The notes under the pieces: model-generated | What the model saw: only the letters and a program-made list of their open reading frames with translations | The model's database searches: none | What the model was told of the DNA's origin: nothing | Position numbers and translations under genes: made by a program | NCBI RefSeq assembly: GCF_000372465.1 | Contig: NZ_AQUZ01000017.1 | Location: 1 to 64,000 of the forward strand | Direction: 5' to 3' | DNA: 64,000 bases | From: Kribbella catacumbae DSM 19601 | GTDB lineage: Bacteria; Actinomycetota; Actinomycetes; Propionibacteriales; Kribbellaceae | Part shown: positions 1 to 64,000 of the stretch, piece after piece | Layout: every line of letters starts with the position of its first letter | Numbering within the stretch: position 1 is the stretch's first letter

Positions 1-930
1 CTCAAAGTCGTCCCCGCCTGCAGGGTTGCCACCTTGGGCGCCCGCCGGTCGTCTGTTCGCCTGGTTGGTGTCCGCTGGGTGCTCAAAGTCGTCCCGTACT
101 CCGCGTGGCTGCCGCCTTGGGCTGCCGCCAGTCACGCGTCCGCGCGATGGGTGTCCGCCGGGTGTCCAGTCGTCCCGTACCCCGCGCGGCTGCCACCTTG
201 GGCACCCGCCGGTCGCGATTCTCCACGATCCATGCCCACCGTGTGCCCAAGGTCGTCCCGGCACCCAGCACGGTCGCCGCCTTGAGCACCGGCAGAGTCA
301 CGCGTCCGCGCGGTTCGTGCCCGCTGGGTGCTCAAAGTCGGCCCGTACTCCGCGTGGCTGCCGCCTTGGGCGCCGGCCAGTCGCCCGTCCGCGCGATTGG
401 CGTCCGCCGGGTGTCCAATCGTCCCGTACCCCGCGCGGCTGCCACCTTGGGCACCCGCCGGTCACGGTTCTCCACGATCCATGCCCACCGCGTGCCCAAG
501 GTCGTCCCGGCACCCAGCACGGTCACCGCCTTGAGCACCGGCCAGTCGCCCGTCCGCGCGGTTCGTGCCCATTGGGTGCTCAAAGTCGGCCCGTACTCCG
601 CGTGGCTGCCGCCTTGGGCGCCGGCCAGTCGCCCGTCCGCGCGATTGGCGTCCGCCGGGTGTCCAGTCGTCCCGTACCCCGCGCGGCTGCCACCTTGGGC
701 ACCCGCCGGTCACGGTTCTCCACGATCCATGCCCACCGCGTGCCCAAGGTCGTCCCGGCACCCACACGGTTACCGCCTTGAGCACCGGCCAGTCGCCCGT
801 CCGCGCGGTTCGTGCCCATTGGGTGCTCAAAGTCGGCCCGTACTCCGCGTGGCTGCCGCCTTGGGCACCCGCCAGTCACGCGTCCGCGTGGTTGGTGTCC
901 GCCGGGTGCTCTAAGTCGGCCGGCGCCCAA
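1..930. repeat. Satellite-like tandem array with higher-order repeat structure
   Basis: The motif CTCAAAGTCG recurs at about 1, 82, 331, 579 and 826, giving a long period of 247-249 bp from 82 onward. Each long unit consists of three diverged ~82-bp monomers; in the 331-578 copy these are 331-413, 414-494 and 495-578. Monomers share a TGCCnCCTTGGGC core, and two of the three also share GCCCGTCCGCGCG. The same monomer type is far more alike between long units than the three types are to each other, which is a true higher-order repeat. The period is not a multiple of three, so the open frames across it are by-products and no protein is supported. The array is cut by the window edge and fades out before the end of pheA. 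Confidence 0.9.
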
Positions 931-964
931 GCGGGGGTGGTGGGTGTTCGCCAGGGCCGGGTGG

Positions 965-1864
965 TTAGTGGTGGGGGCGGAGGGCGCGGTTGGCGGCTGG
1001 TTCGGCTATTTGGGCTCGGAAGGGGTGGGCGGGGTAGACGCCCAGGAGGCGGACCTCGACGGAGAAGAAGGCGAGTTCCTCCAGCGCCAGGGCTACGTGC
1101 GGGTCCTCGGGGTGGCCCTCGATGTCGGCGTAGAACTGGGTGGCGAAGAACGAGCCGCCGAGTTGGTAGCTCTCCAGCTTGGTCATGTTGACGCCGTTGG
1201 TGGCGAAGCCGCCCATCGCCTTGTAGAGCGCGGCGGGGACGTTGCGGACCCGGTAGACGAAGCTCGTGATGGTCGGTCCCGAGCCCACTTCCGGTACGTG
1301 CGGCTCGCGGGACAGTACGAGGAAGCGGGTCGTGTTGTGGTGCTCGTCCTCGACATCCGACGCCAGGATCTCGAGCCCGTAGAGCCCGGCCGCGGCCACC
1401 GGGGACAGGGCGGCGACGGTCGGGTCGCTCAGCTCGGACACCTCGCGGGCCGAGCCGGCGGTGTCGTCGGCGACGACGGTCGACCAGCCGTGCTCGCGGA
1501 TGATCTTGCGGCACTGGCCGAGCGCGTGCACGTGGCTGCGGACGGTCTGGATCGACTCGATCGAGGAACCCGGTACCGCCATCAGCTGGAAGTGGATCGG
1601 CAGGAAGAACTCGCCGATGATGTGCAGCCCGGAGTCCGGCAGCAGGTGGTGGATGTCCGCCACCCGGCCGGCGATCGAGTTGTCCACCGGGATCATCGCC
1701 AGCCCGGCCAGGCCGGTACTGACCGCCTCGAGCGCGTCCTCGAACGTCGTACAGGGCAGCTGTTCGCGGTCCGGGAACATCTCGGTGCACGCCATCGCCG
1801 AGTTGGCGCCTGGCTCACCCTGATAAGCGATCGGTCCGTCCACGGTTTCCCAGCCTAGTGCCAC
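965..1864 (-). CDS. pheA: Prephenate dehydratase (PheA) with ACT domain
   Basis: Converts prephenate to phenylpyruvate, the committed cytosolic step of phenylalanine synthesis. The 299-residue product has a periplasmic-binding-like catalytic domain (about 12-185) with the family TRF motif at 179-181 inside HNTTRF, then an ACT regulatory domain (about 198-275) for feedback by phenylalanine. The ACT motif reads ESYQ at 231-234 rather than ESRP, as in the subfamily whose ACT domain contains TKLESY and ADIEGHP. There is no chorismate mutase domain, so it is monofunctional. The GTG at 1864 is the most upstream plausible start and leaves little leader; a GTG seven codons later is an alternative. 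Its 3' end runs into the repeat array. Confidence 0.93.
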   Translation of the reverse strand: MALGWETVDGPIAYQGEPGANSAMACTEMFPDREQLPCTTFEDALEAVSTGLAGLAMIPVDNSIAGRVADIHHLLPDSGLHIIGEFFLPIHFQLMAVPGSSIESIQTVRSHVHALGQCRKIIREHGWSTVVADDTAGSAREVSELSDPTVAALSPVAAAGLYGLEILASDVEDEHHNTTRFLVLSREPHVPEVGSGPTITSFVYRVRNVPAALYKAMGGFATNGVNMTKLESYQLGGSFFATQFYADIEGHPEDPHVALALEELAFFSVEVRLLGVYPAHPFRAQIAEPAANRALRPHH

Positions 1865-1882
1865 CCTGTCTCACCCCTTGAT

Positions 1883-2686
1883 TCAGGTGTCCGACTTGCG
1901 GACTTTCTTGGGGGCGCCGGTGGTCGCCCGGCCTTCCAGCTGCTTGGCCTTGGTGGCGTACATGTCGATGTACTCCTGGCCGGACAGCTCCATGATCTTG
2001 TACATGATCTCGTCGGTGACGGCCCGCAGGATCAGCCGGTCGCCCTCCATCCCCTCGTACCGGGAGAAATCCAGCGGCTCGCCGAACTTGATCGTCGGGG
2101 GCGCCAGCGAGGCGACCACCTTGCCGGGCGGCGCGACCACATCGGTACCGATCACCCCGCAGGGGATCACCGGGACCTTCGCCTCCAGCGCGAGCCGGGC
2201 GACGCCGGTCCTGCCCTTGTAGAGCTTGCCGTCGTGCGAGCGGGTGCCCTCGGGGTAGATGCCGAACAGCTCGCCGCGCTCCAGCACCTTCATGCCGGCC
2301 CGGATGGCGCCCTCGGAGGCGGAGCCGCCGGAGCGGTCGATCGGCACCTGGCCGGTGCCCTTGAAGAAGCCGCGCTGGAACCGGCCCTTGATCCCGGCGC
2401 CGGTGAAGTAGTCGGACTTGGCCACGAAGGTGACCCGGCGGCGGACCACCAGCGGCATGAAGATCCAGTCCGCGTAGGACAGGTGGTTGCTGGCGATGAT
2501 CGCCGGTCCGAGCGCCGGGATGTGCTCGGCGCCCTCCACCTTCGGACGGAAGATGCGTTTGACCGGCGGGCCGACCACGACGTTCTTCAGCACCCAGTAG
2601 ATGCCCTTGCCGTCGCCGTCACTGGCGTCGTCGACCGGGCGCTCCCGGTCTGGCTCGGGTCGCGGCGATTGCGCCGGTTCCGTCAT
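1883..2686 (-). CDS. 1-acyl-sn-glycerol-3-phosphate acyltransferase family (PlsC-like)
   Basis: Expected to acylate lysophosphatidic acid, or a related acceptor, at the inner face of the membrane. The 267-residue protein carries the acyltransferase block I NHLSYAD at 67-73 (NHx4D catalytic pair) and block III YPEGTRS at 144-150. About 26 polar residues precede the first conserved segment. The ATG at 2686 is chosen because AGGAAAGGA lies just upstream; an open frame continues far upstream but lacks family similarity there. It lies 18 bp upstream of pheA on the same strand, so co-transcription is possible. The exact acyl acceptor cannot be told from sequence. Confidence 0.9.
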   Translation of the reverse strand: MTEPAQSPRPEPDRERPVDDASDGDGKGIYWVLKNVVVGPPVKRIFRPKVEGAEHIPALGPAIIASNHLSYADWIFMPLVVRRRVTFVAKSDYFTGAGIKGRFQRGFFKGTGQVPIDRSGGSASEGAIRAGMKVLERGELFGIYPEGTRSHDGKLYKGRTGVARLALEAKVPVIPCGVIGTDVVAPPGKVVASLAPPTIKFGEPLDFSRYEGMEGDRLILRAVTDEIMYKIMELSGQEYIDMYATKAKQLEGRATTGAPKKVRKSDT

Positions 2687-2881
2687 CGATGTCCTTTCCT
2701 CACGTTTCCCCGAGCCCTCATGATGCCGTACGCTGCCCGCGCTCGCCGCAAGTCGCCGCGCCTGCCGTTGGGAAGTCGCCGCGCGGGAACGGCTGACAAG
2801 TTCGGCGCCAGCTTCGTAGGCTTCTGACGGCGGGCCTGACGCGGGCCGTACCGGGGCGCTGGAGCTGGGAGGGGCCGGGTT

Positions 2882-5194
2882 GTGAGGACTGGTTTCAGGA
2901 CGAGGCGGCTGACCGCCGTACTGGCTGTGGCGGCTGCCGCCTTCGCTGGGCTCCCACTGGCAGCCGCTGCGGTGAAGCAGCCTGCAGCAACGCCCGCCGC
3001 CGCACTGGCGCCCGCCGCGACGGTGGTGCCTCTGCAGGTGACCGGGCCGGCGGCCTCGCGATTCAACCTGGTGGTGATGGGTGACGGGTACACCGCCGCC
3101 GACCTGCCGAAGTTCCGCGAGCAGGTGGACAAGCACCTGAATGTCCTCTGGAGCATCGAGCCGTTCAAGTCGTACCGCAACTACGTCAACGTGTACGCCG
3201 TCGAGATCGCCTCACCCGAGAGCGGCGTCGACTGCGACCCCAGCCTGACCTCGCCCAAGGTCGACACCCCGCTGCAGATGGGCTTCTGGGGCGGTTGCAA
3301 CCCGGCATCGGTCCAGCGGCTGCTCACGGTCAGCTCGACCGCCGCCGCGCAGTACGCCGATCTGGTGCCCGGCACGACCGCTGCGAACCGGCAAATTCTT
3401 GCTATCGGCAACAGCGACACGTACGGCGGCGCCGGTGGTACCTACGCGACCGCCTCCGGTGGCAACGCGCTGTCGGCCCTGATCACGCCCCACGAGCTGG
3501 GACACTCGCTGGGTGGGCTCCAGGACGAGTACGACTACTACGCCCGCGGCGAGCGCGGAGCGGCGTACGGGGGTCCGGAGCCGAGCTCGATCCACCACAC
3601 GCTGCTGACCGAGCAGCAGATGCTCGACCAGCAGAAGAAGTGGTTCCGCTGGCTGGGGGAGCCGTCCGAGTCAGGCGGCCCGATCGCCCGCTACGAAGCC
3701 GGTATGTACGCCGGCTCCGGCGTCTGGCGCCCCAGCAAGCACTCGATGATGAAGACCCTCGGCTACTACTTCGACCAGGTCTCCCGCGAACGGATGACTC
3801 AGCGAATCTCCTCCCGAGCCTCCCTCTTCCAAGCCAGTACTCCGGCCGGCCCGGTCGCCCCCAACCAACTCGTCTGGCTCCAGACCCTGCACCCGGCCAG
3901 CCACGAGCTGACCGTCACGTGGACTCTCGACAACACGGTTCTGCCCACCAACAACAGCCGTGCGGTGGACCTGGGCTCCCTCAACCTGTCGCCCGGCCCT
4001 CACACGCTGACAGCCAAGATCGTCGACCCCACCTCCTTCGTCCGGGACCCGGCTGTCCGAGCTTCCTCGGCGCTGACGGCCACCCGCACCTGGACCGTCA
4101 GCCCGGCGCTCAGCGCCTCCCCGTCCGGTGACTCGCCTACCTTCACCACCTCGACCTCGACCGAGCACCCGGTCAATGCGGATGAGGTCGTCTACGTGGA
4201 GACCACGCAGCCCGACTCCGAGCAGCCAGCCGTCGAGTGGCGAGTCGACGGGATAATGGCGCCAAACCCGGGCAACGACCGCGACTTCCCGCTGGCTCCA
4301 CTCAACCTGACCGGCCGGCACACCCTCACCGCCACCGTCGGTACGAGCACGCTCACCTGGGAGATCGACGGCATCGAGCCGACCGTCGACTCCACCCTGT
4401 CCAAGCCGCTCCTCAAGATCACGAAACCCACCGGACCGGAGTACATCTACAACGACGCCTTCACGATGGGGCTGAAGGCGACGGACGACAGCGCCGGGTA
4501 CGTCGTACCGGAGTTCCGCGTGGACGGTGATGGCTGGTACAACTACTACGGCTGGCCGACCGACGCGGATGCTCCGTTCAAGTTCACCGCCGAGGGCACC
4601 GCGATCGACCAGCTCGTCTACGGCAAGCTCGGCGTACCGCGGGTCGTGCCCTGGGACGACGTGCCGTCGGGCTACGGCCGGCATCGGATCGAGTATCGCG
4701 CTATCGATGCCTCTGGCAACATCGCGACGCCGCAACGACTCGCCGTCACGTTGTTGCGTCCGGCACCTACTTGCACGAAGACCATCACCGGCACCCAAAA
4801 CGCCCCACTGACAGTGGTTTCCGGGGTCACCTGCCTGATCGGTGCCACCATCAACGGTCCGGTGATGGTTGCCCAAGGCGCCTCGTTGGTTGCCACCGAC
4901 ACCAAGATCGCCGGCCCGGTGAACGCTCGGAAAGCCGCCGATCTCCACCTCCTCCGTACTACGGTCAACGGTCCGGTCAGCCTCACCGACACCAGCCGAA
5001 GCGCAGTACTGGTCGGAGCCACCATCAGCGGGCCGGTCTCCGTCGTCGGCGCGAGTACGACGGAGCCCGTAGTACTCGCCGGCAACACGATCAACGGCGG
5101 GCTCGCTTGCTCCTCCAACACGGCCAAGCCCACCAACCTGCAGGCCCCGAACCACGTCTCCGGCCCCCGCGCCGGCCAATGCAGCGGCCTCTGA
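2882..5194 (+). CDS. Secreted M64-type (IgA peptidase-like) metallopeptidase
   Basis: A 770-residue exported zinc peptidase. A Sec-type signal peptide is visible (RTRR, then an alanine/leucine-rich core, residues about 6-30). The zinc site HELGHSLGGLQDEYD begins at residue 204, with the GLQDE extension typical of M64 peptidases, and NLVVMGDGYTAADLPKF near residue 62 is the usual N-terminal M64 block. The C-terminal half (about 320-770) is rich in Ser/Thr/Pro and beta structure and looks like Ig-like and stalk modules. Residues about 635-765 contain four or five repeats of an INGPV-type motif, suggesting a small beta-helix. The GTG start follows GGGAGGGG. It is divergent from plsC across 195 bp. 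Substrate unknown. Confidence 0.88.
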   Translation: MRTGFRTRRLTAVLAVAAAAFAGLPLAAAAVKQPAATPAAALAPAATVVPLQVTGPAASRFNLVVMGDGYTAADLPKFREQVDKHLNVLWSIEPFKSYRNYVNVYAVEIASPESGVDCDPSLTSPKVDTPLQMGFWGGCNPASVQRLLTVSSTAAAQYADLVPGTTAANRQILAIGNSDTYGGAGGTYATASGGNALSALITPHELGHSLGGLQDEYDYYARGERGAAYGGPEPSSIHHTLLTEQQMLDQQKKWFRWLGEPSESGGPIARYEAGMYAGSGVWRPSKHSMMKTLGYYFDQVSRERMTQRISSRASLFQASTPAGPVAPNQLVWLQTLHPASHELTVTWTLDNTVLPTNNSRAVDLGSLNLSPGPHTLTAKIVDPTSFVRDPAVRASSALTATRTWTVSPALSASPSGDSPTFTTSTSTEHPVNADEVVYVETTQPDSEQPAVEWRVDGIMAPNPGNDRDFPLAPLNLTGRHTLTATVGTSTLTWEIDGIEPTVDSTLSKPLLKITKPTGPEYIYNDAFTMGLKATDDSAGYVVPEFRVDGDGWYNYYGWPTDADAPFKFTAEGTAIDQLVYGKLGVPRVVPWDDVPSGYGRHRIEYRAIDASGNIATPQRLAVTLLRPAPTCTKTITGTQNAPLTVVSGVTCLIGATINGPVMVAQGASLVATDTKIAGPVNARKAADLHLLRTTVNGPVSLTDTSRSAVLVGATISGPVSVVGASTTEPVVLAGNTINGGLACSSNTAKPTNLQAPNHVSGPRAGQCSGL

Positions 5195-5218
5195 CAGGTC
5201 ACTGAAAGGCGGGTTGGG

Positions 5219-5224
5219 TAGCTT
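5219..5224 (+). promoter_or_regulatory. Leaderless-type -10 box (TAGCTT) for the DUF1772 gene
   Basis: TAGCTT ends exactly six nucleotides before the ATG at 5231, which would put the transcription start on the start codon. No ribosome binding site is visible, consistent with leaderless translation. Inferred from spacing only. Confidence 0.5.
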
Positions 5225-5230
5225 TCCGCC

Positions 5231-5731
5231 ATGAACGGACTGCGAATTGCGTCGCTGCTGGTCGCCACGATGCTGATGGGCCTGGTAGCGGGGGTGTTCG
5301 GCATCTATGCGAACGCCTTCATGCCCGGCCTGGCCAAAACCGACGACAAGACCTTCGTCGGCGCGTTCCAGGCGGTCGACCGGGCGATCATCAATCCGGT
5401 GTTCCTCGGCCTCGGCTTCTTCGGCGCGCTGATCTTCACCGCGCTGGCCGGCGTGCTGAGCCTGAAGGAGAAGTCGCTGCCGTGGATCGCGATCGCCTTC
5501 GTGCTCTATCTGGCGGTCGTGATCATCACGGTGAGCGTGAACGTGCCGATGAACGACGCGATCAAGGCGGCCGGTGACCCGAACACGATCGACGTTACGG
5601 CCGTCCGGGCGGCCTTCGACGAGTCGAAGTGGCGGGCCTTCAACCTGGTCCGCGCGGTTCTCAACACCGCCGCCTTCGGCCTGCTCGCCTGGGCGCTGGT
5701 CGTGACCGGCAAGTCCAGCGCCCAACCGTGA
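5231..5731 (+). CDS. DUF1772 family integral membrane protein
   Basis: A 166-residue protein with four predicted membrane helices (about 5-27, 53-78, 85-107, 140-160). The NVPMND motif at about 103-108 and the later W-x2-FNLVR segment are typical of DUF1772 (anthrone-oxygenase-like) proteins. The ATG lies six bases after a TAGCTT box, suggesting a leaderless message. It stands alone between a peptidase and the RNase E cluster. The molecular function of bacterial DUF1772 proteins is unknown; membership rests on the NVPxND pattern and topology. Confidence 0.75.
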   Translation: MNGLRIASLLVATMLMGLVAGVFGIYANAFMPGLAKTDDKTFVGAFQAVDRAIINPVFLGLGFFGALIFTALAGVLSLKEKSLPWIAIAFVLYLAVVIITVSVNVPMNDAIKAAGDPNTIDVTAVRAAFDESKWRAFNLVRAVLNTAAFGLLAWALVVTGKSSAQP

Positions 5732-5791
5732 CGGCGAGGCTACGGCCGCCGAGATGTGAGCCGCGGGCGCACAAGCTGCCAGAATGGCGAT

Positions 5792-6619
5792 GTGGCACCA
5801 GTTCAAGCTCCGCCGTCCCAGCAGCTTCCCGCGGTCCAGAAGCTGCGCATCCGCTTCGCCAAGCGCGGGCGGTTGCGATTCACCTCACACCGCGACTTCC
5901 AGCGCGCGTTCGAGCGGGCGGTCCGGCGGGCGGAGCTGCCGGTGGCGTTCTCGCACGGCTTCAGCCCGCACCCGAAGATCTCGTACGCCGGTGCGGCGCC
6001 GACCGGAGCCGCCTCGGAGGCGGAGTACCTGGAGATCTCGCTCACACATGAGCGTGATCCCGAGCAGGTCCGGGCCGACCTCGACGAGGCGCTGCCGCCC
6101 GGGCTGGACGTGCTCGAGGTGGTCGTCGCCGGGCCGGGGGCGCTGGCGGAGCGGCTGGAGGCCAGCGAGTGGCTGATCGCGTTGCCTGGGGCGGATCCCG
6201 CGGTAGCCGAGGAAGCCGTCGCGGCGTTCCTCGCCCGGGAGGAAATTCTGGTCGAGCGCATGACCAAACGGGGACTTCGCTCGTTCGACTGTCGGGACGC
6301 CGTTCTCCGACTCACCGTCGGCAGTGAACAGGCGCCGGTTGCGACGTGTGCGATACTGCAAGTGGTGTTACGGCACGGAACCCCGGCCGTGAGACCCGAC
6401 GACGTTCTCGCCGGCGTGCTGCAAGTAGCGACGCTTCCGGTGACGGGCCCGGCTCTTCTGACCAGGCTCGCCCAGGGCCCGCTCACTGCGGCCACCGGCA
6501 CTGTGGACGATCCGCTCGCTCGTGACCGCGACGCCACCCAGGCGACCGCGACCGGCCAGGCGGTCGACCACCAGACGCATGTAGCGGAGGGCGACGCCGC
6601 CGCTCCAGCTGCGCCCTAG
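5792..6619 (+). CDS. TIGR03936/DUF2344 family radical-SAM-associated protein
   Basis: Homologous to the DUF2344 domain that, in many bacteria, is fused to or encoded next to a B12-binding radical SAM protein and sits just upstream of the RNase E/G gene, as here. The diagnostic N-terminus KLRIRFAKRGRLRFTSHRDF and the FSHGFSPHPKISYA block are both present. The 275-residue length fits a stand-alone copy plus a low-complexity tail. The GTG at 5792 is preferred because CAGAAT lies six bases before it (leaderless pattern); an in-frame GTG at 5756 is less likely. The radical SAM partner should lie elsewhere, since none is in the window. Role not established; tRNA or RNA modification has been suggested from context. 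Confidence 0.85.
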   Translation: MAPVQAPPSQQLPAVQKLRIRFAKRGRLRFTSHRDFQRAFERAVRRAELPVAFSHGFSPHPKISYAGAAPTGAASEAEYLEISLTHERDPEQVRADLDEALPPGLDVLEVVVAGPGALAERLEASEWLIALPGADPAVAEEAVAAFLAREEILVERMTKRGLRSFDCRDAVLRLTVGSEQAPVATCAILQVVLRHGTPAVRPDDVLAGVLQVATLPVTGPALLTRLAQGPLTAATGTVDDPLARDRDATQATATGQAVDHQTHVAEGDAAAPAAP

Positions 6620-6764
6620 GCGCTGGCGGGAGCGGATCCAGAAGGCTTCCGCCGTACCGGCTTTGCACCCCGGCAGCGGCGAGACCGAGACCGCTTTGGG
6701 GCAGCGCCGGACCCGTGACAGGGGTCGCAGGGTGCGCCGCAAGGCCTGAGGAGACCCGCACCGC

Positions 6765-9700
6765 ATGCTCGACAACGAGCCGAACACCACCGAAGCAGCC
6801 GAAACAGCTGCCACCGCCCCCGCAGCCAAGCGTGCTGCCAAACAGCCGGCCAAGAAGGCGACGACCCGCAAGCGCACCACCAAGAAGTCCGCTGCGGCCG
6901 TTCCCGCTGAAGCCGAGGCTGTCAGCACCCAGTCCGACGCCGAGTCCGCCGACCCGGCGCCGGTCAAGAAGGCTGCCGCCAAGCGCACGGTCAAGAAGGC
7001 GGCCGCCAAGCGCCCCGCCAAGAAGACCGCGGCCAGTCGCGACACCGCCCAGGACTCGCTCCTGGAGGCCGACGAGGCTGCCGAGCAGCCCGCTGCCCCG
7101 GCGCGGACCGCGAAGAAGACCACCCGCAAGCGCAGTACCAAGAAGGCCGCCGCCCCGCAGCCTGACCTCCTCACCGAGGACACCCACCACACCGACGGCC
7201 CCCTTGCCGCGGCCGAACTCCCCGAAGAGCAACTGACCGACGAGGAACTGGCCGCAGCCGAAGCCGCCATCGGCAGCTCCGCGACCGCTTCCGGCCGCTC
7301 CGCGACCGCTCGCGGCAGGTCGGCGACAGCCTCGAGCGACTCGGCCACGGACACCTCCGGCGCGACCTCTTCCACTTCTTCTTCCACGGAGCGAGGCGGC
7401 GAAGCCGCCGATGCTCCGGCTGAGGGAACGCGGCGCTCGCGGCGCCGGGCTCCGGCTGCTGCCGCTGTCCTGTTCCAGGCGCCCACCGAGGTGCCTGCTC
7501 AGGCTCAAGCGACCAGCCCGGTCGAAGCCACCCCCGAGGAAGCCGCCCCCACCAGCCGCCGCAGGCGGCGTCCGTCGGCTGCCGAGCGCGCAGCCGAGGC
7601 AGCAGCCGCAGCAGCCGAGTCTGAGGCAGTAGAGCCGGAGCAGACCCCCGAGGTCGCCGAGGAGCAGCAGACCACCACCCGCCGTCGCCGGAGCCGCCGC
7701 AGCCGCGACGCTGACGAAGCCGCCGCCGCCGAGACCGCGGTCGAGGACGACGAAGAGACCGACGAGGACCAGAGCGCCGAAGCCGACGAGCTCGACGGCG
7801 AGGAAGGTGGCGAGGGTACCCGCCGTCGCCGCCGTCGCCGTGGTGGCCGCCGCCGCCGCAAGGCCGGTGACGCCGACTCCGAGGACAGCGCCGAAGAAGG
7901 CGACGAGTCGGAGGACGACCAGACCGAGGACGAGGCCGACGACGACCAGTCCGCCGAGTCCGACGACGAGACCGAGTCCGGTACGTCGTCCCGCCGCCGT
8001 CGCCGTCGTCGCCGCCGCAAGGGCGAAGACGCCGGTACCGCTGCGGACGACCCGGACGAGACCGTCGTCCGGGTCCGCGAGCCGCGCAGCAAGACCCCCA
8101 CGAACGAGATCACCGCGGTCGAGGGCTCGACCCGCCTCGAGGCCAAGAAGCAGCGCCGCCGCGAGGGCCGCGCCGCCGGCCGCCGCCGCGCGCCGATCGT
8201 CACCGAGGCCGAGTTCCTGGCCCGGCGCGAGTCGGTCGAGCGGACGATGGTGATCCGAGCCCGCGAGGACCTGACTCAGATCGCCGTCTCCGAGGACAAC
8301 GTGCTGGTCGAGCACTACGTCGCCCAGGCGGAGCAGAGCTCGCTGATCGGCAACGTGTACCTCGGCCGCGTCCAGAACGTGCTGCCCAGCATGGAGGCCG
8401 CGTTCATCGACATCGGCAAGGGCCGCAACGCGGTCCTGTACGCCGGTGAGGTGGACTGGGCGACCCTCGGCGGCGCCAACGGGCCGCGCAAGATCGAGTC
8501 CGTGCTCAAGTCCGGTCAGGCGGTCCTGGTCCAGGTGACCAAGGACCCGATCGGCCACAAGGGCGCCCGGCTGACCAACCAGATCAGCCTCCCCGGCCGG
8601 TACGTCGTGTACGTCCCGCGCGGCGGCAACGGCGGCATCAGCCGCAAGCTGCCCGACACCGAGCGGAACCGCCTCAAGGGCATCCTCAAGGACATCGTCC
8701 CGGACGAGGCGGGCGTGATCGTGCGTACCGCGGCCGAGGGCGCGACCGAGGACGAGCTGACCGCCGACGTCAGCCGCCTGCAGTCGTACTGGACGGAGAT
8801 CGACAAGAAGTCGAAGAACGGCCAGGCGCCCGCCCTGCTGCACGGTGAGCCCGACCTGCTGATCCGGGTCGTCCGCGACCTGTTCACCGAGGACTTCTCC
8901 AAGCTCGTCATCTCCGGTGACGACGCCTTCGACCAGGTCAAGGAGTACGTCTCGTACGTCGCTCCGCACCTGGCCGCCCGGGTGGAGAAGTGGGCTGGTG
9001 ACGGGGATGTCTTCTCGAACTTCCGGATCGACGAGCAGATCAAGAAGGCGCTGGACCGCAAGGTCTGGCTGCCGTCGGGTGGTTCGCTGATCATCGACCG
9101 GACCGAGGCGATGACGGTCGTCGACGTCAACACCGGCAAGTTCACCGGCTCCGGGGGCAACCTCGAGGAGACGGTCACCAAGAACAACCTGGAAGCGGCC
9201 GAGGAGATCGTCCGCCAGCTGCGGCTGCGCGACATCGGCGGCATCATCGTGATCGACTTCATCGACATGGTGCTGGAGCTCAACCGCGACCTGGTACTGC
9301 GCCGGCTGGTGGAGTGCCTGGGCCGCGACCGGACCAAGCACCAGGTCGCCGAGGTGACCTCGCTCGGACTGGTCCAGATGACCCGGAAGCGGATCGGGAC
9401 CGGCCTGCTCGAGGCGTTCAGCGAGAACTGCGACCACTGCGGTGGCCGCGGGCTGACCCTGCACGACGAGCCGAAGGAGTCCCGCCGCCGGCAGGACGAC
9501 GGCCGTGGCCGCGGCCAGCAGAGCCAGCAGCAGTCGCAGAACGAGCAGAAGAGCGACGGCGACAGCGGCGCGGCGAAGAAGACCTCCCGCAGCCGCAACC
9601 GCGGCAAGAACCGCGGCCGGGGCGACGACGAGCAGCCGGAGCAGGAGCAGCAGAACAACGACGCCGCTCAGCGCCTGGCGCAGATCGCTGCCGCCTCCCA

Positions 9701-9944
9701 GGTCACCAACGGTGACAAGGGCACGGACGAGCCCGTACAGGCGACTCCAGAGGCCGCTGAGACCGCTGAGGCGACGCCTGAGCAGGAGACTTCCGCACAG
9801 AACGGAACAGGCCGCAACGGCAGCACTCGACGCCGCCGCAGCAGCCGTAGCCGGGGTGCGGCGAGCAGTAAGGACACTGACGCAGGCAACAGCGGGGAAG
9901 ACACCGGAGCGACCGCTCCGGAGCTGGCTTCAACCCCGGTTTGA
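6765..9944 (+). CDS. rne: Ribonuclease E/G with histone-like and arginine/acidic N-terminal extension
   Basis: Main endoribonuclease for rRNA processing and mRNA decay. The 1059-residue protein is arranged as follows. Residues 1-160 are a Lys/Ala-rich segment with repeated AAKR and KKAA units resembling histone H1 tails. Residues about 160-470 alternate acidic stretches with arginine blocks. The S1 domain lies at about 495-600, then the 5'-sensor/RNase H-like and DNase I-like catalytic core. Mg ligands fall in DVNTGKF (about 786) and IVIDFID (about 826-832); the Zn-link is CDHCGG (about 889-894). A disordered Gln/Asn/Glu/Arg tail follows. The catalytic core is central, as in Actinobacteria, unlike E. 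coli. ATG with AAGGCCTGAGGAG upstream. Long frames on the opposite strand are codon-bias shadows. Confidence 0.95.
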   Translation: MLDNEPNTTEAAETAATAPAAKRAAKQPAKKATTRKRTTKKSAAAVPAEAEAVSTQSDAESADPAPVKKAAAKRTVKKAAAKRPAKKTAASRDTAQDSLLEADEAAEQPAAPARTAKKTTRKRSTKKAAAPQPDLLTEDTHHTDGPLAAAELPEEQLTDEELAAAEAAIGSSATASGRSATARGRSATASSDSATDTSGATSSTSSSTERGGEAADAPAEGTRRSRRRAPAAAAVLFQAPTEVPAQAQATSPVEATPEEAAPTSRRRRRPSAAERAAEAAAAAAESEAVEPEQTPEVAEEQQTTTRRRRSRRSRDADEAAAAETAVEDDEETDEDQSAEADELDGEEGGEGTRRRRRRRGGRRRRKAGDADSEDSAEEGDESEDDQTEDEADDDQSAESDDETESGTSSRRRRRRRRRKGEDAGTAADDPDETVVRVREPRSKTPTNEITAVEGSTRLEAKKQRRREGRAAGRRRAPIVTEAEFLARRESVERTMVIRAREDLTQIAVSEDNVLVEHYVAQAEQSSLIGNVYLGRVQNVLPSMEAAFIDIGKGRNAVLYAGEVDWATLGGANGPRKIESVLKSGQAVLVQVTKDPIGHKGARLTNQISLPGRYVVYVPRGGNGGISRKLPDTERNRLKGILKDIVPDEAGVIVRTAAEGATEDELTADVSRLQSYWTEIDKKSKNGQAPALLHGEPDLLIRVVRDLFTEDFSKLVISGDDAFDQVKEYVSYVAPHLAARVEKWAGDGDVFSNFRIDEQIKKALDRKVWLPSGGSLIIDRTEAMTVVDVNTGKFTGSGGNLEETVTKNNLEAAEEIVRQLRLRDIGGIIVIDFIDMVLELNRDLVLRRLVECLGRDRTKHQVAEVTSLGLVQMTRKRIGTGLLEAFSENCDHCGGRGLTLHDEPKESRRRQDDGRGRGQQSQQQSQNEQKSDGDSGAAKKTSRSRNRGKNRGRGDDEQPEQEQQNNDAAQRLAQIAAASQVTNGDKGTDEPVQATPEAAETAEATPEQETSAQNGTGRNGSTRRRRSSRSRGAASSKDTDAGNSGEDTGATAPELASTPV

Positions 9945-9953
9945 CCCGCGCCT

Positions 9954-9988
9954 GACGCGCGCCGTATTCTTGTCATTCGGCGCGCGTC
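9954..9988 (+). terminator. Hairpin after rne, before rplU
   Basis: GACGCGCGCCG (9954-9964) and CGGCGCGCGTC (9978-9988) form an 11-bp perfect stem with a 13-nt loop. There is no U-run, as is usual in high-GC actinobacteria. It may end rne transcription or act in the rplU leader. Confidence 0.6.
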
Positions 9989-10073
9989 TCGCGTGCCTCC
10001 TTTGTGTGGGCCGCAAACGTAGGTCTGTGCAGGCCCCGTAAGACTTCCAGACAAACAGAGAGTGAGATCCACG

Positions 10074-10391
10074 GTGTACGCGATCGTGCGCAGTGGCGGC
10101 ACCCAGCAGAAGGTCGCCGTCGGCGATGTCATCGAGATCGACAGCCTGACGGACCAGGTCGGCGACACGGTTTCGCTGTCCGCAGTCCTCGTCGTCGATG
10201 GCGACACCGTGACGACCGATGCCGCCGCTTTGTCCAAGGTGGCCGTCTCGGCTGAGGTCCTCGGCCGTACCAAGGGCCCGAAGATCCACATCCTCAAGTA
10301 CAAGAACAAGACCGGTTACCGCAAGCGCCAGGGGCACCGCCAGCACTACACCCAGGTCAAGGTCACCGCGATCGACGCGAAGAAGAAGTGA
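10074..10391 (+). CDS. rplU: 50S ribosomal protein L21
   Basis: Large-subunit protein binding 23S rRNA domain I; 105 residues, normal length. It begins [13 protein letters not shown] and ends with the [13 protein letters not shown] segment conserved in L21. The GTG at 10074 is the standard L21 start and follows GAGAGTGAGAT; a frame opening at 10062 would add four non-family residues. It is followed after 12 bp by rpmA, the universal L21-L27 pair. The ~130-bp leader contains the hairpin at 9954-9988. Confidence 0.98.
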
Positions 10392-10403
10392 GCTGATACA
10401 GAG

Positions 10404-10664
10404 ATGGCACACAAAAAAGGAGCAGCGTCGACCCGTAACGGTCGCGACTCCAACGCGCAGCGGCTCGGCGTGAAGCGCTTCGGTGGGCAGCTGGTCAACG
10501 CCGGCGAGATCATCGTCCGCCAGCGGGGCACGCACTTCCACCCGGGCACCCTGGTCGGCCGTGGTGGCGACGACACGCTCTTCGCGCTCGCCGAGGGCAA
10601 GGTCGAGTTCGGCGTCCGTCGCGGCCGTCGCGTCGTCAACATCGTCCCGGCCCCGGCGGAGTAA
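10404..10664 (+). CDS. rpmA: 50S ribosomal protein L27
   Basis: Large-subunit protein whose N-terminus reaches the peptidyl-transferase centre. The 86 residues begin [15 protein letters not shown], the mature-type L27 N-terminus without the Firmicute cleaved extension, and contain [10 protein letters not shown]. It is co-transcribed with rplU and followed by a strong hairpin before obg. Confidence 0.98.
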
Positions 10665-10696
10665 CACCGCCACCCGGTTCGAGTCACAAGCCTTTG

Positions 10697-10736
10697 CGAA
10701 GGGCGGGTCCGCGGAATAGCGCGGCCCGCCCTTCGG
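10697..10736 (+). terminator. Strong hairpin after rpmA
   Basis: CGAAGGGCGGGtCCGCG pairs with CGCGGCCCGCCCTTCG with one bulge around a short GAATAG loop. It separates the ribosomal-protein operon from obg, which then has its own start region. Confidence 0.75.
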
Positions 10737-10792
10737 CTATGTACAGAGTCAGTCAGTTAGTTAGTTCCCCAGCAGGAAGTAGAGATACACCG

Positions 10793-12436
10793 ATGGCGAT
10801 CCCCAGCTTTGTCGACCGGGTCACGGTGCACGTCACCGGTGGCAACGGCGGAAACGGCTGCGCCTCGGTGCACAGCGAGAAGTTCAAGCCACTCGGCGGA
10901 CCTGACGGCGGCAACGGCGGTGACGGCGGCAGCATCATCCTGCGCGTCGACACCGACCAGACCACGCTGGTCGACTACCACCGCTCCTCCCACCGCTCCG
11001 CGACGAGCGGCCAGCAGGGCAAGGGCGATCTCCAGGCCGGCAGCAGGGGCGCGGACATCGTCCTGCCCGTCCCGGACGGCACAGTCATCAGTACTCCGGA
11101 AGGCGAAGTGCTCGCCGACCTGGTCGGCCACGGTTCCGAGTACGTCGCGGCCGCCGGCGGCAAGGGCGGCCTCGGCAACGCGGCCCTGGCCAGCTCCAGC
11201 CGCAAGGCCCCCGGCTTCGCGCTGCTCGGCGAAGAGGGCGAAGAGCGCACGATCGTGCTCGAGCTCAAGGTCGTCGCGGACATCGGCCTGGTCGGCTTCC
11301 CGAGCGCGGGCAAGTCCTCGCTGATCGCCTCGATCAGCCGGGCCCGCCCGAAGATCGCCGACTACCCCTTCACCACCTTGATCCCCAACCTGGGCGTCGT
11401 CGTCGCCGGTGAGCACGTCTTCACCGTCGCCGATGTGCCGGGCCTGATCGAGGGCGCGAGCGAGGGGCGCGGTCTCGGCCACGACTTCCTGCGTCACGTC
11501 GAGCGCTGCGCCGCGCTGGTGCACGTGATCGACTGCGCGACGTACGAGCCCGGTCGTGACCCGCTGAGCGACCTCGACACGATCGAGGCGGAGCTGAAGG
11601 CCCACGGCGGGCTGGAGGACCGGCCCCGGCTGATCGCCCTGAACAAGGTCGACGTCCCGGACGCCAAGGAGATCGCCGAGATGGTGACGGCCGAGCTCGA
11701 GCAGCGCGGCCACAAGGTGTTCTCGATCTCGACCGCGAGCCACGAAGGCCTGGACGGGTTGAAGTTCGCGATGGCCGAGATCGTCGCCAAGCGCCGCGCC
11801 GAGGAGGAGAAGCCGGACAACACCCGGATCATCCTCCGGCCGCGCGCGACCGGAGGGCCGGAGTTCAAGGTCAAGAAGACCCCGGACGGCATCTGGCTGG
11901 TGCAGGGCGAGAAGCCCGAGCGCTGGATCCGGCAGACCGACTTCACCAACGCCGAGGCGACCGGTTACCTGGCCGACCGGCTGAACCGTCTCGGCGTCGA
12001 GCGCCAGCTGCTCGAGCTGGGCGCGCAGGCCGGCGACGGCGTGCAGATCGGCGACGGCCAGAACGCTGTGGTCTTCGACTTCGCGCCCGAAGTACAGGCC
12101 GGGGCGGAACTGCTGTCGCGGCGTGGCGAGGACCAGCGACTGGACGAGGACCGTCCGGCGGCCCAGCGCCGCAAGGACAAGGACGAGCGGTACCACGCAC
12201 TCCGGCTGGGCGAGATCGAGCGCCCGGCGGACCTGTCGGAGTACGGCAAGGGCTGGGTCGAGGACGAGGTCGACCTGACCCCGGCGGAGGCCAAGGCGGC
12301 TCAGAAGGCCGCCGAGAGGCTGGCGCGCAAACAAGCGCGCGAGCTGGCCGCCGCGGAGGAGCTGGAGGCCGAGCGCCTGTACCGGGCCGGCCAGGTCATC
12401 GACATCGATGCCGAGAGCAACAACCAGGACGCATGA
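10793..12436 (+). CDS. obg: GTPase Obg (CgtA)
   Basis: Essential ribosome-associated GTPase in 50S maturation and stress control. Of 547 residues, about 1-160 form the glycine-rich Obg fold (GGNGGNG, GGDGG repeats). The G domain follows with P-loop GFPSAGKS (about 168-175), DVPGLIEGA (about 214) and NKVD (about 284). An OCT domain occupies about 355-430. The C-terminal ~100 residues are charged and disordered, as in actinobacterial Obg. The ATG at 10793 has AGCAGGAAG upstream; the open frame extends further 5' through the rpmA terminator but is not coding there. Confidence 0.97.
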
Positions 12437-12499
12437 CCGGAGGCCGTCGACGACGCCGGCCCCGCTGATGCTCCCACTCCCACTGAGTCAGGAAAACTG

Positions 12500-13621
12500 A
12501 TGCGGGACATGAAGCAACGGGTTGAGGTCGTCAAGGCCGGGCGGATCGTCGTGAAGGTCGGTTCGTCGTCGCTGACCCAGCGCGGGCGGATCGACCTCGA
12601 ACGGCTGCGCCTGCTCGTCGACGCGATCGCCGCACGGCGGGTGGAGGGCACCGAGGTCGTGCTCGTCTCCTCTGGCGCGATCGCGGCCGGGCTCGCGCCG
12701 ATGGGACTGCGCTCACGCCCACGCGACCTCGCCACCCAGCAAGCAGCCGCCTCGGTCGGCCAAGGGCTGCTGATGGCTCGGTACAGCGACGCCTTCGCCG
12801 CGCACGGACTCCGCGTCGGCCAGGTGCTGCTGACCGTCGACGACGTCACCCGGCGAAGCCATTATCGCAACGCCTACAGGACTTTCGCTCGCCTCCTCGA
12901 GCTGGGCGTCGTGCCGATCGTCAACGAGAACGACACCGTCGCGACGACCGAGATCCGCTTCGGCGATAACGACCGGCTGGCCGCGCTGACCAGCCACCTC
13001 GTGCATACCGACCTGCTGGTCCTGCTCTCCGACGTGGACGGCCTGTACGACGGCGACCCGCGCAAACCCGGTACGACGATGCTCACCGACGTCCGCGGAC
13101 CGGCTGATCTCAAGGCGCTGCAGATCGGCCGGACGGGGAGCTCCGGCGTTGGTACGGGCGGCATGCAGACCAAGGTCGAAGCGGCCGCGATCGCCACCGA
13201 GGCAGGCATTCCGGTGGTACTCACCTCGGCCGCCCACGTCGGCGAAGCGCTGCGCGGCGACCCGGTCGGCACGCTGTTCCACCCGACCGGCCGCCGCCGC
13301 AAAACCCGCCTGCTCTGGCTCGCCCACGCCACTTCTGGCCAAGGCCGCCTCATACTCGACGAAGGCGCCGTCCGAGCAGTCACCGAGCGCCGCTCCTCAC
13401 TACTCCCGGCCGGCATCACCGCCATCGAAGGCAAGTTCTCCGCCGGCGACCCGGTCGACCTCGTCTCACCCGCAGGCGTGGTGATCGCCCGGGGCCTGGT
13501 CAACTACGACGCCACCGAACTCCCCGACCTGCTAGGCCGCTCCACCCGAGACCTGGCCCGCGAACTCGGCCCGACGTACGAGCGAGAAGTAGTCCACCGC
13601 GACGACCTCGTCCTCCTGTGA
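12500..13621 (+). CDS. proB: Glutamate 5-kinase
   Basis: Phosphorylates glutamate to gamma-glutamyl phosphate, the first step of proline synthesis. The 373 residues comprise an amino-acid kinase domain (VVKVGSSSL near 16-24, LVSSGAIAAG, VNENDTVA, FGDNDRLAA, LLSDVDGLYDGDP, GTGGMQTKV) and a C-terminal PUA domain (about 285-365), as in E. coli ProB. The ATG at 12500 follows CAGGAAAA; an ATG three codons later is the alternative. Its partner proA is 8 kb downstream on the same strand, separated by the carboxylate-uptake module. Confidence 0.97.
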   Translation: MRDMKQRVEVVKAGRIVVKVGSSSLTQRGRIDLERLRLLVDAIAARRVEGTEVVLVSSGAIAAGLAPMGLRSRPRDLATQQAAASVGQGLLMARYSDAFAAHGLRVGQVLLTVDDVTRRSHYRNAYRTFARLLELGVVPIVNENDTVATTEIRFGDNDRLAALTSHLVHTDLLVLLSDVDGLYDGDPRKPGTTMLTDVRGPADLKALQIGRTGSSGVGTGGMQTKVEAAAIATEAGIPVVLTSAAHVGEALRGDPVGTLFHPTGRRRKTRLLWLAHATSGQGRLILDEGAVRAVTERRSSLLPAGITAIEGKFSAGDPVDLVSPAGVVIARGLVNYDATELPDLLGRSTRDLARELGPTYEREVVHRDDLVLL

Positions 13622-13622
13622 C

Positions 13623-13728
13623 GCGAGCCCACCAGTGGTGGGCTCGGACCTGAAGCGGTGACCGTGAACAGGGTAGACCTTGTTCACAGTCACCGGAGGG
13701 TGACCGAGCCCACCACTGGTGGGCTTGC
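13623..13728. repeat. Triple-palindrome intergenic element, class I copy 1
   Basis: A 21-nt palindrome (13625-13645, core CCCACCAGTGGTGGG) is followed by a central hairpin with stem GTGAACA/TGTTCAC around a GGTAGACC loop, then a second 21-nt palindrome (13706-13726). The second outer palindrome is the reverse complement of the first apart from its last base. It starts directly after the proB stop and ends before the convergent usp gene, so it may be a bidirectional terminator. A second copy lies at 43850-43953. Confidence 0.8.
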
Positions 13729-13747
13729 AACAACGTTTTGGGCGGGG

Positions 13748-14161
13748 CTAGGCCGGCTCGGGGCTGGTGGGGTGGGATTTGATCGCCAGCACGGGGCATT
13801 CGGCTTCCAGGAGGATGGTTTGGGCCTGGCTGCCGAGGATGAGTTTGCCGACCGGGGTGCGGCGGCGGAGGCCGATGACGATGAGTTCGGCGTTCAGCTC
13901 TTCGGCCAGGCGGAGGATCTGGTCGGCCGCGTCTTTGCTCGCCACCAGTTGGGTCAGCTCGTGGTCGACACCGGAGTCGGTGAGGCGTTGCTCGATCGAC
14001 TGCCACTCGGCGCCGGACGCGAAACGCTTGTCCACCAAGGCTTCCCCGCGCGACGAGTTCACCACGACCAGTCGCTGGCCGCGCAGGCGGGCTTCCTCGA
14101 TCGCGCTGTCCAGGGCCGCGATGCCTTCAGGGGTTGGCACATAGCCGACGATGATCGCCAT
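13748..14161 (-). CDS. Universal stress protein (UspA family)
   Basis: The 137-residue single-domain Usp has the ATP-binding signature G-2x-G-9x-S/T: GLRRRTPVGKLILGSQAQ near residues 105-122. The ATG follows GGAGA and lies one base past the tctA stop, so it is the last gene of the tctC-tctB-tctA operon. Usp genes are often appended to Tct and TRAP transporter operons, where they may sense ATP or energy state. That link is by context only. Confidence 0.92.
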   Translation of the reverse strand: MAIIVGYVPTPEGIAALDSAIEEARLRGQRLVVVNSSRGEALVDKRFASGAEWQSIEQRLTDSGVDHELTQLVASKDAADQILRLAEELNAELIVIGLRRRTPVGKLILGSQAQTILLEAECPVLAIKSHPTSPEPA

Positions 14162-14162
14162 C

Positions 14163-15665
14163 TCAGTCTCCTACCTTGACGGGCTCGCGAGTCCGGAGCC
14201 GGGTGACGATCGGGGGAACGACGAGGACCAGCAGGATCACGACGTACACGATCTTCGCGAACCACGTGTCGGTCAGCCCGCTGATGTGTCCGTCGCTGAT
14301 CTGCAGCGCCCGCCGCAACTGCACCTCGGCAGTCGGCCCGAGGATGATGCCGATGATCGCTGGTACGACGGGCAACCCGAACCGCCGCATCCCGAACCCG
14401 AGCGCACCCAGGACGAGTAGCAGCCACAGGTCGAAGGTGGACAGGTTGGCCGCATAGGCGCCGATGCTGGCGAAGAACAGGATCCCGGCGTACAGGTAAG
14501 GCCGGGGGATCCGGAGCAGTTTGGCCCACATCGGTGCCAGCGGCAGGTTCAGCGCGAGCAGGATCACGTTGCCGATGAAGAGGCTGGCCACCAGACCCCA
14601 GACCAGCTCGGGCTGGGTCTGCAGCAGTCGCGTGCCCGGCTGGATGCCGTAGCCCTGGAAGGCGCCCAGCATCACCGCGGCGGTCGCGGTGGTCGGGATC
14701 CCCAACGTGAGCAGGGGAACCAGACCACCCGCGGCCGACGCGTTGTTCGTCGCCTCGGGACCGGCGACGCCCTCGATCGCACCCTGACCGAACTCCTCGG
14801 GGTGCTTGCTCAGCTTCTTCTCGGTGACGTAGGACAAGAAGGTCGGGATCTCGGCGCCACCGGCCGGGATCGCGCCGAACGGGAAGCCGATCGCCGTACC
14901 GCGCAGCCAGGGCTTCCACGACCGGCGCCAGTCCTCCCGGGTCATCCGGGCGGCGCCGACGCTGATGATCTCGGCCGGCGTACGGCGTAGGTGAGCCGCG
15001 ATCCACAAGGCCTCGCCGACCGCGAACAGCCCGACCGCGACCACGACGACATCGATGCCGTCGGCAAGTTCCGGCAGGCCGAGGGTGAGCCGTTGCTGGC
15101 CGGACGTCGGGTCGATCCCGATGGTACCGACCAGCAGGCCGATCGCGAGCGCGGCCAGCCCGCGGATCTTCGAGGAGCCGAGCACGGTGGTGACGGCGAT
15201 GAACGCGAGCACCATCACGGCGAAGTAGTCCGGCGCGCCCATCTTGATCGCCAGCTTGACGACCCCCGGTGCGACCAGTGCGAGCGCCAGCGTACCGATC
15301 GTGCCGGCGATGAACGACCCGATCGCGGCGGTGGCCAGCGCGGCGGCGGCTCTGCCCTTGCGGGCCATCTTGTTGCCTTCGATCGCTGTCACCACCGAGG
15401 CGCTTTCACCTGGTGTGTTGAGCAGAATCGAGGTGGTCGAACCGCCGTACATGCCGCCGTAGTAGATGCCGGCGAACATGATGAAGGCCTGGGTCGGTTC
15501 GAGCGCGTAGGTGAGCGGCAGCAGCAGCGCGATCGTCATCGCCGGGCCGATCCCGGGCAGGACGCCGATCGCGGTACCGAGCAGGACGCCGACGAAGGCG
15601 TACAGCAGGTTGGTCGGATGGGCCGCGGTGGCGAAGCCGTTCAGCAGTTCGGAGAGCGCGTCCAT
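14163..15665 (-). CDS. tctA: Tripartite tricarboxylate transporter large permease (TctA)
   Basis: Large membrane subunit (500 residues, about 10-12 helices) of a binding-protein-dependent secondary transporter for citrate-like carboxylates. The family blocks [20 protein letters not shown] and [20 protein letters not shown] are intact. Its start overlaps the tctB stop (ATGA), implying translational coupling. It works with TctC (extracytoplasmic) and TctB (small permease). Confidence 0.95.
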
Positions 15666-16159
15666 CAGAGGATTCCCTTGAGGATCCCGACCGGCAAGGC
15701 GATGCCGAGGCCGAGGTTGAACAGGTACCAGGTGCTGACCGACAGGGCGACCGAGAGGATCGCGTTGCGGATCAGGTGCCGGCTGCCGAGCGCGAACGTC
15801 GTACCGAAGAACAGCACGGCGCCGGAGACCGGCCAGCCGAGCCGGTCGATCAGCAGGACGTTGGCGACGAAGGCGGCGACCAGCAGACCGAGTGTCTTCC
15901 AGTCGCTGCCGTGGCTGAGGTCGACGTCCTCACCGGCTTCCTGCTCACCGCGACCGCCGCGGAGGATGTCGGCCGCGAGCAGGACCGCCGAGACGACGAG
16001 CAGGATGCCGACCGCGATCGGTACCGTCTTCGGGCCGACCGGCCCGCGGGCACCCTCCACGGCGGCGAGCTGCGTCGCGTCGATCAGCGCCCAGCCGCCC
16101 AGGATCAGGAGGAGGAGGGCCACTCCGAGTTCGGAGCGGCCCTGCTTCACGGCGGCCAT
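15665..16159 (-). CDS. tctB: Tripartite tricarboxylate transporter small permease (TctB)
   Basis: The 164-residue protein has four predicted helices, the topology expected for TctB. It is sequence-variable as is normal for the family ([17 protein letters not shown] near the N-terminus, the DRLGWPVSG segment in the middle). It overlaps tctC upstream and tctA downstream by ATGA junctions, fixing its role in the transporter. Confidence 0.9.
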
Positions 16160-17163
16160 CAGACGACGAGACCCAGCTCTCGCAGTACGCCGGCGACCCG
16201 GTCGTTCTCCGAGGTCAGGAAGCTCTTGAACTCGTCACCGGTCTGGAACGCGTCCGTCCAGCCCTGCTTGGTCAGCGTCGTCTTCCACTGCTCGGACTCG
16301 TGCATCTTGGTGAGCAGCTCGACGAACTGCTTCTTCTTCTCGTCCGGCAGTCCGGGCGGCGCGACGATGCCGCGCCAGTTGGTGAAGACCAGGTCGATGT
16401 TCAGGCTCTTCAGCGTGGGCGCGTCGACACCGTCCACCGGATTCGCGCTGGTGACCGCGAGGATCTTCACGTCCCCCGACTTGGCCTGCTCGGCGACCTC
16501 GGCGATCCCGGTCGCGGCGAAGGAGATCTTCTTGCCGAGGATCGCGGTCAGCAGCTCGCCACCGCCGTCGTACGGGACGTAGTTGACGAGCTTCGGCTGG
16601 ACACCGACGGCCTTGGCCAGCAGCATCGGCGTGAGGTGGTCGGGCCCGCCCTTGTTGGAGGCGCCGCCGACCGGCACCTTGCCCGGGTCCGCCTTCCAGG
16701 CCGCGACCAGCTGGTCCAGGCTCGTGTACGGCGAATCCTTCGGTACGACGATCGCCTCGGCCTCCTCGATCAGCTTCGCGATCGGGACGGTGTCCTGCAG
16801 GGTCGCCTTGGACTTGTTGGTGAAGACGGCCCCGACGACGCCGAGACCCATCTGCATCAGGATGTCCTCTTTGCCCTTCTCGTTGGCCAGCCGTTGCAGG
16901 CCGACCGTGCCACCGGCGCCGGCGGTGTTGAAGACCTCGACGGTGTCGGTCAGCTTGGCGTCCTGCATCGCCTTCGCGGCCGCCCGGGCGGTGGTGTCGT
17001 AACCGCTGCCGGGGGAGTTGGGGACGAGGACGCGCAGGCCCTTCAGCGGGCCGGTGCTGGCACCGCCCGAGGCGTTGTCGTCGGCGCTGACGCCGCAGCC
17101 GCTCGCCACGACGGCGAACGCCGCGACAGCGCTGATACTGGTGAACCACGTCCGTGCTCGCAC
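16159..17163 (-). CDS. tctC: Tripartite tricarboxylate transporter substrate-binding lipoprotein (TctC)
   Basis: Solute-binding subunit anchored outside the membrane by a lipid. The 334-residue protein starts at a GTG with GGAG eight bases upstream. The signal sequence ends in the lipobox ASGC (cleavage before Cys at about residue 22). The Bug/TctC blocks NSPGSGYDTTAR and AGAGGTVGLQRL and the GG-x2-LLTAILG segment are present. It is first gene of tctC-tctB-tctA-usp and divergent from the sensor kinase, which probably controls it. Ligand not deducible; citrate, tricarballylate, tartrate or terephthalate-like acids are family substrates. Confidence 0.93.
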   Translation of the reverse strand: MRARTWFTSISAVAAFAVVASGCGVSADDNASGGASTGPLKGLRVLVPNSPGSGYDTTARAAAKAMQDAKLTDTVEVFNTAGAGGTVGLQRLANEKGKEDILMQMGLGVVGAVFTNKSKATLQDTVPIAKLIEEAEAIVVPKDSPYTSLDQLVAAWKADPGKVPVGGASNKGGPDHLTPMLLAKAVGVQPKLVNYVPYDGGGELLTAILGKKISFAATGIAEVAEQAKSGDVKILAVTSANPVDGVDAPTLKSLNIDLVFTNWRGIVAPPGLPDEKKKQFVELLTKMHESEQWKTTLTKQGWTDAFQTGDEFKSFLTSENDRVAGVLRELGLVV

Positions 17164-17310
17164 GGCAGTCTCCTTGCTTTCGGTGGTGCGGTTGCCCGTC
17201 AGCGTGGCGTGGTGTTTTGCGGGTGTCACCGTTACTACCGCAAACTCAGTTGTGTTCATTGTGCTCACGCGATGATGGCGCGATCCGGCCGGTCCGAGCA
17301 CAATCAGGGC

Positions 17311-18918
17311 GTGAAGACCAGACGGCGAGTGGTACTACGACCGCGGCGGTGGACGCTGGCCGGGCGGATGCTCGCCGTCCAGCTGCTGATCGTCCTGGTC
17401 GTGCTGGTCGGCGTCGCGGCGGTCTCGGTGGCGCAGTTGAGTGCGCGCTACCACGAGACCGAGGGCAACCGGGCGCTCGCGGTGGCAGAGCGGCTCGCGG
17501 TGACGGCCGGCGTACGGGATGTTGCCAGCCTTGGGCCTGCCTACACCACTCAGGCGCAGTCCGTGGTCGAGTCCGGACGGACCTTCTCCGGTTCGACGTA
17601 CGTCGTGGTGGCGCTGCGCAACCGCCAGATCGTTGCTTCCACCGACCCGCTTCCGATCACCGGAAAGCCCTTGCTGCAGGAGACCGACGCGTTCCTCGGC
17701 CGGTCCTGGGTCGGGCGCGACGAGGTCACCGGTGCCGCGCTCGCGATGGCGCCGATCCTCAACGAGGACTCGGGGGCGACGGATGGCGTGGTCGCCGTCG
17801 GCCGGCAGTACCCCTCCGTGCTGGACAACCTGGCCGCGGCGATGCCCAACCTGCTCACCTATCTGGGGATCGCGAGCTTGCTGGGTGTGATCGGTTCGTT
17901 GCTCTTGGCAAGAACCGTGAAGCGGCAGACGCTCGGGCTGGAGCCGCGCGAGATCACCGGCCTGGTCGAGCAGCGGGAGGCGTTGCTGCACGGCATCAAG
18001 GAGGGCGTGCTCGCGGTCGACCTGGATCGCCGGATCACCATGGTCAACGACGAGGCCGCGCACCTGCTCGGCGTACCGGTCGTGTCGGCCGGGCGGGCGC
18101 TGATCGAGGTCGACGACACCGGGCGGCTGGGCGAGATCTTCGACGGTACGGACATCGCGACCGACCGGATCCTGCCCCTGCACGGGCGCGTGCTCACGCT
18201 GAACCGGATGCCGGTCCGCAGCCACGGCCGGCACATCGGCTGGGTGGCGACCTTCCGCGACCGGACCGAGCTGCTCGAACTGCAACGCGAGCTGGACCTG
18301 ACCCGGAACACCACCGACACGCTGCGGGCGCAGGCGCACGAGTTCAGCAACCGGATGCACATCGTCAGCGGGCTGATCGAGCTGGGCGAGTACGACGACG
18401 TCCGCCGCTACATCCAGCGCGTCGCGGCCGACCAGACCGAGCTGACCGCGGGGATCACCGCGCGGGTCGCCGATCCGGCGGTGGCCGCACTGCTGATCGC
18501 GAAATCCAGTCAGGCCGCCGAGCGTGGGGTCAGCTTCGTCGTCGACCAGGCGACCTTGCTGTCCCGGCTGGACGAGCGGCTCGCGACGGATGTCTCGACG
18601 GTGCTCGGCAACTTGGTGGACAACGCTCTGGATGCCGCGACGGGTGCGCGGGATCCCTATGTCGCCGTCGAGGTGCTGGAGACGGCGGGCGCAGTACGGA
18701 TCGAAGTACGGGACTCTGGGCCGGGTGTGGACAGTGGGATGCAGCATCGGGTGTTCACGCATGGTTTCAGCACGAAGGATGGTGCCGAGGATCGGGGGAT
18801 CGGGCTGGCGCTGGTCCGGGTGATCTGCCGGAAGCGAGGTGGGGATGTGACGGTGCACAACGAGAACGGCGCGGTCTTCGTGGCGACGCTGCCGGTGCTG
18901 GCGCAGGCGCGGGCATGA
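17311..18918 (+). CDS. CitA/DctS-type sensor histidine kinase
   Basis: Membrane sensor for an external carboxylate. Of 535 residues, a first helix lies at about 15-40, an extracytoplasmic PAS-like domain (PDC/CitAP type) at about 41-175, a second helix at about 180-205, a cytoplasmic PAS at about 220-320, then the SpoOB/HATPase core. The phospho-acceptor is His343 in AQAHEFSNRMH, the N-box NLVDNALDA is near 434, and the G boxes are DSGPGV and GIGLALV. The GTG at 17311 is chosen for family length; ATG at 17272 is an alternative. It overlaps the response regulator by 4 bp and is divergent from tctC, the classic TctDE/CitAB arrangement. Confidence 0.92.
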   Translation: MKTRRRVVLRPRRWTLAGRMLAVQLLIVLVVLVGVAAVSVAQLSARYHETEGNRALAVAERLAVTAGVRDVASLGPAYTTQAQSVVESGRTFSGSTYVVVALRNRQIVASTDPLPITGKPLLQETDAFLGRSWVGRDEVTGAALAMAPILNEDSGATDGVVAVGRQYPSVLDNLAAAMPNLLTYLGIASLLGVIGSLLLARTVKRQTLGLEPREITGLVEQREALLHGIKEGVLAVDLDRRITMVNDEAAHLLGVPVVSAGRALIEVDDTGRLGEIFDGTDIATDRILPLHGRVLTLNRMPVRSHGRHIGWVATFRDRTELLELQRELDLTRNTTDTLRAQAHEFSNRMHIVSGLIELGEYDDVRRYIQRVAADQTELTAGITARVADPAVAALLIAKSSQAAERGVSFVVDQATLLSRLDERLATDVSTVLGNLVDNALDAATGARDPYVAVEVLETAGAVRIEVRDSGPGVDSGMQHRVFTHGFSTKDGAEDRGIGLALVRVICRKRGGDVTVHNENGAVFVATLPVLAQARA

Positions 18919-19598
18919 TCCAGGTCCTCGTCGTGGACGACGACTTCATGGTGGCGCGGCTGCACTCGAGCGTGGTCGCATCCCAACCGGGCTTCGAGGT
19001 TGTCGGTGCCGCGCGAACGGGCGCGGACGCGCTGGCCGCAGTACGGACTCTGCGTCCTGACCTTGTCCTGCTGGATATCTACCTGCCGGACATGAGCGGC
19101 CTGGAGGTACTCCGCCGCTTCCGCGAATCGTCATCGGACTACCCGGTCGACGTGATCGTCATTTCCGCTGCCCGCGACCTCGACACGCTCCGTACCGCGC
19201 TGCGCGGCGGCGTCTTCCAGTACTTGGTGAAGCCCTTCGAGGTCGAGTCCCTCCGCGCCCGCCTGACGGATTACGCCGGCCACCAAGCCGAGCTGCACGA
19301 TCTCACCGAGGTGCACCAGGAAGAGGTCGACCGAGTCTTCCGCACCAGCAGCGGCCGAATCCCGCCGCCCAAAGGCATCAGCCCAGAAACCACCGATCTA
19401 GTACTACGCGCCCTAGGCGAGGCTCCCGAAACCGACCTCTCCGCCACCGAATGCGCCGAGGTCACCGGCCTCTCCCGCAGCAGCACCCGCCGCTACCTGG
19501 AACACCTGGTCACCGTAGGCAAAGCCGAAATGCGCCCCCGCTACGGCGTAGCCGGCCGCCCAGAACGCCGCTACCGGCTACTCAGCCGGAGTTCGTGA
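18915..19598 (+). CDS. CitB/DctR-type response regulator
   Basis: The 227-residue partner of the preceding kinase. Receiver domain 1-120 has acidic pair Asp8/Asp9, phospho-site Asp54 (LLDIYLPD), Ser84 and Lys106 (LVKPFE). A linker and a C-terminal winged HTH (about 165-225, SATECAEVTGLSRSSTRRYLEHL) are typical of the CitB group. It likely activates the divergent tctCBA-usp operon and perhaps the downstream dehydrogenase operon. The last codons (CGGAGTTCG then stop) lie inside a repeat that recurs at the end of the cupin gene, so the C-terminus may have been reshaped by repeat insertion. Confidence 0.93.
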   Translation: MIQVLVVDDDFMVARLHSSVVASQPGFEVVGAARTGADALAAVRTLRPDLVLLDIYLPDMSGLEVLRRFRESSSDYPVDVIVISAARDLDTLRTALRGGVFQYLVKPFEVESLRARLTDYAGHQAELHDLTEVHQEEVDRVFRTSSGRIPPPKGISPETTDLVLRALGEAPETDLSATECAEVTGLSRSSTRRYLEHLVTVGKAEMRPRYGVAGRPERRYRLLSRSS

Positions 19599-19718
19599 TG
19601 TTGGGCGACCCGGACCTCCACCACTCACAAACGTCCCGATTCCACCCGGGAGCACGCCTGTGCACGCCTGGCCGTGGGCGATCAGTTGAGGTTTGTGAGT
19701 GGCGGCGGTCCGGCCCTC
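19583..19718. repeat. Long palindromic intergenic repeat, class II copy 1
   Basis: About 136 bp, roughly 80% identical to 21535-21675 in the same orientation. Inverted arms at 19612-19632 and 19691-19711 (core CCACTCACAAAC / GTTTGTGAGTGG) match at 19 of 21 positions. The first ~15 bp overlap the end of the response regulator gene and supply its stop codon. Together with copy 2 it brackets the three-gene dehydrogenase operon. Confidence 0.85.
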
Positions 19719-19738
19719 ACACGCGATCGGAGCAAGGC

Positions 19739-20797
19739 ATGACTCATCGTTTTCTGCCCGACGCGCTGCGCGCGTTCACTTCCGCCGTACTCCGCTCCGA
19801 AGGCGTTCCTGGTCCGGACGCCGAGTTGCTGGCTGACACGCTTGTGATGGCCGAGCTCTGGGGCCATGCGTCGCACGGCATGCTTCGGCTGCCCTGGTAT
19901 GTCGCCCGCCTCCGCAGTGGCGCGACCGAGCGAGTCACCCGCGTCAGCACCACCAGGGACACCGGTGCTCTGCTGCTCCTTGACGGTGGCAACGGCATCG
20001 GGCAAGTCGTCATGGACTATGCGGTCGGCCGAGGTGTCGAGCGGGCCAAGGCGCATGGGGTCAGCGCAGTTGGCATCCGCAACTCCGGGCACTTCGGCAC
20101 CGCGGCGTACTTCACGCGGCGAGCGGCCGAGCAAGGCTGTGTCGCCCTCCTCTGTACGAATGCGAGCCCCGCGATGGCTCCCTGGGGCGGCAAGCACAAG
20201 AGCATCGGGACCAACCCGTGGTCCATCGCCGCGCCCGCTGGCCAACGCGGTGTCGTCGTGATGGACCTCGCCAACACAGCCGTTGCCCGAGGCAAGATCT
20301 ACCTCGCCGCCGAACGCGGTACGCCGATCCCGCAAGGCTGGACAGCCGATGCCGACGGCAACCCCACCACCGATCCGCGAGCCGCGATCGAAGGCCTGAT
20401 CCTGCCGATGGCCGGCCCCAAGGGCTACGTCATGTCGTTCATGTTCGACATCCTGGCCGGCGTGCTGACCGGCAGCGCGTTCGGCGACCAGGTCGCGGGT
20501 CCGTACGAGCCAGACCGCCGGAGCGGCGCGGGCCATTTCCTCCTCACCATCGACGTCGCAGCCATGGCCGACCCGACCGAGTACGCCGAACGCGTCGAAA
20601 CCCTGATCGACGCCACTCGCCAGGCACCCAAAGCCTCCTGGGCCGACGAGATCCTCGTCCCCGGCGAACTCGAGGACCGCAACGCGAAACTCCATGCCGC
20701 CGGCATCGAACTGACCGCCAAAACCTGGTCGAGCCTCACCGACCTAGCCGCGGAGACCAACGTAGTACTGCCGTCGACCGAGAAGGGCTCCGCATGA
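19739..20797 (+). CDS. Ldh2-family (malate/L-lactate dehydrogenase-like) NAD(P)-dependent oxidoreductase
   Basis: Member of the YlbC/YiaK/ComC family that oxidises 2-hydroxy acids such as malate, L-sulfolactate or ureidoglycolate. The 352-residue protein shows WGHASHGMLR (residues 41-50), IRNSGHFGTAAYF, ASPAMAPWGG and GTNPWSIAAP, the family's active-site and cofactor blocks. The ATG at 19739 follows GGAGCAAGG. It overlaps the ABM gene by 4 bp. Location beside the Tct transporter and its two-component system suggests that the imported hydroxy-carboxylate, or a product of it, is the substrate. Substrate is inference. Confidence 0.9.
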   Translation: MTHRFLPDALRAFTSAVLRSEGVPGPDAELLADTLVMAELWGHASHGMLRLPWYVARLRSGATERVTRVSTTRDTGALLLLDGGNGIGQVVMDYAVGRGVERAKAHGVSAVGIRNSGHFGTAAYFTRRAAEQGCVALLCTNASPAMAPWGGKHKSIGTNPWSIAAPAGQRGVVVMDLANTAVARGKIYLAAERGTPIPQGWTADADGNPTTDPRAAIEGLILPMAGPKGYVMSFMFDILAGVLTGSAFGDQVAGPYEPDRRSGAGHFLLTIDVAAMADPTEYAERVETLIDATRQAPKASWADEILVPGELEDRNAKLHAAGIELTAKTWSSLTDLAAETNVVLPSTEKGSA

Positions 20798-21114
20798 TCA
20801 CCCTCACCGTCTCCCTCCAGGTCCTCCCCGACCACCTCGAGGCGTTCGTCGAAGCGATCCGGACCAACGCCGAACGCTCCTTCACCGACGAGCCCGGCTG
20901 CTTGGCCTTCGACGTCAGCCAGGACCTCACCGACGACCACCATTTCGTCCTCCACGAGACCTACATCGACGAAGCAGCGGTCGAGAACCACCGCGCCACC
21001 CCGCACTTCAAGCAATGGCGCGCGGCCGTTGCGGAGCACGTAGTACCGGGTAGTCAGGCGAACACCCTGGCCCGCCGGCTCTTCCACCACCACAGCCCGG
21101 AGGCCGACCGATGA
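20794..21114 (+). CDS. Antibiotic-biosynthesis-monooxygenase (ABM)-fold protein
   Basis: The 106-residue ferredoxin-like ABM domain (YgiN type) contains EPGCLAFDVSQD, FVLHETYIDEAAVENH and FKQWRAAV, in the usual order. Such proteins range from quinol monooxygenases to small isomerase-like partners. It is translationally coupled at both ends (ATGA overlaps) to the Ldh2 and cupin genes, so it probably works on the same carboxylate pathway. Confidence 0.88.
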   Translation: MITLTVSLQVLPDHLEAFVEAIRTNAERSFTDEPGCLAFDVSQDLTDDHHFVLHETYIDEAAVENHRATPHFKQWRAAVAEHVVPGSQANTLARRLFHHHSPEADR

Positions 21115-21551
21115 GCCTGTTGATCCACCCCGACCAGATCACGCCGTTCGATCGCGGCAACGGCGTCGTCACGATCCCGTACGTCGGCCGCTGGAACGCT
21201 GACGACAACCGGATCACCACCGGCCAGACGATCTTTGCCCCCGGCACCGGGCTGCCCGTGCACAGCCACAACGTCGAGGAGTCCGTGCTGATCCTCGAAG
21301 GCGAGGCGATCGCCGAGATCGACGGCGAGCGGTTCGACCTGGTCGCGGGGGAGGCGACCTGGGTGCAGGCCGGCATCCCGCATCGCTTCTTCAACCGCGG
21401 CGCCGGCCCGCTGCGGATCTACTGGGTGTACGGCGGCCGCGACGTGACGCGCACGATCACGGCAACCGGCGAAACCTTCGAGCACCTGTCCGAGAGCGAC
21501 CGGGGCGGGATGTCCACCGGGTCGCCTAGTACGACAGCCGGAGTTCGTTGA
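21111..21551 (+). CDS. Small single-domain cupin protein
   Basis: The 146-residue RmlC-like cupin has metal-binding motif 1 in G-x5-HSHNVEESVLILEGEA (His, His, Glu) and motif 2 ending in AGIPHRFFN (His). A metal-dependent isomerase, dioxygenase or sensor role is possible. It is last of the Ldh2-ABM-cupin operon. Its final codons (GCCGGAGTTCGT then stop) belong to the class II repeat, mirroring the end of the response regulator. Confidence 0.88.
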   Translation: MSLLIHPDQITPFDRGNGVVTIPYVGRWNADDNRITTGQTIFAPGTGLPVHSHNVEESVLILEGEAIAEIDGERFDLVAGEATWVQAGIPHRFFNRGAGPLRIYWVYGGRDVTRTITATGETFEHLSESDRGGMSTGSPSTTAGVR

Positions 21552-21675
21552 TGTTGGGCGGCAGGCCCGGACCGCCACCACTCACAAACCTGCCGTTTCC
21601 AGCCGGGAGCATGCCTGCGCACGCTTGGCCCGCTGCGATCAGTTGAGGTTTGTGAGTGGTGGCGGTCCGCCCCTC
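21535..21675. repeat. Long palindromic intergenic repeat, class II copy 2
   Basis: Arms 21569-21590 and 21647-21668 are a perfect 22-bp inverted repeat around a 56-nt loop. The element is in direct orientation to 19583-19718, 1.95 kb away. It begins inside the 3' end of the cupin gene and lies upstream of proA. The loops of the two copies share GCACGC-TGGCC-type sequence. Confidence 0.87.
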
Positions 21676-21752
21676 CCGCTCGCCGCAGGGGTGCCTGCGG
21701 CGCATGCTGTCGCAAGGTTGAGACGGCTACGCACGGCTGCGGAGGATCGTCC

Positions 21753-21758
21753 TACGAT
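21753..21758 (+). promoter_or_regulatory. Leaderless-type -10 box (TACGAT) of proA
   Basis: TACGAT ends six bases before the GTG at 21765, and no ribosome binding site is correctly spaced for that GTG. Inferred leaderless transcript. Confidence 0.5.
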
Positions 21759-21764
21759 GGGACG

Positions 21765-23009
21765 GTGAGCGAGATCATCGAGTTGTGCCGGCACGCCCGC
21801 GAGGCCTCCTACGCGTTGGCGGCGGCATCCCGGGCGACCAAGGACGCCGCGCTGCACGCCATGGCGGCCGCGCTGCGGGCCAACACGGACGAGATCGTTG
21901 CGGCTAACGCGAAGGACGTCGCAGTCGCACGAGACGCCGGTACGCCGGAGTCGACCGTCGACCGCCTCGCGCTGGACCCGTCGCGGGTGGATGCGATGGC
22001 TGCTGGGCTCGAGCAGCTCGCTGGTCTGGTTGACCCGGTCGGCGAAGTCGTCCGCGGGTACACCCTCCCGAACGGCCTGGAGCTTCGCCAGGTGCGAGTG
22101 CCCTTCGGTGTCGTCGGCATCATCTACGAGGCCCGCCCGAACGTGACCGCCGACGCGGCCGGCATCTGCCTCAAGTCCGGCAACGCGGTGCTCCTGCGCG
22201 GATCCTCCTCGGCCGCCGAGTCCAACGCGGCGATCATCGCCGTACTGCGCTCCGCCGTCACCGAGGCTGGTCTGCCGGCCGACGTGATCCAGGGCGTGCC
22301 GGGCGACCGCGCCGCCGTCAAGGAACTCATGCAGGCGCGCGGCCTGGTCGACGTACTGATCCCGCGCGGTGGTGCCGGCCTGATCCAGACCGTCGTGTCC
22401 GAGTCGACCGTGCCCGTGATCGAGACCGGCGTCGGCAACTGCCACGTGTACGTCGATGCCGAAGCGGACCTGGAACTCGCCCTCACGATCCTGCTCAACT
22501 CGAAGACCCAGCGCCCGAGCGTCTGCAACGCGGCCGAGTCGCTGCTCGTCCACGCCGACGTCGCGGAAGCGTTCCTGGCCAAGGCTTTGCCGGCCTTGGC
22601 AGAGGCCGGCGTCACCGTGCACGGCGATCCGACAGTTGTTGCTGCTGGCAAGGATATCGTCGCGGCGACGGACGAGGACTACGGCACGGAGTACAGCTCA
22701 TTGGATCTGTCCGCGGCCGTCGTCCCCTCGCTGGAGGCTGCGGTCGAGCACATCCGCAAGTACAGCTCGGCGCACACCGATGCGATCATCACCCGCTCAC
22801 AGGCAGCGGCGCGACGCTTTGTGCAGGCAGTGGATTCGGCTGCCGTGGTGGTGAACGCGAGCACGCGATTCACCGACGGCGGCGAGTACGGGTTCGGCGC
22901 CGAGATCGGGATCTCGACGCAGAAGCTGCACGCGCGCGGGCCGATGGGGCTGCCGGAGATGACATCGACGAAGTACGTCGTGATCGGCGAGGGCCAGATC
23001 AGGACCTGA
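21765..23009 (+). CDS. proA: Gamma-glutamyl phosphate reductase
   Basis: NADPH-dependent second step of proline synthesis. The 414-residue aldehyde-dehydrogenase-like protein shows [45 protein letters not shown] and, around the catalytic cysteine, [14 protein letters not shown]. The C-terminal block is [24 protein letters not shown]. The GTG start has a TACGAT box six bases upstream. Its 3' end overlaps the convergent PPTase gene by 11 bp. Confidence 0.98.
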
Positions 23010-23688
23010 GCATCGGCGCCGCGTCGAACGACCGCACCTCAGGGCTCTGGTCCGACAGGATCGCGAGCGCGGCGGCGTACTCGACTCCGGCCTGCAGATC
23101 CACGAGTCGCACCGGCCCGTCGTACCCGGACCACTCGCGCAGCGCGGGCGGTTGATCGGGCGCGCTGACGATCACCTTGCGCAGGTCGGCGCGGATGCCG
23201 TCGCCGGTCGCCTTCACGACGGCTTCCTTGCGGGTCCAGTACTGCGTGAACGCGCGAGCGCGGGCCGCTGGTTCGAAGCCGGCCAGCTCGGTGGCCTCCA
23301 GATCGGACAGGCTGACCGCGGCGAGCGAGTCGGCGTCGATCGCGGGATTGATCAGCTCGACGTCGACGCCCACGGCGGCCGTGGGGTGGAAGGCGACGAC
23401 GATGAGATCGCCTGAGTGCGACACCGAGAGCTGCATCCCCTCGGTGCTGACCTTCCCGTGCTGGCGGCCGCAGTCGGGGCAGCTCCGGTCGAGCTGGATG
23501 TCGGCCGGCGCGAGCTCTAGCTTGCCGGCGAGCACTCGCCTGACGATCGTGGCGCCGACGAGGAAGCGGCTCTTGTCCTCGTCGCGTGCATAGGCGGCCA
23601 GCCGGTCTCGCTCGGCTGGGGCCAGTTCTCCGACCAGGCCGGGGCGCGCGTCCGCAGTACGGCCCCACCAGACCTCTACCGCCGTCAC
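22999..23688 (-). CDS. 4'-phosphopantetheinyl transferase (Sfp type)
   Basis: Transfers phosphopantetheine from CoA to carrier proteins. The 229-residue two-lobed length is right for the Sfp group. Motifs: SVSHSGD (88-94), Mg-binding GVDVE (107-111) and [14 protein letters not shown] (151-164). A CPDC pair (Cys70/Cys73) near the lobe junction is extra. Its start overlaps the stop of the upstream HxlR-type gene by 4 bp, so the two are co-transcribed. It implies that the strain makes polyketides, non-ribosomal peptides or siderophores somewhere in its genome. Confidence 0.92.
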
Positions 23689-24560
23689 AGCTGGCGTGCC
23701 GTCTCGTAGGCCCAGCTGATGGCTTCGGGGATGTCGGTGACGGGGTAGTGGACAGCTTTGATCTCGTGAGTCGGCGCGACGATGAGCAGCAGCCGCTTGA
23801 GGCGCTCGTAGCCGCCGGCCCGGAACGTCGGCAGCCGGAGCGCGGCGGTCAGGGTGAGGTCGGTGTCCGAGAGCAGTACGTGGGGGATGCTCTCCAGTTC
23901 GGCGAAGGTCTGCTGCTCGTCGGGGCGCTGGGTGCTTACTCCGTGTACGGCGATTGCGGCGGCGGTGAAGTCGGTGGCGCGCTCGGCGAACAGCTTGTTC
24001 TCTAAGGTGCAGCCGGAGGTGCCGGCGATGTCGCGCCAGCCGTCAGGCAGCTTGGTCGGCCGCCCGGTCGCTGGGTAGGCGAAAACCACTGTTGCCCGTG
24101 CAGCTACGTCCACCACGTCCCGCAGACCAAACCCGGTGGCGGGCAGCGCTAGGCCGTCCGGGATGCGAGTGCCGACAAGCTCGTGGATGCGGTGGGCCGG
24201 GGCTTCCTCGGCCGTGTTGGTGCCGGTCAGTTCGCCGTCGCCGAGGAGCCAGCGGTCGCCCCAGTCCTGCAGGGCGACAAGTACGGGCAGCAGGGCCCGG
24301 CCGCGCGGTGTGAGCTTGTACGCGTGCCGCATCGGCCGCTCCTGGTAGGCGACCCGCTCCACGATCCCGCTGTCGAGCAGACTGTTCAGCCGCTCGGTGA
24401 GGACCTTCCGGGAGATCCGCAGCGACTCCGCGAGCAGCTCGAACCGGTCCAGCCCGCGAGCCAGATCCCGGACGATCAGCAGCTCCCACCCGTCACCGAC
24501 CACCCCGAGCGACTGGGCGATCGCACAGTCGGGCTCGGGGGAGTAGCTACTACGCCGCAC
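23685..24560 (-). CDS. HxlR-type winged-helix regulator fused to a peroxiredoxin-like domain
   Basis: The 291-residue protein is over twice the usual HxlR length. The N-terminal HxlR winged helix (about 8-105) has Cys12 at the usual family position and SRKVLTERLNSLLDSGIV as recognition region. The C-terminal part (about 140-285) follows the peroxiredoxin Q/BCP pattern: TSGC around residue 184 (TxxC), then FAERATDF, HGVSTQRPDEQQTFAELESIP, LLSDTDLTLTAALRLPTF. Cys12 and Cys184 are the only cysteines. GTG with GGAGG upstream. Divergent from an MFS gene whose promoter holds an AGTTCC inverted repeat. A peroxide or thiol-stress switch is likely by inference. Confidence 0.82.
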   Translation of the reverse strand: MRRSSYSPEPDCAIAQSLGVVGDGWELLIVRDLARGLDRFELLAESLRISRKVLTERLNSLLDSGIVERVAYQERPMRHAYKLTPRGRALLPVLVALQDWGDRWLLGDGELTGTNTAEEAPAHRIHELVGTRIPDGLALPATGFGLRDVVDVAARATVVFAYPATGRPTKLPDGWRDIAGTSGCTLENKLFAERATDFTAAAIAVHGVSTQRPDEQQTFAELESIPHVLLSDTDLTLTAALRLPTFRAGGYERLKRLLLIVAPTHEIKAVHYPVTDIPEAISWAYETARQL

Positions 24561-24601
24561 GACAGCCTCCTCCGCTTGCTCCCACGCTATCCGGCTCTGT
24601 A

Positions 24602-24627
24602 AGTTCCTCTTGGGAACTCACTATAAG
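24602..24627 (+). promoter_or_regulatory. Inverted-repeat operator and -10 box between regulator and MFS gene
   Basis: AGTTCC (24602-24607) and GGAACT (24613-24618) form an inverted repeat with a 5-bp spacer, followed by TATAAG (24622-24627) as candidate -10 for the MFS gene. An operator at the -35 position fits repression by the divergent HxlR-type protein. Confidence 0.6.
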
Positions 24628-24639
24628 CGGGGGTGCGCG

Positions 24640-25836
24640 GTGTACTGGCGTCGAGTGGCGGAACTACCCGGCTGGCTCAAGGCAGTGATGCTCGGCCAGC
24701 TGGTCAGCTCGGCCGGTTCGCTCGCGTGGATCTACCTCACGCTCTACCTGGTCGAGGACCGCGGGATGTCGCCGCAACAGGCCGGGTTCGCGGCGGCGGC
24801 GTACGGGGTGGGTCTGCTGCTCGGGAACCTGTCCGGCGGCTGGTTCGGCGACCGCTTCGGTCTGCGGACGGCTGCGGTCGCCAGCCAGCTCACGTGGGCA
24901 GTCGCCTGCCTCGCAATGCCACTAGTGCCCGTAGGCGCTCTCGCTGCCGTCGCCGCGATCGCCGGCCTCTGCGGCGGCGCGACTCGCCCGAACCTGAGTG
25001 CGCTGGTCGCCACCGCTCTCCCTGCTGACCGCCGCCGTGAAGGGATTGCGCTCTCTCGCTCAGCCAGCAATGCCGGCTTCACCATCGGCCCGCCCCTCGG
25101 CGGCCTGCTCGCGGCGTACGACTTCTCCCTGGTCTTCGTCGTCGACGCCGTCTCCAGCGTCATCCTCGCCGCCGTGATCTGGCGCTACGTGCCGAGCGCG
25201 ACACGCGTGGTGTCTGCTCACGTGTCGGGAGTGTTGCGGGCGCTCCGCCAGGACAAGTCGATCCTGGTCCTGCTTGCGTCGATCGTGGTCATCGACACTG
25301 TCTACCGCCAGCTCTTCGCGACCTTGCCGCTGCTACTGCGCGATGCAGGCTCGCCGGCGGTCGCGTACGGCGTACTGATCGGCCTGAGCTCGGTAGTCAT
25401 CGTGCTCCTGGAAGCCCCGCTGGCCATTCGCCTCCGCAACCACCACGCATCCCGGGTGATCGCCATCGGCTTCGCCCTGGTCGCCGTCGGCCTAGCAGTC
25501 CTCGGCATCTGGCCGGCACTCGTCGGAGCTGCCATAGCGGTAGCAGTCATCACTGCCGGTGAAATGCTCTACAAGCCCACTGCCACAGCCCAAGTAGCCG
25601 ACGCTGCCCCGGACGGGATGACAGGCCGCTTCTCCAGCCTCTACGCCGCCGCCTCAATCTCCGGCATGACCCTGGCGCCCGCCCTGGGCGGCACTACCTA
25701 CCAACACCATCCCCGGCTCCTCTTCCCCCTAGCGGCCGTCCTGGCCCTAGTGGCCGCTGTAGCCGTCTACCTCGGTACTACGAGCCGGCGCCGGTCCTCA
25801 GTCGCTGCCGCGGCTCCTGCCCGTAGTACCGGCTAG
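24640..25836 (+). CDS. MFS transporter (DHA-type)
   Basis: The ~398-residue protein has twelve predicted helices. The MFS motif A between helices 2 and 3 reads GGWFGDRFGLRTAA. The GTG at 24640 is taken as start because the operator and -10 box occupy the open frame further upstream; a GTG at 24655 also fits. Paired divergently with the redox-type HxlR regulator, it is probably an export pump induced by reactive or electrophilic compounds. Its end overlaps the convergent Lrp gene by 4 bp. Substrate unknown. Confidence 0.85.
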   Translation: MYWRRVAELPGWLKAVMLGQLVSSAGSLAWIYLTLYLVEDRGMSPQQAGFAAAAYGVGLLLGNLSGGWFGDRFGLRTAAVASQLTWAVACLAMPLVPVGALAAVAAIAGLCGGATRPNLSALVATALPADRRREGIALSRSASNAGFTIGPPLGGLLAAYDFSLVFVVDAVSSVILAAVIWRYVPSATRVVSAHVSGVLRALRQDKSILVLLASIVVIDTVYRQLFATLPLLLRDAGSPAVAYGVLIGLSSVVIVLLEAPLAIRLRNHHASRVIAIGFALVAVGLAVLGIWPALVGAAIAVAVITAGEMLYKPTATAQVADAAPDGMTGRFSSLYAAASISGMTLAPALGGTTYQHHPRLLFPLAAVLALVAAVAVYLGTTSRRRSSVAAAAPARSTG

Positions 25837-26285
25837 GACTCCGGCAGTGGCGCCGGCCTCGCCTCCCAGCGCGTGGAGAGCACCACTGTCGTCCGTGTCC
25901 GCACCACCCCGTTGACGCGCCGCAGGGTCCCCACCACCGCCTCCAGCTGAGTCACGTCCGCCACCCGTACCTTCACCACCAACTCCTGGTCCCCAGCCAC
26001 GAACCAGCAGTCCTCCACCGCCGGAATCTCCCGTACTCCGGCGACGATGTCATCCGTCTCCACGTCATCGCGCTGGAACAACCCCACCAGCGCACTCGTC
26101 CCCAGCCCGACCTGATCCGGCGCCACCACCGCGCGGTACCCGAGCAGCACTCCCCGCTCCTCCAGCCGTCTCACCCGCTCCTGGACGCTCGGCCCGGACA
26201 GGCCCACCACGCGCCCCAGTTCAGCCCAGCTCGACCGCCCGTTGGCCCGCAGCGCTTCGACCAGCTGTCGATCGATCGTGTCCAT
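25833..26285 (-). CDS. Lrp/AsnC family transcriptional regulator
   Basis: The 150-residue protein has an N-terminal HTH (about 4-60: DTIDRQLVEALRANGRSSWAELGRVVGLS...VQERVRRLEERGV) and a C-terminal RAM/ligand domain (about 65-140). The ATG follows GGAGGATGTC. It faces the promoter of a 42-codon gene on the other strand, which it may control, or it may regulate the convergent MFS gene's neighbourhood. Amino-acid ligand unknown. Confidence 0.93.
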   Translation of the reverse strand: MDTIDRQLVEALRANGRSSWAELGRVVGLSGPSVQERVRRLEERGVLLGYRAVVAPDQVGLGTSALVGLFQRDDVETDDIVAGVREIPAVEDCWFVAGDQELVVKVRVADVTQLEAVVGTLRRVNGVVRTRTTVVLSTRWEARPAPLPES

Positions 26286-26343
26286 GACATCCTCCGTTTA
26301 CCGCAGATTCGTAGGGAGATCAGCCGATCTGCCTTCAATTCGT

Positions 26344-26372
26344 TTGAGTCTTAGCAGGTCTTCCAGTACAAT
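26344..26372 (+). promoter_or_regulatory. Consensus-like promoter for the 42-residue gene
   Basis: TTGAGT (26344-26349) and TACAAT (26367-26372) are separated by exactly 17 bp, in a locally AT-rich stretch. The predicted start, near 26379, leaves a ~48-nt leader before the AAGGAA ribosome site of the small gene at 26427. Confidence 0.65.
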
Positions 26373-26426
26373 TTCAACTATCGAAGCCACCCGCTCCGAG
26401 TCCCGCTACGACCCTGTGAAGGAAAC

Positions 26427-26555
26427 ATGATCACCCCCGAAGTTGCCCAGGCCCACATCGACGAGATGCGCCGTGTCGCCGCGATCCACCAGCGCGCCAA
26501 CGCCGTTCCCTCCGCTTGGCGCCGGCTGCTGACCCGCTACACCCGGCACAGCTGA
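26427..26555 (+). CDS. Small hypothetical protein, 42 residues
   Basis: ATG with AAGGAA seven bases upstream and a good -35/-10 promoter before it. The product begins MITPEVAQAHIDEMRR and ends RLLTRYTRHS; it is basic, soluble and probably helical. No family is recognised. It sits between the divergent lrp gene and a second small gene leading to nadD. Support comes from promoter, RBS and codon use. Confidence 0.6.
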   Translation: MITPEVAQAHIDEMRRVAAIHQRANAVPSAWRRLLTRYTRHS

Positions 26556-26634
26556 CCCACCTCCCGCGCGACCGGCAGGGCTTCGGGCCCACCGGTCGCG
26601 CTCGCGTCGGCCGGCAAGAGATAGGCTTCGCCTC

Positions 26635-26793
26635 ATGCATTCCCTCCTCCTGCCGCAGCTCGCGGCCCTCGAAGAAGCCGCCAGCGAGGCTTCGCACATC
26701 TCGCCCTGGTGGTACGGCGGGTTCTCCCTGTTCGTCCTGGTCGTGATGCTGCTCGTCACCATGATCATGGGCAAGGGCCGGCCGCACAGCTGA
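26635..26793 (+). CDS. Small single-pass membrane protein upstream of nadD, 52 residues
   Basis: Begins MHSLLLPQLAALEEAASEAS, then WWYGGFSLFVLVVMLLVTMIM as one membrane helix, and ends GKGRPHS. TAGGCT lies seven bases before the ATG, suggesting a leaderless message. nadD starts 18 bp after its stop, so it is probably the first gene of the nadD-rsfS-gpgP operon. A similar short membrane protein commonly precedes nadD in Actinobacteria (from memory); function unknown. Confidence 0.68.
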   Translation: MHSLLLPQLAALEEAASEASHISPWWYGGFSLFVLVVMLLVTMIMGKGRPHS

Positions 26794-26811
26794 GCGGCGG
26801 ATCGAGCTGAC

Positions 26812-27432
26812 GTGGATTCCCCGGAGAGGGTGCGACCTGGCCGCCGTATCGGCGTCATGGGCGGCACGTTCGACCCGATCCACCACGGCCACCTGGTGGC
26901 GGCGAGCGAAGTACAGTCGTACTTCGATCTCGACGAGGTGATCTTCGTTCCGACCGGGCAACCGTGGCAGAAGCTGGACCGGACGGTGTCGCCGCCCGAG
27001 GACCGCTACCTGATGACGGTCATCGCCACCGCCTCGAACCCCCGGTTCTCGGTCAGCCGAGTCGACATCGACCGGCCCGGTCCGACGTACACGATCGACA
27101 CGCTGCGCGACCTGTCCAAGCTCTTCCCGGACGCGGAGCTGTTCTTCATCACCGGTGCCGACGCGCTGGCCCAGATCCTGACCTGGCGCGACGTCGACGA
27201 GATGTTCAAGCTGGCCCAGTTCGTCGGCTGTACCCGGCCGGGGTACTCCTCCCAGGAACTGCCGCTCGACCGGCTCCCGATGGACCGGATCACGCTGCTC
27301 GAAGTACCGGCGCTGGCGATCTCGTCCACCGAGTGCCGGCAACGCGTCGCGAAAGGCAACCCGACCTGGTACCTGGTGCCCGACGGGATCGTCCAGTACA
27401 TCGCCAAGCGCGACCTCTACATCAACCACTAG
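26812..27432 (+). CDS. nadD: Nicotinate-nucleotide adenylyltransferase
   Basis: Adenylates nicotinate mononucleotide to deamido-NAD, an essential step of NAD synthesis. The 206 residues contain the nucleotidyltransferase motif [11 protein letters not shown] (17-27) and ISSTECR (170-176), both diagnostic. GTG start. It is followed after 28 bp by rsfS, a near-universal arrangement in Actinobacteria. Confidence 0.97.
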
Positions 27433-27460
27433 AAGCCTGCATCACTATCAAAGGACCGTA

Positions 27461-27928
27461 ATGCCTGCCACCGAACGCGCCATCGAGCTGCTCACCGCGG
27501 CCGCCGAGGCGGCCCACGACAAGAAGGCCGAGAACGTTCTCGCGTTCGACGTCTCCGAGCAGCTGGCCATCACCGACGCGTTCCTGGTCGCCTCCGCCTC
27601 CAACGACCGCCAGGTCCGCGCGATCGTGGACGCGATCGAGGACAAGCTCCGGGTCGACTTCGACGCCAAGCCGGTACGCCGGGAGGGCGCGCGCGAAGGC
27701 CGCTGGGTGCTGCTCGACTACCTCGAGGTGGTCGTCCACGTGCAGCACGACGAGGAGCGCAGTTTCTACTCCCTCGAGCGGCTCTGGCGTGACTGCCCGA
27801 TCATCCCGCTCCCGGGCCCGGACGGCACCATCGCAGCACCGGCCCCCGTCGCCGACCGGTCCGCCGATGTCGACCCCGCGCCCGCCGCCGGGTCCTCCTC
27901 CGCCGAGCCCTCTTCCGCGGCCGAATGA
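27461..27928 (+). CDS. rsfS: Ribosomal silencing factor RsfS
   Basis: Binds L14 and blocks subunit joining in stationary phase. The conserved domain occupies residues 5-112 (TDAFLVASASNDRQVRAI, GRWVLLDYLEVVVHV, YSLERLW). A ~40-residue Ala/Pro/Ser tail follows, longer than usual and probably disordered. ATG with AAGGA upstream. It overlaps the phosphatase gene by 4 bp. Confidence 0.97.
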   Translation: MPATERAIELLTAAAEAAHDKKAENVLAFDVSEQLAITDAFLVASASNDRQVRAIVDAIEDKLRVDFDAKPVRREGAREGRWVLLDYLEVVVHVQHDEERSFYSLERLWRDCPIIPLPGPDGTIAAPAPVADRSADVDPAPAAGSSSAEPSSAAE

Positions 27929-28569
27929 CCGCGGGCCGGCTGATCGTCTGGCGCCACGGCCGGACCGAGTGGAACCTGCAGGACAAGATCCAGGGCCAGG
28001 CCGACATCCCGTTGGATGATGTCGGTCTCGCTCAAGCGCGCGCGGCGGCCTCTCGCCTCGCCTCACTCGCCCCGACGCGCCTCTTCTCCAGCGACCTCCA
28101 GCGCGCCGCCGCGACCGCGGGCGAACTGGCCGTACTGACCGGCCTGAAGGTCGAGTACGACGAGGCGTTGCGCGAGATCGACGTCGACGACTGGGCCGGC
28201 CTGACGATGGAAGAGCTGGCCGCGATGCACCCCGAGGCCGCCGCCCGCATCCGCGCCGGCGAACCCCAACAGCGTGGTACAGCAGGCGAAACCGTCGAAC
28301 AGGTCGCCGAACGCTTCGCCCCCGCCCTGGCCCGCGCAGTAGAACTCGGCGAGCCCTCGGACACCATCGTCGTAGCAACTCACGGCCTGGCAGCCCGCGT
28401 GGGCATCTGCCTCTTCCTCGGCATCCCCCAAGCCAACTGGCCGGCCTTCGGAGCCATCGCCAACTGCAACTGGATCTCCCTCCTCCCCGGCCGCCTAGGC
28501 TGGCGCATCGAAGAGTGGAACGCCGGCTCCCTCCCCGAACCAGTAATGAGCGACGACCCCCAACGCTGA
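27925..28569 (+). CDS. gpgP: Histidine phosphatase, probable glucosyl-3-phosphoglycerate phosphatase
   Basis: The 214-residue branch-1 histidine phosphatase has catalytic RHG at 10-12, acidic Glu84 and second His153 (ATHG). In Actinobacteria the gene after rsfS is usually gpgP, which dephosphorylates glucosyl-3-phosphoglycerate for glucosylglycerate and methylglucose lipopolysaccharide synthesis; the specific activity is inferred from this position. ATGA overlap with rsfS. Last gene of the nadD operon. Confidence 0.85.
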   Translation: MTAGRLIVWRHGRTEWNLQDKIQGQADIPLDDVGLAQARAAASRLASLAPTRLFSSDLQRAAATAGELAVLTGLKVEYDEALREIDVDDWAGLTMEELAAMHPEAAARIRAGEPQQRGTAGETVEQVAERFAPALARAVELGEPSDTIVVATHGLAARVGICLFLGIPQANWPAFGAIANCNWISLLPGRLGWRIEEWNAGSLPEPVMSDDPQR

Positions 28570-29052
28570 GTTACACCGCGCGTCCGCCGCCCGCTCGCTC
28601 CCAGCTGTGGCCGCTCCCACCACCCCTCACCGCTCCTCCGTCGCGCGAGCCCGCTCCTCCGTCGCGGCACGTGGGCCTGCGCGACTTGTCTCGTGCTGGG
28701 GGAGCGCGGGCTCCCGGTGCGCAGACCAGCGATGATCACAACGTCGGTCACTTCCATGGCATGGAAGTGGTCAGCGCACGTAGCCCACGCACCCGGTTGC
28801 CCCTCCTACGTCGCGGTGGGTACGGACTTGCGGCTCGCCCTTGCCGGGGGAGCGGGTCAGCCGGCCTTTCGCCTGCCGTGGAAGCCAACCTCCGCGCGTT
28901 GAGAACCCCGATCGACCTATCACTGACAGGCCCACCCAGCCCGCCAAACCCACCCCTCTCAGACGTGCTCTTCCTCACCTCCACCCCCACCCCACCCGAT
29001 TTTTCTTTGCGGCCCCCCATCCGCTAAACTTCCGGAGTCCGCAAGACACCGC
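28570..29052. other. Gene-poor stretch before tRNA-Ala, with an anticodon-arm copy
   Basis: No convincing gene; frames here have no start signals or family similarity. 28751-28767 is an exact copy of the 17-nt tRNA-Ala anticodon stem-loop found at 29079-29095, and similarity continues for about nine more bases. CGCTCCTCCGTCG occurs twice near 28630-28660 and again near 29250. TAAACT at 29025-29030 is a candidate -10 box for the tRNA. Confidence 0.6.
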
Positions 29053-29128
29053 GGGGCTTTGGCGCAGTTGGTAGCGCGCTTCCATGGCATGGAAGAGGTC
29101 AGGGGTTCGAATCCCCTAAGCTCCACCA
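29053..29128 (+). tRNA. tRNA-Ala (anticodon GGC)
   Basis: Full cloverleaf. Acceptor GGGGCTT/AAGCTCC; D-stem GCGC/GCGC; anticodon stem CTTCC/GGAAG with 7-nt loop ATGGCAT and anticodon GGC at 29086-29088; T-stem AGGGG/CCCCT with loop TTCGAAT. The CCA tail is encoded (29126-29128). Reads GCC/GCU. The 3' half is duplicated at 31109-31153. Confidence 0.97.
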
Positions 29129-29137
29129 AAAGCAACC

Positions 29138-29170
29138 AGGCCGGTCTCCCAAGAGACCGGCCTTTCCCTT
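29138..29170 (+). terminator. Terminator after tRNA-Ala
   Basis: AGGCCGGTCTC and GAGACCGGCCT form an 11-bp perfect stem with a CCAA loop, followed by a T-rich run (TTCCCTT). A classical intrinsic terminator. Confidence 0.9.
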
Positions 29171-29863
29171 GTACTCTGTCGTACCCGCGCACCCTCCGCC
29201 ACTCGCTCCTACGTCCCTCCCAGCACCGGCCGCTCCCGTCCACCCTTCCGGCGCTCCTCCGTCGTGCTGGGTGCCCACGCGCGCGCAGTTTCGTGCTGGG
29301 GTTGCGTCCCTGAGCACCTCCGAGACGTATCACTCGATCTCAGTCAGGGGTCATCGCCGTGGTCGCCTGACAACTTCTCTACGTCTTCAAGACAGGCCCC
29401 TCCGGGGCCCGAAAGCGCGCCGCCACTACAGGGCGGGCCGCCTGCCCGCCGCTCCGCTCTGGGCGCGTCCCTTGGCTTGGCGCGCACGTGCCAACAGGGT
29501 GCCGGGTCGAAGACAGCAGAACTCGCCGTCAACGCTCGACACCCTGCCGGTGCACCACTCGCCGGAGAGGCCCGGCCACCGCTTCGGTCCGGTTGCCCAC
29601 CCCGCCCGCCGATCCGTGGGGTTCCCGCATCGCCCCGCTAGCAATCGTGAAAGGGACGCTTCGGCACGACACGCGTCAAGAGCGCCTGCGTCCCTGCGGG
29701 ATCTCCGACCCTTGACCCGCACCGCACCGAACCTAAGGGCGGCAGCTATCGGAGCGATGCGGGAGGACTGCCCGCGCGCTTGACACGTAACCGTCAAGTT
29801 GAGGGTCAACGCTGACATCCGCTGTGTTTCTGGCGTCCGCTCCGTTTCCCAGCGCCTGGCCAG
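29171..29863. other. Non-coding or unrecognised interior of the tRNA-Ala insertion
   Basis: About 690 bp with no recognisable gene. A 130-codon frame on the minus strand (29426-29818) and a 204-codon frame on the plus strand overlap each other; neither has a family match known to me or a clear RBS. Near 29780-29815 TTGAC/GTCAA half-sites occur four times in about 35 bp, looking like an operator cluster. It may be the eroded core of an integrative element. No integrase gene is present. Confidence 0.5.
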
Positions 29864-30877
29864 TCAGAGGTGGAGCCGCTCCGCCAGACCGGCGATCTCG
29901 ATTGTGACGAGGAGCCGTCGGGTCAGCTCGCGGAACCCTGTGCGTGCGTTGACGGCTCGCATCCCGGTGTTGGCGACAGCGGTGGTGCTGGACAGGCGAC
30001 GCACGTTCGGCAACTCGTCCGCGAGCCGGAGGGCCATAGCGGCCTTCACCCAAGTCGCCAGTCCATGTCGTCGGTGCTCACCTACAACGACCGTGTCCTC
30101 CTGGCCCACGTCGACGCTTGAGCGGCCAACCTCCACCGCGGGGAATGCCGCCACCGTGGACGTGCCGGCGACGGCGGCGGCGGTGACCCACAGCTCGACA
30201 CCGCGGTCGGCGCGTTCGCGCTCACTCTGGCGTACGAGGTCGCGGTCCCACACAACGACCGCACCCGGCGGCAGATGGTTATTTGGCGCATCGGCGATCG
30301 CGCGCTTCGCCAAGGCATAGGAGTCGACCAGGAGATCCGGTGCGCGGCCAGACCAGTGCACCAGCTGGTAACCGTCATGGTCAGTAGTGACGCTCCGCTC
30401 AAGGACAGCACGGTCGAGGGTCGCGAAGTCCAACACATTGATGACGAGTTCGTCACCGACAGTGGCGCCCAGATGGAGGGCATATCTCGCGCCGGGTGTA
30501 TCCGCGAGGACCGTAGTGGCGAGAATCTCCGTACCCGCAGCCCGCTGGTCACGGACCACTTCAGTGAGAAGCGACCGACCGACGCCGTGGCCACGCATGT
30601 CGGGCAGGACGTAGATCCGCGTAAAAGCTGTCTTGGGCTCGCCGGCGGGACGGACCTCCGCGGCACCGATCACCGTCCCGTCGAGATAACCAGCCCACCG
30701 AGTCGTCCTCGGGTCGGAGAGCTGCTCGCGGAGACGCTCACAGGACTGAGCAGGTGCGGGAGCATACTCTCCGCGCTCGATCGCACCCACCGCACGCACC
30801 ACGTCGCTCCATGCCGCAAGCCGTAACTCATCGACCTCAGGCCGCAGAAGGTCAACACCGACACCGGGAATTCGCAC
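29864..30877 (-). CDS. Tandem-GNAT acetyltransferase (mycothiol-synthase-like architecture)
   Basis: The 337-residue protein has two GNAT domains. The first acetyl-CoA-binding motif is IYVLPDMRGHGVGRSLL (about 88-104) and the second is EHRRHGLATWVKAAMALRL (about 267-285). The C-terminal NTGMRAVNARTGFRE fits the end of a GNAT fold. The GTG at 30877 is chosen because TAGTCT lies seven bases upstream (leaderless pattern); ATG codons at 30898 and 30907 are alternatives. It is the only clear gene between the tRNA-Ala and its partial copy. Substrate unknown. Confidence 0.8.
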   Translation of the reverse strand: MRIPGVGVDLLRPEVDELRLAAWSDVVRAVGAIERGEYAPAPAQSCERLREQLSDPRTTRWAGYLDGTVIGAAEVRPAGEPKTAFTRIYVLPDMRGHGVGRSLLTEVVRDQRAAGTEILATTVLADTPGARYALHLGATVGDELVINVLDFATLDRAVLERSVTTDHDGYQLVHWSGRAPDLLVDSYALAKRAIADAPNNHLPPGAVVVWDRDLVRQSERERADRGVELWVTAAAVAGTSTVAAFPAVEVGRSSVDVGQEDTVVVGEHRRHGLATWVKAAMALRLADELPNVRRLSSTTAVANTGMRAVNARTGFRELTRRLLVTIEIAGLAERLHL

Positions 30878-31108
30878 AGCCCCCAGACTAAACGCCATCC
30901 AGACCATGATCCGAGCCACAACGTGCAGCGGAAGGCGGGGAGTCGGCAGGCCACCGGACCGTCTACCGCCGTGGGAGGATTTTGGGAGCGAACCACCCGT
31001 AACAACCGTCTTGAAGCGGGTCCAGCCCGTATCAACCAGGACGGCGAGAACTCCTTGTAGATAAGGGAAAATGCGCCGCTCCGCATGAATCGCCAGGGTG
31101 ACCCCCGC

Positions 31109-31153
31109 CCATGGCATGGAAGAGTCAGGGGTTCGAATCCCCTAAGCTCCACC
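31109..31153 (+). repeat. Partial copy of tRNA-Ala 3' half (attachment-site remnant)
   Basis: 45 bp matching tRNA-Ala positions 29082-29127 from the anticodon loop to the 3' end, including AGGGGTTCGAATCCCCT and AAGCTCC, with one base deleted. Such a direct repeat of a tRNA 3' end is what tyrosine integrases leave at the far end of an integrated element. It lies 2.03 kb from the intact tRNA. Confidence 0.85.
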
Positions 31154-31176
31154 CACCCGGTCATGTGACTCCCTCC

Positions 31177-31200
31177 ACCGCCGCTGATCTGCGGTTTCGT
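31177..31200 (+). terminator. Hairpin with T-rich tail after the tRNA remnant
   Basis: ACCGC/GCGGT stem with 9-nt loop followed by TTTCGT. Weak but positioned as a terminator following the tRNA copy. Confidence 0.4.
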
Positions 31201-31340
31201 TGGGTGCTGGGGGTTCATGTGGCTCAGGGTTCTTACTAGAACACGGCGCCGAAACAACGCCACGTGGTAGGACCCGGACACCGTTGGTAGCCACAGGGCC
31301 GCCTCCCCAGACGCCGGCCGTGGGTCGTCCCCTTCGCCTT

Positions 31341-31379
31341 TACGCTGATCCGATGACGAAGGAGCGGCGTGGAGCTTAG
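31341..31379 (+). promoter_or_regulatory. TACGCT box and 8-codon mini-ORF at the lysR start
   Basis: TACGCT (31341-31346) lies six bases before an ATG (31353) that opens an 8-codon frame ending at 31379. The frame contains the AAGGAG ribosome site for the lysR GTG at 31369 and overlaps its start. It may couple lysR translation to a leaderless mini-ORF; possibly fortuitous. Confidence 0.4.
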
Positions 31380-32253
31380 AGACATCGAGATCTTCCTGAC
31401 GCTGGCCGAGGAGCTGCATTTCGGGCGTACCGCACAGCGGCTGCACCTCTCCCAGGCGCGTGTCAGCCAGTCGATCAAGAAGCAGGAACGAGATGTCGGC
31501 ACCCCGCTCTTCGACAGGAGCACCCGTGCCGTAACCCTGACGCTGGTCGGCGAGCAACTGCGCGACGACCTGCGGCCGATCTACCGCGGCCTGAGGGAGA
31601 GCGTGGAACGGGCGAGCCTGGCCGCCCGCGGCAAGACCGAGGTGCTGCGCATCGGCATGATTGCGAGCAACGCCTACGACTTGGGCCCGTTCTGGACTGG
31701 ATTCCGCTCCCGGCACCCGGAGTGGGACCTGCGGGTCCAGCACAATCCCTTCATCGACGCCTTCCGCGCCGTGCGCGCCGGGGAGATCGACATCCTGATC
31801 GCCTGGTTTCCCGTCGAGGAGCCCGACCTCGTAGCAGGACCGATTATCTTCACTGAGCCGCGCGTGGTGATGGTGGCCGCCTCCCATGTATTGGCGACGC
31901 GCGGGCGGATCTCCAGGGAGGGCCTCGCCGACTTCAACGTCCTGGGCACAGCCGTGCCCGAATACTGGGAGGACGCGGTCTCTCCGTTCTACACCCCAAA
32001 GGGCCGCCAGATCCCGCGCGACGACGTGGTCAGGGACTGGGATGACCTGACGTTCAAGGTCGCCAACGGTCAGCACGTTCAACCCGTGCACCTGCACGCA
32101 CTCCGCTACCACTCCCGCCCGGACATCACCTACCTGCATCTGCACGACGCCCCACACACCCGGTGGGGACTGGTCTGGCGGGCCGGCGCCGAAAGCCCGA
32201 TGATCCGCGCATTCGCCCAGGTGGTCCGCGATCTGGGTGCCGCATCCCTCTGA
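31369..32253 (+). CDS. LysR family transcriptional regulator
   Basis: The 294-residue protein has N-terminal winged HTH (ELRDIEIFLTLAEELHFGRTAQRLHLSQARVSQSIKKQER, residues 2-41) and a periplasmic-binding-like effector domain (about 90-290). GTG with AAGGAG four bases upstream. It lies upstream and co-oriented with an SDR gene, with a perfect inverted repeat (32261-32279) between them as likely operator. Inducer unknown. Confidence 0.92.
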   Translation: MELRDIEIFLTLAEELHFGRTAQRLHLSQARVSQSIKKQERDVGTPLFDRSTRAVTLTLVGEQLRDDLRPIYRGLRESVERASLAARGKTEVLRIGMIASNAYDLGPFWTGFRSRHPEWDLRVQHNPFIDAFRAVRAGEIDILIAWFPVEEPDLVAGPIIFTEPRVVMVAASHVLATRGRISREGLADFNVLGTAVPEYWEDAVSPFYTPKGRQIPRDDVVRDWDDLTFKVANGQHVQPVHLHALRYHSRPDITYLHLHDAPHTRWGLVWRAGAESPMIRAFAQVVRDLGAASL

Positions 32254-32260
32254 CCTGCAC

Positions 32261-32279
32261 CGATAAGCGCCCCTTATCG
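32261..32279. promoter_or_regulatory. Inverted repeat between lysR and SDR genes
   Basis: CGATAAG (32261-32267) and CTTATCG (32273-32279) form a perfect 7-bp inverted repeat, spacer CGCCC. It sits just after the lysR stop and about 120 bp before the SDR start, so it is a candidate operator or short hairpin. Confidence 0.5.
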
Positions 32280-32397
32280 CAGTCTTGCAGTAATCGGCGT
32301 TGCTCCCGCCGATCGCCCTCCTTGATCCTGGTCATGGTCGCACGCTGTCAGTGCCGCGGTTCAGAGTTCAACCACACGAACAGACAAGGATCACTCA

Positions 32398-33159
32398 ATG
32401 GGCAAGATCGCACTGGTCACGGGCGCCTCGCGGGGGATCGGACGGGCCATCGCGCAGCGACTGGCCGCCGACGGCGCGCTGGTGGCCGTCCACTACGGCG
32501 GCAACGAGCAGGCCGCGCGGGAGACCGTCGAGTTGATCGAGAAGGACGGCGGGCAGGCCTTTGCGGTTCGAGCCGAGCTGGGTGTTCCCGGCGACGTGGA
32601 CACCCTCTTCGCCGCTCTGGAGACCGGGCTGCGCGCCCAGACGGGGCAGCTGCAACTGGACATCCTGGTCAACAACGCCGCGACCAACGTGGGCGGGCCG
32701 CTCGACACGATCACGCCCGAGGCGTTCGACCGGCTGATCGCGATCAACACCAAGGCCCCGCTCTTCATCATCCAGCGGGCACTGCCCCTGATCAACGACG
32801 GCGGCCGCATCATCAACATCTCCACCGCCGCGACCAGGATCGCGATGCCCGAGCAGCCGTACGTGATGAGCAAGGCCGCCGTGGAGGTGCTCGGCCGGTC
32901 GCTGGCCCACCAGGTCGGCGCCCGCGGGATCACCGTGAACACGGTCTCGCCCGGCCCGACGATGACCGACATGAACCCGTGGATGCTTGGCAACCCGCAG
33001 GTCCAGGAGATGGTAGGCAGCGGCAACGCGATCCCCAGGGTGGGCCGGGCCGCCGACATCGCCGACGTGGTCGGATTCCTAGCCTCAGAAGAGGGTCGCT
33101 GGGTGACCGGCCAGACCATCGACGCCTCGGGCGGCTGTTTCCTCGGGCCGAGGTTCTGA
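32398..33159 (+). CDS. Short-chain dehydrogenase/reductase
   Basis: Classical SDR of 253 residues: cofactor motif TGASRGIG (8-15), NNA near 92-94, catalytic Ser142, Tyr155 and Lys159 (YVMSK). The basic Arg12 after the motif suggests NADP. ATG with AAGGAT upstream. Likely target of the preceding LysR regulator. Substrate unknown; 3-oxoacyl-ACP reductase-like members have the same signature. Confidence 0.9.
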   Translation: MGKIALVTGASRGIGRAIAQRLAADGALVAVHYGGNEQAARETVELIEKDGGQAFAVRAELGVPGDVDTLFAALETGLRAQTGQLQLDILVNNAATNVGGPLDTITPEAFDRLIAINTKAPLFIIQRALPLINDGGRIINISTAATRIAMPEQPYVMSKAAVEVLGRSLAHQVGARGITVNTVSPGPTMTDMNPWMLGNPQVQEMVGSGNAIPRVGRAADIADVVGFLASEEGRWVTGQTIDASGGCFLGPRF

Positions 33160-33205
33160 CCTTGAACCGCTTTGGTCATGCCCTCCCCGTGTCACGGATC
33201 ACCAA

Positions 33206-33586
33206 TTGACCGCCAGACACCGGCCGTGGGCCGTCGCGTTGACGCTGATCTGCTCGGCCAGCATGCTGGCCCCCGGTCTGTGGGCGTTCTTCGCCCCGGA
33301 GTCGTTCATCGCGTTCGTCAACTACCACCCCTACAACGAGCACCTAACTCACGATGCCGGAGCGTTCCAGATCGGTATCGGCGCTGCTCTGATCTTCGCC
33401 CTGATCTGGCATGACGGTCTGGTTGCCGCGCTGGCTGGGTTTGCCGTCGCTGCCGGCCTGCACACGCTGTCGCACTACCTCGACCGGCACAGCGGCGGCC
33501 ACAGCAGCGATGTCCCAACCCTCGGGCTGTTCGCTGTCCTGGCCCTGATTGCCATCTACCTACGTGTCCGCGGGAGCAAATCGTGA
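33206..33586 (+). CDS. Small integral membrane protein
   Basis: 126 residues with four predicted helices (about 9-30, 52-68, 71-88, 103-121), a His-rich loop (HTLSHYLDRHSGGHSS) and conserved-looking FVNYHPYNEHLTHDAGAFQIG. TTG start; an internal GTG is possible. Its stop overlaps the next gene (GTGA). No family named with confidence. Confidence 0.72.
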   Translation: MTARHRPWAVALTLICSASMLAPGLWAFFAPESFIAFVNYHPYNEHLTHDAGAFQIGIGAALIFALIWHDGLVAALAGFAVAAGLHTLSHYLDRHSGGHSSDVPTLGLFAVLALIAIYLRVRGSKS

Positions 33587-34488
33587 GAATCATCTTGGCC
33601 GGAGCAGGCGGCGCGATCGGGATCCCGCTCACCAGTGCGCTGATCAATGCGGGACACGAGGTCATCGCGCTGAGCCGTACCGCAAGCGGTGCGCCTGTCG
33701 GTGCCGAGCCGCTGGTCGCCGACGCGCTGGACCGTGATGGTCTCCAGCGTGCGGCGGCGGGTCGGCGCGCCGACGCGGTCATCCACCAGTTGACCGCGTT
33801 GAAGAAGGCGCCGATGCGGCATCGGGACATGGCCGCCACCAACCGGCTACGCGTCGACGGCACCGCCAACCTGATCGCGCTAGCCCAAGAGGTTGGCGCG
33901 ACCAGGTTCCTCACGCAATCCATGATCTTCGGGTACGGCTATGGCGACCTCGGTCCCCGCCTGATCACCGAAGACGACCCGTTCGGTAGTCCGGGGCACG
34001 GGCCCTTCCAGGACCACATCAACGCCATGCGCTCCACCGAGCAGCAGGCTTTCGCCGCCGACGGCATCGAGGGCATCGCCCTGCGCTACGGCATCTTCTA
34101 CGGCGCTGCAGGCGACCCCACCATCGACCAGGTACGGCGGGGCAAGCTGCCGGCGCCCAAGGGCGGCATCATGTCCCGCATCCACGTCGGCGACGCTGCG
34201 TCCGCCACCCTCGCCGCGCTGGAGCGGGGTCGTGGTGGCCAGGCGTACAACGTCGTCGACGACGAACCGGCGAGCTGGCGTGACTTCTACTGCGCGGTCG
34301 CCGAGGCCTACGGGGCGCGGGCGCCCAGGGCCGTGCCCGCGTGGCTGCTGAAGGCCACGCCGTACCTCCACGGGATCTTCACCGGCACTTACCGCATCTC
34401 CAACGCCAAGGCCAGGACCGAACTCGGCTGGACACCCGCCTATCCCACCTACCGTGACGGCATCCGGGCGATGGCGGAGGTCCGATGA
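33583..34488 (+). CDS. NAD-dependent epimerase/dehydratase-like protein (paralogue 1)
   Basis: The 301-residue extended-SDR has cofactor motif GAGGAIG (8-14, GxxGxxG) and the later blocks FLTQSMIFGYGYGD, EDDPFG, RSTEQQ, ALRYGIFYG and AYNVVDDEPASWRDF. It is clearly paralogous to 35227-36147, which shares EDDPFG, RSTEQQ, ALRYGMFYG and VVDD/IVDD blocks. Part of a tightly packed run of four genes alternating membrane protein and epimerase. Substrate unknown. Confidence 0.88.
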   Translation: MRIILAGAGGAIGIPLTSALINAGHEVIALSRTASGAPVGAEPLVADALDRDGLQRAAAGRRADAVIHQLTALKKAPMRHRDMAATNRLRVDGTANLIALAQEVGATRFLTQSMIFGYGYGDLGPRLITEDDPFGSPGHGPFQDHINAMRSTEQQAFAADGIEGIALRYGIFYGAAGDPTIDQVRRGKLPAPKGGIMSRIHVGDAASATLAALERGRGGQAYNVVDDEPASWRDFYCAVAEAYGARAPRAVPAWLLKATPYLHGIFTGTYRISNAKARTELGWTPAYPTYRDGIRAMAEVR

Positions 34489-34540
34489 GGCCGCGCGCCC
34501 TCTACATCGCGGTGAGGCATCCGAGTCAAAGGAGAGCACC

Positions 34541-35230
34541 ATGACCACCACCGCCACGACCACCACGGCCACGCCTCGCGGCACCCGGCCGCCGCTGCTG
34601 ATCCCCGTTCTGGTCTTCGCCGCGCTGAGCGTCGCCTACGTCGCCTTCAACCGCTCCACCCCGCAACCCGCCGCCACAGGCGCCGATGTCCTGGCGTACG
34701 CGCAGGCGAACGGCACCGCGATCAAGTGGGGCGCCTTCCTGCTGCTCGCCTCCGCGATCCCCCTGGCGCTGGTGGCGGCGGTACTCTACCGACGGCTGCG
34801 GGCCCTGAGCATCACCGCAGCGGCTTCGGCGCTCACCCTGGTCGGCGGAGTCCTCGCCGCCGCAGCGCTGACCATCAGCGCGATGTTCGCCTGGAGCGGC
34901 GGCCGCCTACCGGCCGACACCGGATCTGCGCTGCCGCGAGCTCTGGCCGATCTGTCGTTCCTGTTCGGCGGGCCCGCCTACGCGGTTGGCTTCGCCCTGC
35001 TCATCGTCGGGATCTCGTTGCCCGCCCTGTCGGCCGGTGTGCTGCCGCGCGCGGCTGCCTGGATCGGACTGGCGCTCGGCGCGGCGGGGATCCTGTCCGC
35101 GCTCACCCTGCTCGACCCTGCCTCCGCCTTCGGCTACCTGTTGCCGGTCGTCCGCTTCGGCGGCCTCATCTGGCTGGTGTTCGCCGCCGCCCTACTGCCG
35201 GGCACCCGCACCCCTGCGACCACCGCGTGA
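34541..35230 (+). CDS. Polytopic membrane protein of unknown function
   Basis: 229 residues with about seven hydrophobic segments (for example LLIPVLVFAALSVAYVAF, GAFLLLASAIPLALVAAVLY, AWIGLALGAAGILSALTLL). ATG after AAAGGAGAG, a strong ribosome site. It overlaps the second epimerase-like gene by 4 bp. Layout resembles DUF4386 proteins, but I cannot assign it. Confidence 0.75.
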   Translation: MTTTATTTTATPRGTRPPLLIPVLVFAALSVAYVAFNRSTPQPAATGADVLAYAQANGTAIKWGAFLLLASAIPLALVAAVLYRRLRALSITAAASALTLVGGVLAAAALTISAMFAWSGGRLPADTGSALPRALADLSFLFGGPAYAVGFALLIVGISLPALSAGVLPRAAAWIGLALGAAGILSALTLLDPASAFGYLLPVVRFGGLIWLVFAAALLPGTRTPATTA

Positions 35231-36147
35231 ACGTCCTGCTCGCCGGCGCCACCGGCGCGATCGGCCGCCAGCTCATTCCCGCGCTGACGAAGGCCGGCCA
35301 TCAAGTCACCGCGATCATCCGCAACCCCGGCAACCGAGAACGGGTGAAAGATCTCGGTGGCGACTCGCTCGTGGCCGACGTCCTGAACCGCGACCAACTC
35401 CTGAAGGCCGTCGACAGGATCTCCGCGCACGCCGTCCTGCACCAGGCGACCGCGCTGCGCGGCGCCTCACCCCGGCTGCGACCTGACGACCCCACCAACG
35501 CGCTGCGCTCCACCGGCACCACCCACCTGCTGCAGGTCGCCCAGGCGGTGGGCGCCACCCGGTTCGTCACCCAGTCGCTGATCACCGGATACGGCTACTT
35601 CGACCACGGCGATCGCGTACTCACCGAGGACGACCCGTTCGGACAGCAGCGCGGCACCTACGGCGACCCCGTCGTCGAAGGCTGCCGCTCCACCGAACAG
35701 CAGGTCCTCGCCGTCGACGGCATCGCCCTGCGTTACGGCATGTTCTACGGCCCGCATGCCTTCAGCGACAAGTTCGCCGACATGATGCGCAAACACCTGC
35801 CAATCCTCCCGGCAGGAGGCGGCGGGACCACGTCCTGGATCCACGTCGCCGACGCCGCCGAGGCCACCGTGGCCGCGCTGGAACGCGGCCGGCCCGGGCA
35901 GGCCTACAACATCGTCGACGACACCCCGATCACCTGGGGACAGTTCGCCGCAGTTGTCGCCACCGCGCACCACACCCCGCGCCCCAAGGCGATGCCCCGC
36001 TGGCTGCTGAAACTCACCGCCCCCTACCTGGCCTGCCTCATGGCCGACACCTCCATGCGCGTCTCACACGCCAAAGGCACCAGCGACCTGGGCTGGACAC
36101 CCGCACACCCCTCCGTGCACGAAGGTCTGAAAAGGATCGCGACGTGA
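35227..36147 (+). CDS. NAD-dependent epimerase/dehydratase-like protein (paralogue 2)
   Basis: The 306-residue extended-SDR has cofactor motif GATGAIG (7-13), FVTQSLITGYGYFD, EDDPFG, RSTEQQ, ALRYGMFYG and AYNIVDDTPITWGQF. The GTG start overlaps the preceding stop. Block order and spacing match paralogue 1, so the pair arose by duplication, with the membrane genes inserted or co-duplicated. Both may modify the same class of NAD(P)-bound substrate. Confidence 0.87.
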   Translation: MNVLLAGATGAIGRQLIPALTKAGHQVTAIIRNPGNRERVKDLGGDSLVADVLNRDQLLKAVDRISAHAVLHQATALRGASPRLRPDDPTNALRSTGTTHLLQVAQAVGATRFVTQSLITGYGYFDHGDRVLTEDDPFGQQRGTYGDPVVEGCRSTEQQVLAVDGIALRYGMFYGPHAFSDKFADMMRKHLPILPAGGGGTTSWIHVADAAEATVAALERGRPGQAYNIVDDTPITWGQFAAVVATAHHTPRPKAMPRWLLKLTAPYLACLMADTSMRVSHAKGTSDLGWTPAHPSVHEGLKRIAT

Positions 36148-36184
36148 GCCTGACGCCCCGGCTGCTCTCTGCACAAATGGGTCT

Positions 36185-36200
36185 CCCGCCCGCGGGCGGG
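36185..36200. terminator. GC palindrome after the epimerase operon
   Basis: A perfect 16-bp palindrome, CCCGCCCGCGGGCGGG, 38 bp after the operon's last stop. Weak terminator candidate. Confidence 0.35.
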
Positions 36201-36216
36201 CAATAGTCAAGACCTG

Positions 36217-36465
36217 TGGAGGAAGGGATCACTGGTTCGCGACTCTCGCGGGCTCGACGTCGTCTGGGTGGGGTTCGCTGCGATCTCGATGAACTCGAGC
36301 GTCGAGAGGGTGCGCGAAAGGGACGTGCCGGGGCTCGCGCGGTGGTCTGAGGAGCGGGTCCACGAGGGGATGACCTACGACCTCTGGGTGGAGACGACCG
36401 TCCAGGCCGCGGAAGCATGCGCACATCAAATCGTGGCAGCCGCACGCTCACGTATATGTCCTTGA
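36217..36465 (+). pseudogene. Unrecognised C-terminal gene fragment
   Basis: The frame reads RDSRGLDVVWVGFAAISMNS, then WVETTVQAAEACAHQIVAAARS, with coding-like composition. It lacks a start codon or ribosome site in its 5' part apart from an ATG at 36268. Probably the tail of a lost gene between two convergent units. No family identified. Confidence 0.3.
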
Positions 36466-36540
36466 TCGAGCCGACTACGACCCGATCACAAAGCGCGACA
36501 CCGAGCCGGAACACGGTCGTGCCCGACATCCTGCGGCGGC

Positions 36541-36570
36541 GGGCCCGGACCGCTGTCGCGGTCCGGGCCC
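36541..36570 (-). terminator. Terminator of the DHA2 efflux gene
   Basis: GGGCCCGGACCGC and GCGGTCCGGGCCC form a 13-bp perfect stem with a TGTC loop, 14 bp beyond the stop of the minus-strand MFS gene. It faces the epimerase operon and could stop transcription from both sides. Confidence 0.85.
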
Positions 36571-36583
36571 GGTCTCGTGCGGT

Positions 36584-38167
36584 TTACTTCGTGCCGGCCA
36601 GCTCAGGCTGCTGCTCCTCCTCCTTCACATCCTCGGCTGGGGCTGGAGCCGTTCCCGTCGGGCGTACATGCCGGAGGGTGGTCAGCGTCAGGACGACGGC
36701 TGCTACCGCCAGGGCGGCGGCGACGATTCCGACCACGTTGAGGCCGCTGGTGAACGCTGCCTTCGCGGCTTCGGCGAGTGGCCCGGCCGTCTCGGCGGGT
36801 AGGGACGCCGCTACTTCCAACGCCCCCGGCAGGGTCTCCCCGGCTTCGGCCGCCTGATCCGCGGTCAGGCCGCCGACCGCGTCATCGGCTTTGAGGCCGT
36901 AGACGAGCGAACCGACACTGCCGAGGATGGCCACGCCCAGGGCGGTGCCGAGGTCGCTCGCGGTGGAGCTCACGGCCGAGGCCGCGCCCGCCTTCTCCGG
37001 CGGGGCCGCGCCGACCACCAGGCCGGGTGCGAGCGCCATGGCCGGGGCGATACCCGGGTACAGGATGTAGAAGCCCGTGATGAGCAGCGGCAGCCCGCCG
37101 ACGCTCTCCACCTGCGACATCAGGAGATAACCCACAGCGGACAGTACGAGTCCGGTGCTGATGATGTACGCGGGACGTACCTTCCTGGCGATGATCGGAG
37201 TGACCGTCGAGACGACCACCAAGACGATGGCGGCCGGGAGGATCCACAGTCCGGCCTCCAGCGGGGACTGGTCGGCGACCAGTTGCAGGTACTGCGTGAA
37301 CAGCAGGTACACCCCGACGAGGGCGATCGCGGCGAGCATGTACATGCCCAGTGCGCCGGAGAAGGTGCGGTCCCGGAACAGCCGCATGTCCAGCAGCGGC
37401 GACTGCAGGCGCAGCTGGCGCCGGGTGAACACCACCGCGGAGACGACGCCGACGACCAGCGTGGCCACGGAGGTCGCGTTCACGCCGCTCTCGGCGAGCT
37501 GCTTGACGCCGTACACGAACGGCAGCATCGCGGCGAGGGAGAGCGCGACGCTCGGCAGGTCGACTCTTCCGGCGTTCGGATCGCGGTACTCGGGCACCAG
37601 GAGCGGCACGGCGACGAGGACCAAGGCCATGATCGGTACGCCGATCAGCAGGGCCGCGCCCCACCACAAGGACTCCAGGAGCAGGCCGCCGATGAGCGGG
37701 CCGAGCGCGACTCCGGCGGAGATGGACGAAGCCCACAGCCCGATGGCGACGGCCCTCTGGCGGGCGTCTCCGAACATGTGCGTGATCAGTGAGAGTGTCG
37801 CGGGCATGATCGCCGCAGCTCCCAGGCCCATCAGGGCCCGGCCGGCGATGAGCATTTCCGGGTTCGGCGCGTACGCCGAGAGGACGGAAGCGGCGCCGAA
37901 CAGCGCGGCCCCGGCCAGTAGCAGCTTCCGGCGGCCCAACCGGTCGCCGAGCGTTCCCAGCGTGACCAGGAACCCGGCCATGATGAAGCCGTAGATGTCG
38001 TTGATCCACAGCACTTGCTCACTGCTGGGGCGTAGTTCCGCGGCTATGTACGGGGTGGCGAGGAACAGGACGGTCATCGCCAGGAACAGGAGCATGGTGG
38101 GCAGCAGGAGCACTGACAGGCCCAGCCATTGACGGATCCCCGCGCGGGGGGCGGTCGTGGTATGCAT
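36584..38167 (-). CDS. DHA2-type MFS drug exporter (EmrB/QacA-like)
   Basis: 527 residues, about 14 helices. Motif A LGDRLGRRKLLLAG follows helix 2, and ALMGLGAAAIMPATLSLI is helix-4-like. Helix 5 motif C reads GVALGPLIGGLLLESLWW, the antiporter signature. A charged Glu/Lys tail ends the protein. ATG with GAAAGG upstream. It follows an SDR gene after 70 bp on the same strand; that pair is divergent from a large AfsR-type regulator that probably controls it. Proton-driven efflux of an unknown hydrophobic or cationic drug. Confidence 0.93.
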   Translation of the reverse strand: MHTTTAPRAGIRQWLGLSVLLLPTMLLFLAMTVLFLATPYIAAELRPSSEQVLWINDIYGFIMAGFLVTLGTLGDRLGRRKLLLAGAALFGAASVLSAYAPNPEMLIAGRALMGLGAAAIMPATLSLITHMFGDARQRAVAIGLWASSISAGVALGPLIGGLLLESLWWGAALLIGVPIMALVLVAVPLLVPEYRDPNAGRVDLPSVALSLAAMLPFVYGVKQLAESGVNATSVATLVVGVVSAVVFTRRQLRLQSPLLDMRLFRDRTFSGALGMYMLAAIALVGVYLLFTQYLQLVADQSPLEAGLWILPAAIVLVVVSTVTPIIARKVRPAYIISTGLVLSAVGYLLMSQVESVGGLPLLITGFYILYPGIAPAMALAPGLVVGAAPPEKAGAASAVSSTASDLGTALGVAILGSVGSLVYGLKADDAVGGLTADQAAEAGETLPGALEVAASLPAETAGPLAEAAKAAFTSGLNVVGIVAAALAVAAVVLTLTTLRHVRPTGTAPAPAEDVKEEEQQPELAGTK

Positions 38168-38237
38168 CGAATTGCCTTTCAGGGGTGAGTAATCAGGGGA
38201 TGCCGCGGGATATATGCGGCCCGCGATCTCGGTGGGG

Positions 38238-39002
38238 TCAGTTGGCGGGGGCAGCGATGCCCTGTGCGAAGCCGCCGTCGACCGGTAGTTCGGCCGCAGT
38301 GGTGTACGTGGCGTCGAAAGCGAGGAAGAGGGCCGCCTTGGCGACCTCGTCGACCGTGCCGTGGCGTTTGAACGGCGTGGTCTCCTCGCCCTCCTTCTCG
38401 AACTCGGCGCGTTCGGCGTCGGTCAGCGTGGCGACGCCCATGGTCGGGGTCTTGATGTAGCCGGGCGCCACCGAGTTGACGCGAATGCGGCGCGGCAGGA
38501 ACTCCGCGGCCAGCACTTTCGCGATGGCCTGCAGTGCCTCCTTGGAACCGGAGTAGCTGCTCAGACCTGGGTAGATCAGGTCGTTCGCCACCGTGGTCAG
38601 GACGAAGGCGCCCTCGTCGCGGACCAGCGGCGCCAGCGCCTTGACGGTGAACAGCGCGCCTTTGGTGTTGATGTCGAAATGCCGGTCGAAGGATGCCTCG
38701 GTGAGCTGGTCGAGCGTCTCGATCTCGGCGATGCCGTGGTTGAGGAAGACCGCGTCGATCGTGCCCAGCCGCTCCTTCGCCAGCTCGCCCAGTGCAGTGA
38801 TGTCCGCCAGACTCGCCGCGTCCGAACGGACCACGTGGACCGCGCGGCCGGTCAGCCGGGTGCGGGCCGCCTCCAGCTTCTGCTCGTTCCGGCCCGTGGC
38901 GATCACGTCGGCGCCGCCGTCGAGCAGCGCCTCCACGATCGCCAGCCCCATCCCGTGGGTCCCGCCGGTGACGACCGCCTTCTTGCCTGTCAGTTCGCTC
39001 AT
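38238..39002 (-). CDS. Short-chain dehydrogenase/reductase
   Basis: 254-residue SDR: TGGTHGMG (12-19), NHG near 88-90, Tyr150 and Lys154 (SYSGSK). The usual catalytic serine is replaced by Thr (VLTT, 135-137), which is tolerated in some SDRs. ATG after GGAGA. Transcribed with the downstream DHA2 pump away from the AfsR-type regulator. Perhaps it modifies a compound exported by the pump (inference). Confidence 0.9.
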   Translation of the reverse strand: MSELTGKKAVVTGGTHGMGLAIVEALLDGGADVIATGRNEQKLEAARTRLTGRAVHVVRSDAASLADITALGELAKERLGTIDAVFLNHGIAEIETLDQLTEASFDRHFDINTKGALFTVKALAPLVRDEGAFVLTTVANDLIYPGLSSYSGSKEALQAIAKVLAAEFLPRRIRVNSVAPGYIKTPTMGVATLTDAERAEFEKEGEETTPFKRHGTVDEVAKAALFLAFDATYTTAAELPVDGGFAQGIAAPAN

Positions 39003-39057
39003 CGCAGTCTCCTTGTAGACCGGAGACTCGATGCCTCCGCTTTGCCTGAGATCAACT

Positions 39058-39125
39058 CTGGAGCGGCCCGCTTGCGGTCGGCTGGAGCTTCGCTGGAGGT
39101 CCGCTTGCGGCGGCCCGGTTAAGGT
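39058..39125 (+). promoter_or_regulatory. 11-bp-phased direct repeats and leaderless -10 box of the AfsR-type gene
   Basis: CTGGAGC/G occurs at 39058, 39082 and 39093 (last two 11 bp apart). CCGCTTGCGG occurs at 39068 and 39101 (33 bp apart, three times 11). Heptamer repeats with 11-bp phasing are the hallmark of SARP/AfsR operators. TAAGGT (39120-39125) lies six bases before the ATG at 39132. The region also serves the divergent SDR-MFS pair. Confidence 0.65.
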
Positions 39126-39131
39126 TGCGCC

Positions 39132-42100
39132 ATGCGATTCGGCGTACTCGGGCCCCTACTGGTGCAGTCCGCCGATGGCGACCCTGTCGCCGTGCCCGAG
39201 GCGAAGGTCCGGGCGCTCCTCGCGGCGCTGCTCACCGACCCGGGGCGGGTGGTCTCCGCCGACCGGCTCATCGATTTCCTCTGGGGGGACGCACCTCCCG
39301 CCGACCCGGGCGGCGCCGTACAGACCCGGGTGTCGCGGCTGCGGAAGGCGCTGGCGGCCGCGGGCGGCAAGGACCTAGTTGAGTACCGCGCCCGCGGCTA
39401 CGCGCTGCGGGCGGCCCCCGAGATGATCGACGCCGGCCGCTTCACCGCCCTGACCGCCCAAGCCCGCCGGACCACTGACCTGCGCGAACGGAGCGCCCAC
39501 CTCACCGCAGCCCTCAACCTGTGGCGCGGTGACGCCTTCGCCGACTTCGCCGATGAACTGTTCGTCCAACCGGCCGCCGCCCGCCTCGCCGAGCTGCGCC
39601 TCGCCGCGCACGAAGACCTCGCCCACACCCGCCTCGACCTCGGCGAGCACGCCGCGCTGGCCGCCGAACTCGGCGAACTCGTCGGCCGGCACCCCCGGCG
39701 CGAACGGCTTCGGTCCGTCCACATGCGCGCGCTCTACCTCGCCGGACGTCAGAGCGAAGCCCTCGACAGCTACCATGCGCTGCGCCGCCATCTTGGCGAC
39801 GAACTCGGTGTCGACCCCGCCCCCGAACTCGTCGAGCTGTACGGCGAGATCCTGCGCCAGACGCCCGCCACCCACTTCACCGACGCCACCGTCGCCGCCG
39901 CGGAGGACGCGAACCGCGGCAACGTCCCGCGCGCCCTCGTCGAGCTGATCGGCCGCGACGAGGAACTCGCGCAACTGCGCGAGACCATGCGCGCCCACCG
40001 CCTCGTGACCCTCACCGGCACGGGCGGCGTCGGGAAGACCAGCCTCGCCCTCGCCGCCGCACGTGAACCGAGCCCCGAGCACCCGGACGGCACCTGGCTC
40101 GTGGAGCTCGCCGGGCAGGGTACGACCGCCGGCCCCGCCCAACTCGCCGACGCCGTCGCCGCGGTCCTGTACCTGCGCGACGACCAGCCCGGCATTCCCG
40201 ACGATCCGGTCGGCCTGCTCTCATCGGCGTTGCGCGACAAGCGGATGCGGCTCGTCCTCGACAACTGCGAGCACGTCTCCGGCGCCGCCGCCGCGCTGGT
40301 CGAGACGCTGCTGCGCGAAGTACCCGGCCTCGCGGTCCTCACCACCAGCCAAGAGCCGCTCGCCGCAGCCGGGGAACGGCTCGTGACAGTGCCGCCGTTG
40401 ACCGCCTCCAGCGCCGCCGCGCTGTTCACTGCACGCGCCGAGAACGCCGCCCCAGGCCTCGTCCTCGACGACACCGCCACAGTGGACGCCATCTGCCGCC
40501 ATCTCGACGGCATTCCGCTCGCACTCGAACTCGCCGCCAATCGCGTTCGGGTGCTCGGCCTGCGCGAACTCGCCCAACGGCTCGACGACCGCCTCGGCCT
40601 GCTCACCAGCGGCCGCCGCGAGGCCCCCGCCCGGCAACAGACCCTCCGGGCAATGCTCGACTGGAGCTGGGACCTCCTGACCGCCTCCGAGCAGATCGTC
40701 CTGCGCCGCCTCGCCGTCCACGCCGACGGCTGCGCGCTCACGGCCGCCGAGGCCACCTGTACGGCGTACGGCGTCGAGCGCCGCGCCGTCCTCGACCTCC
40801 TCGCCCGCCTCGTCGACCGATCCCTCGTCAACGTGTCGTACGACGACGACGGTCCCCGGTACCGCCTCCTCGAGTCCGTGTCCGTCTATTGCGCCGAGAA
40901 ACGCCGCGAACTCGGCGACGACGCCGAAGCGCGCGCCGCCCACGCCGCGTACTACACGGCGCTCGCCGAAGCCGCCGACGTTGGGCTCCGCGGCCACGCG
41001 CAGGACCGCTGGCGATGCGTCCTGGACACCGAGCACGCCAATCTGCGCGCCGCCGCCGACTTCGCCGCCGTACAGCCCGAGGCCGAACTGGAACTGCGTC
41101 TCGTCAACGCGCTCACCTGGCACTGGTTCCTCAGAGGACGACTCGCCGAACCGAAGCGGCTCCTAGCCGCCGCGCTGCGACGCGACCCCACCGCCGCCCC
41201 CGAGGCGTACGCGCGGGCCGCGGTCGCCGAGGCCGTCCTCAGACTCCAGTCCGGCGACACCGGCGTCCTCGCCGACGGCGCCCGAACCCGGCTCCTCGAC
41301 CGCTTCGCCGACATCCACGATCCGCAGCTGCGAGCCCGCAGCCAATGGTTCCTCGCCCAGACCCTCACCAACTTCAGCGACCTCCACCTCGCCGACGACC
41401 TCGCCGATCGCGCGTACGCCGGTTTCGACGACGCCGACGACGACTGGGGACGGGCCGCGGTGGACTTCACCCGCGCCTACAACCTCTTCCACTGCAGCGA
41501 ACTCGACGCCGCCGAAGCCAAAGCCGAACCCGCCCGAGCGCGGTTCGACCGCGTGGGCGACCGCTGGGGCCAAGCCCAGACTGCCGCCCTCCTCGGGCGA
41601 CTCGCCGAGACCCGTGGCGACTATCCGCGGGCAGCCGCCCACCACCGGGAAGGACTCCGCGCCGCCGAGGAACTCGAACTGTGGCCTATGACCGCCATGA
41701 TCCTCAGCGAACTCGGACGCATCGCCCTCCTCCAAGGCGACCTCGACCTCGCCGACGAACACCACCGGCGCGCCCAACGCATCGCCGTCGACCACGCCGA
41801 CGTGCCCGCCCGCGAATACGCCGAGATCGGTCTCGCCCTCGCCGCGCGCCGCCGCGGCGACCTCGACACGGCCGAGGCCCACCTGCGCCGCTGGCACGAA
41901 TGGAACCGGCAGCTCGACACCGAACTCGGCCTCACCTTCATCGCCGCCGAACGCGGCTTCACCGCCGAACTGCGGGGCGACCATGAAGTAGCGCTGGGCC
42001 ATCACACCGAGAGCCTCCATGCCGCCCAGCGGATCGGCAATCCCCGCGCCGTCGCCCTCGCGCTCGAAGGACTCGCCGGAGCCCACTCCCTCGCGGGCCG

Positions 42101-42356
42101 CCTCGACCACGCCGCGCGCCTTCTCGGAGCCGCCACCGCCGCCCGTACCGCGCTCGGCGCTCCACTGCCACCGGCCGAAAGTGGCGACGTCGACCGCATC
42201 CGGGAGCGCCTGCGAAAGGCCCTCAGCGAGAACGACTTCGAGCGCCTCACCATCGAGGGCAAGGACCTCGACCTCTTCGACCCCGCCGCGGCCATCCCCC
42301 TGTGCCAGACTCAGGGAAACCATCCGAGCGCGAACCTTGGGGGCGGCCATGAGTGA
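39132..42356 (+). CDS. AfsR/SARP-type regulator with BTAD, NB-ARC-like ATPase and TPR region
   Basis: 1074 residues. An OmpR-like winged helix (1-92: RVVSADRLIDFLWGDAPP...RVSRLRKAL) is followed by the BTAD helical domain (about 97-240). The STAND ATPase (about 275-560) has P-loop GTGGVGKTS near 295 and Walker B-like LVLDNCEHV near 375. A TPR-like alpha-solenoid follows to about 1045. It probably activates or represses the divergent SDR-DHA2 pump genes in response to a signal bound by the TPR part. The last 8 bp overlap the next gene. Composition is unusually rich in GCC/CGC codons compared with the core genes. Confidence 0.92.
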   Translation: MRFGVLGPLLVQSADGDPVAVPEAKVRALLAALLTDPGRVVSADRLIDFLWGDAPPADPGGAVQTRVSRLRKALAAAGGKDLVEYRARGYALRAAPEMIDAGRFTALTAQARRTTDLRERSAHLTAALNLWRGDAFADFADELFVQPAAARLAELRLAAHEDLAHTRLDLGEHAALAAELGELVGRHPRRERLRSVHMRALYLAGRQSEALDSYHALRRHLGDELGVDPAPELVELYGEILRQTPATHFTDATVAAAEDANRGNVPRALVELIGRDEELAQLRETMRAHRLVTLTGTGGVGKTSLALAAAREPSPEHPDGTWLVELAGQGTTAGPAQLADAVAAVLYLRDDQPGIPDDPVGLLSSALRDKRMRLVLDNCEHVSGAAAALVETLLREVPGLAVLTTSQEPLAAAGERLVTVPPLTASSAAALFTARAENAAPGLVLDDTATVDAICRHLDGIPLALELAANRVRVLGLRELAQRLDDRLGLLTSGRREAPARQQTLRAMLDWSWDLLTASEQIVLRRLAVHADGCALTAAEATCTAYGVERRAVLDLLARLVDRSLVNVSYDDDGPRYRLLESVSVYCAEKRRELGDDAEARAAHAAYYTALAEAADVGLRGHAQDRWRCVLDTEHANLRAAADFAAVQPEAELELRLVNALTWHWFLRGRLAEPKRLLAAALRRDPTAAPEAYARAAVAEAVLRLQSGDTGVLADGARTRLLDRFADIHDPQLRARSQWFLAQTLTNFSDLHLADDLADRAYAGFDDADDDWGRAAVDFTRAYNLFHCSELDAAEAKAEPARARFDRVGDRWGQAQTAALLGRLAETRGDYPRAAAHHREGLRAAEELELWPMTAMILSELGRIALLQGDLDLADEHHRRAQRIAVDHADVPAREYAEIGLALAARRRGDLDTAEAHLRRWHEWNRQLDTELGLTFIAAERGFTAELRGDHEVALGHHTESLHAAQRIGNPRAVALALEGLAGAHSLAGRLDHAARLLGAATAARTALGAPLPPAESGDVDRIRERLRKALSENDFERLTIEGKDLDLFDPAAAIPLCQTQGNHPSANLGGGHE

Positions 42357-42783
42357 CCTCGACGACTTCCTCACGCCCACCTTGGCCCGCCAGACGGAAG
42401 CAGAACAAGCGCTGATCAACGGCGACCCGAGCCTGCGCCTGGCACTGACCTCGAGACATGACCCGCTGACCGTCTTCGGCGCGAAAGTGCCTGTTAGACA
42501 GGGATGGAAGGAAATCAGCGAGATCCTGGGCTGGCTGGCGACGCGCTGGTCCGACTCCACCGACTACCGCTTCGATGTTGTCGCGGCGGACGTCAGTGGC
42601 GACCTGGCGTACATCGTCGGCTTCGAACATGTCGCCAACTCTGTCGTCGGGGTCCCAGTGGAGCCATACACGCTGCGCGTCACGCACATCTTCCGCCGCG
42701 AGAATGGCGAGTGGAAGATCGCCCACCGTCACGCCGACTACGTCCCCATCGATCAAACCCTCGCCGGCCAAAGCCAAGCATGA
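42349..42783 (+). CDS. SnoaL/NTF2-like small protein
   Basis: The 144-residue NTF2-fold protein (DUF4440/SnoaL-like) has VRQGWKEISEILGWLATRW, then YRFDVVAADVSGDLAYIVGFEHV, and a C-terminal TLRVTHIFRRENGEWKIAHRHADYV strand typical of this group. It overlaps the AfsR-type gene by 8 bp and is therefore co-expressed with it. It may bind a small ligand relevant to the regulator. Terminator hairpin downstream. Confidence 0.85.
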   Translation: MSDLDDFLTPTLARQTEAEQALINGDPSLRLALTSRHDPLTVFGAKVPVRQGWKEISEILGWLATRWSDSTDYRFDVVAADVSGDLAYIVGFEHVANSVVGVPVEPYTLRVTHIFRRENGEWKIAHRHADYVPIDQTLAGQSQA

Positions 42784-42825
42784 CTCCTTCACACCAGAGG
42801 CGTTTGGATTTAATTCGCGGCTCCC

Positions 42826-42845
42826 GCCGACGACGCCTCGTCGGC
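42826..42845 (+). terminator. Hairpin after the SnoaL-like gene
   Basis: GCCGACGA and TCGTCGGC with a CGCC loop, 8-bp perfect stem, 43 bp after the stop codon. Confidence 0.6.
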
Positions 42846-42870
42846 AAAGTGCCGCGATCATCTGGGGAGG

Positions 42871-43161
42871 TCAATCTCCTTCTGCGGGGGCAAAATCCGC
42901 CGCAGGTCCGGCGAATACCCTCCCCAAGCCCCGACGCTGCGGATGGACCGTTCGCCGGTATCGGGCGTGCGTAGCGTGAAGGGGGCGTCGACTCCCAGGG
43001 CGAAGTTGGAGTGCGAGGTCCTGCTGGGTCTTCGCGAGTGCGCGCAGCTTACTGAGGTTCACGCCGTGGTCGTCACCGTGTCTCTCGTTCACCTCGCGGG
43101 CCTTCGGATCCCCGAGCGCGGCCAGCTCGGCCATCACCTCGGCTACCGTCATCTCCGGCAC
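42871..43161 (-). pseudogene. Truncated DNA alkylation repair (AlkD-like) gene
   Basis: The first ~52 residues (TVAEVMAELAALGDPKARE, RHGDDHGVNLSKLRALAK, TQQDLALQL) match the N-terminus of AlkD-like HEAT-repeat glycosylases, normally 220-240 residues. A few residues appear deleted after ALAK. Beyond residue 52 the frame shows no similarity; another frame of the same stretch reads GVDAPFTLRTPDTGERSIRS, apparently a piece of a different gene. The remainder of AlkD is absent. A deletion fusion, unlikely to be functional. Confidence 0.7.
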
Positions 43162-43211
43162 CTCAGTCTCCTGTCCATCAGGAGATTCAGCCTAATTTGA
43201 GCGGAGGTTGC

Positions 43212-43754
43212 GTGATCAGGGGATGGAACACGTTCACCGGCGTCGTAATCATCACGACTGCACTGCTGCCGGTGGCCGCACTCGTGGTGTGGGCTCTGGC
43301 TCGCCGTCGGACTGCCAACGGCACCCCATCGGCGTGGCGCAGATCGTTGGCTGAGGTCGGCATCGTCTACGGGACGGTGCCGTGGGTGTGGATGATCCTG
43401 TTGCCGGGCAGCGGAGCCGGCGTCGTCCCCGGTCGGGTGAGCCTCGTACCGCTAACGGATCTGTTCACGATGTCGTCGGGCCAGGTCGTCGGCAACCTTC
43501 TGGTGTTCGCAGCGCTGGGGTTCTTTGCCCCGCTGCGGTTCGCGGCGCTGGCGTCCGTACTGCGGATCCTGGCGCTCGCGGCGGCCTGTTCGGTCCTGGT
43601 CGAGACAGCGCAGTACGTCCTGCAGCTGGATCGGGTGTCCTCTGTGGACGACGTACTGCTCAACGCCGCCGGCGCCGGACTGGCCGCGCTGGCGTCACGC
43701 CGCTGGTGGCGCGCAACGGCCACAGCACCAAACCCCGAACGCATACAGGCGTAA
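43212..43754 (+). CDS. VanZ family membrane protein
   Basis: About 180 residues with four to five helices. The VanZ pattern is present: LVPLTDLF, then GNLLVFAALGFFAPL, then VETAQYVLQLDRVSSVDDVLLNAAGAGLG-type end. The GTG at 43212 follows GCGGAGG, preferred over the TTG at 43197. VanZ-like proteins can raise resistance to lipoglycopeptides such as teicoplanin, but most homologues are uncharacterised. Confidence 0.85.
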   Translation: MIRGWNTFTGVVIITTALLPVAALVVWALARRRTANGTPSAWRRSLAEVGIVYGTVPWVWMILLPGSGAGVVPGRVSLVPLTDLFTMSSGQVVGNLLVFAALGFFAPLRFAALASVLRILALAAACSVLVETAQYVLQLDRVSSVDDVLLNAAGAGLAALASRRWWRATATAPNPERIQA

Positions 43755-43781
43755 CGACACGTCCGGTTGCAGTCGCCGGTC

Positions 43782-43850
43782 GATAGCGACGGTGACGGCA
43801 AGACGGACCTGATCCGGGTGGACCCGGCCGGGCGACTGCGTACGACGCCA
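43782..43850 (+). pseudogene. FG-GAP (VCBS) repeat remnant
   Basis: The plus-strand frame reads DSDGDGKTDLIRVDPAGRLR, a textbook FG-GAP repeat with its calcium-binding DxDGDGxxD loop. It then runs into a palindromic element. No start or rest of the protein is present, so it is the tail of a deleted secreted repeat protein. Confidence 0.65.
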
Positions 43851-43953
43851 AGCCCACTAGTGGTGGGCTCGCACCTCAAGCGGCGACCTTGGACAAGGTA
43901 GACCCTGTCCGAGGCCGCCGTTTGGTGTGCATGCCCACCACTAGTGGGCATGC
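43850..43953. repeat. Triple-palindrome intergenic element, class I copy 2
   Basis: Same design as 13623-13728. Outer palindromes lie at 43851-43869 and 43931-43951 (mutually inverted, core CCCACTAGTGGTGGG / CCCACCACTAGTGGG). The central hairpin TTGGACA/TGTCCGA surrounds the same GGTAGACC loop. The linker CCTnAAGCGGnGACC is conserved after the left palindrome. Stem bases differ from copy 1 but stay paired. Confidence 0.8.
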
Positions 43954-44000
43954 CACGTCCCGGGGTCGCGATCGGGCCCTGCGGCATGCCCGGCGGGCGT

Positions 44001-44052
44001 CGCTGACACGGCCCGGAAGCCGTGTCAGGTGTATGGCGGGGGCGTGTCAGCG
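44001..44052 (+). promoter_or_regulatory. Operator cluster upstream of the ABC exporter operon
   Basis: A perfect 10-bp inverted repeat CTGACACGGC/GCCGTGTCAG (44003-44012, 44019-44028) is followed by another CGTGTCAGCG (44043-44052), the inverse of CGCTGACACG at 44001-44010. Multiple half-sites just upstream of the start at 44073 suggest control by a dimeric regulator. The nearest regulator gene is the AfsR-type gene at the operon's far end. Confidence 0.6.
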
Positions 44053-44072
44053 GTGGTCGCGAAGGTTGGCAC

Positions 44073-45008
44073 ATGACAAATTCTGCGATTGAAGTTTCAG
44101 GGCTGCGGAAGGCCTACGGGGACAAAGTCGTCCTCGATGGCATCGACCTGGAGGTTCGGGCCGGCACGGTGTTCTCGCTGCTCGGGCCGAACGGGGCAGG
44201 TAAGACGACGACGGTGAACCTGCTGACCACGCTGCTGCGGGCCGACGGTGGGACGGCGCACGTTGCCGGACATGACATCGCGACCGAAGCCAAGGCAGTG
44301 CGCAAGGTGATCGGGGTGACCGGTCAGTTCGCGGCGGTGGACGAGCTGCTGACCGGCCAGGAGAACCTCCAGCTGATGGTGGATCTCACCGGTGTGGCAA
44401 ACGGCGAGCAGGTCATCGCGGAGTTGCTGGAACGGTTCGACCTCGCGGAGTCGGCGCAGAAGCTGGCGTCGACGTACTCCGGGGGGATGCGCCGCAAGCT
44501 GGACCTGGCGATGACGCTGGTCGGCAGCCCGCGGATCATCTTCCTGGACGAGCCGACGACCGGACTGGACCCGCGCAGTCGGCGCACGATGTGGTCGATC
44601 ATCCGCGACCTGGTGGCCGACGGCGTGACCATCTTCCTCACCACCCAGTACCTCGAGGAAGCCGATCAGCTTGCCGACCGGATCGCGGTTCTCGACCAGG
44701 GCCGACTGGTTGCTCAGGGCACCCCCGAAGAGCTCAAGCGCCAGCTGCCCGGTACCCACGTCCGGCTCCGGTTCACCTCCGTCGCCGAACTCGACGCGGC
44801 CGCGCCTGTTTTCGCCGACTCCACCCGGGACGACGAAGCACTGACCCTGCGGATCCCCAGCGACGGCGGGACCAAGTCGCTGCGGGCCCTGCTGGACAAG
44901 CTCGACGAGCACGGCCTCAGCGCCGAAGAGTTCTCGGTCCACACCCCCGATCTCGATGACGTTTTCCTCGCCCTGACGGGCCACACCACGGAGGTAGTCG
45001 CGAAATGA
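44073..45008 (+). CDS. ABC exporter ATP-binding protein (DrrA family)
   Basis: 311 residues: Walker A LGPNGAGKTTT (about 38), Q-loop VTGQFAAVDELLTGQENL, signature YSGGMRRKLDLAMTL, Walker B IIFLDEPTTGLDPRSR and switch His (TTQYLEEAD follows). The DrrA-type C-terminal domain (to about 310) ends in DLDDVFLALTGH. The ATG at 44073 starts at family position. Overlaps the permease gene by 4 bp. Exports an unknown drug-like or lipid substrate. Confidence 0.93.
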   Translation: MTNSAIEVSGLRKAYGDKVVLDGIDLEVRAGTVFSLLGPNGAGKTTTVNLLTTLLRADGGTAHVAGHDIATEAKAVRKVIGVTGQFAAVDELLTGQENLQLMVDLTGVANGEQVIAELLERFDLAESAQKLASTYSGGMRRKLDLAMTLVGSPRIIFLDEPTTGLDPRSRRTMWSIIRDLVADGVTIFLTTQYLEEADQLADRIAVLDQGRLVAQGTPEELKRQLPGTHVRLRFTSVAELDAAAPVFADSTRDDEALTLRIPSDGGTKSLRALLDKLDEHGLSAEEFSVHTPDLDDVFLALTGHTTEVVAK

Positions 45009-45757
45009 GCACCACCAAGTCCCCCTCGCTGGTCATGCTGCGCCGCGACTTCAAGCACATCGCCCGGAACCCCACCTCGGTGTTCAACGCGGTGCTGATG
45101 CCGGTCGTAATGCTGTTCATGTTCGTCTACCTGCTCGGCGACGCATTCAGCGTCGGTGTCGATTACGTCGACTACGCGACGCCCGGAATGCTGCTGCTGG
45201 CCGTCTGCTACGGCCTGGGAGCCACCGCCACCGCGGTGAACTCGGACATGACGAAGGGCATCATCAACCGGTTCAAGGTGATGGACGTTCCCCGCTCCGC
45301 GGTGCTGACCGGTCACGTCGTCGCCAGCGTGCTGACCAACCTGGTCGCTGCCGCGGCCGTCGTCGGGGTCGCATTCGCACTGGGCTTCAACCCGTCGGCG
45401 AGCTTCGTCGACTGGCTCGCCGTGATCGGCTTCGTCGTACTGCTCGGTGCCGCGCTCGGTTGGCTCACGGTCGCCCTGGGACTGTTCGCGAAGTCGCCCG
45501 AAACGGCGGGTCTGGCCTCCGTGCCGCTGATCATGCTGCCGTTCTTCAGCAGCGCGATCGTCCCGGCGGACAAGATGGGCCCGGGCGTCCGGCAGTTCGC
45601 GGAGTACCAGCCCTTCACCCCGATCATCGAAACCCTGCGTGGATTCCTGAACGGAACTCCGGACACCAGCGACGCGATCATCGCCCTGGCCTGGTGCGTC
45701 GGGATCGGGCTCGTCGGCTACCTGTGGGCGTCTTCCACCTTCAAGAAGCGCGCCTGA
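45005..45757 (+). CDS. ABC-2 type permease (DrrB family)
   Basis: 250 residues with six helices. RDFKHIARNPTSVFNAVLMPVVMLFMFVYLLG is the start of an ABC-2 permease, and EYQPFTPIIETLRGFLNGTP near the C-terminus is characteristic of DrrB. Coupled to the ATPase by ATGA overlap and followed by the DUF4097 gene after 13 bp. Confidence 0.93.
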   Translation: MSTTKSPSLVMLRRDFKHIARNPTSVFNAVLMPVVMLFMFVYLLGDAFSVGVDYVDYATPGMLLLAVCYGLGATATAVNSDMTKGIINRFKVMDVPRSAVLTGHVVASVLTNLVAAAAVVGVAFALGFNPSASFVDWLAVIGFVVLLGAALGWLTVALGLFAKSPETAGLASVPLIMLPFFSSAIVPADKMGPGVRQFAEYQPFTPIIETLRGFLNGTPDTSDAIIALAWCVGIGLVGYLWASSTFKKRA

Positions 45758-45770
45758 GAGGAGAACTGAG

Positions 45771-46607
45771 ATGCCTACCTTCGCCACGCCAAGTCCCATC
45801 ACTGCGACCGTGGAGGTCGCCGGAGCCAAGGTACGGGTCACCGCGACCGACCGGAGCGACACCGTTGTACTGGTCGAACCCCTCGACACCGCGAACCGGA
45901 AAGACGTCAAGGTGGCCGGGAACACCAAGGTCGACCTGGCCGGCGGTCAGCTCTCGGTGAAGACGACCACTCCCGGGGACATGAACGGCTCGGTCGCCAT
46001 CCTGATCGGCCTGCCCGCCGGCTCCAGCCTGGTCGCGCACCTCGCGTACTCCGAGGTGACCACCGAGGGCGCACTCGGCGCGACCGAACTGCAGATGGCG
46101 TCGGGCCGCTCCCGGCTGGATCGGGTCGACGCGCTGAAGGCGAACATCGCGTCCGGTGAGGTCGCGATCGGGCAGATCGCCGGGCGCGCCGACATCGACG
46201 GTACGGCGTTCGCGCTGCGGATCGATGAGGTCAAGGGAACCGTCGGGTTCTCGAGCTCGGGCGGGCAGGCCTGGATCGGCCATGCCGCGGCCGACCTCGA
46301 CCTCAGCAGCGCCAGCTGTGACTTCGACATCGACCGCGCCGACGGCAACGTCACCGCCGAGACCGCCAGCGGAGCCATCCGGATCGGCCGGATGACCAAC
46401 GGACAGGCGAAGCTGATGAATGCCTCAGGCAACATCGAGGTCGGCATCAGCGAGGGCGTCGCCGCCTCCTTCGACGTAGACAGCGAGCGCGGCGCCGTCC
46501 ACAACTTCGTTTCCACGAAGGGAGAACCGGGTCCGTCCGACCCCAAGGTCTCGGTCTTCGCTCGCACCCGGCACGGCGACGTCACTCTGCACCGTGCGGC
46601 GGGCTGA
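45771..46607 (+). CDS. DUF4097 family beta-strand repeat protein
   Basis: 278 residues forming a right-handed beta-helix-like series of short repeats (GALGATELQMASGRSRLDRV, ASGEVAIGQIAGRADI, ASGNIEVGISEGVAASFDV). No signal peptide. ATG after GAGAGGAGAA. DUF4097 proteins commonly accompany DrrAB-type exporters and BTAD regulators in Actinobacteria, as here. Role unknown; a scaffold or sensor function is speculation. Confidence 0.88.
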   Translation: MPTFATPSPITATVEVAGAKVRVTATDRSDTVVLVEPLDTANRKDVKVAGNTKVDLAGGQLSVKTTTPGDMNGSVAILIGLPAGSSLVAHLAYSEVTTEGALGATELQMASGRSRLDRVDALKANIASGEVAIGQIAGRADIDGTAFALRIDEVKGTVGFSSSGGQAWIGHAAADLDLSSASCDFDIDRADGNVTAETASGAIRIGRMTNGQAKLMNASGNIEVGISEGVAASFDVDSERGAVHNFVSTKGEPGPSDPKVSVFARTRHGDVTLHRAAG

Positions 46608-46610
46608 CCA

Positions 46611-46775
46611 AGTGCCCTGCGTCCGAAGTTCTTTGGCGCTTGCGGCGCCCAGGCACGCACCTCGCGGCAGCGGAGAAACGGCCACGATGGAAAAACATCG
46701 AGGCCGCTCCTCCGCCACCGCGATGCACGCACCTGGACACCGCAATCACTCAAATAACTTCGGACGCAGGGCACT
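46611..46775. repeat. MITE-like element with perfect 20-bp terminal inverted repeats
   Basis: AGTGCCCTGCGTCCGAAGTT (46611-46630) is exactly inverted at 46756-46775, enclosing 125 bp with no gene and containing GCACGCACCT twice. It fills almost the whole gap between two convergent genes, and the right arm covers most of the stop codon of the minus-strand regulator. No flanking target duplication is obvious. Could also work as a bidirectional terminator. Confidence 0.8.
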
Positions 46776-49700
46776 AGGAAGCGAGCGTGACCTCGACCAA
46801 CTCCGACCAGCTCGTCTGCGCACCCTCCTGGGTCACCTCGGCGAACCGTACTTCGCCGAGGTGACTGCGCGCGTCCCCCTCGATCCGGACCGCATCCGGG
46901 TGTGAGCGATCCGGCAGTCCGCGGATGCCGGTACTTGCCGCGAGCAACCGTGCCGCTTGTTCGTACTGGTCGAGGCGGGCCGCCAGATCGGCAAGCCCGA
47001 CGAGCATCTTGGCGATCACGGCCGGGGCTCCCGCCTCGGACGCCGCCTGCCAGGCAGCGACGCGATGCGTACGGGACTCCCGGAAATCGTCGGCCAGATA
47101 GCCCAGCAGATCGTGGATCGCGGCGCGAATGGTCGCGTGCTCCGCGGTATCGCCCAGGAGCGTGGTCGCGAGGCCGATCTGACGGCGGGCTTCGCCCGCG
47201 TCACCGCCCAAGCGAGCGAGGCCTGCTTTGGCGAGCGCCAAGTCGACTAGCGCGTACGTCCAGGTGACTCCTTCGGCGCTCCGCTCGGCGTCGGCGATGG
47301 CGGCAGCGCTGGCGTCGCGATCGCCGTCGAGCCAGTACAGCAAGGCCTGCTGCGTCCGTACCTCGATGACGTCCTCGACCGCGCCGACCTCGGTGAGGGC
47401 CGCGATCGACTGTTCGTAGTACTCGCAGGCGCCGGCGAACTCACCCCGCATGGCAAGCGCGCTCGCCAGCTCGGACAGGACCAACGACATCCCGAACCGT
47501 TCGCCGAGCGTCCGGAACTCCGCGAGCGCCACCTCCAGTTGGGCCTCCACCTCCGGGCCGCCCTGACCGAGCAAGGTGCGCATCTTGCAGCCCTGCCACC
47601 GAGCCATGGCCCGCACCCAGGGGTCGCCGTAGTCCAGCAACGACTCGAATGCAGTCGCCGCTTCCTCGGGTGCCTGCAACAGGCGTTCCAGCGGGGCCGC
47701 GAAGGCCAGTACCGGGTGGTCCTTCTTGCTGAGCAGACTGGACTGGTACGCCTTGTGGATCCACTCCGCGCCCAGGTGTTCGTCGCCCCGTCCGGAGGTC
47801 ACATAGAGCACCACCAGCCCGTACGTCATCGCGCGTACGTCATCGGCCACCTCGCCCGGGAGGTTGGCCGCCGCGATCAGCAACTCAAGGCCTTCAGTAC
47901 GGCGCCCGCCCAGCCACCAGTACCAACCGGCGGCGGACGCGAGCCGCATCGCCGCTTGCCCGTCTCCGGCCGCGATCGCTCCCCGCAGCGCGGCGCTGAG
48001 GTTGTCGTGGTCGGCCTCGAGCGTGGCGAGCCATTCCAGTTGTTCGGCACGGCGCAGATAGGGCTCCGCGGTCTCGGCGAGCTGGGTGAAGTAGCCGACA
48101 TGCGTCTGACGGGCATGCTCGGATTCGCCCGCTTCTGCGAGTCGTTCCGCGGAGTACTCCTTGATCGTGGTGAGCATCCGATAGCGCGGGGCGCCGTCAC
48201 TGTCAGCGACCAGCAGGGACTTCTCGGCCAGCGAGGTGAGCAACTCCAGTACCTGATCCTGCTCGACGCCATCGCCCGAGCAGACCCACTCGGCCGCCTC
48301 CAGACTCGCCCCGCCCGAGAACACCGACAGCCGGCGAAGCACCATCCGCTCGGCGTCGGTGAGCAACTCCCAGCTCCAGTCGACCACCGCGCGCAGCGTC
48401 TTGTGCCGCGGCAACGCAGTACGGCTCCCGCTGGTCAGCAGGCGGAACCGGTCGTCGAGCCGGTTGGCGAGCTGATCGATCGACATGGTGCGCAACCGGG
48501 CCGCGGCCAGCTCGATCGCCAGCGGCATCCCGTCCAGCGCGCGGCAGATGCGCGCCATGGTCGGCAGGGACTGGTCGTCGAGATCCCTCCGTACTGCGCC
48601 CGCCCGGTCCCGCAGCAACCGGACGGCTGGCGAGGCCGCGATTTCGGCGAGGCCTGCGTCGGTCGGGACGGCCAGTGGCTCGACCTGCCACAGGGCCTCG
48701 CCGGTGATGCCGAGTGGTTCCCGGCTGGTCGCCAGGATTCGCAGCCGGCGGCATTCCCCGAGGACCCGATCGGCGAAGCGTGCGGCCGCCTCGATGACGT
48801 GCTCACAGTTGTCCAGGATCAGCAGAGCTTCCCGATCGCGGATCGCTGCGATGAGCCCATCCACCGGTTCCGCGCTGGGCGCCGTACCGTGCAGGGATTC
48901 CCGGAGTCCGAGCCCGGTGAGTGCCGCCTGGACCACGTCACTGTCGACGCCGCTGGCAGCGAGTTCCACCAACCAGACGCCATCCGGCAGGTCGCCGATC
49001 CGCGTGCGGGCGGCTTCTTTGGCGAGCCTGGTCTTGCCCGAGCCGCCCGGCCCGATCAAGGTGGTCAGCCGATGCTCCGCGACGAGCTCGCGGACCGCGG
49101 CGACATCAGCGTCCCGGCCGACGAAACTCGTGAGCTCGGCACGGACGTTGGTCTTCCGGTTCTCCTCCCGCTGGCCGAGCTCGCCTCGCAGCAGCGCGAC
49201 GTGCAGGGCCGACAACTCCGGCGAGGGATCGACGCCCAGCGCCTCGGCGAGAGCTTCCCGAGTGCGCTCGTACACCAGCAACGCCTCGGAGTCGCGACCG
49301 GACGCCGCGAGGGCACGCATCAGTGCGGCGACAAGCCGTTCTCGCAGTGGATGCGCGGCCACCACATCAGTCAGTTCCGGTACCAGCTCGGCGCCGGTCT
49401 CCGCGTCGAACCGATCCTCCATCGCCGTCAGGCGTAGCCGCTCGAGCCGGGTCAGCACCGCGTCGAACGCCTCGCTGTCCTCCAGACCGACGTCCTGCAA
49501 GGCCGCACCACGCCACAAGTCGAGGGCCTCGCGCAGCAGCCGTACCCGCCGTGGACCCTGCTCAGTACGGGCCTGATCGACGAGGCGCTCGAACCGCAGG
49601 GCATCGACAGCGTCGGGCTCCACCGTCAACCGGTAGCCGCCCGTCTGTCCCTCGATCACACCTCCGGGCAGCGCCTTGCGCAGCCGCGAGGCCAAGCGTT

Positions 49701-49890
49701 GCAGGGCGTTCGCCGCGTCGGAGGGCGGGTGCTCACCCCAGATCCAGTCGACGAGCGTCGCCTTCGGGACCACCTGACCCGGTTCGAGCGCGAGGGCGAT
49801 CAACAGCCCGCGTAACCGCGCGCCCGGTACGTCGGCGAGAACGCCGTCGTCCGAGCGCACCTCGAAGGGTCCAAGCATCGCGATCTGCAC
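46774..49890 (-). CDS. AfsR/SARP-type regulator with BTAD, ATPase and TPR region
   Basis: 1038 residues. Winged helix 1-90 (VVPKATLVDWIWGEHPP...RLASRLRKAL), BTAD about 95-235, STAND ATPase about 250-540 with P-loop GPGGSGKTR near 280 and LLILDNCEHV near 357, then TPR-like repeats to the C-terminus. GTG start. Convergent with the DrrAB-DUF4097 operon, a pairing that suggests it controls that exporter. Domain order is as in the regulator at 39132 but the sequence is well diverged, so the two are not a recent duplication. Confidence 0.92.
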   Translation of the reverse strand: MQIAMLGPFEVRSDDGVLADVPGARLRGLLIALALEPGQVVPKATLVDWIWGEHPPSDAANALQRLASRLRKALPGGVIEGQTGGYRLTVEPDAVDALRFERLVDQARTEQGPRRVRLLREALDLWRGAALQDVGLEDSEAFDAVLTRLERLRLTAMEDRFDAETGAELVPELTDVVAAHPLRERLVAALMRALAASGRDSEALLVYERTREALAEALGVDPSPELSALHVALLRGELGQREENRKTNVRAELTSFVGRDADVAAVRELVAEHRLTTLIGPGGSGKTRLAKEAARTRIGDLPDGVWLVELAASGVDSDVVQAALTGLGLRESLHGTAPSAEPVDGLIAAIRDREALLILDNCEHVIEAAARFADRVLGECRRLRILATSREPLGITGEALWQVEPLAVPTDAGLAEIAASPAVRLLRDRAGAVRRDLDDQSLPTMARICRALDGMPLAIELAAARLRTMSIDQLANRLDDRFRLLTSGSRTALPRHKTLRAVVDWSWELLTDAERMVLRRLSVFSGGASLEAAEWVCSGDGVEQDQVLELLTSLAEKSLLVADSDGAPRYRMLTTIKEYSAERLAEAGESEHARQTHVGYFTQLAETAEPYLRRAEQLEWLATLEADHDNLSAALRGAIAAGDGQAAMRLASAAGWYWWLGGRRTEGLELLIAAANLPGEVADDVRAMTYGLVVLYVTSGRGDEHLGAEWIHKAYQSSLLSKKDHPVLAFAAPLERLLQAPEEAATAFESLLDYGDPWVRAMARWQGCKMRTLLGQGGPEVEAQLEVALAEFRTLGERFGMSLVLSELASALAMRGEFAGACEYYEQSIAALTEVGAVEDVIEVRTQQALLYWLDGDRDASAAAIADAERSAEGVTWTYALVDLALAKAGLARLGGDAGEARRQIGLATTLLGDTAEHATIRAAIHDLLGYLADDFRESRTHRVAAWQAASEAGAPAVIAKMLVGLADLAARLDQYEQAARLLAASTGIRGLPDRSHPDAVRIEGDARSHLGEVRFAEVTQEGAQTSWSELVEVTLAS

Positions 49891-49926
49891 CTGGCAGATC
49901 TTGCCATGCGCGGTTGGCGGGCCGGT

Positions 49927-50355
49927 TCAGCTGACGGCCTTCTTGACCAGGGCGGCGAGCTGCTTCTCGACGGCAGGGGTCAGCTTGGTCAGGGCGTAGG
50001 CGACCGGCCACATCGTGCCGTCGTCGAGGTTCGCGGGGTCGTTGAAGCCGAACGTGCAGTACCGCGAGCCGAACTTCTCCGCGGCCTGGAAGAAGCAGAC
50101 GTTCTTGCCGTCCTTGGCGTACGCGGGCATCCCGTACCAGAGCTTCGGCGAGAGCTCGGGCGCAGTGGCCTTGACGATGGCGTGCACCCGCTCGGCCAGT
50201 TCCCGTTCCCCGTCCGGCATCTCGGCGATCTTCTCCAGGACGGAGGCCTCAGCCTTGGCGCCGTTCTCGGCCGCCTTGAGCTCCTTCGCCCGCTCCTTCA
50301 TCGCGGCGCGTTCGTCGGTGGTGAATCCGTCGTACGACTTGCTCTTGGTGGTCAT
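49927..50355 (-). CDS. DUF1801/YdhG-type protein
   Basis: 142 residues with the conserved core LWYGMPAYAKDGKNVCFFQ and FGFNDPANLDDGTMWPVAYAL of the YdhG/YjdF-like (DUF1801, iron-chaperone-like frataxin fold) family. A charged Lys/Glu N-terminus precedes it. No partner genes beside it suggest a pathway; the nearest downstream gene on this strand is the AfsR-type regulator, 36 bp away. Function uncertain. Confidence 0.85.
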   Translation of the reverse strand: MTTKSKSYDGFTTDERAAMKERAKELKAAENGAKAEASVLEKIAEMPDGERELAERVHAIVKATAPELSPKLWYGMPAYAKDGKNVCFFQAAEKFGSRYCTFGFNDPANLDDGTMWPVAYALTKLTPAVEKQLAALVKKAVS

Positions 50356-50449
50356 GATGAGTCCCGTCTGCTGGAGCCGTTGTGGTGATCCTCATGCTAC
50401 GAAGCCGCCCGCGGTCCCGGCTTCTTGAAAACTGATCGATTCCGGATTC

Positions 50450-50510
50450 GCAACCAATGGTTGCGTCATCCTCGACGGCAAGCTACCGTCATGTGCAACA
50501 AAAGGTTGCA
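50450..50510 (+). promoter_or_regulatory. Paired GTTGC operators before the AHSA1-type gene
   Basis: Site 1 is GCAACCAATGGTTGC (50450-50464, perfect palindrome). Site 2 is TGCAACAAAAGGTTGCA (50494-50510, 6-bp arms). Their centres are 45 bp apart, and site 2 runs into the candidate promoter 17 bp before the start. Such sites fit an ArsR- or TetR-type dimer, but no such regulator is encoded next to the gene. Confidence 0.65.
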
Positions 50511-50527
50511 TATAGAGGAGCAAGAAG

Positions 50528-50971
50528 ATGGTAGACATCCTGCACAGAGTCGGAGTCAAGGCGTCGGTCGACGAGGTCTACACGGCCTTGACCACGATCG
50601 ACGGACTGGCCGGCTGGTGGACCACCAACACGGTCGGCGAAGGCAGCGAGGTCGGCGGCGTCGTCCAGTTCACCTTCGGCCCCGGTGGTTTCGACATGAA
50701 GGTCCTCGAACTCGTACCAGGCAAGCGGGTGCTGTGGGAGGTCGTCGAGGGACCGGAGGAGTGGGTCGGCACGCAAGTCGAGTGGGAGCTGGGCCAGGTC
50801 GACGAGTGGGCCATCATCTTGTTCAAGCACGAAGGCTGGAAGGAGCCGGTCGAGTTCATGAACCACTGCAGCACCAAGTGGGCGATCTTCTTGATGAGCC
50901 TCAAATCCATGATCGAAACCGGCAAGGGCTCCCCGGACCCCGACGACGTCTCGATCAGCAACTGGCACTGA
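50528..50971 (+). CDS. SRPBCC (AHSA1-like) domain protein
   Basis: 147-residue START/Bet v1-like protein: VDEVYTALTTIDGLAGWWT near the N-terminus, GVVQFTFG, then FMNHCSTKWAIFLMSLKSMIETG, the usual AHSA1 C-terminal helix. ATG after AGAGGAG. In Actinobacteria such genes are often paired with ArsR repressors; here only the palindromic sites are present. Ligand unknown. Confidence 0.9.
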   Translation: MVDILHRVGVKASVDEVYTALTTIDGLAGWWTTNTVGEGSEVGGVVQFTFGPGGFDMKVLELVPGKRVLWEVVEGPEEWVGTQVEWELGQVDEWAIILFKHEGWKEPVEFMNHCSTKWAIFLMSLKSMIETGKGSPDPDDVSISNWH

Positions 50972-51022
50972 CTCCCCTCTCGCGCCGCGGCTAACTATGC
51001 TGGCGGAGCGGGGGAGGTGGCG

Positions 51023-53668
51023 ATGTCATTGCTGGCGGGGAAGGTCCTGGTGCCCGGGCGGCGCCGTGGGGTGGTGGGCCGCGGGCGGTTGGGCGAGCGG
51101 CTGGCGCTCGGCGTGGAGTCGTTGGTGACCCTGGTTTCCGCGCCGGCCGGGTTCGGGAAGACGACCTTGCTGACCGAGTGGCTGGCCGCCGGCGGGCAGG
51201 TGGCGGCGTGGCTGTCGCTTGACGAGCGGGACAACGACCCCGGAATGTTCTGGGCTTATCTCGTCAAAGCGCTGAAGTCCGCGGCGCCCGCGGTCGGGGA
51301 GAGCGCGCTCTCGCTGTTGCAGTCACCCAAGCCGCCGATCGAGGCCGTGCTCTCGGCTCTCCTGAACGACCTCAGCGCAGTCGAGTACGACGTCGTGCTG
51401 GTGCTCGACGACTATCACGTCATCGAGGCGGATGAGATCCACGGCGGGATGACGTTTCTGGTCGACCATCTGCCGCCGCGGATTCATCTGGTCATCTCCA
51501 CCAGGATCGATCCGGCTCTGCCGTTGGCGAGGTTGCGGGCGCGGGGTGAGCTGGTCGAGATCCGGTCCGCGGAGCTGCGGTTCACGGCTGACGAGGTCGC
51601 GGCCTATCTCAACGGCGTGATGGGATTGAGGCTCACGGTTGAGGACGTCGCAGTACTGGACGAGCGAACGGAAGGGTGGATCGCCGCCCTGCAACTGGCG
51701 GCGCTCTCGATGCAAGGGCGCGACGATGCCAGCGGGTTCATCGCCGGCTTCGCGGGGGATGACCGCCACCTCGTCGACTACCTGGCCGAGGAGGTGTTGC
51801 TGCGCCAACCCGAAGCTGTGCAGGACTTCCTGCTGCGGACCTCCATCCTGGATCGGTTGTGCGGTCCACTCTGCGATGCGGTCACCGGGCAGGAGGGCGG
51901 GAAGGACAGACTCGCCGCGCTGGAGCGAGCGAACCTGTTTCTCTTCCCGCTCGACGACCAGCGGCGGTGGTACCGATATCACCAGCTCTTCGCCGAGGAC
52001 CTCCAGGCGCGTCTGCTCGACGAGCAGCCTGAGGCAGCGGCCGGGCTGCACCAACGCGCCAGCGCGTGGTACGAACACAACGGCGAACCGGCCGAGGCGA
52101 TCCGCCACGCCTTTGCCGCCAAGGATTTCGGGCGAGCGGCCGACCTGATCGAGCTGGCGATCCCGGCCCTGCGCAGGACCAGGAACGAGGCCGTCGTCCG
52201 CGGCTGGCTGAAGCTGCTCCCCGACGAGGTGGTCCGCGTCCGGCCCGTGCTCTGTGTCATGTACGCCGGAACGTTGCTGATCACCGGTGAGCTGGACGAC
52301 GTCGAGCGCTGGCTCCGGGACGCCGAGCGGTGGCTGCACCCGACTCCGGCGGACGACGAGGTGAGGGTCGTCGTCGACCACGAGGAATTCGCCCGTCTCC
52401 TGGAGTCGATCGAGACCTATCGAGCCGCGCAGGCGCTGGGCCGGGGCGACCTTCCAGGCACCGTCGGGCACGGCCGGCGGGCGCTCGCTCTCGCGCCTGA
52501 GGAGAGCTACCTCTGGCGTTCGGCAGCCGCCGGATTGCTGGGGCTCGCCTTCTGGGCGACCGGCGATCTCGACGCTGCCCACCAGGCGTGGTCGGACTGC
52601 ACCGCGGGACTGCAACGCGCCGGCTACACGGCGGATGCCCTCGGCTGCGCGATCGCGCTGGCGGACATCCGGCTGGCGCAAGGCCGTCCCAGCGATGCGA
52701 TGCGCACCTATGAACAGGCGCTGCTGCTCAAACCCGAGCAAGGTCAGCAGCTACCACGGGGAACGGCCGACATGTACGTCGGACTGAGCGACCTGCATCG
52801 CGAGCGCAATGACCTGCGGACGGCCACGCAGTACCTGGCCAAGAGTCAGGAGCTGGGCGAGCACGCCGGCCTGGCGCAGTACTCGTATCGTCGGCGCGTC
52901 GCGATGGCCAGGATCCGGCAGGCGGAAGGAGATCTCGCGGCAGCGGTCGACCTGCTCAACGAGGCCGAGCGCGTGTATGTCAGCGACTACTTCCCGAACG
53001 TACGGCCGATACCCGCCCTGCGCGCAAGGGTGTGGATCGCGTCGGGGGAGCTCAACGCGGCGCTCGGCTGGGTGCGTGAGCAAGGTCTGACCATCGACGA
53101 TGAACTCAGCTATCTGCGCGAGTTCGAACACCTCACCCTGGCCCGCCTGCTCCTGACTCAAGCCTCCCCGGTGGAGGCTTTCCTGCAACGTCTCCTGCAA
53201 GCCGCGGAAGAGGGCAAACGGACCGGAAGCGTCATCGAGATCCTGGTGCTGCAGGCGCTCGCTCACCGGTCGCTAGGCCACAACGCCGCGGCGTTCGCCT
53301 CGCTGCAACGCGCGCTGACGCTGGCCGAGCCGGACCGCCACGTCCGGATCTTCATCGACGAAGGCCCGCCGATGACCACCATGCTGCGAACGCTCGCGAA
53401 ACAAGGAAGCGTTCCCGCCCAGACGCTCCTGAGGACCGACCCCGGTACGCCGGTCAAACAGGGCCTGATCGAGCCACTCAGCGCGCGCGAGTTCGACGTA
53501 CTGCGCCTGCTCGGGACCGATCTCGACGGCCCGGGGATCGCCCGCGAGCTGATCGTGTCCCTGAACACCGTGCGGACTCACACCAAGCACATCTATGCCA
53601 AGCTCGGCGTGAACAACCGCCGCGCCGCGGTACGCCGGGCTACCGAACTCGATCTGTTCTCCCGCTGA
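51023..53668 (+). CDS. LAL-type LuxR regulator (MalT-like)
   Basis: 881-residue large ATP-binding LuxR protein: P-loop SAPAGFGKTT near 38-47, Walker B VVLVLDDYHVIE, RIDPALPLARLRARGEL typical of MalT-like ATPases, a central TPR solenoid, and C-terminal LuxR HTH (about 812-875: PLSAREFDVLRLLG...NTVRTHTKHIYAKLGVNNR). The ATG at 51023 is used because GGGGGAGG sits 5 bases upstream; a GTG at 51017 lies inside that site. The next gene, DUF4386, has a palindrome over its promoter and is the likely target. Confidence 0.93.
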   Translation: MSLLAGKVLVPGRRRGVVGRGRLGERLALGVESLVTLVSAPAGFGKTTLLTEWLAAGGQVAAWLSLDERDNDPGMFWAYLVKALKSAAPAVGESALSLLQSPKPPIEAVLSALLNDLSAVEYDVVLVLDDYHVIEADEIHGGMTFLVDHLPPRIHLVISTRIDPALPLARLRARGELVEIRSAELRFTADEVAAYLNGVMGLRLTVEDVAVLDERTEGWIAALQLAALSMQGRDDASGFIAGFAGDDRHLVDYLAEEVLLRQPEAVQDFLLRTSILDRLCGPLCDAVTGQEGGKDRLAALERANLFLFPLDDQRRWYRYHQLFAEDLQARLLDEQPEAAAGLHQRASAWYEHNGEPAEAIRHAFAAKDFGRAADLIELAIPALRRTRNEAVVRGWLKLLPDEVVRVRPVLCVMYAGTLLITGELDDVERWLRDAERWLHPTPADDEVRVVVDHEEFARLLESIETYRAAQALGRGDLPGTVGHGRRALALAPEESYLWRSAAAGLLGLAFWATGDLDAAHQAWSDCTAGLQRAGYTADALGCAIALADIRLAQGRPSDAMRTYEQALLLKPEQGQQLPRGTADMYVGLSDLHRERNDLRTATQYLAKSQELGEHAGLAQYSYRRRVAMARIRQAEGDLAAAVDLLNEAERVYVSDYFPNVRPIPALRARVWIASGELNAALGWVREQGLTIDDELSYLREFEHLTLARLLLTQASPVEAFLQRLLQAAEEGKRTGSVIEILVLQALAHRSLGHNAAAFASLQRALTLAEPDRHVRIFIDEGPPMTTMLRTLAKQGSVPAQTLLRTDPGTPVKQGLIEPLSAREFDVLRLLGTDLDGPGIARELIVSLNTVRTHTKHIYAKLGVNNRRAAVRRATELDLFSR

Positions 53669-53680
53669 GTCACCACCAGA

Positions 53681-53698
53681 ATCACCACTTGTGGTGAT
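53681..53698 (+). promoter_or_regulatory. Palindromic operator of the DUF4386 gene
   Basis: ATCACCACTTGTGGTGAT is a perfect 18-bp palindrome lying 22 bp before a TAGCTT -10 box (53721-53726), where an activator or repressor would contact RNA polymerase. The LAL regulator immediately upstream is the obvious candidate. TAGCTT ends six bases before the ATG, suggesting leaderless mRNA. Confidence 0.65.
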
Positions 53699-53732
53699 GC
53701 CTGCTCATCGCATCGCCTTCTAGCTTGCGGAC

Positions 53733-55926
<2,194 letters not shown>

Positions 55927-55992
55927 TCAGCGGAAGCCAACTCCAGCTGGCGATCGGCAGCCGGCAATCAGCGGAAGCCAACGCCGGTTGGC

Positions 55993-56092
55993 GTCCCGAC
56001 CGACAGGACATAGTGCCCAAATCGTGCCTGTCCGCCACCTCCCTGAGCGTGGCGGGCCGGCCGAACACCGACTATGTCCTGTCGGTCGGGAC
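55993..56092. repeat. Long palindromic intergenic repeat, class III copy 1
   Basis: Perfect 22-bp inverted arms (55993-56014 and 56071-56092; core CGACAGGACATAG / CTATGTCCTGTCG) enclose 56 bp that contain their own CCGCCAC/GTGGCGG hairpin. Situated between convergent guaB1 and the FGE-like gene. A diverged copy lies at 59768-59868, again between convergent genes. Confidence 0.85.
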
Positions 56093-56116
56093 AGTTCTCC
56101 GCGCCGGTGGACAACG

Positions 56117-56746
56117 TCAGCAGATGGTTTGGGCGAGGCGGAAGCCCAGGTCGTCGATGTGGAACGTGGGATGGCTCTTGCGACGGCTGGACGCCCGGCA
56201 GGCGTTGGGCGGGTCGTAGGCGCCACCGCCGCGGAACACGCGATACGGCCCGTACTCCGGTGAGTGGAGTTCCCAGGTCCACTCCCACACGTTGCCGAGC
56301 AGATCGTGGAAGCCCCACCGGTTCGGGACCTTGCCGCCGACCTCGTGCACCCGGCCGTCGGAGTTGTCGCGATACCAGGCGATCTCGTCCAGCTCGCCGT
56401 ACCGCGCCTCGCGGCTGCCCGCGCGGCACGCGTACTCCCACTCGGCCTCCGACGGCAACCGATACCCGTTCACCGTCCAGTCACAGGTGACCCGCTCCCC
56501 GTCCCGATCCCCATCGACCAGCCCGTACGCGGGTACGAGCCCCTCCGTCACCGACAACTCGTTGCAGTACCGGACCGCGTCCAGCCAGGAGACATCAGTC
56601 GCCGGCAGCTCACCGGACGCGCCCTCGGAGTGCTGAGCCTGCGTGACCGCACAGCCCGCCAGCCGAAACGGCGGCACCTCCACGACCCACGACGTCCCCG
56701 ACCCCTCGTCACGCAAGCCGACCTTGCCACCCGGAAGCTCGATCAT
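56117..56746 (-). CDS. Formylglycine-generating-enzyme-like (SUMF1/EgtB fold) protein
   Basis: 209 residues (if started at 56746) of the FGE-sulfatase fold: GYRLPSEAEWEYACRAG, NRWGFHDLLGNVWEWTWE, YRVFRGGGAYD, ACRASSRRKSHP and a C-terminal GFRLAQ. It is shorter than classical FGE (about 300) and lacks the usual N-terminal third, so it may be a stand-alone non-catalytic domain or a C-type-lectin-like ligand binder. The start is unsure: ATG at 56746 follows TAGCGT, and a GTG at 56803 is possible. Confidence 0.82.
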   Translation of the reverse strand: MIELPGGKVGLRDEGSGTSWVVEVPPFRLAGCAVTQAQHSEGASGELPATDVSWLDAVRYCNELSVTEGLVPAYGLVDGDRDGERVTCDWTVNGYRLPSEAEWEYACRAGSREARYGELDEIAWYRDNSDGRVHEVGGKVPNRWGFHDLLGNVWEWTWELHSPEYGPYRVFRGGGAYDPPNACRASSRRKSHPTFHIDDLGFRLAQTIC

Positions 56747-56907
56747 CAGACCCAGGACGCTACCAGCGCCCCAAACCCCAGAGACTTCCCTCGGATCCCC
56801 CACAGGCCAAGGCGGATCTCCTACAGTCCGCCAGGGTTGGTCGCAGGGTTAGGCGCAGAGCCGGTTAGCAGCCGAGCGGCAGGCGGTCAGGACCCGCACC
56901 ACGCCAC

Positions 56908-56952
56908 CGCGTGAAGGAAATTTGCCGCTCCGCGACAATTTTCTTTCACGCG
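56908..56952. terminator. AT-containing long hairpin between the FGE-like and AraC regions
   Basis: CGCGTGAAGGAAA...TTTCTTTCACGCG pairs over about 18 of 20 positions around a short GC loop. Both arms carry A/T runs, unusual here, so it could act as an intrinsic terminator in either direction. Confidence 0.6.
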
Positions 56953-56996
56953 AAGCGCATGACCGCGCCCGAGGGCGCGATCCGCTGTCAGTGTGC

Positions 56997-57027
56997 TTGA
57001 CCTCAACCAAAGTTGAGTTTCTAGGGC
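56997..57027 (+). promoter_or_regulatory. SoxR/MerR-type promoter, orphaned
   Basis: TTGACC (-35), a 19-bp spacer and TAGGGC (-10) flank the dyad CTCAAC-CAAA-GTTGAG centred in the spacer. The long spacer with a CCTCAA/TTGAGG-like dyad is the signature of MerR-family (SoxR) control. No full gene follows; only a 26-codon MDR remnant does. Confidence 0.6.
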
Positions 57028-57105
57028 ACCCTGGAACACGCCGCCGACGCTCACGCTGCCATGGAAGCCCGCACGGTAGTCGGCAAGACAGTCCTGCTCA
57101 CCTGA
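57025..57105 (+). pseudogene. C-terminal remnant of an MDR quinone oxidoreductase
   Basis: Immediately after the SoxR-like promoter the frame reads GTLEHAADAHAAMEARTVVG and ends KTVLLT-stop. This is the C-terminal pattern of zinc-type/quinone oxidoreductases (AAxAHxxMExRxxxGKxVL). No start codon precedes it except an internal ATG. Deletion of the body seems to have joined the promoter to the last 26 codons. Its end overlaps the convergent AraC gene by 8 bp. Confidence 0.6.
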
Positions 57106-57895
57106 CGAAGTGGGAGTGGCGGCCGGGGGTGTGGCCGTAGGTGCGGGTGAAGGCGGCGATGAAGGCTGATGGGCTGGAATAGCCGACACGATGGGCTACC
57201 TCCGAGACCGGATGGGTGTCGAGGAGGACCTGGGCCGCGCGGAGGCGGAGGTGCGTTCGCCAGGCGGTGAAGGACCTACCGAACTCGCGGTGGAAGTCTC
57301 GTTGCAGTGTCTTCGGGCTGATGTGGAACCGCGCCGCCCACTCGTCCAGCTGGGTCGGATTGCCCGGGTCCTGGGCGAGTTCGCGTGCCACTCGCAAGGC
57401 GAAGCCTGGCCCATCCGTGTGAAGACCGGTGAAGTCGCGCACCGACGCACCGAGGCCGGCCATGATCCGCGCACGGGCCGCCAGGGCGTCAGCCTCGGCG
57501 TACCCGGGTGTGGCGATCTCCGCGACCAGTTGGCCGGCCTCCGGCGAAATGGCGACAGCGCCGAACCGAAGACCGGTCAGCGCCGCCGGTACTTCGCGCA
57601 GGCAGACCCGGAAGACGAGTTGACGGTCAGGGGCGTGCACCGCGTGGGTGACGGCGCGCTGCACCCAGACCGCCTCCGACGAACCGGCGAAGGAGGTCGC
57701 GCTCCCGTGCCGGGCCGACAGTGGGCCGTCGGGCGACCAGTAGAGCTGGTGGAGGAAGTCCTGCCGGCTCTCACCGAATTCGAGTCGCCCGGCGGAGACG
57801 CAGCGCAGCACGAGGATCCCGCCCGGCGTGCCCAGTCCGTAGCCGAACTCGCGGCACGACTCGGGGTCGGTGCCGAACACGGTCACCAAACTCAA
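57098..57895 (-). CDS. AraC family transcriptional regulator
   Basis: 265 residues: N-terminal cupin-like sensing domain (1-165) and C-terminal double HTH (about 170-262: LDEWAARFHISPKTLQRDFHREFG, then VSEVAHRVGYSSPSAFIAAFTRTYGHTPG). TTG start with GGGAGGA eight bases upstream. Divergent from the siderophore-binding lipoprotein gene, sharing the intergenic iron box. The arrangement suggests an AraC-type siderophore-uptake activator sensing ferri-siderophore (inference). Confidence 0.9.
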   Translation of the reverse strand: MSLVTVFGTDPESCREFGYGLGTPGGILVLRCVSAGRLEFGESRQDFLHQLYWSPDGPLSARHGSATSFAGSSEAVWVQRAVTHAVHAPDRQLVFRVCLREVPAALTGLRFGAVAISPEAGQLVAEIATPGYAEADALAARARIMAGLGASVRDFTGLHTDGPGFALRVARELAQDPGNPTQLDEWAARFHISPKTLQRDFHREFGRSFTAWRTHLRLRAAQVLLDTHPVSEVAHRVGYSSPSAFIAAFTRTYGHTPGRHSHFVR

Positions 57896-57950
57896 AGGTG
57901 TCCTCCCGGCGACAGTGGCTGACCTGTGCGCGCTAGTGAGCGCATCGGAG

Positions 57951-57965
57951 TAAGGCTAGCCTAAC
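57951..57965 (+). promoter_or_regulatory. Iron box (DtxR/IdeR/DmdR-type)
   Basis: TAAGGCTAGCCTAAC contains the palindrome AGGCTAGCCT and resembles the actinobacterial iron-box consensus TTAGGTTAGGCTAACCTAA. It lies 35 bp before the FepB-like start and 56 bp before the divergent araC start, so both would be repressed by iron-loaded DtxR-type protein. Confidence 0.78.
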
Positions 57966-57999
57966 TTCGATCCAGCCCTCTGTCAGAAAGAACCCCGCC

Positions 58000-58977
58000 A
58001 TGTCTTTGCGCCTGCTGGGTGCACTCGCCGTCGCGTTCAGCCTGGTCGCGTGCGGCTCGTCCGATCCCGAACCGGCCCAGGCCGTCGAGACCCGGGTCTT
58101 CAAGGCCGACAACGGCGACATCACCGTCCCCAAGGATCCGCGGCGCGTCGTCGCCACCGGGTACGCCGTACCGGTGCTGATCGAGGCGGACGCGGCGCTG
58201 GTCGGCATCTCCAGTTGGCAGCGGGGCATCCCGATGATGTCGGCCGCGGACAAGGCGACGTACGAGAAGCTGGCCAAGATCGCGGGGGAGACGGCTGACT
58301 CGACCGACTACGAGAAGATCGCGCTGGCCAGACCCGACCTGATCGTGATCGGAGTGCCGAAGCCGGTGCTCGGCGACATCGATCTCGAGCGGCTGGAGGC
58401 GATCGCGCCCGTCGTCGCGATCGGGCCGACGCTGCCGTCGGCGTGGCGTGAGCTGTCCCGCCGGCAGAGTGACGCGGCGGGGCGCAGTACGAACTTCGAT
58501 GCCGCCAAGACCGCCTACGAGCAGAAAGTCGCCAAGCTGAAGGCGAAATACGCGCCCGTACTGCGGGACGTCCGCTTCGGCCACGTCGGCGGTTACGGCG
58601 AGGTTGCCAAGGGCAACTTCCAGCACGAGTTCGAGGGATCGTGGGGGACCAACGTCGGCACCGACATCGGGATGAGTTACCCCGGCGAGGTGAAGAAGAA
58701 GGGCGGCGGCAGCCTCGACGTCGCCGAGCAGACCTCGATCGAGCTGCTGCCGGAGAGCTACGCGGACGCGACCGCGATCACCTACACGCTCGAACCGGAC
58801 GGCTCGGTCGGGGAGGCCGTCAGGTACGTACTGGCCTCGCCGCTGTGGAAGAGCCTGCCGGCGGTCAAGGCGGGCAAGGTCTTCCCGGTGCGCTTCACGC
58901 AGGCGGCGACGTACGAGTCCGCGCTGCTCACGCTCGATTCCCTCGACCAGACGCTCGCGCCGTGGGCGGCCGGATGA
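58000..58977 (+). CDS. Iron-siderophore ABC transporter substrate-binding lipoprotein (FepB/FecB-like)
   Basis: 325 residues. Lipoprotein signal with lipobox VACG (Cys at about 18), then a class III binding-protein fold: DPRRVVATGYAVPVLIEADAA, YEKIALARPDLIVIG, LPAVKAGKVFPV. Preceded by an iron box. Coupled by 4-bp overlap to a siderophore-interacting reductase, but permease and ATPase genes are not in the window, so it must share those encoded elsewhere. Confidence 0.92.
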   Translation: MSLRLLGALAVAFSLVACGSSDPEPAQAVETRVFKADNGDITVPKDPRRVVATGYAVPVLIEADAALVGISSWQRGIPMMSAADKATYEKLAKIAGETADSTDYEKIALARPDLIVIGVPKPVLGDIDLERLEAIAPVVAIGPTLPSAWRELSRRQSDAAGRSTNFDAAKTAYEQKVAKLKAKYAPVLRDVRFGHVGGYGEVAKGNFQHEFEGSWGTNVGTDIGMSYPGEVKKKGGGSLDVAEQTSIELLPESYADATAITYTLEPDGSVGEAVRYVLASPLWKSLPAVKAGKVFPVRFTQAATYESALLTLDSLDQTLAPWAAG

Positions 58978-59762
58978 ACCGCGAGAACCCGGCCGAGCGG
59001 ACCGCGCTGCATCACACCCAGGGAACCGGCATCGAGCGGATCGCGTACCCGATCGGAATCCGGACGACGACTGTCGCGGCGCTGGAGTACGTCACGCCGT
59101 ACATGCTGCGGGTGACGCTCGAAGGTCCGGGGCTGGACGGCTTCCACACCTACCAGTTCGACGACCACGTCCGGGTGATCTTCCCTGACCCCGATGGCAC
59201 GCTGCGCCTCCCGGTCCCCAATGAACACCTGATGCTCAACTGGCCGCATCCGCCGCCACGCAGCCGCAAATACACCGTACGCCGGTACGCCGGCCGCGAA
59301 CTGGACCTCGATTTCGTCATCCACCCCGGCGGCCTCGCCTCCACCTGGGCCGTGCAACTGCAACCGGGCGACGAGGTCGCGATCGCCGGCCCGCCGGGTG
59401 CCAAGTCGTTCCCGCAGACCTATGCCCACTACCTCTTCGCCGTCGACACCACGGCCCTCCCCGCAGCGGCCCGCTGGCTAGAGGAATCCTCGGATGACGT
59501 CTCCGCCGACCTGGTCATCGAACACGACCACCCCGAGGAACCGGCCTACCCACTGGCCAAACGAGCCGACGTGACCATCACCTGGGTCCCCCGCGGCCAA
59601 CTCGCCCCGGCCGTCCAGCAACTCCGAGCCGACCCCAGCACCTTCCTCTTCGCCGCCGGCGAAGCAGACTCGATCAAGCCCCTCCGCCCCTGGTCCAAAC
59701 CCCGCCTTCCACACCTCTTCACCGGCTACTGGAAACAAGGCCAGACCGACCACGACGAGTAG
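58974..59762 (+). CDS. Siderophore-interacting protein (ferric-siderophore reductase, SIP family)
   Basis: 262 residues of the SIP group (ViuB/YqjH): FAD-binding motif SRKYTVRRY, LDLDFVIHPGGLASTWA, AGPPGAKSF, then the NAD(P)H domain with FAAGEADSIKPLR. It releases iron by reducing imported Fe(III)-siderophore in the cytosol. ATGA overlap with the lipoprotein gene; same iron-regulated unit. Confidence 0.93.
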   Translation: MNRENPAERTALHHTQGTGIERIAYPIGIRTTTVAALEYVTPYMLRVTLEGPGLDGFHTYQFDDHVRVIFPDPDGTLRLPVPNEHLMLNWPHPPPRSRKYTVRRYAGRELDLDFVIHPGGLASTWAVQLQPGDEVAIAGPPGAKSFPQTYAHYLFAVDTTALPAAARWLEESSDDVSADLVIEHDHPEEPAYPLAKRADVTITWVPRGQLAPAVQQLRADPSTFLFAAGEADSIKPLRPWSKPRLPHLFTGYWKQGQTDHDE

Positions 59763-59767
59763 GCGGT

Positions 59768-59868
59768 GTCCCTAACGACAGGTAGTGCACTGCGAGACGC
59801 TGTACACATCAACGCAGCTAGCGCTCGGGTGCACTGTTCGCCGTGCGCTATGTCCTGTCGCTCGGGAC
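59768..59868. repeat. Long palindromic intergenic repeat, class III copy 2 (diverged)
   Basis: Left arm from 59768 (GTCCCTAACGACAGG) and right arm to 59868 (CCTGTCGCTCGGGAC) are imperfect inverses and match the arms of 55993-56092. The inner sequence differs. Between convergent SIP and MDR genes. Confidence 0.65.
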
Positions 59869-59908
59869 AGACCAGTGGCCGCAACCTTCAGGAATGCGCT
59901 TGCCCAGC

Positions 59909-60931
59909 TCAGCTGGAGGTCAGGCTGATGAGCACCTTTCCGGTGGCGCCGGACTCGACCGACTGGTGGGCCTGGACGGTTTGGTCGAGGGTGAAGTGGT
60001 GGAGCGGGAGACCGGCGGCCTCGCCTACGGGGACGGCGCCCGCCGCGATTGCGGCATTGATGTCCTCGGCGGCGGCCGCGATGAACTCCCAGCCCACGGA
60101 GTAGAGCAGCACGAACTGGTATCGCGAGTTCAGTCCCATGTTGGCGCGGATGTCGATCGCGAACGGCTGGTCGCCGTCGTTGGCGTAGATCGCGATGGTG
60201 CCGCGCGGACGCAGTACTGCGAGGTCAAGCTCGTTGTTGGCGCCCGCGGCCACCTCGACGATCAGGTCGACGCCTTCGGGCGCGAACTTGCGGATCTGAG
60301 TCGCGGCGTCCTCATCGCGGTAGTTGACGACGTGATGTGCGCCCGCGACCGACGCGTACTCCGTCTTGGTGGGGCTGGTCGTCGCGATCACGGTCGCACT
60401 GGCCCAGCGAGCCAGCTGGATCGCTGCGTGCCCCACGGCTCCGGCCCCGCCGGCGACCAGGATCACCTTGCCGTCGAGCGCGCCCGGCGAGAGTCGCGCC
60501 GGCCCGCCCTCGGCAACGGTCAGCGCGCGATGTGCCGTGATCGCCGGGATGCCGATGCTCGCGCCGAGGTCGAAGGAGGCGTCGTCCGCCAACGGAAACG
60601 CCCGCTCGGCGGGGATGACGGTGTACTCCTGCGCCGTCCCGCTCAAGGGTCGCCCGAAAGCGGCCAATGTCACCCACACCCGATCGCCGACGGCCAGGCC
60701 ATCGACGTCAGGTCCGACGGCATCGACAACGCCGGCGCCGTCCTGGTTCGGGACTGACTCGACCACGTCGCCGCCGTACAGGCCGGTGCGGGCTTTCCAG
60801 TCGGTCGGATTCACGCCGGAGACCACTACCCGGATCCGTACTTCGCCGGGTCCTGGTTCGGGAATGTCACGATCGACGAGTTGGAGAACGGAGTCGGCTG
60901 CGCCGAGCTGGTCGAACACGATGGCCTTCAT
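59909..60931 (-). CDS. NADP-dependent MDR oxidoreductase (quinone oxidoreductase-like)
   Basis: 340 residues of the zinc-independent MDR group: MKAIVFDQLG start, GEVRIRVVVSGVNPTDWKAR, NQDGAGVVDAVG, GDRVWV, then Rossmann VILVAGGAGAVGHAAIQLA, and C-terminal FTLDQTVQAHQSVESGATGKVLI. ATG with TATAGC just upstream. Convergent with the siderophore reductase gene. Substrate unknown (quinones or enals are typical). Confidence 0.93.
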   Translation of the reverse strand: MKAIVFDQLGAADSVLQLVDRDIPEPGPGEVRIRVVVSGVNPTDWKARTGLYGGDVVESVPNQDGAGVVDAVGPDVDGLAVGDRVWVTLAAFGRPLSGTAQEYTVIPAERAFPLADDASFDLGASIGIPAITAHRALTVAEGGPARLSPGALDGKVILVAGGAGAVGHAAIQLARWASATVIATTSPTKTEYASVAGAHHVVNYRDEDAATQIRKFAPEGVDLIVEVAAGANNELDLAVLRPRGTIAIYANDGDQPFAIDIRANMGLNSRYQFVLLYSVGWEFIAAAAEDINAAIAAGAVPVGEAAGLPLHHFTLDQTVQAHQSVESGATGKVLISLTSS

Positions 60932-60981
60932 GCTCGCTATAGCTGCTGGCCTCGCCGCCTTATTCCAGCTGTGCGGAGATT

Positions 60982-61206
60982 TCAGATCCGCGGATCCCTG
61001 GGGTCGGGGTGGTCGTCGACGACCGTGGTGTGGGAAGAGCGAGTGCGCTGGCCGTTGAGGAGGAGCACCAGGACAAGGCCGAGGGCGCCTGCTCCCATCA
61101 AGATGTAGCCGACCATGGTCAGGTCGACGCCGCTGATCCGGTCCGAGACGGCGAACGCGAGCACGCCGCCGAGGGCGAGCAGAAAGATCCCTGCGCCGAT
61201 ACCCAT
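60982..61206 (-). CDS. DUF6458 family small membrane protein
   Basis: 74 residues with two helices (IGAGIFLLALGGVLAFAV; MVGYILMGAGALGLVLVLLL) joined by SDRISGVDL, the DUF6458 pattern of Actinobacteria, and a charged tail. ATG after GGAGGTG. Divergent from terC. Function unknown. Confidence 0.82.
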   Translation of the reverse strand: MGIGAGIFLLALGGVLAFAVSDRISGVDLTMVGYILMGAGALGLVLVLLLNGQRTRSSHTTVVDDHPDPRDPRI

Positions 61207-61309
61207 CAGACACCTCCAGTTCTCGTGCGCCGTACTGTCCGGGCGGCCAGCAGCGCCTCCTTCGCGTACCCGCGGATCGGGCGGGCAAACTGGGCGAGGG
61301 TGGCGACGA

Positions 61310-62152
61310 GTGGCCGGCCTGTTCGCCGTACTGCTGTTCGTCGTCCATCTTGGCGGGGCGTCCGGCTCGGAGTTCGTGGCCGGCTACATCACGGAGTACA
61401 GCCTCAGCATCGACAACCTGTTCGTCTTCGTCATCATCATGGCGAGGTTCGCCGTGCCGGGGATGGCGCAGGACAAGGTGCTCTACATCGGCATCGTCGT
61501 CTCGATGCTGCTCCGGGCCATCTTCATCCTGGCCGGCGCGGCCGCGATCGCCGCGGCGAGCTGGGTGTTCTACCTCTTCGGCGCGTTCCTGGTCTACACG
61601 GCGGTCAAGCTGGCGCTCGAGGGTGACAACGACGAGACCGACTTCCAGGAGAACGCCGTCCTCCGCGGTCTGCGCAAGATCCTGCCGCTGCAGCACGACT
61701 ACGACGACGGCAAGCTGGTCACCAGGAACGCCGGCGGCCGGCGGATGCTGACCCCGCTGGTGATCGTGATCGCCGCGATCGGCATGGCCAACGTGATCTT
61801 CGCGCTCGACTCGATCCCGGCCATCTTCGGCCTGACCCAGGACGCGTACGTCGTACTGACCGCGAACGCCTTCGCCCTGATGGGACTGCGCCAGCTCTAC
61901 TTCCTGATCGGCGGCCTGCTCGAACGCGTCATCTACCTGAACGTCGGCCTGTCGGCGATCCTCGCCTTCATCGGCGTGAAACTGATCATCGAGGCCCTGC
62001 ACGGTTCGCACATCGACGACATCGGCGCGATCCACCTGCCGCACATCGGCATCCTCACGTCGCTCGGCTTCATCGCCGGAACGCTGCTCGTGACGACGGT
62101 CGCAAGCCTGATCAAGACCGGCTACGACCGCCGTCGCGTCGAAACGGAATAA
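61310..62152 (+). CDS. TerC family integral membrane protein, short N-terminus
   Basis: About 280 residues with eight helices. Hallmarks: AGYITEYSLSIDNLFVFVIIMARFAVP (metal-site acidic residues), VFYLFGAFLVYTAVKL, GMANVIFALDSIPAIFGLT. Usual TerC proteins are 300-340 residues and start with one more helix; the sequence upstream of 61310 encodes none in any frame, so the first helix is lost. GTG start. TerC proteins are linked to tellurite resistance and to metal (Mn) export that supports secreted-protein metallation. 31-bp convergent overlap with the next gene. Confidence 0.85.
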   Translation: MAGLFAVLLFVVHLGGASGSEFVAGYITEYSLSIDNLFVFVIIMARFAVPGMAQDKVLYIGIVVSMLLRAIFILAGAAAIAAASWVFYLFGAFLVYTAVKLALEGDNDETDFQENAVLRGLRKILPLQHDYDDGKLVTRNAGGRRMLTPLVIVIAAIGMANVIFALDSIPAIFGLTQDAYVVLTANAFALMGLRQLYFLIGGLLERVIYLNVGLSAILAFIGVKLIIEALHGSHIDDIGAIHLPHIGILTSLGFIAGTLLVTTVASLIKTGYDRRRVETE

Positions 62153-63411
62153 ACCGTCTCAGCAGCCGGTACAACGTTCCGCGGGGCCGGCCGCAGTCGC
62201 AGATAGAGCAGCGGGATCGGCGAAAGGATCAACCCGGACGCGACCAGCGCAGTACGGATCGATGTTGAGCCGGCCAGGGCGCCGAGCGGGGGACCGCCGG
62301 CCACCTGGCCGATCGCGTTCGCCTGGGACACCATCGAGATCACCGTGGCCCGCGACTTGGAGTCGAGGTTGCGGTTGAGCCAGGCCGACTCGACCGGATA
62401 CGCGATGGTGCCGGCGATGCTGCCGACCCACATCGCAGCCAACGCGAGCCACAGGTACCCGGCGAGCGCGAACCCGACGACGCCGCCCAGCTGGAACAGG
62501 CTGAGCAAGGCCAGCAACCCATTCGGGTGCAGTGAGTTGACGCGTTCCGGCGAGACCTTGTTGACCACTAGCGAGCCGCAGAGTGCGAGGAGCGTGCCGA
62601 CCAGCGAGAACACAGCGAACCAGACCGCCGGATCGGTCGTTCCGAGCAGATCGGGGAAGCTGAAGTCCGACAGGATCTTCACCGACCACAGCCGGTCGAA
62701 GACTTCGCTGGACAGCCCCGAGACCAAGCTGATCAGCACCAGCGTGCGGACCACCGGACGGCGCCGGGCGACCGCCAAGCCGTGTTTGAAGGTTTCGCCC
62801 ATCTGCCGGAAGGTCTCCCGTTCGGCCTTCGGGGTCGGGTGGAAGTTCTGTTCCCGCATGAAGACGAACAGAGCCAGCGCCGTCAGCATCATGCCCACAC
62901 CCGACAGTCGCAGCGGCAGGCTCAGGCTGACCAGGCCGATGGCCCCCGCGGAGACGATGCCGGCGATCCGGAAACCGAGGCTGATCTGCTGACTGCGGAC
63001 GAAGATCCGGCCGATCTTGTCCTCGCCGACTTCATCGGTGATCCAGGCCTGATCGGCTCCCGAGGTGAACGTGAAGCCGAGACCCCAGAGCACCTGCGCC
63101 GCGAGGACGGCGAGGAATGTCGGCACCAGTCCCTGGAGCAGGAGGCCCGCGCCGATCAGGACAAAACCGATGATGACGGACAGCCGCCGGCTGTAGAGGT
63201 CGGCGACGATGCCGGTCGGGATCTCGAACAGGAAGCAGGCGACCTCGAGCGTCGTACCGACGAGCACGAGCTGGAGCGGGCTGAGACCGACTTCCTTGAT
63301 CTGGTAAACGAGGCTGAGGGTGAACGCCAGTGAGGACAGGTAGGCCCAGGCGCCGTTGAAGGCGCAATAGGTGCGAGCCGGATCGGCGGCCCGGTAGGCA
63401 GGCAAAAGCAT
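62122..63411 (-). CDS. MFS exporter with leader-peptide control region
   Basis: 429 residues, twelve helices, of the DHA3-like drug-exporter type: FEIPTGIVADLYSRRLSVIIG is motif A, and SGADQAWITDEVGEDKIGRIFVRSQQ is characteristic of this group. ATG with AGGAG eight bases upstream; part of that site can be sequestered by a hairpin formed with an upstream 5-codon leader. This suggests induction by a ribosome-targeting compound. The 3' end overlaps terC by 31 bp, convergent. Confidence 0.88.
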   Translation of the reverse strand: MLLPAYRAADPARTYCAFNGAWAYLSSLAFTLSLVYQIKEVGLSPLQLVLVGTTLEVACFLFEIPTGIVADLYSRRLSVIIGFVLIGAGLLLQGLVPTFLAVLAAQVLWGLGFTFTSGADQAWITDEVGEDKIGRIFVRSQQISLGFRIAGIVSAGAIGLVSLSLPLRLSGVGMMLTALALFVFMREQNFHPTPKAERETFRQMGETFKHGLAVARRRPVVRTLVLISLVSGLSSEVFDRLWSVKILSDFSFPDLLGTTDPAVWFAVFSLVGTLLALCGSLVVNKVSPERVNSLHPNGLLALLSLFQLGGVVGFALAGYLWLALAAMWVGSIAGTIAYPVESAWLNRNLDSKSRATVISMVSQANAIGQVAGGPPLGALAGSTSIRTALVASGLILSPIPLLYLRLRPAPRNVVPAAETVYSVSTRRRS

Positions 63412-63419
63412 CGTGGATT

Positions 63420-63532
63420 CGCTCCTGAAAGCAGCACGTGTGCGGGCATGGCAAAGCGCGACCGTTCAGAGGCGACGGTCAAAGCGCCGACGTGACGCAC
63501 TACGGCCGGTCCGGCGGTGGTGCGCTTTCAGG
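63420..63532 (-). promoter_or_regulatory. Translational attenuator hairpin before the MFS gene
   Basis: On the transcript, CCTGAAAGC at 63532-63524 (last codon and stop of the leader) is exactly complementary to GCTTTCAGG at 63432-63424, which includes the start of the AGGAG ribosome site. Between them GACCGT/ACGGTC forms a further hairpin, and AAAGCGC can pair with either of two GCGCTTT copies. Pairing would hide the MFS ribosome site unless a ribosome holds the leader. Confidence 0.65.
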
Positions 63533-63545
63533 AAGAAGCTTGCAT
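63528..63545 (-). CDS. Five-codon leader peptide MQASS
   Basis: ATG CAA GCT TCT TCC stop on the minus strand. A TACCAT box (63558-63553) lies seven bases before the ATG, so the transcript should begin at or near the start codon (leaderless). Its final codons form one arm of the hairpin that reaches the MFS ribosome site. Support is positional and structural, not by similarity. Confidence 0.5.
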   Translation of the reverse strand: MQASS

Positions 63546-63743
63546 GTGCGCGATGGTAGGGCAGCGATTCCACCCGCCGCCCCCCAATTACCCGATTGCG
63601 CACCCCCACCGGGGGTACCATCAAAGAAGCCTGGCCCGGCCGTTCCCCCGTGATGGTCGGGTCAGGTCCTTTCTGCCCGAAGCGCGGCCGACCGAAATCG
63701 CTGCGGGTGAGTGCCTCGTCGTACGGCGGTATCACGTGCTGCG

Positions 63744-63932
63744 GACCAGGAAGATCTCACCTACGACCTCGCCGACTGGGCGGAGGTCGAGATGGCGGCC
63801 GCCAAGGATATTGTTGCTGAGAGCAACTTGCTTGGGCTGCCGCGGTACGTCGTACACGGTGACTTCGCGGAGTGGAACCTGCACTACGAGGCCGGCCTGC
63901 TGACCGGGCACTTCGACGTACCGATGGATCGA
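63744..63932 (+). pseudogene. Aminoglycoside-phosphotransferase-like (APH) fragment
   Basis: The frame contains DLADWAEVEMAAAKDIVA, GLPRYVVHGDFAEWNLHYE and AGLLTGHFDV. HGDFxxWN is the Brenner catalytic motif and G-x-FD the start of the Mg-binding DxD segment of APH/choline-kinase-like enzymes. A stop interrupts the frame just upstream and homology ends right after HFD, so N- and C-terminal parts are missing or frameshifted. Not functional as read. Confidence 0.65.
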
Positions 63933-63969
63933 ACGCCAGCTCGGCCTCACCGGCACTACGCTCTGAGGC

Positions 63970-64000
63970 ATGCCTCTGCTCGTCGATCCGGCGTTGCCAC
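63970..64000 (+). CDS. Start of an unidentified gene cut by the window edge
   Basis: An ATG opens a frame reading MPLLVDPALP to the last base. Too short to identify, and no strong ribosome site precedes it (CTGAGGC only). Confidence 0.3.
   Translation, partial: MPLLVDPALP

What the first reader, a model, noticed from the sequence alone, without database searches (positions are those of the whole stretch)
1..930. Bacterial satellite-like DNA with higher-order repeat organisation
Three diverged ~82-bp monomers (83, 81 and 84 bp in one unit) form a 247-249-bp unit that is itself tandemly repeated with few changes. This two-level structure resembles eukaryotic satellite DNA and implies recent unequal exchange of the 248-bp unit after older divergence of monomers. 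The period is out of frame, so it is not a repeat protein. It could be a structured RNA, a protein-binding array (partition or nucleoid organisation) or a recombination hotspot.
Basis: seen in the sequence. Interest (0 to 1): 0.7.

Follow-up and report, generated by a model that had tools for sequence, protein, structure and literature searches.

The report
Nuclease-linked DNA repeats in Kribbella
The repeat cluster is one of many scattered copies of a 59-base mirror-image DNA site that, in this group of soil bacteria, tends to go with a gene resembling an AbiEi DNA-binding antitoxin joined to a nuclease, which suggests a repeat-and-protein partnership that I did not find described.

Summary
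The two-level array is real: 11 monomers every 81-84 bp, in 247-249-bp units. It is not a local satellite. Each monomer carries a ~59-bp inverted repeat, ACYTTGRGCAC-N37-GTGCYCAARGT. The Kribbella genome holds 88 strict copies (reversed control 0), nearly all examined ones intergenic, and the dyad has been copied without its flanks. In many Kribbella genomes such dyads lie on one or both sides of a gene for an AbiEi-like protein with a probable PD-(D/E)XK nuclease domain. Dyad sequence tracks protein subfamily (Mantel r=0.83, 18 loci). At least 5 strict dyads: 15 of 23 genomes with the gene, 1 of 13 without (p=9e-4; two with a contig break at the locus left out). M. tuberculosis AbiEi-family Rv2827c binds 23-13-23-bp inverted repeats, 59 bp in all. 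Y1/RAYT transposase: 1 of 38 genomes. Best reading: a REPIN/RAYT-like pair; the array is a cluster of the protein's sites amplified by unequal exchange. Binding, cutting and mobilisation are inferred. Against: one 20-copy genome without the gene; arm covariation in one species.

The parts
1..919 (.). Tandem array, truncated by the contig start; 3.4 units of 247-249 bp, three dyads per unit
   Evidence: TRF; half-site register; contig start
31..89 (.). dyad 1 (59 bp)
   Evidence: half-sites at 34 and 78
114..172 (.). dyad 2 (degenerate)
   Evidence: half-sites at 117 and 161
195..253 (.). dyad 3
   Evidence: half-sites at 198 and 242
279..338 (.). dyad 4 (60 bp, one extra base)
   Evidence: half-sites at 282 and 327
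363..421 (.). dyad 5 (not a strict-pattern match)
   Evidence: half-sites at 366 and 410
444..502 (.). dyad 6
   Evidence: half-sites at 447 and 491
528..586 (.). dyad 7
   Evidence: half-sites at 531 and 575
611..669 (.). dyad 8 (not a strict-pattern match)
   Evidence: half-sites at 614 and 658
692..750 (.). dyad 9
   Evidence: half-sites at 695 and 739
775..833 (.). dyad 10
   Evidence: half-sites at 778 and 822
858..916 (.). dyad 11, last before pheA (one mismatch to the strict pattern)
   Evidence: half-sites at 861 and 905
965..1864 (-). pheA, prephenate dehydratase; its 3' end faces the array (context, not part of the system)
   Evidence: Pfam PF00800 E 6e-55; DNA homology to three relatives starts at window 961-966

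Best explanation
The array is a cluster of recognition sites for an AbiEi-like DNA-binding protein that carries a probable PD-(D/E)XK nuclease domain, the two forming a REPIN/RAYT-like partnership. Each site is a ~59-bp dyad of two ~21-bp inverted half-sites with a 17-bp variable centre of near-fixed length. SHOWN in sequence: the dyad is dispersed (mostly intergenic) and tandemly amplified in Kribbella; many copies share centres but not flanks; dyads lie beside the AbiEi-like gene; dyad subtype tracks protein subfamily; high dyad number goes with presence of the gene, with exceptions. INFERRED: two monomers of the protein bind the two half-sites, as AbiEi-family proteins do at their operators; the flanking dyads serve as its operators and ends; breaks made or provoked by the nuclease domain at dyads promote copying of the unit to new intergenic sites and unequal exchange between neighbouring dyads. 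The last step would give tandem arrays and, here, a three-dyad 248-bp higher-order unit.
For: Own genome: 88 strict palindromes, 0 for the reversed pattern. In fetched Kribbella loci 179 candidates have spacer 37, 11 have 38, no other length more than 6. 81 own dyads: 66 centre-sharing pairs at different loci against a mean of 0.36 in shuffles (a few are the two ends of this array); flanks near background in many such pairs. Orthologous sites in different species (6 comparisons, 11 dyads): arms differ at 22/252 positions (12/120 in inner arms outside the search pattern), centres at 34/102. Gene in 23 of 38 Kribbella genomes; each of its 29 matched loci shows a dyad nearby in at least one scan, criteria differing; under one fixed scan 18 of 22 against 0/14, 5/13 and 12/58 in controls. 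At least 5 strict dyads: 15/23 with the gene, 1/13 without, p=9e-4; 13/13 where the gene's own dyads are of the strict type against 3/23, p=2.4e-7, a comparison that is partly circular, though 5 or more remain in each after the gene-side ones are taken off. Subtype TTGAGAAG: 6/6 against 4/32, p=7.6e-5. Ten gene-less genomes have GNAT directly beside the HesB-like gene, no dyad and 0-2 strict copies. Mantel r=0.83, p=1e-4, 18 loci. PADLOC AbiEi E down to 1.5e-7. Rv2827c binds 23-bp repeats 13 bp apart.
Against: G006 has 20 strict dyads but only a distant paralog of the gene, and its GNAT-HesB junction holds another frame. G031 (7) and G066 (5) have TTGAGAAG dyads without a gene of that subtype. 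G040 (5) and G054 (21) have strict dyads although the dyads beside their gene are of another subtype. The two genomes with 186 and 51 copies (G069, G049) show no close ortholog; their contigs stop about 50 bp before the HesB-like gene, where it would lie, so they decide nothing; counted as gene-less the association drops to p=0.007. In G105 and G090 the matching gene is only a fragment or in pieces. In K. sindirgiensis (G295) the arms do covary (122 of 150 paired, 102 expected, 0 of 500 shuffles), as a hairpin would predict. No target-site duplication (86 single dyads). Pfam AbiEi and DUF559 matches are below curated cut-offs; a PDB sequence profile search found nothing meaningful. Dyad and protein distances both partly follow species relatedness.
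Confidence: 0.67

Rival explanations
1. A hairpin repeat working at RNA or single-stranded DNA level (terminator, mRNA-3'-end stabiliser, or a classical REPIN moved by a Y1 transposase).
For: Long complementary arms; dyads lie near gene 3' ends (46 convergent against 8 divergent of 115 fetched loci; window gaps of 70 bp or more: 6 and 9) and, in other species, 32 of 116 gene 3' ends facing a dyad are within 15 nt of it (5 of 94 in this genome); arm covariation in G295 (z 4.7) and paired changes at some orthologous sites; weak centre covariation in the pooled low-copy genomes (z 2.3, 26 of 2000 shuffles).
Against: Over 11 genomes (131 dyads) arms pair no better than when shuffled (2074 against 2105.6; 995 of 1000 shuffles reach it), worse in G000 (z -3.1), and pooled low-copy arms are near expectation (z 0.8). 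Y1_Tnp in 1 of 38 Kribbella genomes. Rfam: none in window 1-4000.
Confidence: 0.17
2. A host regulon or chromosome-organising site bound by the AbiEi-like protein (or another factor), kept by selection at each place, with no mobility.
For: Conserved arms with diverged centres at orthologous sites; AbiEi proteins are autoregulators (PMC7319586 passages).
Against: Strict copy number from 0 to 186 among congeners; copies share centres without flanks; 8 divergent against 46 convergent loci is not a promoter-type distribution.
Confidence: 0.25
3. Non-autonomous element (MITE) moved by an ordinary insertion-sequence transposase, with the AbiEi-like gene a bystander.
For: In G093 ten copies of a TTGAGAAG dyad sit inside a roughly 250-bp MITE with terminal inverted repeats, so dyads can hitchhike.
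Against: Many centre-sharing copies in G000 share nothing beyond the dyad, though some share a flank; no target-site duplication; this does not explain dyads beside the gene or subtype matching.
Confidence: 0.1

Closest known systems
REPIN/RAYT systems (P. fluorescens SBW25; PMC3116915, passages seen)
   Same: Inverted pair of conserved ends with a less conserved spacer whose length matters; extragenic; ordered tandem clusters; clusters beside a gene that matches the repeat type
   Different: PF01797 in only 1 of 38 Kribbella genomes; arms do not covary in G000 or overall; partner is an AbiEi-like protein with a probable nuclease domain
AbiEi-family operators (S. agalactiae AbiEi 23-3-23; M. 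tuberculosis Rv2827c 23-13-23; PMC7319586, passages seen)
   Same: Pairs of inverted repeats beside the gene; 23+13+23 = 59 bp (my sum) is the length of the Kribbella dyad; pairs can stand in tandem
   Different: Kribbella protein has an extra probable nuclease domain, and its dyads are also dispersed genome-wide and lie on the 3' side too; a toxin partner was not looked for; half-site sequences were not compared
DUF559/AbiEi fusion proteins of Actinobacteria (names of plasmid homologs)
   Same: Probable same superfamily (weak AbiEi_4 and DUF559 hits)
   Different: The seven literature searches made showed no listing about dispersed cognate repeats
Eukaryotic higher-order satellite
   Same: Two-level tandem structure
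   Different: At least 0.9 kb, intergenic, part of a dispersed dyad family

Membership tests
REPIN | two inverted conserved ends, variable centre, fixed length | tested here: met
   spacer 37 in 179 candidates, 38 in 11, others at most 6 each
REPIN | goes with a RAYT (Y1) transposase | tested here: not met
   PF01797 in 1 of 38 Kribbella genomes
REPIN | hairpin with compensatory changes | tested here: inconclusive
   absent overall and in G000, present in G295
AbiEi operator | inverted repeats beside an AbiEi-family gene | tested here: met
   one fixed scan: 18 of 22 close orthologs, 17 of 18 distant homologs (16 of 17 distinct, L326 = L276) against 0 of 14, 5 of 13 and 12 of 58 in controls
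AbiEi operator | bound by the AbiEi protein | not testable with these tools
   needs EMSA or DAP-seq
AbiEi protein | AbiEi domains by profile | tested here: inconclusive
   PADLOC AbiEi E 1.5e-7; Pfam below cut-off
PD-(D/E)XK nuclease | catalytic D...ExK/ExD motif | tested here: inconclusive
   D241, E252, D254, K258 invariant in 20 proteins (motif recalled); DUF559 hit weak (E 0.08; best 0.0032 in a distant homolog); fold not predicted
MITE | target-site duplication | tested here: not met
   86 single dyads, border repeats of 2-8 bp no more frequent than in shuffles

The most novel reading that the evidence does not exclude
AbiEi-like nuclease proteins of Actinobacteria are each partnered with their own class of inverted-repeat sites, and in Kribbella such a site has become a mobile, amplifying element spread by its cognate nuclease through double-strand DNA recognition. 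This would be a second, independent invention of REPIN/RAYT-type repeat populations, able to build satellite-like arrays.
Probability: 0.38. Interest if true: 0.9.

Novelty: new variant of a known kind. Interest (0 to 1): 0.78.

Why it matters
Short dispersed repeats in bacteria are, as far as I know, mostly explained by RAYT transposases or left unexplained. A repeat family whose sequence tracks an AbiEi-like nuclease would give a role to a large class of 'AbiEi/DUF559' genes (26-58 first-look candidates, not confirmed homologs, per Kribbella genome), link toxin-antitoxin-type regulators to genome-wide repeat populations, and make the question 'what spreads this repeat' testable with two purified proteins and two dyad subtypes from the same genome.

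Tried and rejected
Protein-coding repeat: open frames but negative codon log-odds. Rfam: no match in window 1-4000 up to E 1. RAYT: PF01797 in 1 of 38. Helical phasing of tandem spacing: 39 neighbour distances cluster at 72-74 (8) and 82-85 (23), without a preference for 10.5 bp. Target-site duplications: none above shuffles. The G093 'burst' was first taken as dyad transposition; it is a MITE carrying a dyad. Plasmids: no DNA match to the array; phages: no protein homolog. WITHDRAWN on checking: my note said that the contigs of G069 and G049 end in a half-site. They end about 50 bp upstream of the HesB-like gene, and the GGGCACGGG there is present in gene-less genomes too. The strict pattern under-counts: G034, G043, G009, G013, G027, G040, G054 and G081 have gene-side dyads of other sequence, of which only the TTGAGAAG type was counted genome-wide. 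Rows dropped: one search entered 20 loci and lost two (G002, G000) that had no dyad under its rule; the Fisher test for the strict type left out G069 and G049 (with them 13/13 against 5/25, p=1.6e-6); for TTGAGAAG, three single matches of 43-45 bp (G024, G087, G002) were not counted (with them 6/6 against 7/32, p=6e-4); from the orthologous pairs, L027/L244 (tandem clusters) was not used, nor were the pairs at the AbiEi-like gene's own locus. Literature searches: the listings, capped at 8-20 rows, showed nothing describing this repeat family; one search was too broad to be useful, and subscription papers are mostly not covered.

Full report
OBSERVATION. The first kilobase of the window holds one tandem array (76-908, period 248, 3.4 copies, 95% matches). 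The window starts at base 1 of contig C17 of a 9.6-Mb, 151-contig assembly. The genus is Kribbella: the best pheA matches among named loci are K. monticola (95% aa), K. steppae and K. sindirgiensis (a Nocardioidaceae MAG aligns next). In these three relatives DNA homology begins at window 961-966, just after pheA, and nothing matches the array in the 10 kb beyond. Contig C87 ends in 108 bp that match the array at 96%. It carries, before a subtilase and an SDR gene, a GNAT gene homologous to the one beside pheA in several relatives. C87 and C17 therefore most likely join through the array; this was not proved.

ANATOMY. Every monomer contains an inverted repeat with half-sites 44-45 bp apart. 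The pattern TTGRGCAC-N27..47-GTGCYCAA occurs 88 times in the genome and 0 times when reversed (only the first places were listed). In fetched Kribbella loci, allowing one mismatch per arm, the spacer is 37 in 179 cases and 38 in 11; no other length exceeds 6. Column conservation extends the dyad to about 59 bp, AC...GT. Of 193 dyads with spacers 35-39, 3 lie in a called gene and 33 near a stretch edge. By locus (115), contexts are 49 codirectional, 46 convergent, 8 divergent, 10 edge, 2 in gene; window gaps of 70 bp or more are 13, 6 and 9. The array region itself is not coding.

COPYING. Among 81 dyads of this genome, 66 pairs at different loci share at least 13 of 17 centre bases, against a mean of 0.36 and a maximum of 2 in 200 shuffles; a few of these pairs are the two ends of the pheA array (L001/L002). 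Pairs such as L116/L188 and L029/L115 have flank identity near the random level of 0.32, while others (L021/L029, L027 with L118) do share a flank. In the clear cases the unit copied is the dyad itself. No target-site duplication is seen at 86 single dyads. At orthologous sites of different species (6 comparisons of 11 dyads, one dyad used twice) arms differ at 22 of 252 positions and centres at 34 of 102. These sites were found because both carry the pattern, but inner arms, not part of the pattern, differ at only 12 of 120.

GENUS. In 293 genomes of the order, 28 of 38 Kribbella have the strict pattern (1 to 186 matches); 14 of 255 other genomes have one match each, and the reversed control hits 7 of these 255. 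Some Kribbella matches are not true dyads: both in G002 are 52 bp long.

PARTNER GENE. Comparing flanks of dyads from different species showed one orthologous locus, in seven genomes, with dyads beside a fast-evolving gene (about 67-73% DNA identity in most pairs of species, against about 80-87% for neighbours): GNAT, dyads, gene, dyads, HesB-like, ABC, with dyads on one or both sides ('HesB-like' is my label, Pfam finds nothing in it). The gene encodes about 335 aa. PADLOC AbiEi profiles match at E down to 1.5e-7. Pfam AbiEi_1/AbiEi_4 (N-terminal half) and DUF559 (C-terminal) match below cut-off in a few members. In 20 aligned proteins D241, E252, D254 and K258 are invariant, which fits a PD-(D/E)XK nuclease of the DUF559/Vsr kind (motif recalled; fold not tested). 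Of nine plasmid records with a homolog, one is named 'type IV toxin-antitoxin system AbiEi family antitoxin', two 'DUF559', three 'hypothetical', and three have no named feature. In 117 genomes of the order, matches outside Kribbella stay at or below 172 bits, against 498-587 for intact Kribbella orthologs. In this genome the gene lies at C10:218-1207 with dyads after it; the matching upstream part, dyads and then GNAT, begins contig C20.

PAIRING. A close ortholog (E<=1e-40) is in 23 of 38 Kribbella genomes. Each of its 29 matched loci shows a dyad nearby in at least one scan, in many on both sides, mostly 59 bp (G002 is a base shorter), but with criteria that differ; under one fixed scan it is 18 of 22. 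Four sequence subtypes appear: TTGRGCAC; TTGAGAAG; TTTGTGCAC (TTTGTGCTC in G013); and TCTTCCTGAGC in G027. Genomes with two paralogs (G084, G090, G054, G081) have a different subtype beside each. Protein and half-site distance correlate over 18 loci (Mantel r=0.83, p=1e-4), though shared ancestry contributes. Co-occurrence: at least 5 strict dyads in 15 of 23 genomes with any close ortholog against 1 of 13 without, leaving out G069 and G049 (p=9e-4), or against 3 of 15 counting them as gene-less (p=0.007). Where the gene's own dyads are of the strict type it is 13 of 13, against 2 of 10 with another subtype and 1 of 13 without gene (p=2.4e-7). That grouping uses gene-side dyads and is partly circular, but 5 to 87 remain after they are removed, and without G105 and G090, whose gene is in pieces, it is 11 of 11 (p=1.3e-6). 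For TTGAGAAG it is 6 of 6 against 4 of 32 (p=7.6e-5); two of the four, G031 and G066, have 7 and 5. Anchoring on the HesB-like gene in the 15 genomes without the close gene: ten have GNAT directly beside it with no dyad; G060 and G006 have longer gaps without dyads; G099 keeps one dyad; the contigs of G069 and G049 (186 and 51 copies) stop about 50 bp before it, so the gene cannot be ruled in or out there. G006 is a real exception (20 dyads, no close gene).

HAIRPIN OR DUPLEX SITE. If the arms worked as a hairpin they should covary. Over 11 genomes and 131 dyads, Watson-Crick pairs in the arms number 2074 against 2105.6 after shuffling within genomes. In G000 z=-3.1; pooled low-copy genomes z=0.8 for arms and 2.3 for centres; but in K. 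sindirgiensis (G295, 15 of its 18 dyads) z=+4.7. I read this as independent half-sites of a duplex-bound protein in the high-copy genomes, and leave open a hairpin role in some low-copy ones, where dyads are often close behind a stop codon.

COMPARISON WITH THE KNOWN. Passages of PMC3116915 describe REPINs as inverted conserved ends with a spacer whose length matters and common compensatory changes, with tandem clusters and RAYT genes beside matching clusters. The Kribbella system has the same architecture, but PF01797 is found in 1 of 38 genomes. Passages of PMC7319586 state that AbiEi binds two 23-bp inverted repeats 3 bp apart and that M. tuberculosis Rv2827c binds pairs 13 bp apart, two pairs in tandem; 23+13+23 equals 59 bp, the dyad length here. 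Distant homologs in Kribbella and other genera also have inverted repeats within 400 bp in 17 of 18 loci (16 of 17 distinct), against 0 of 14 pheA loci, 5 of 13 HesB-like loci and 12 of 58 window genes; most of those repeats have other lengths.

MECHANISM. Shown: dispersal, tandem amplification, pairing of dyad subtype with protein subtype. Inferred: binding by two monomers, autoregulation by the flanking dyads, nuclease action, and break-induced copying and unequal exchange as the cause of dispersal and of the 248-bp unit. The higher-order structure here needs no more than duplication of a three-dyad segment after its three monomers had diverged.

VERDICT. It is a local amplification of a dyad family widespread in the genus whose likely partner is an AbiEi-like nuclease; it works like REPIN/RAYT but fails that family's RAYT test.

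Noticed in passing
L298, L328-L336 (unnamed Kribbella G093): A roughly 250-bp MITE with terminal inverted repeats carries a TTGAGAAG dyad at ten distant chromosomal sites: the dyad hitchhikes on a transposon-like element.
   Followed up: partly
L276-L286 and L321-L327: Distant AbiEi/DUF559-like genes in Kribbella and other genera of the order also have their own inverted repeats, of other sequence and mostly other length (43-82 bp), within 400 bp in 17 of 18 loci, 16 of 17 distinct.
   Followed up: partly
L187:5978-9838 (contig C87 end): A subtilase and an SDR gene lie between the GNAT gene and the array, where some relatives (L161, L165, L167) have GNAT directly beside pheA: apparently a lineage-specific insertion at the array site.
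   Followed up: partly
L202, L203, L204, L206 (starts of C20, C93 and C10; end of C8): Several contigs of this assembly start or stop in or near dyad clusters, so short-read assemblies may lose array length.
   Followed up: no
L360 (G006), gap 1795-2786: Where other species have the AbiEi-like gene, G006 has another open frame, yet the genome keeps 20 strict dyads: possibly repeats outliving their partner.
   Followed up: partly
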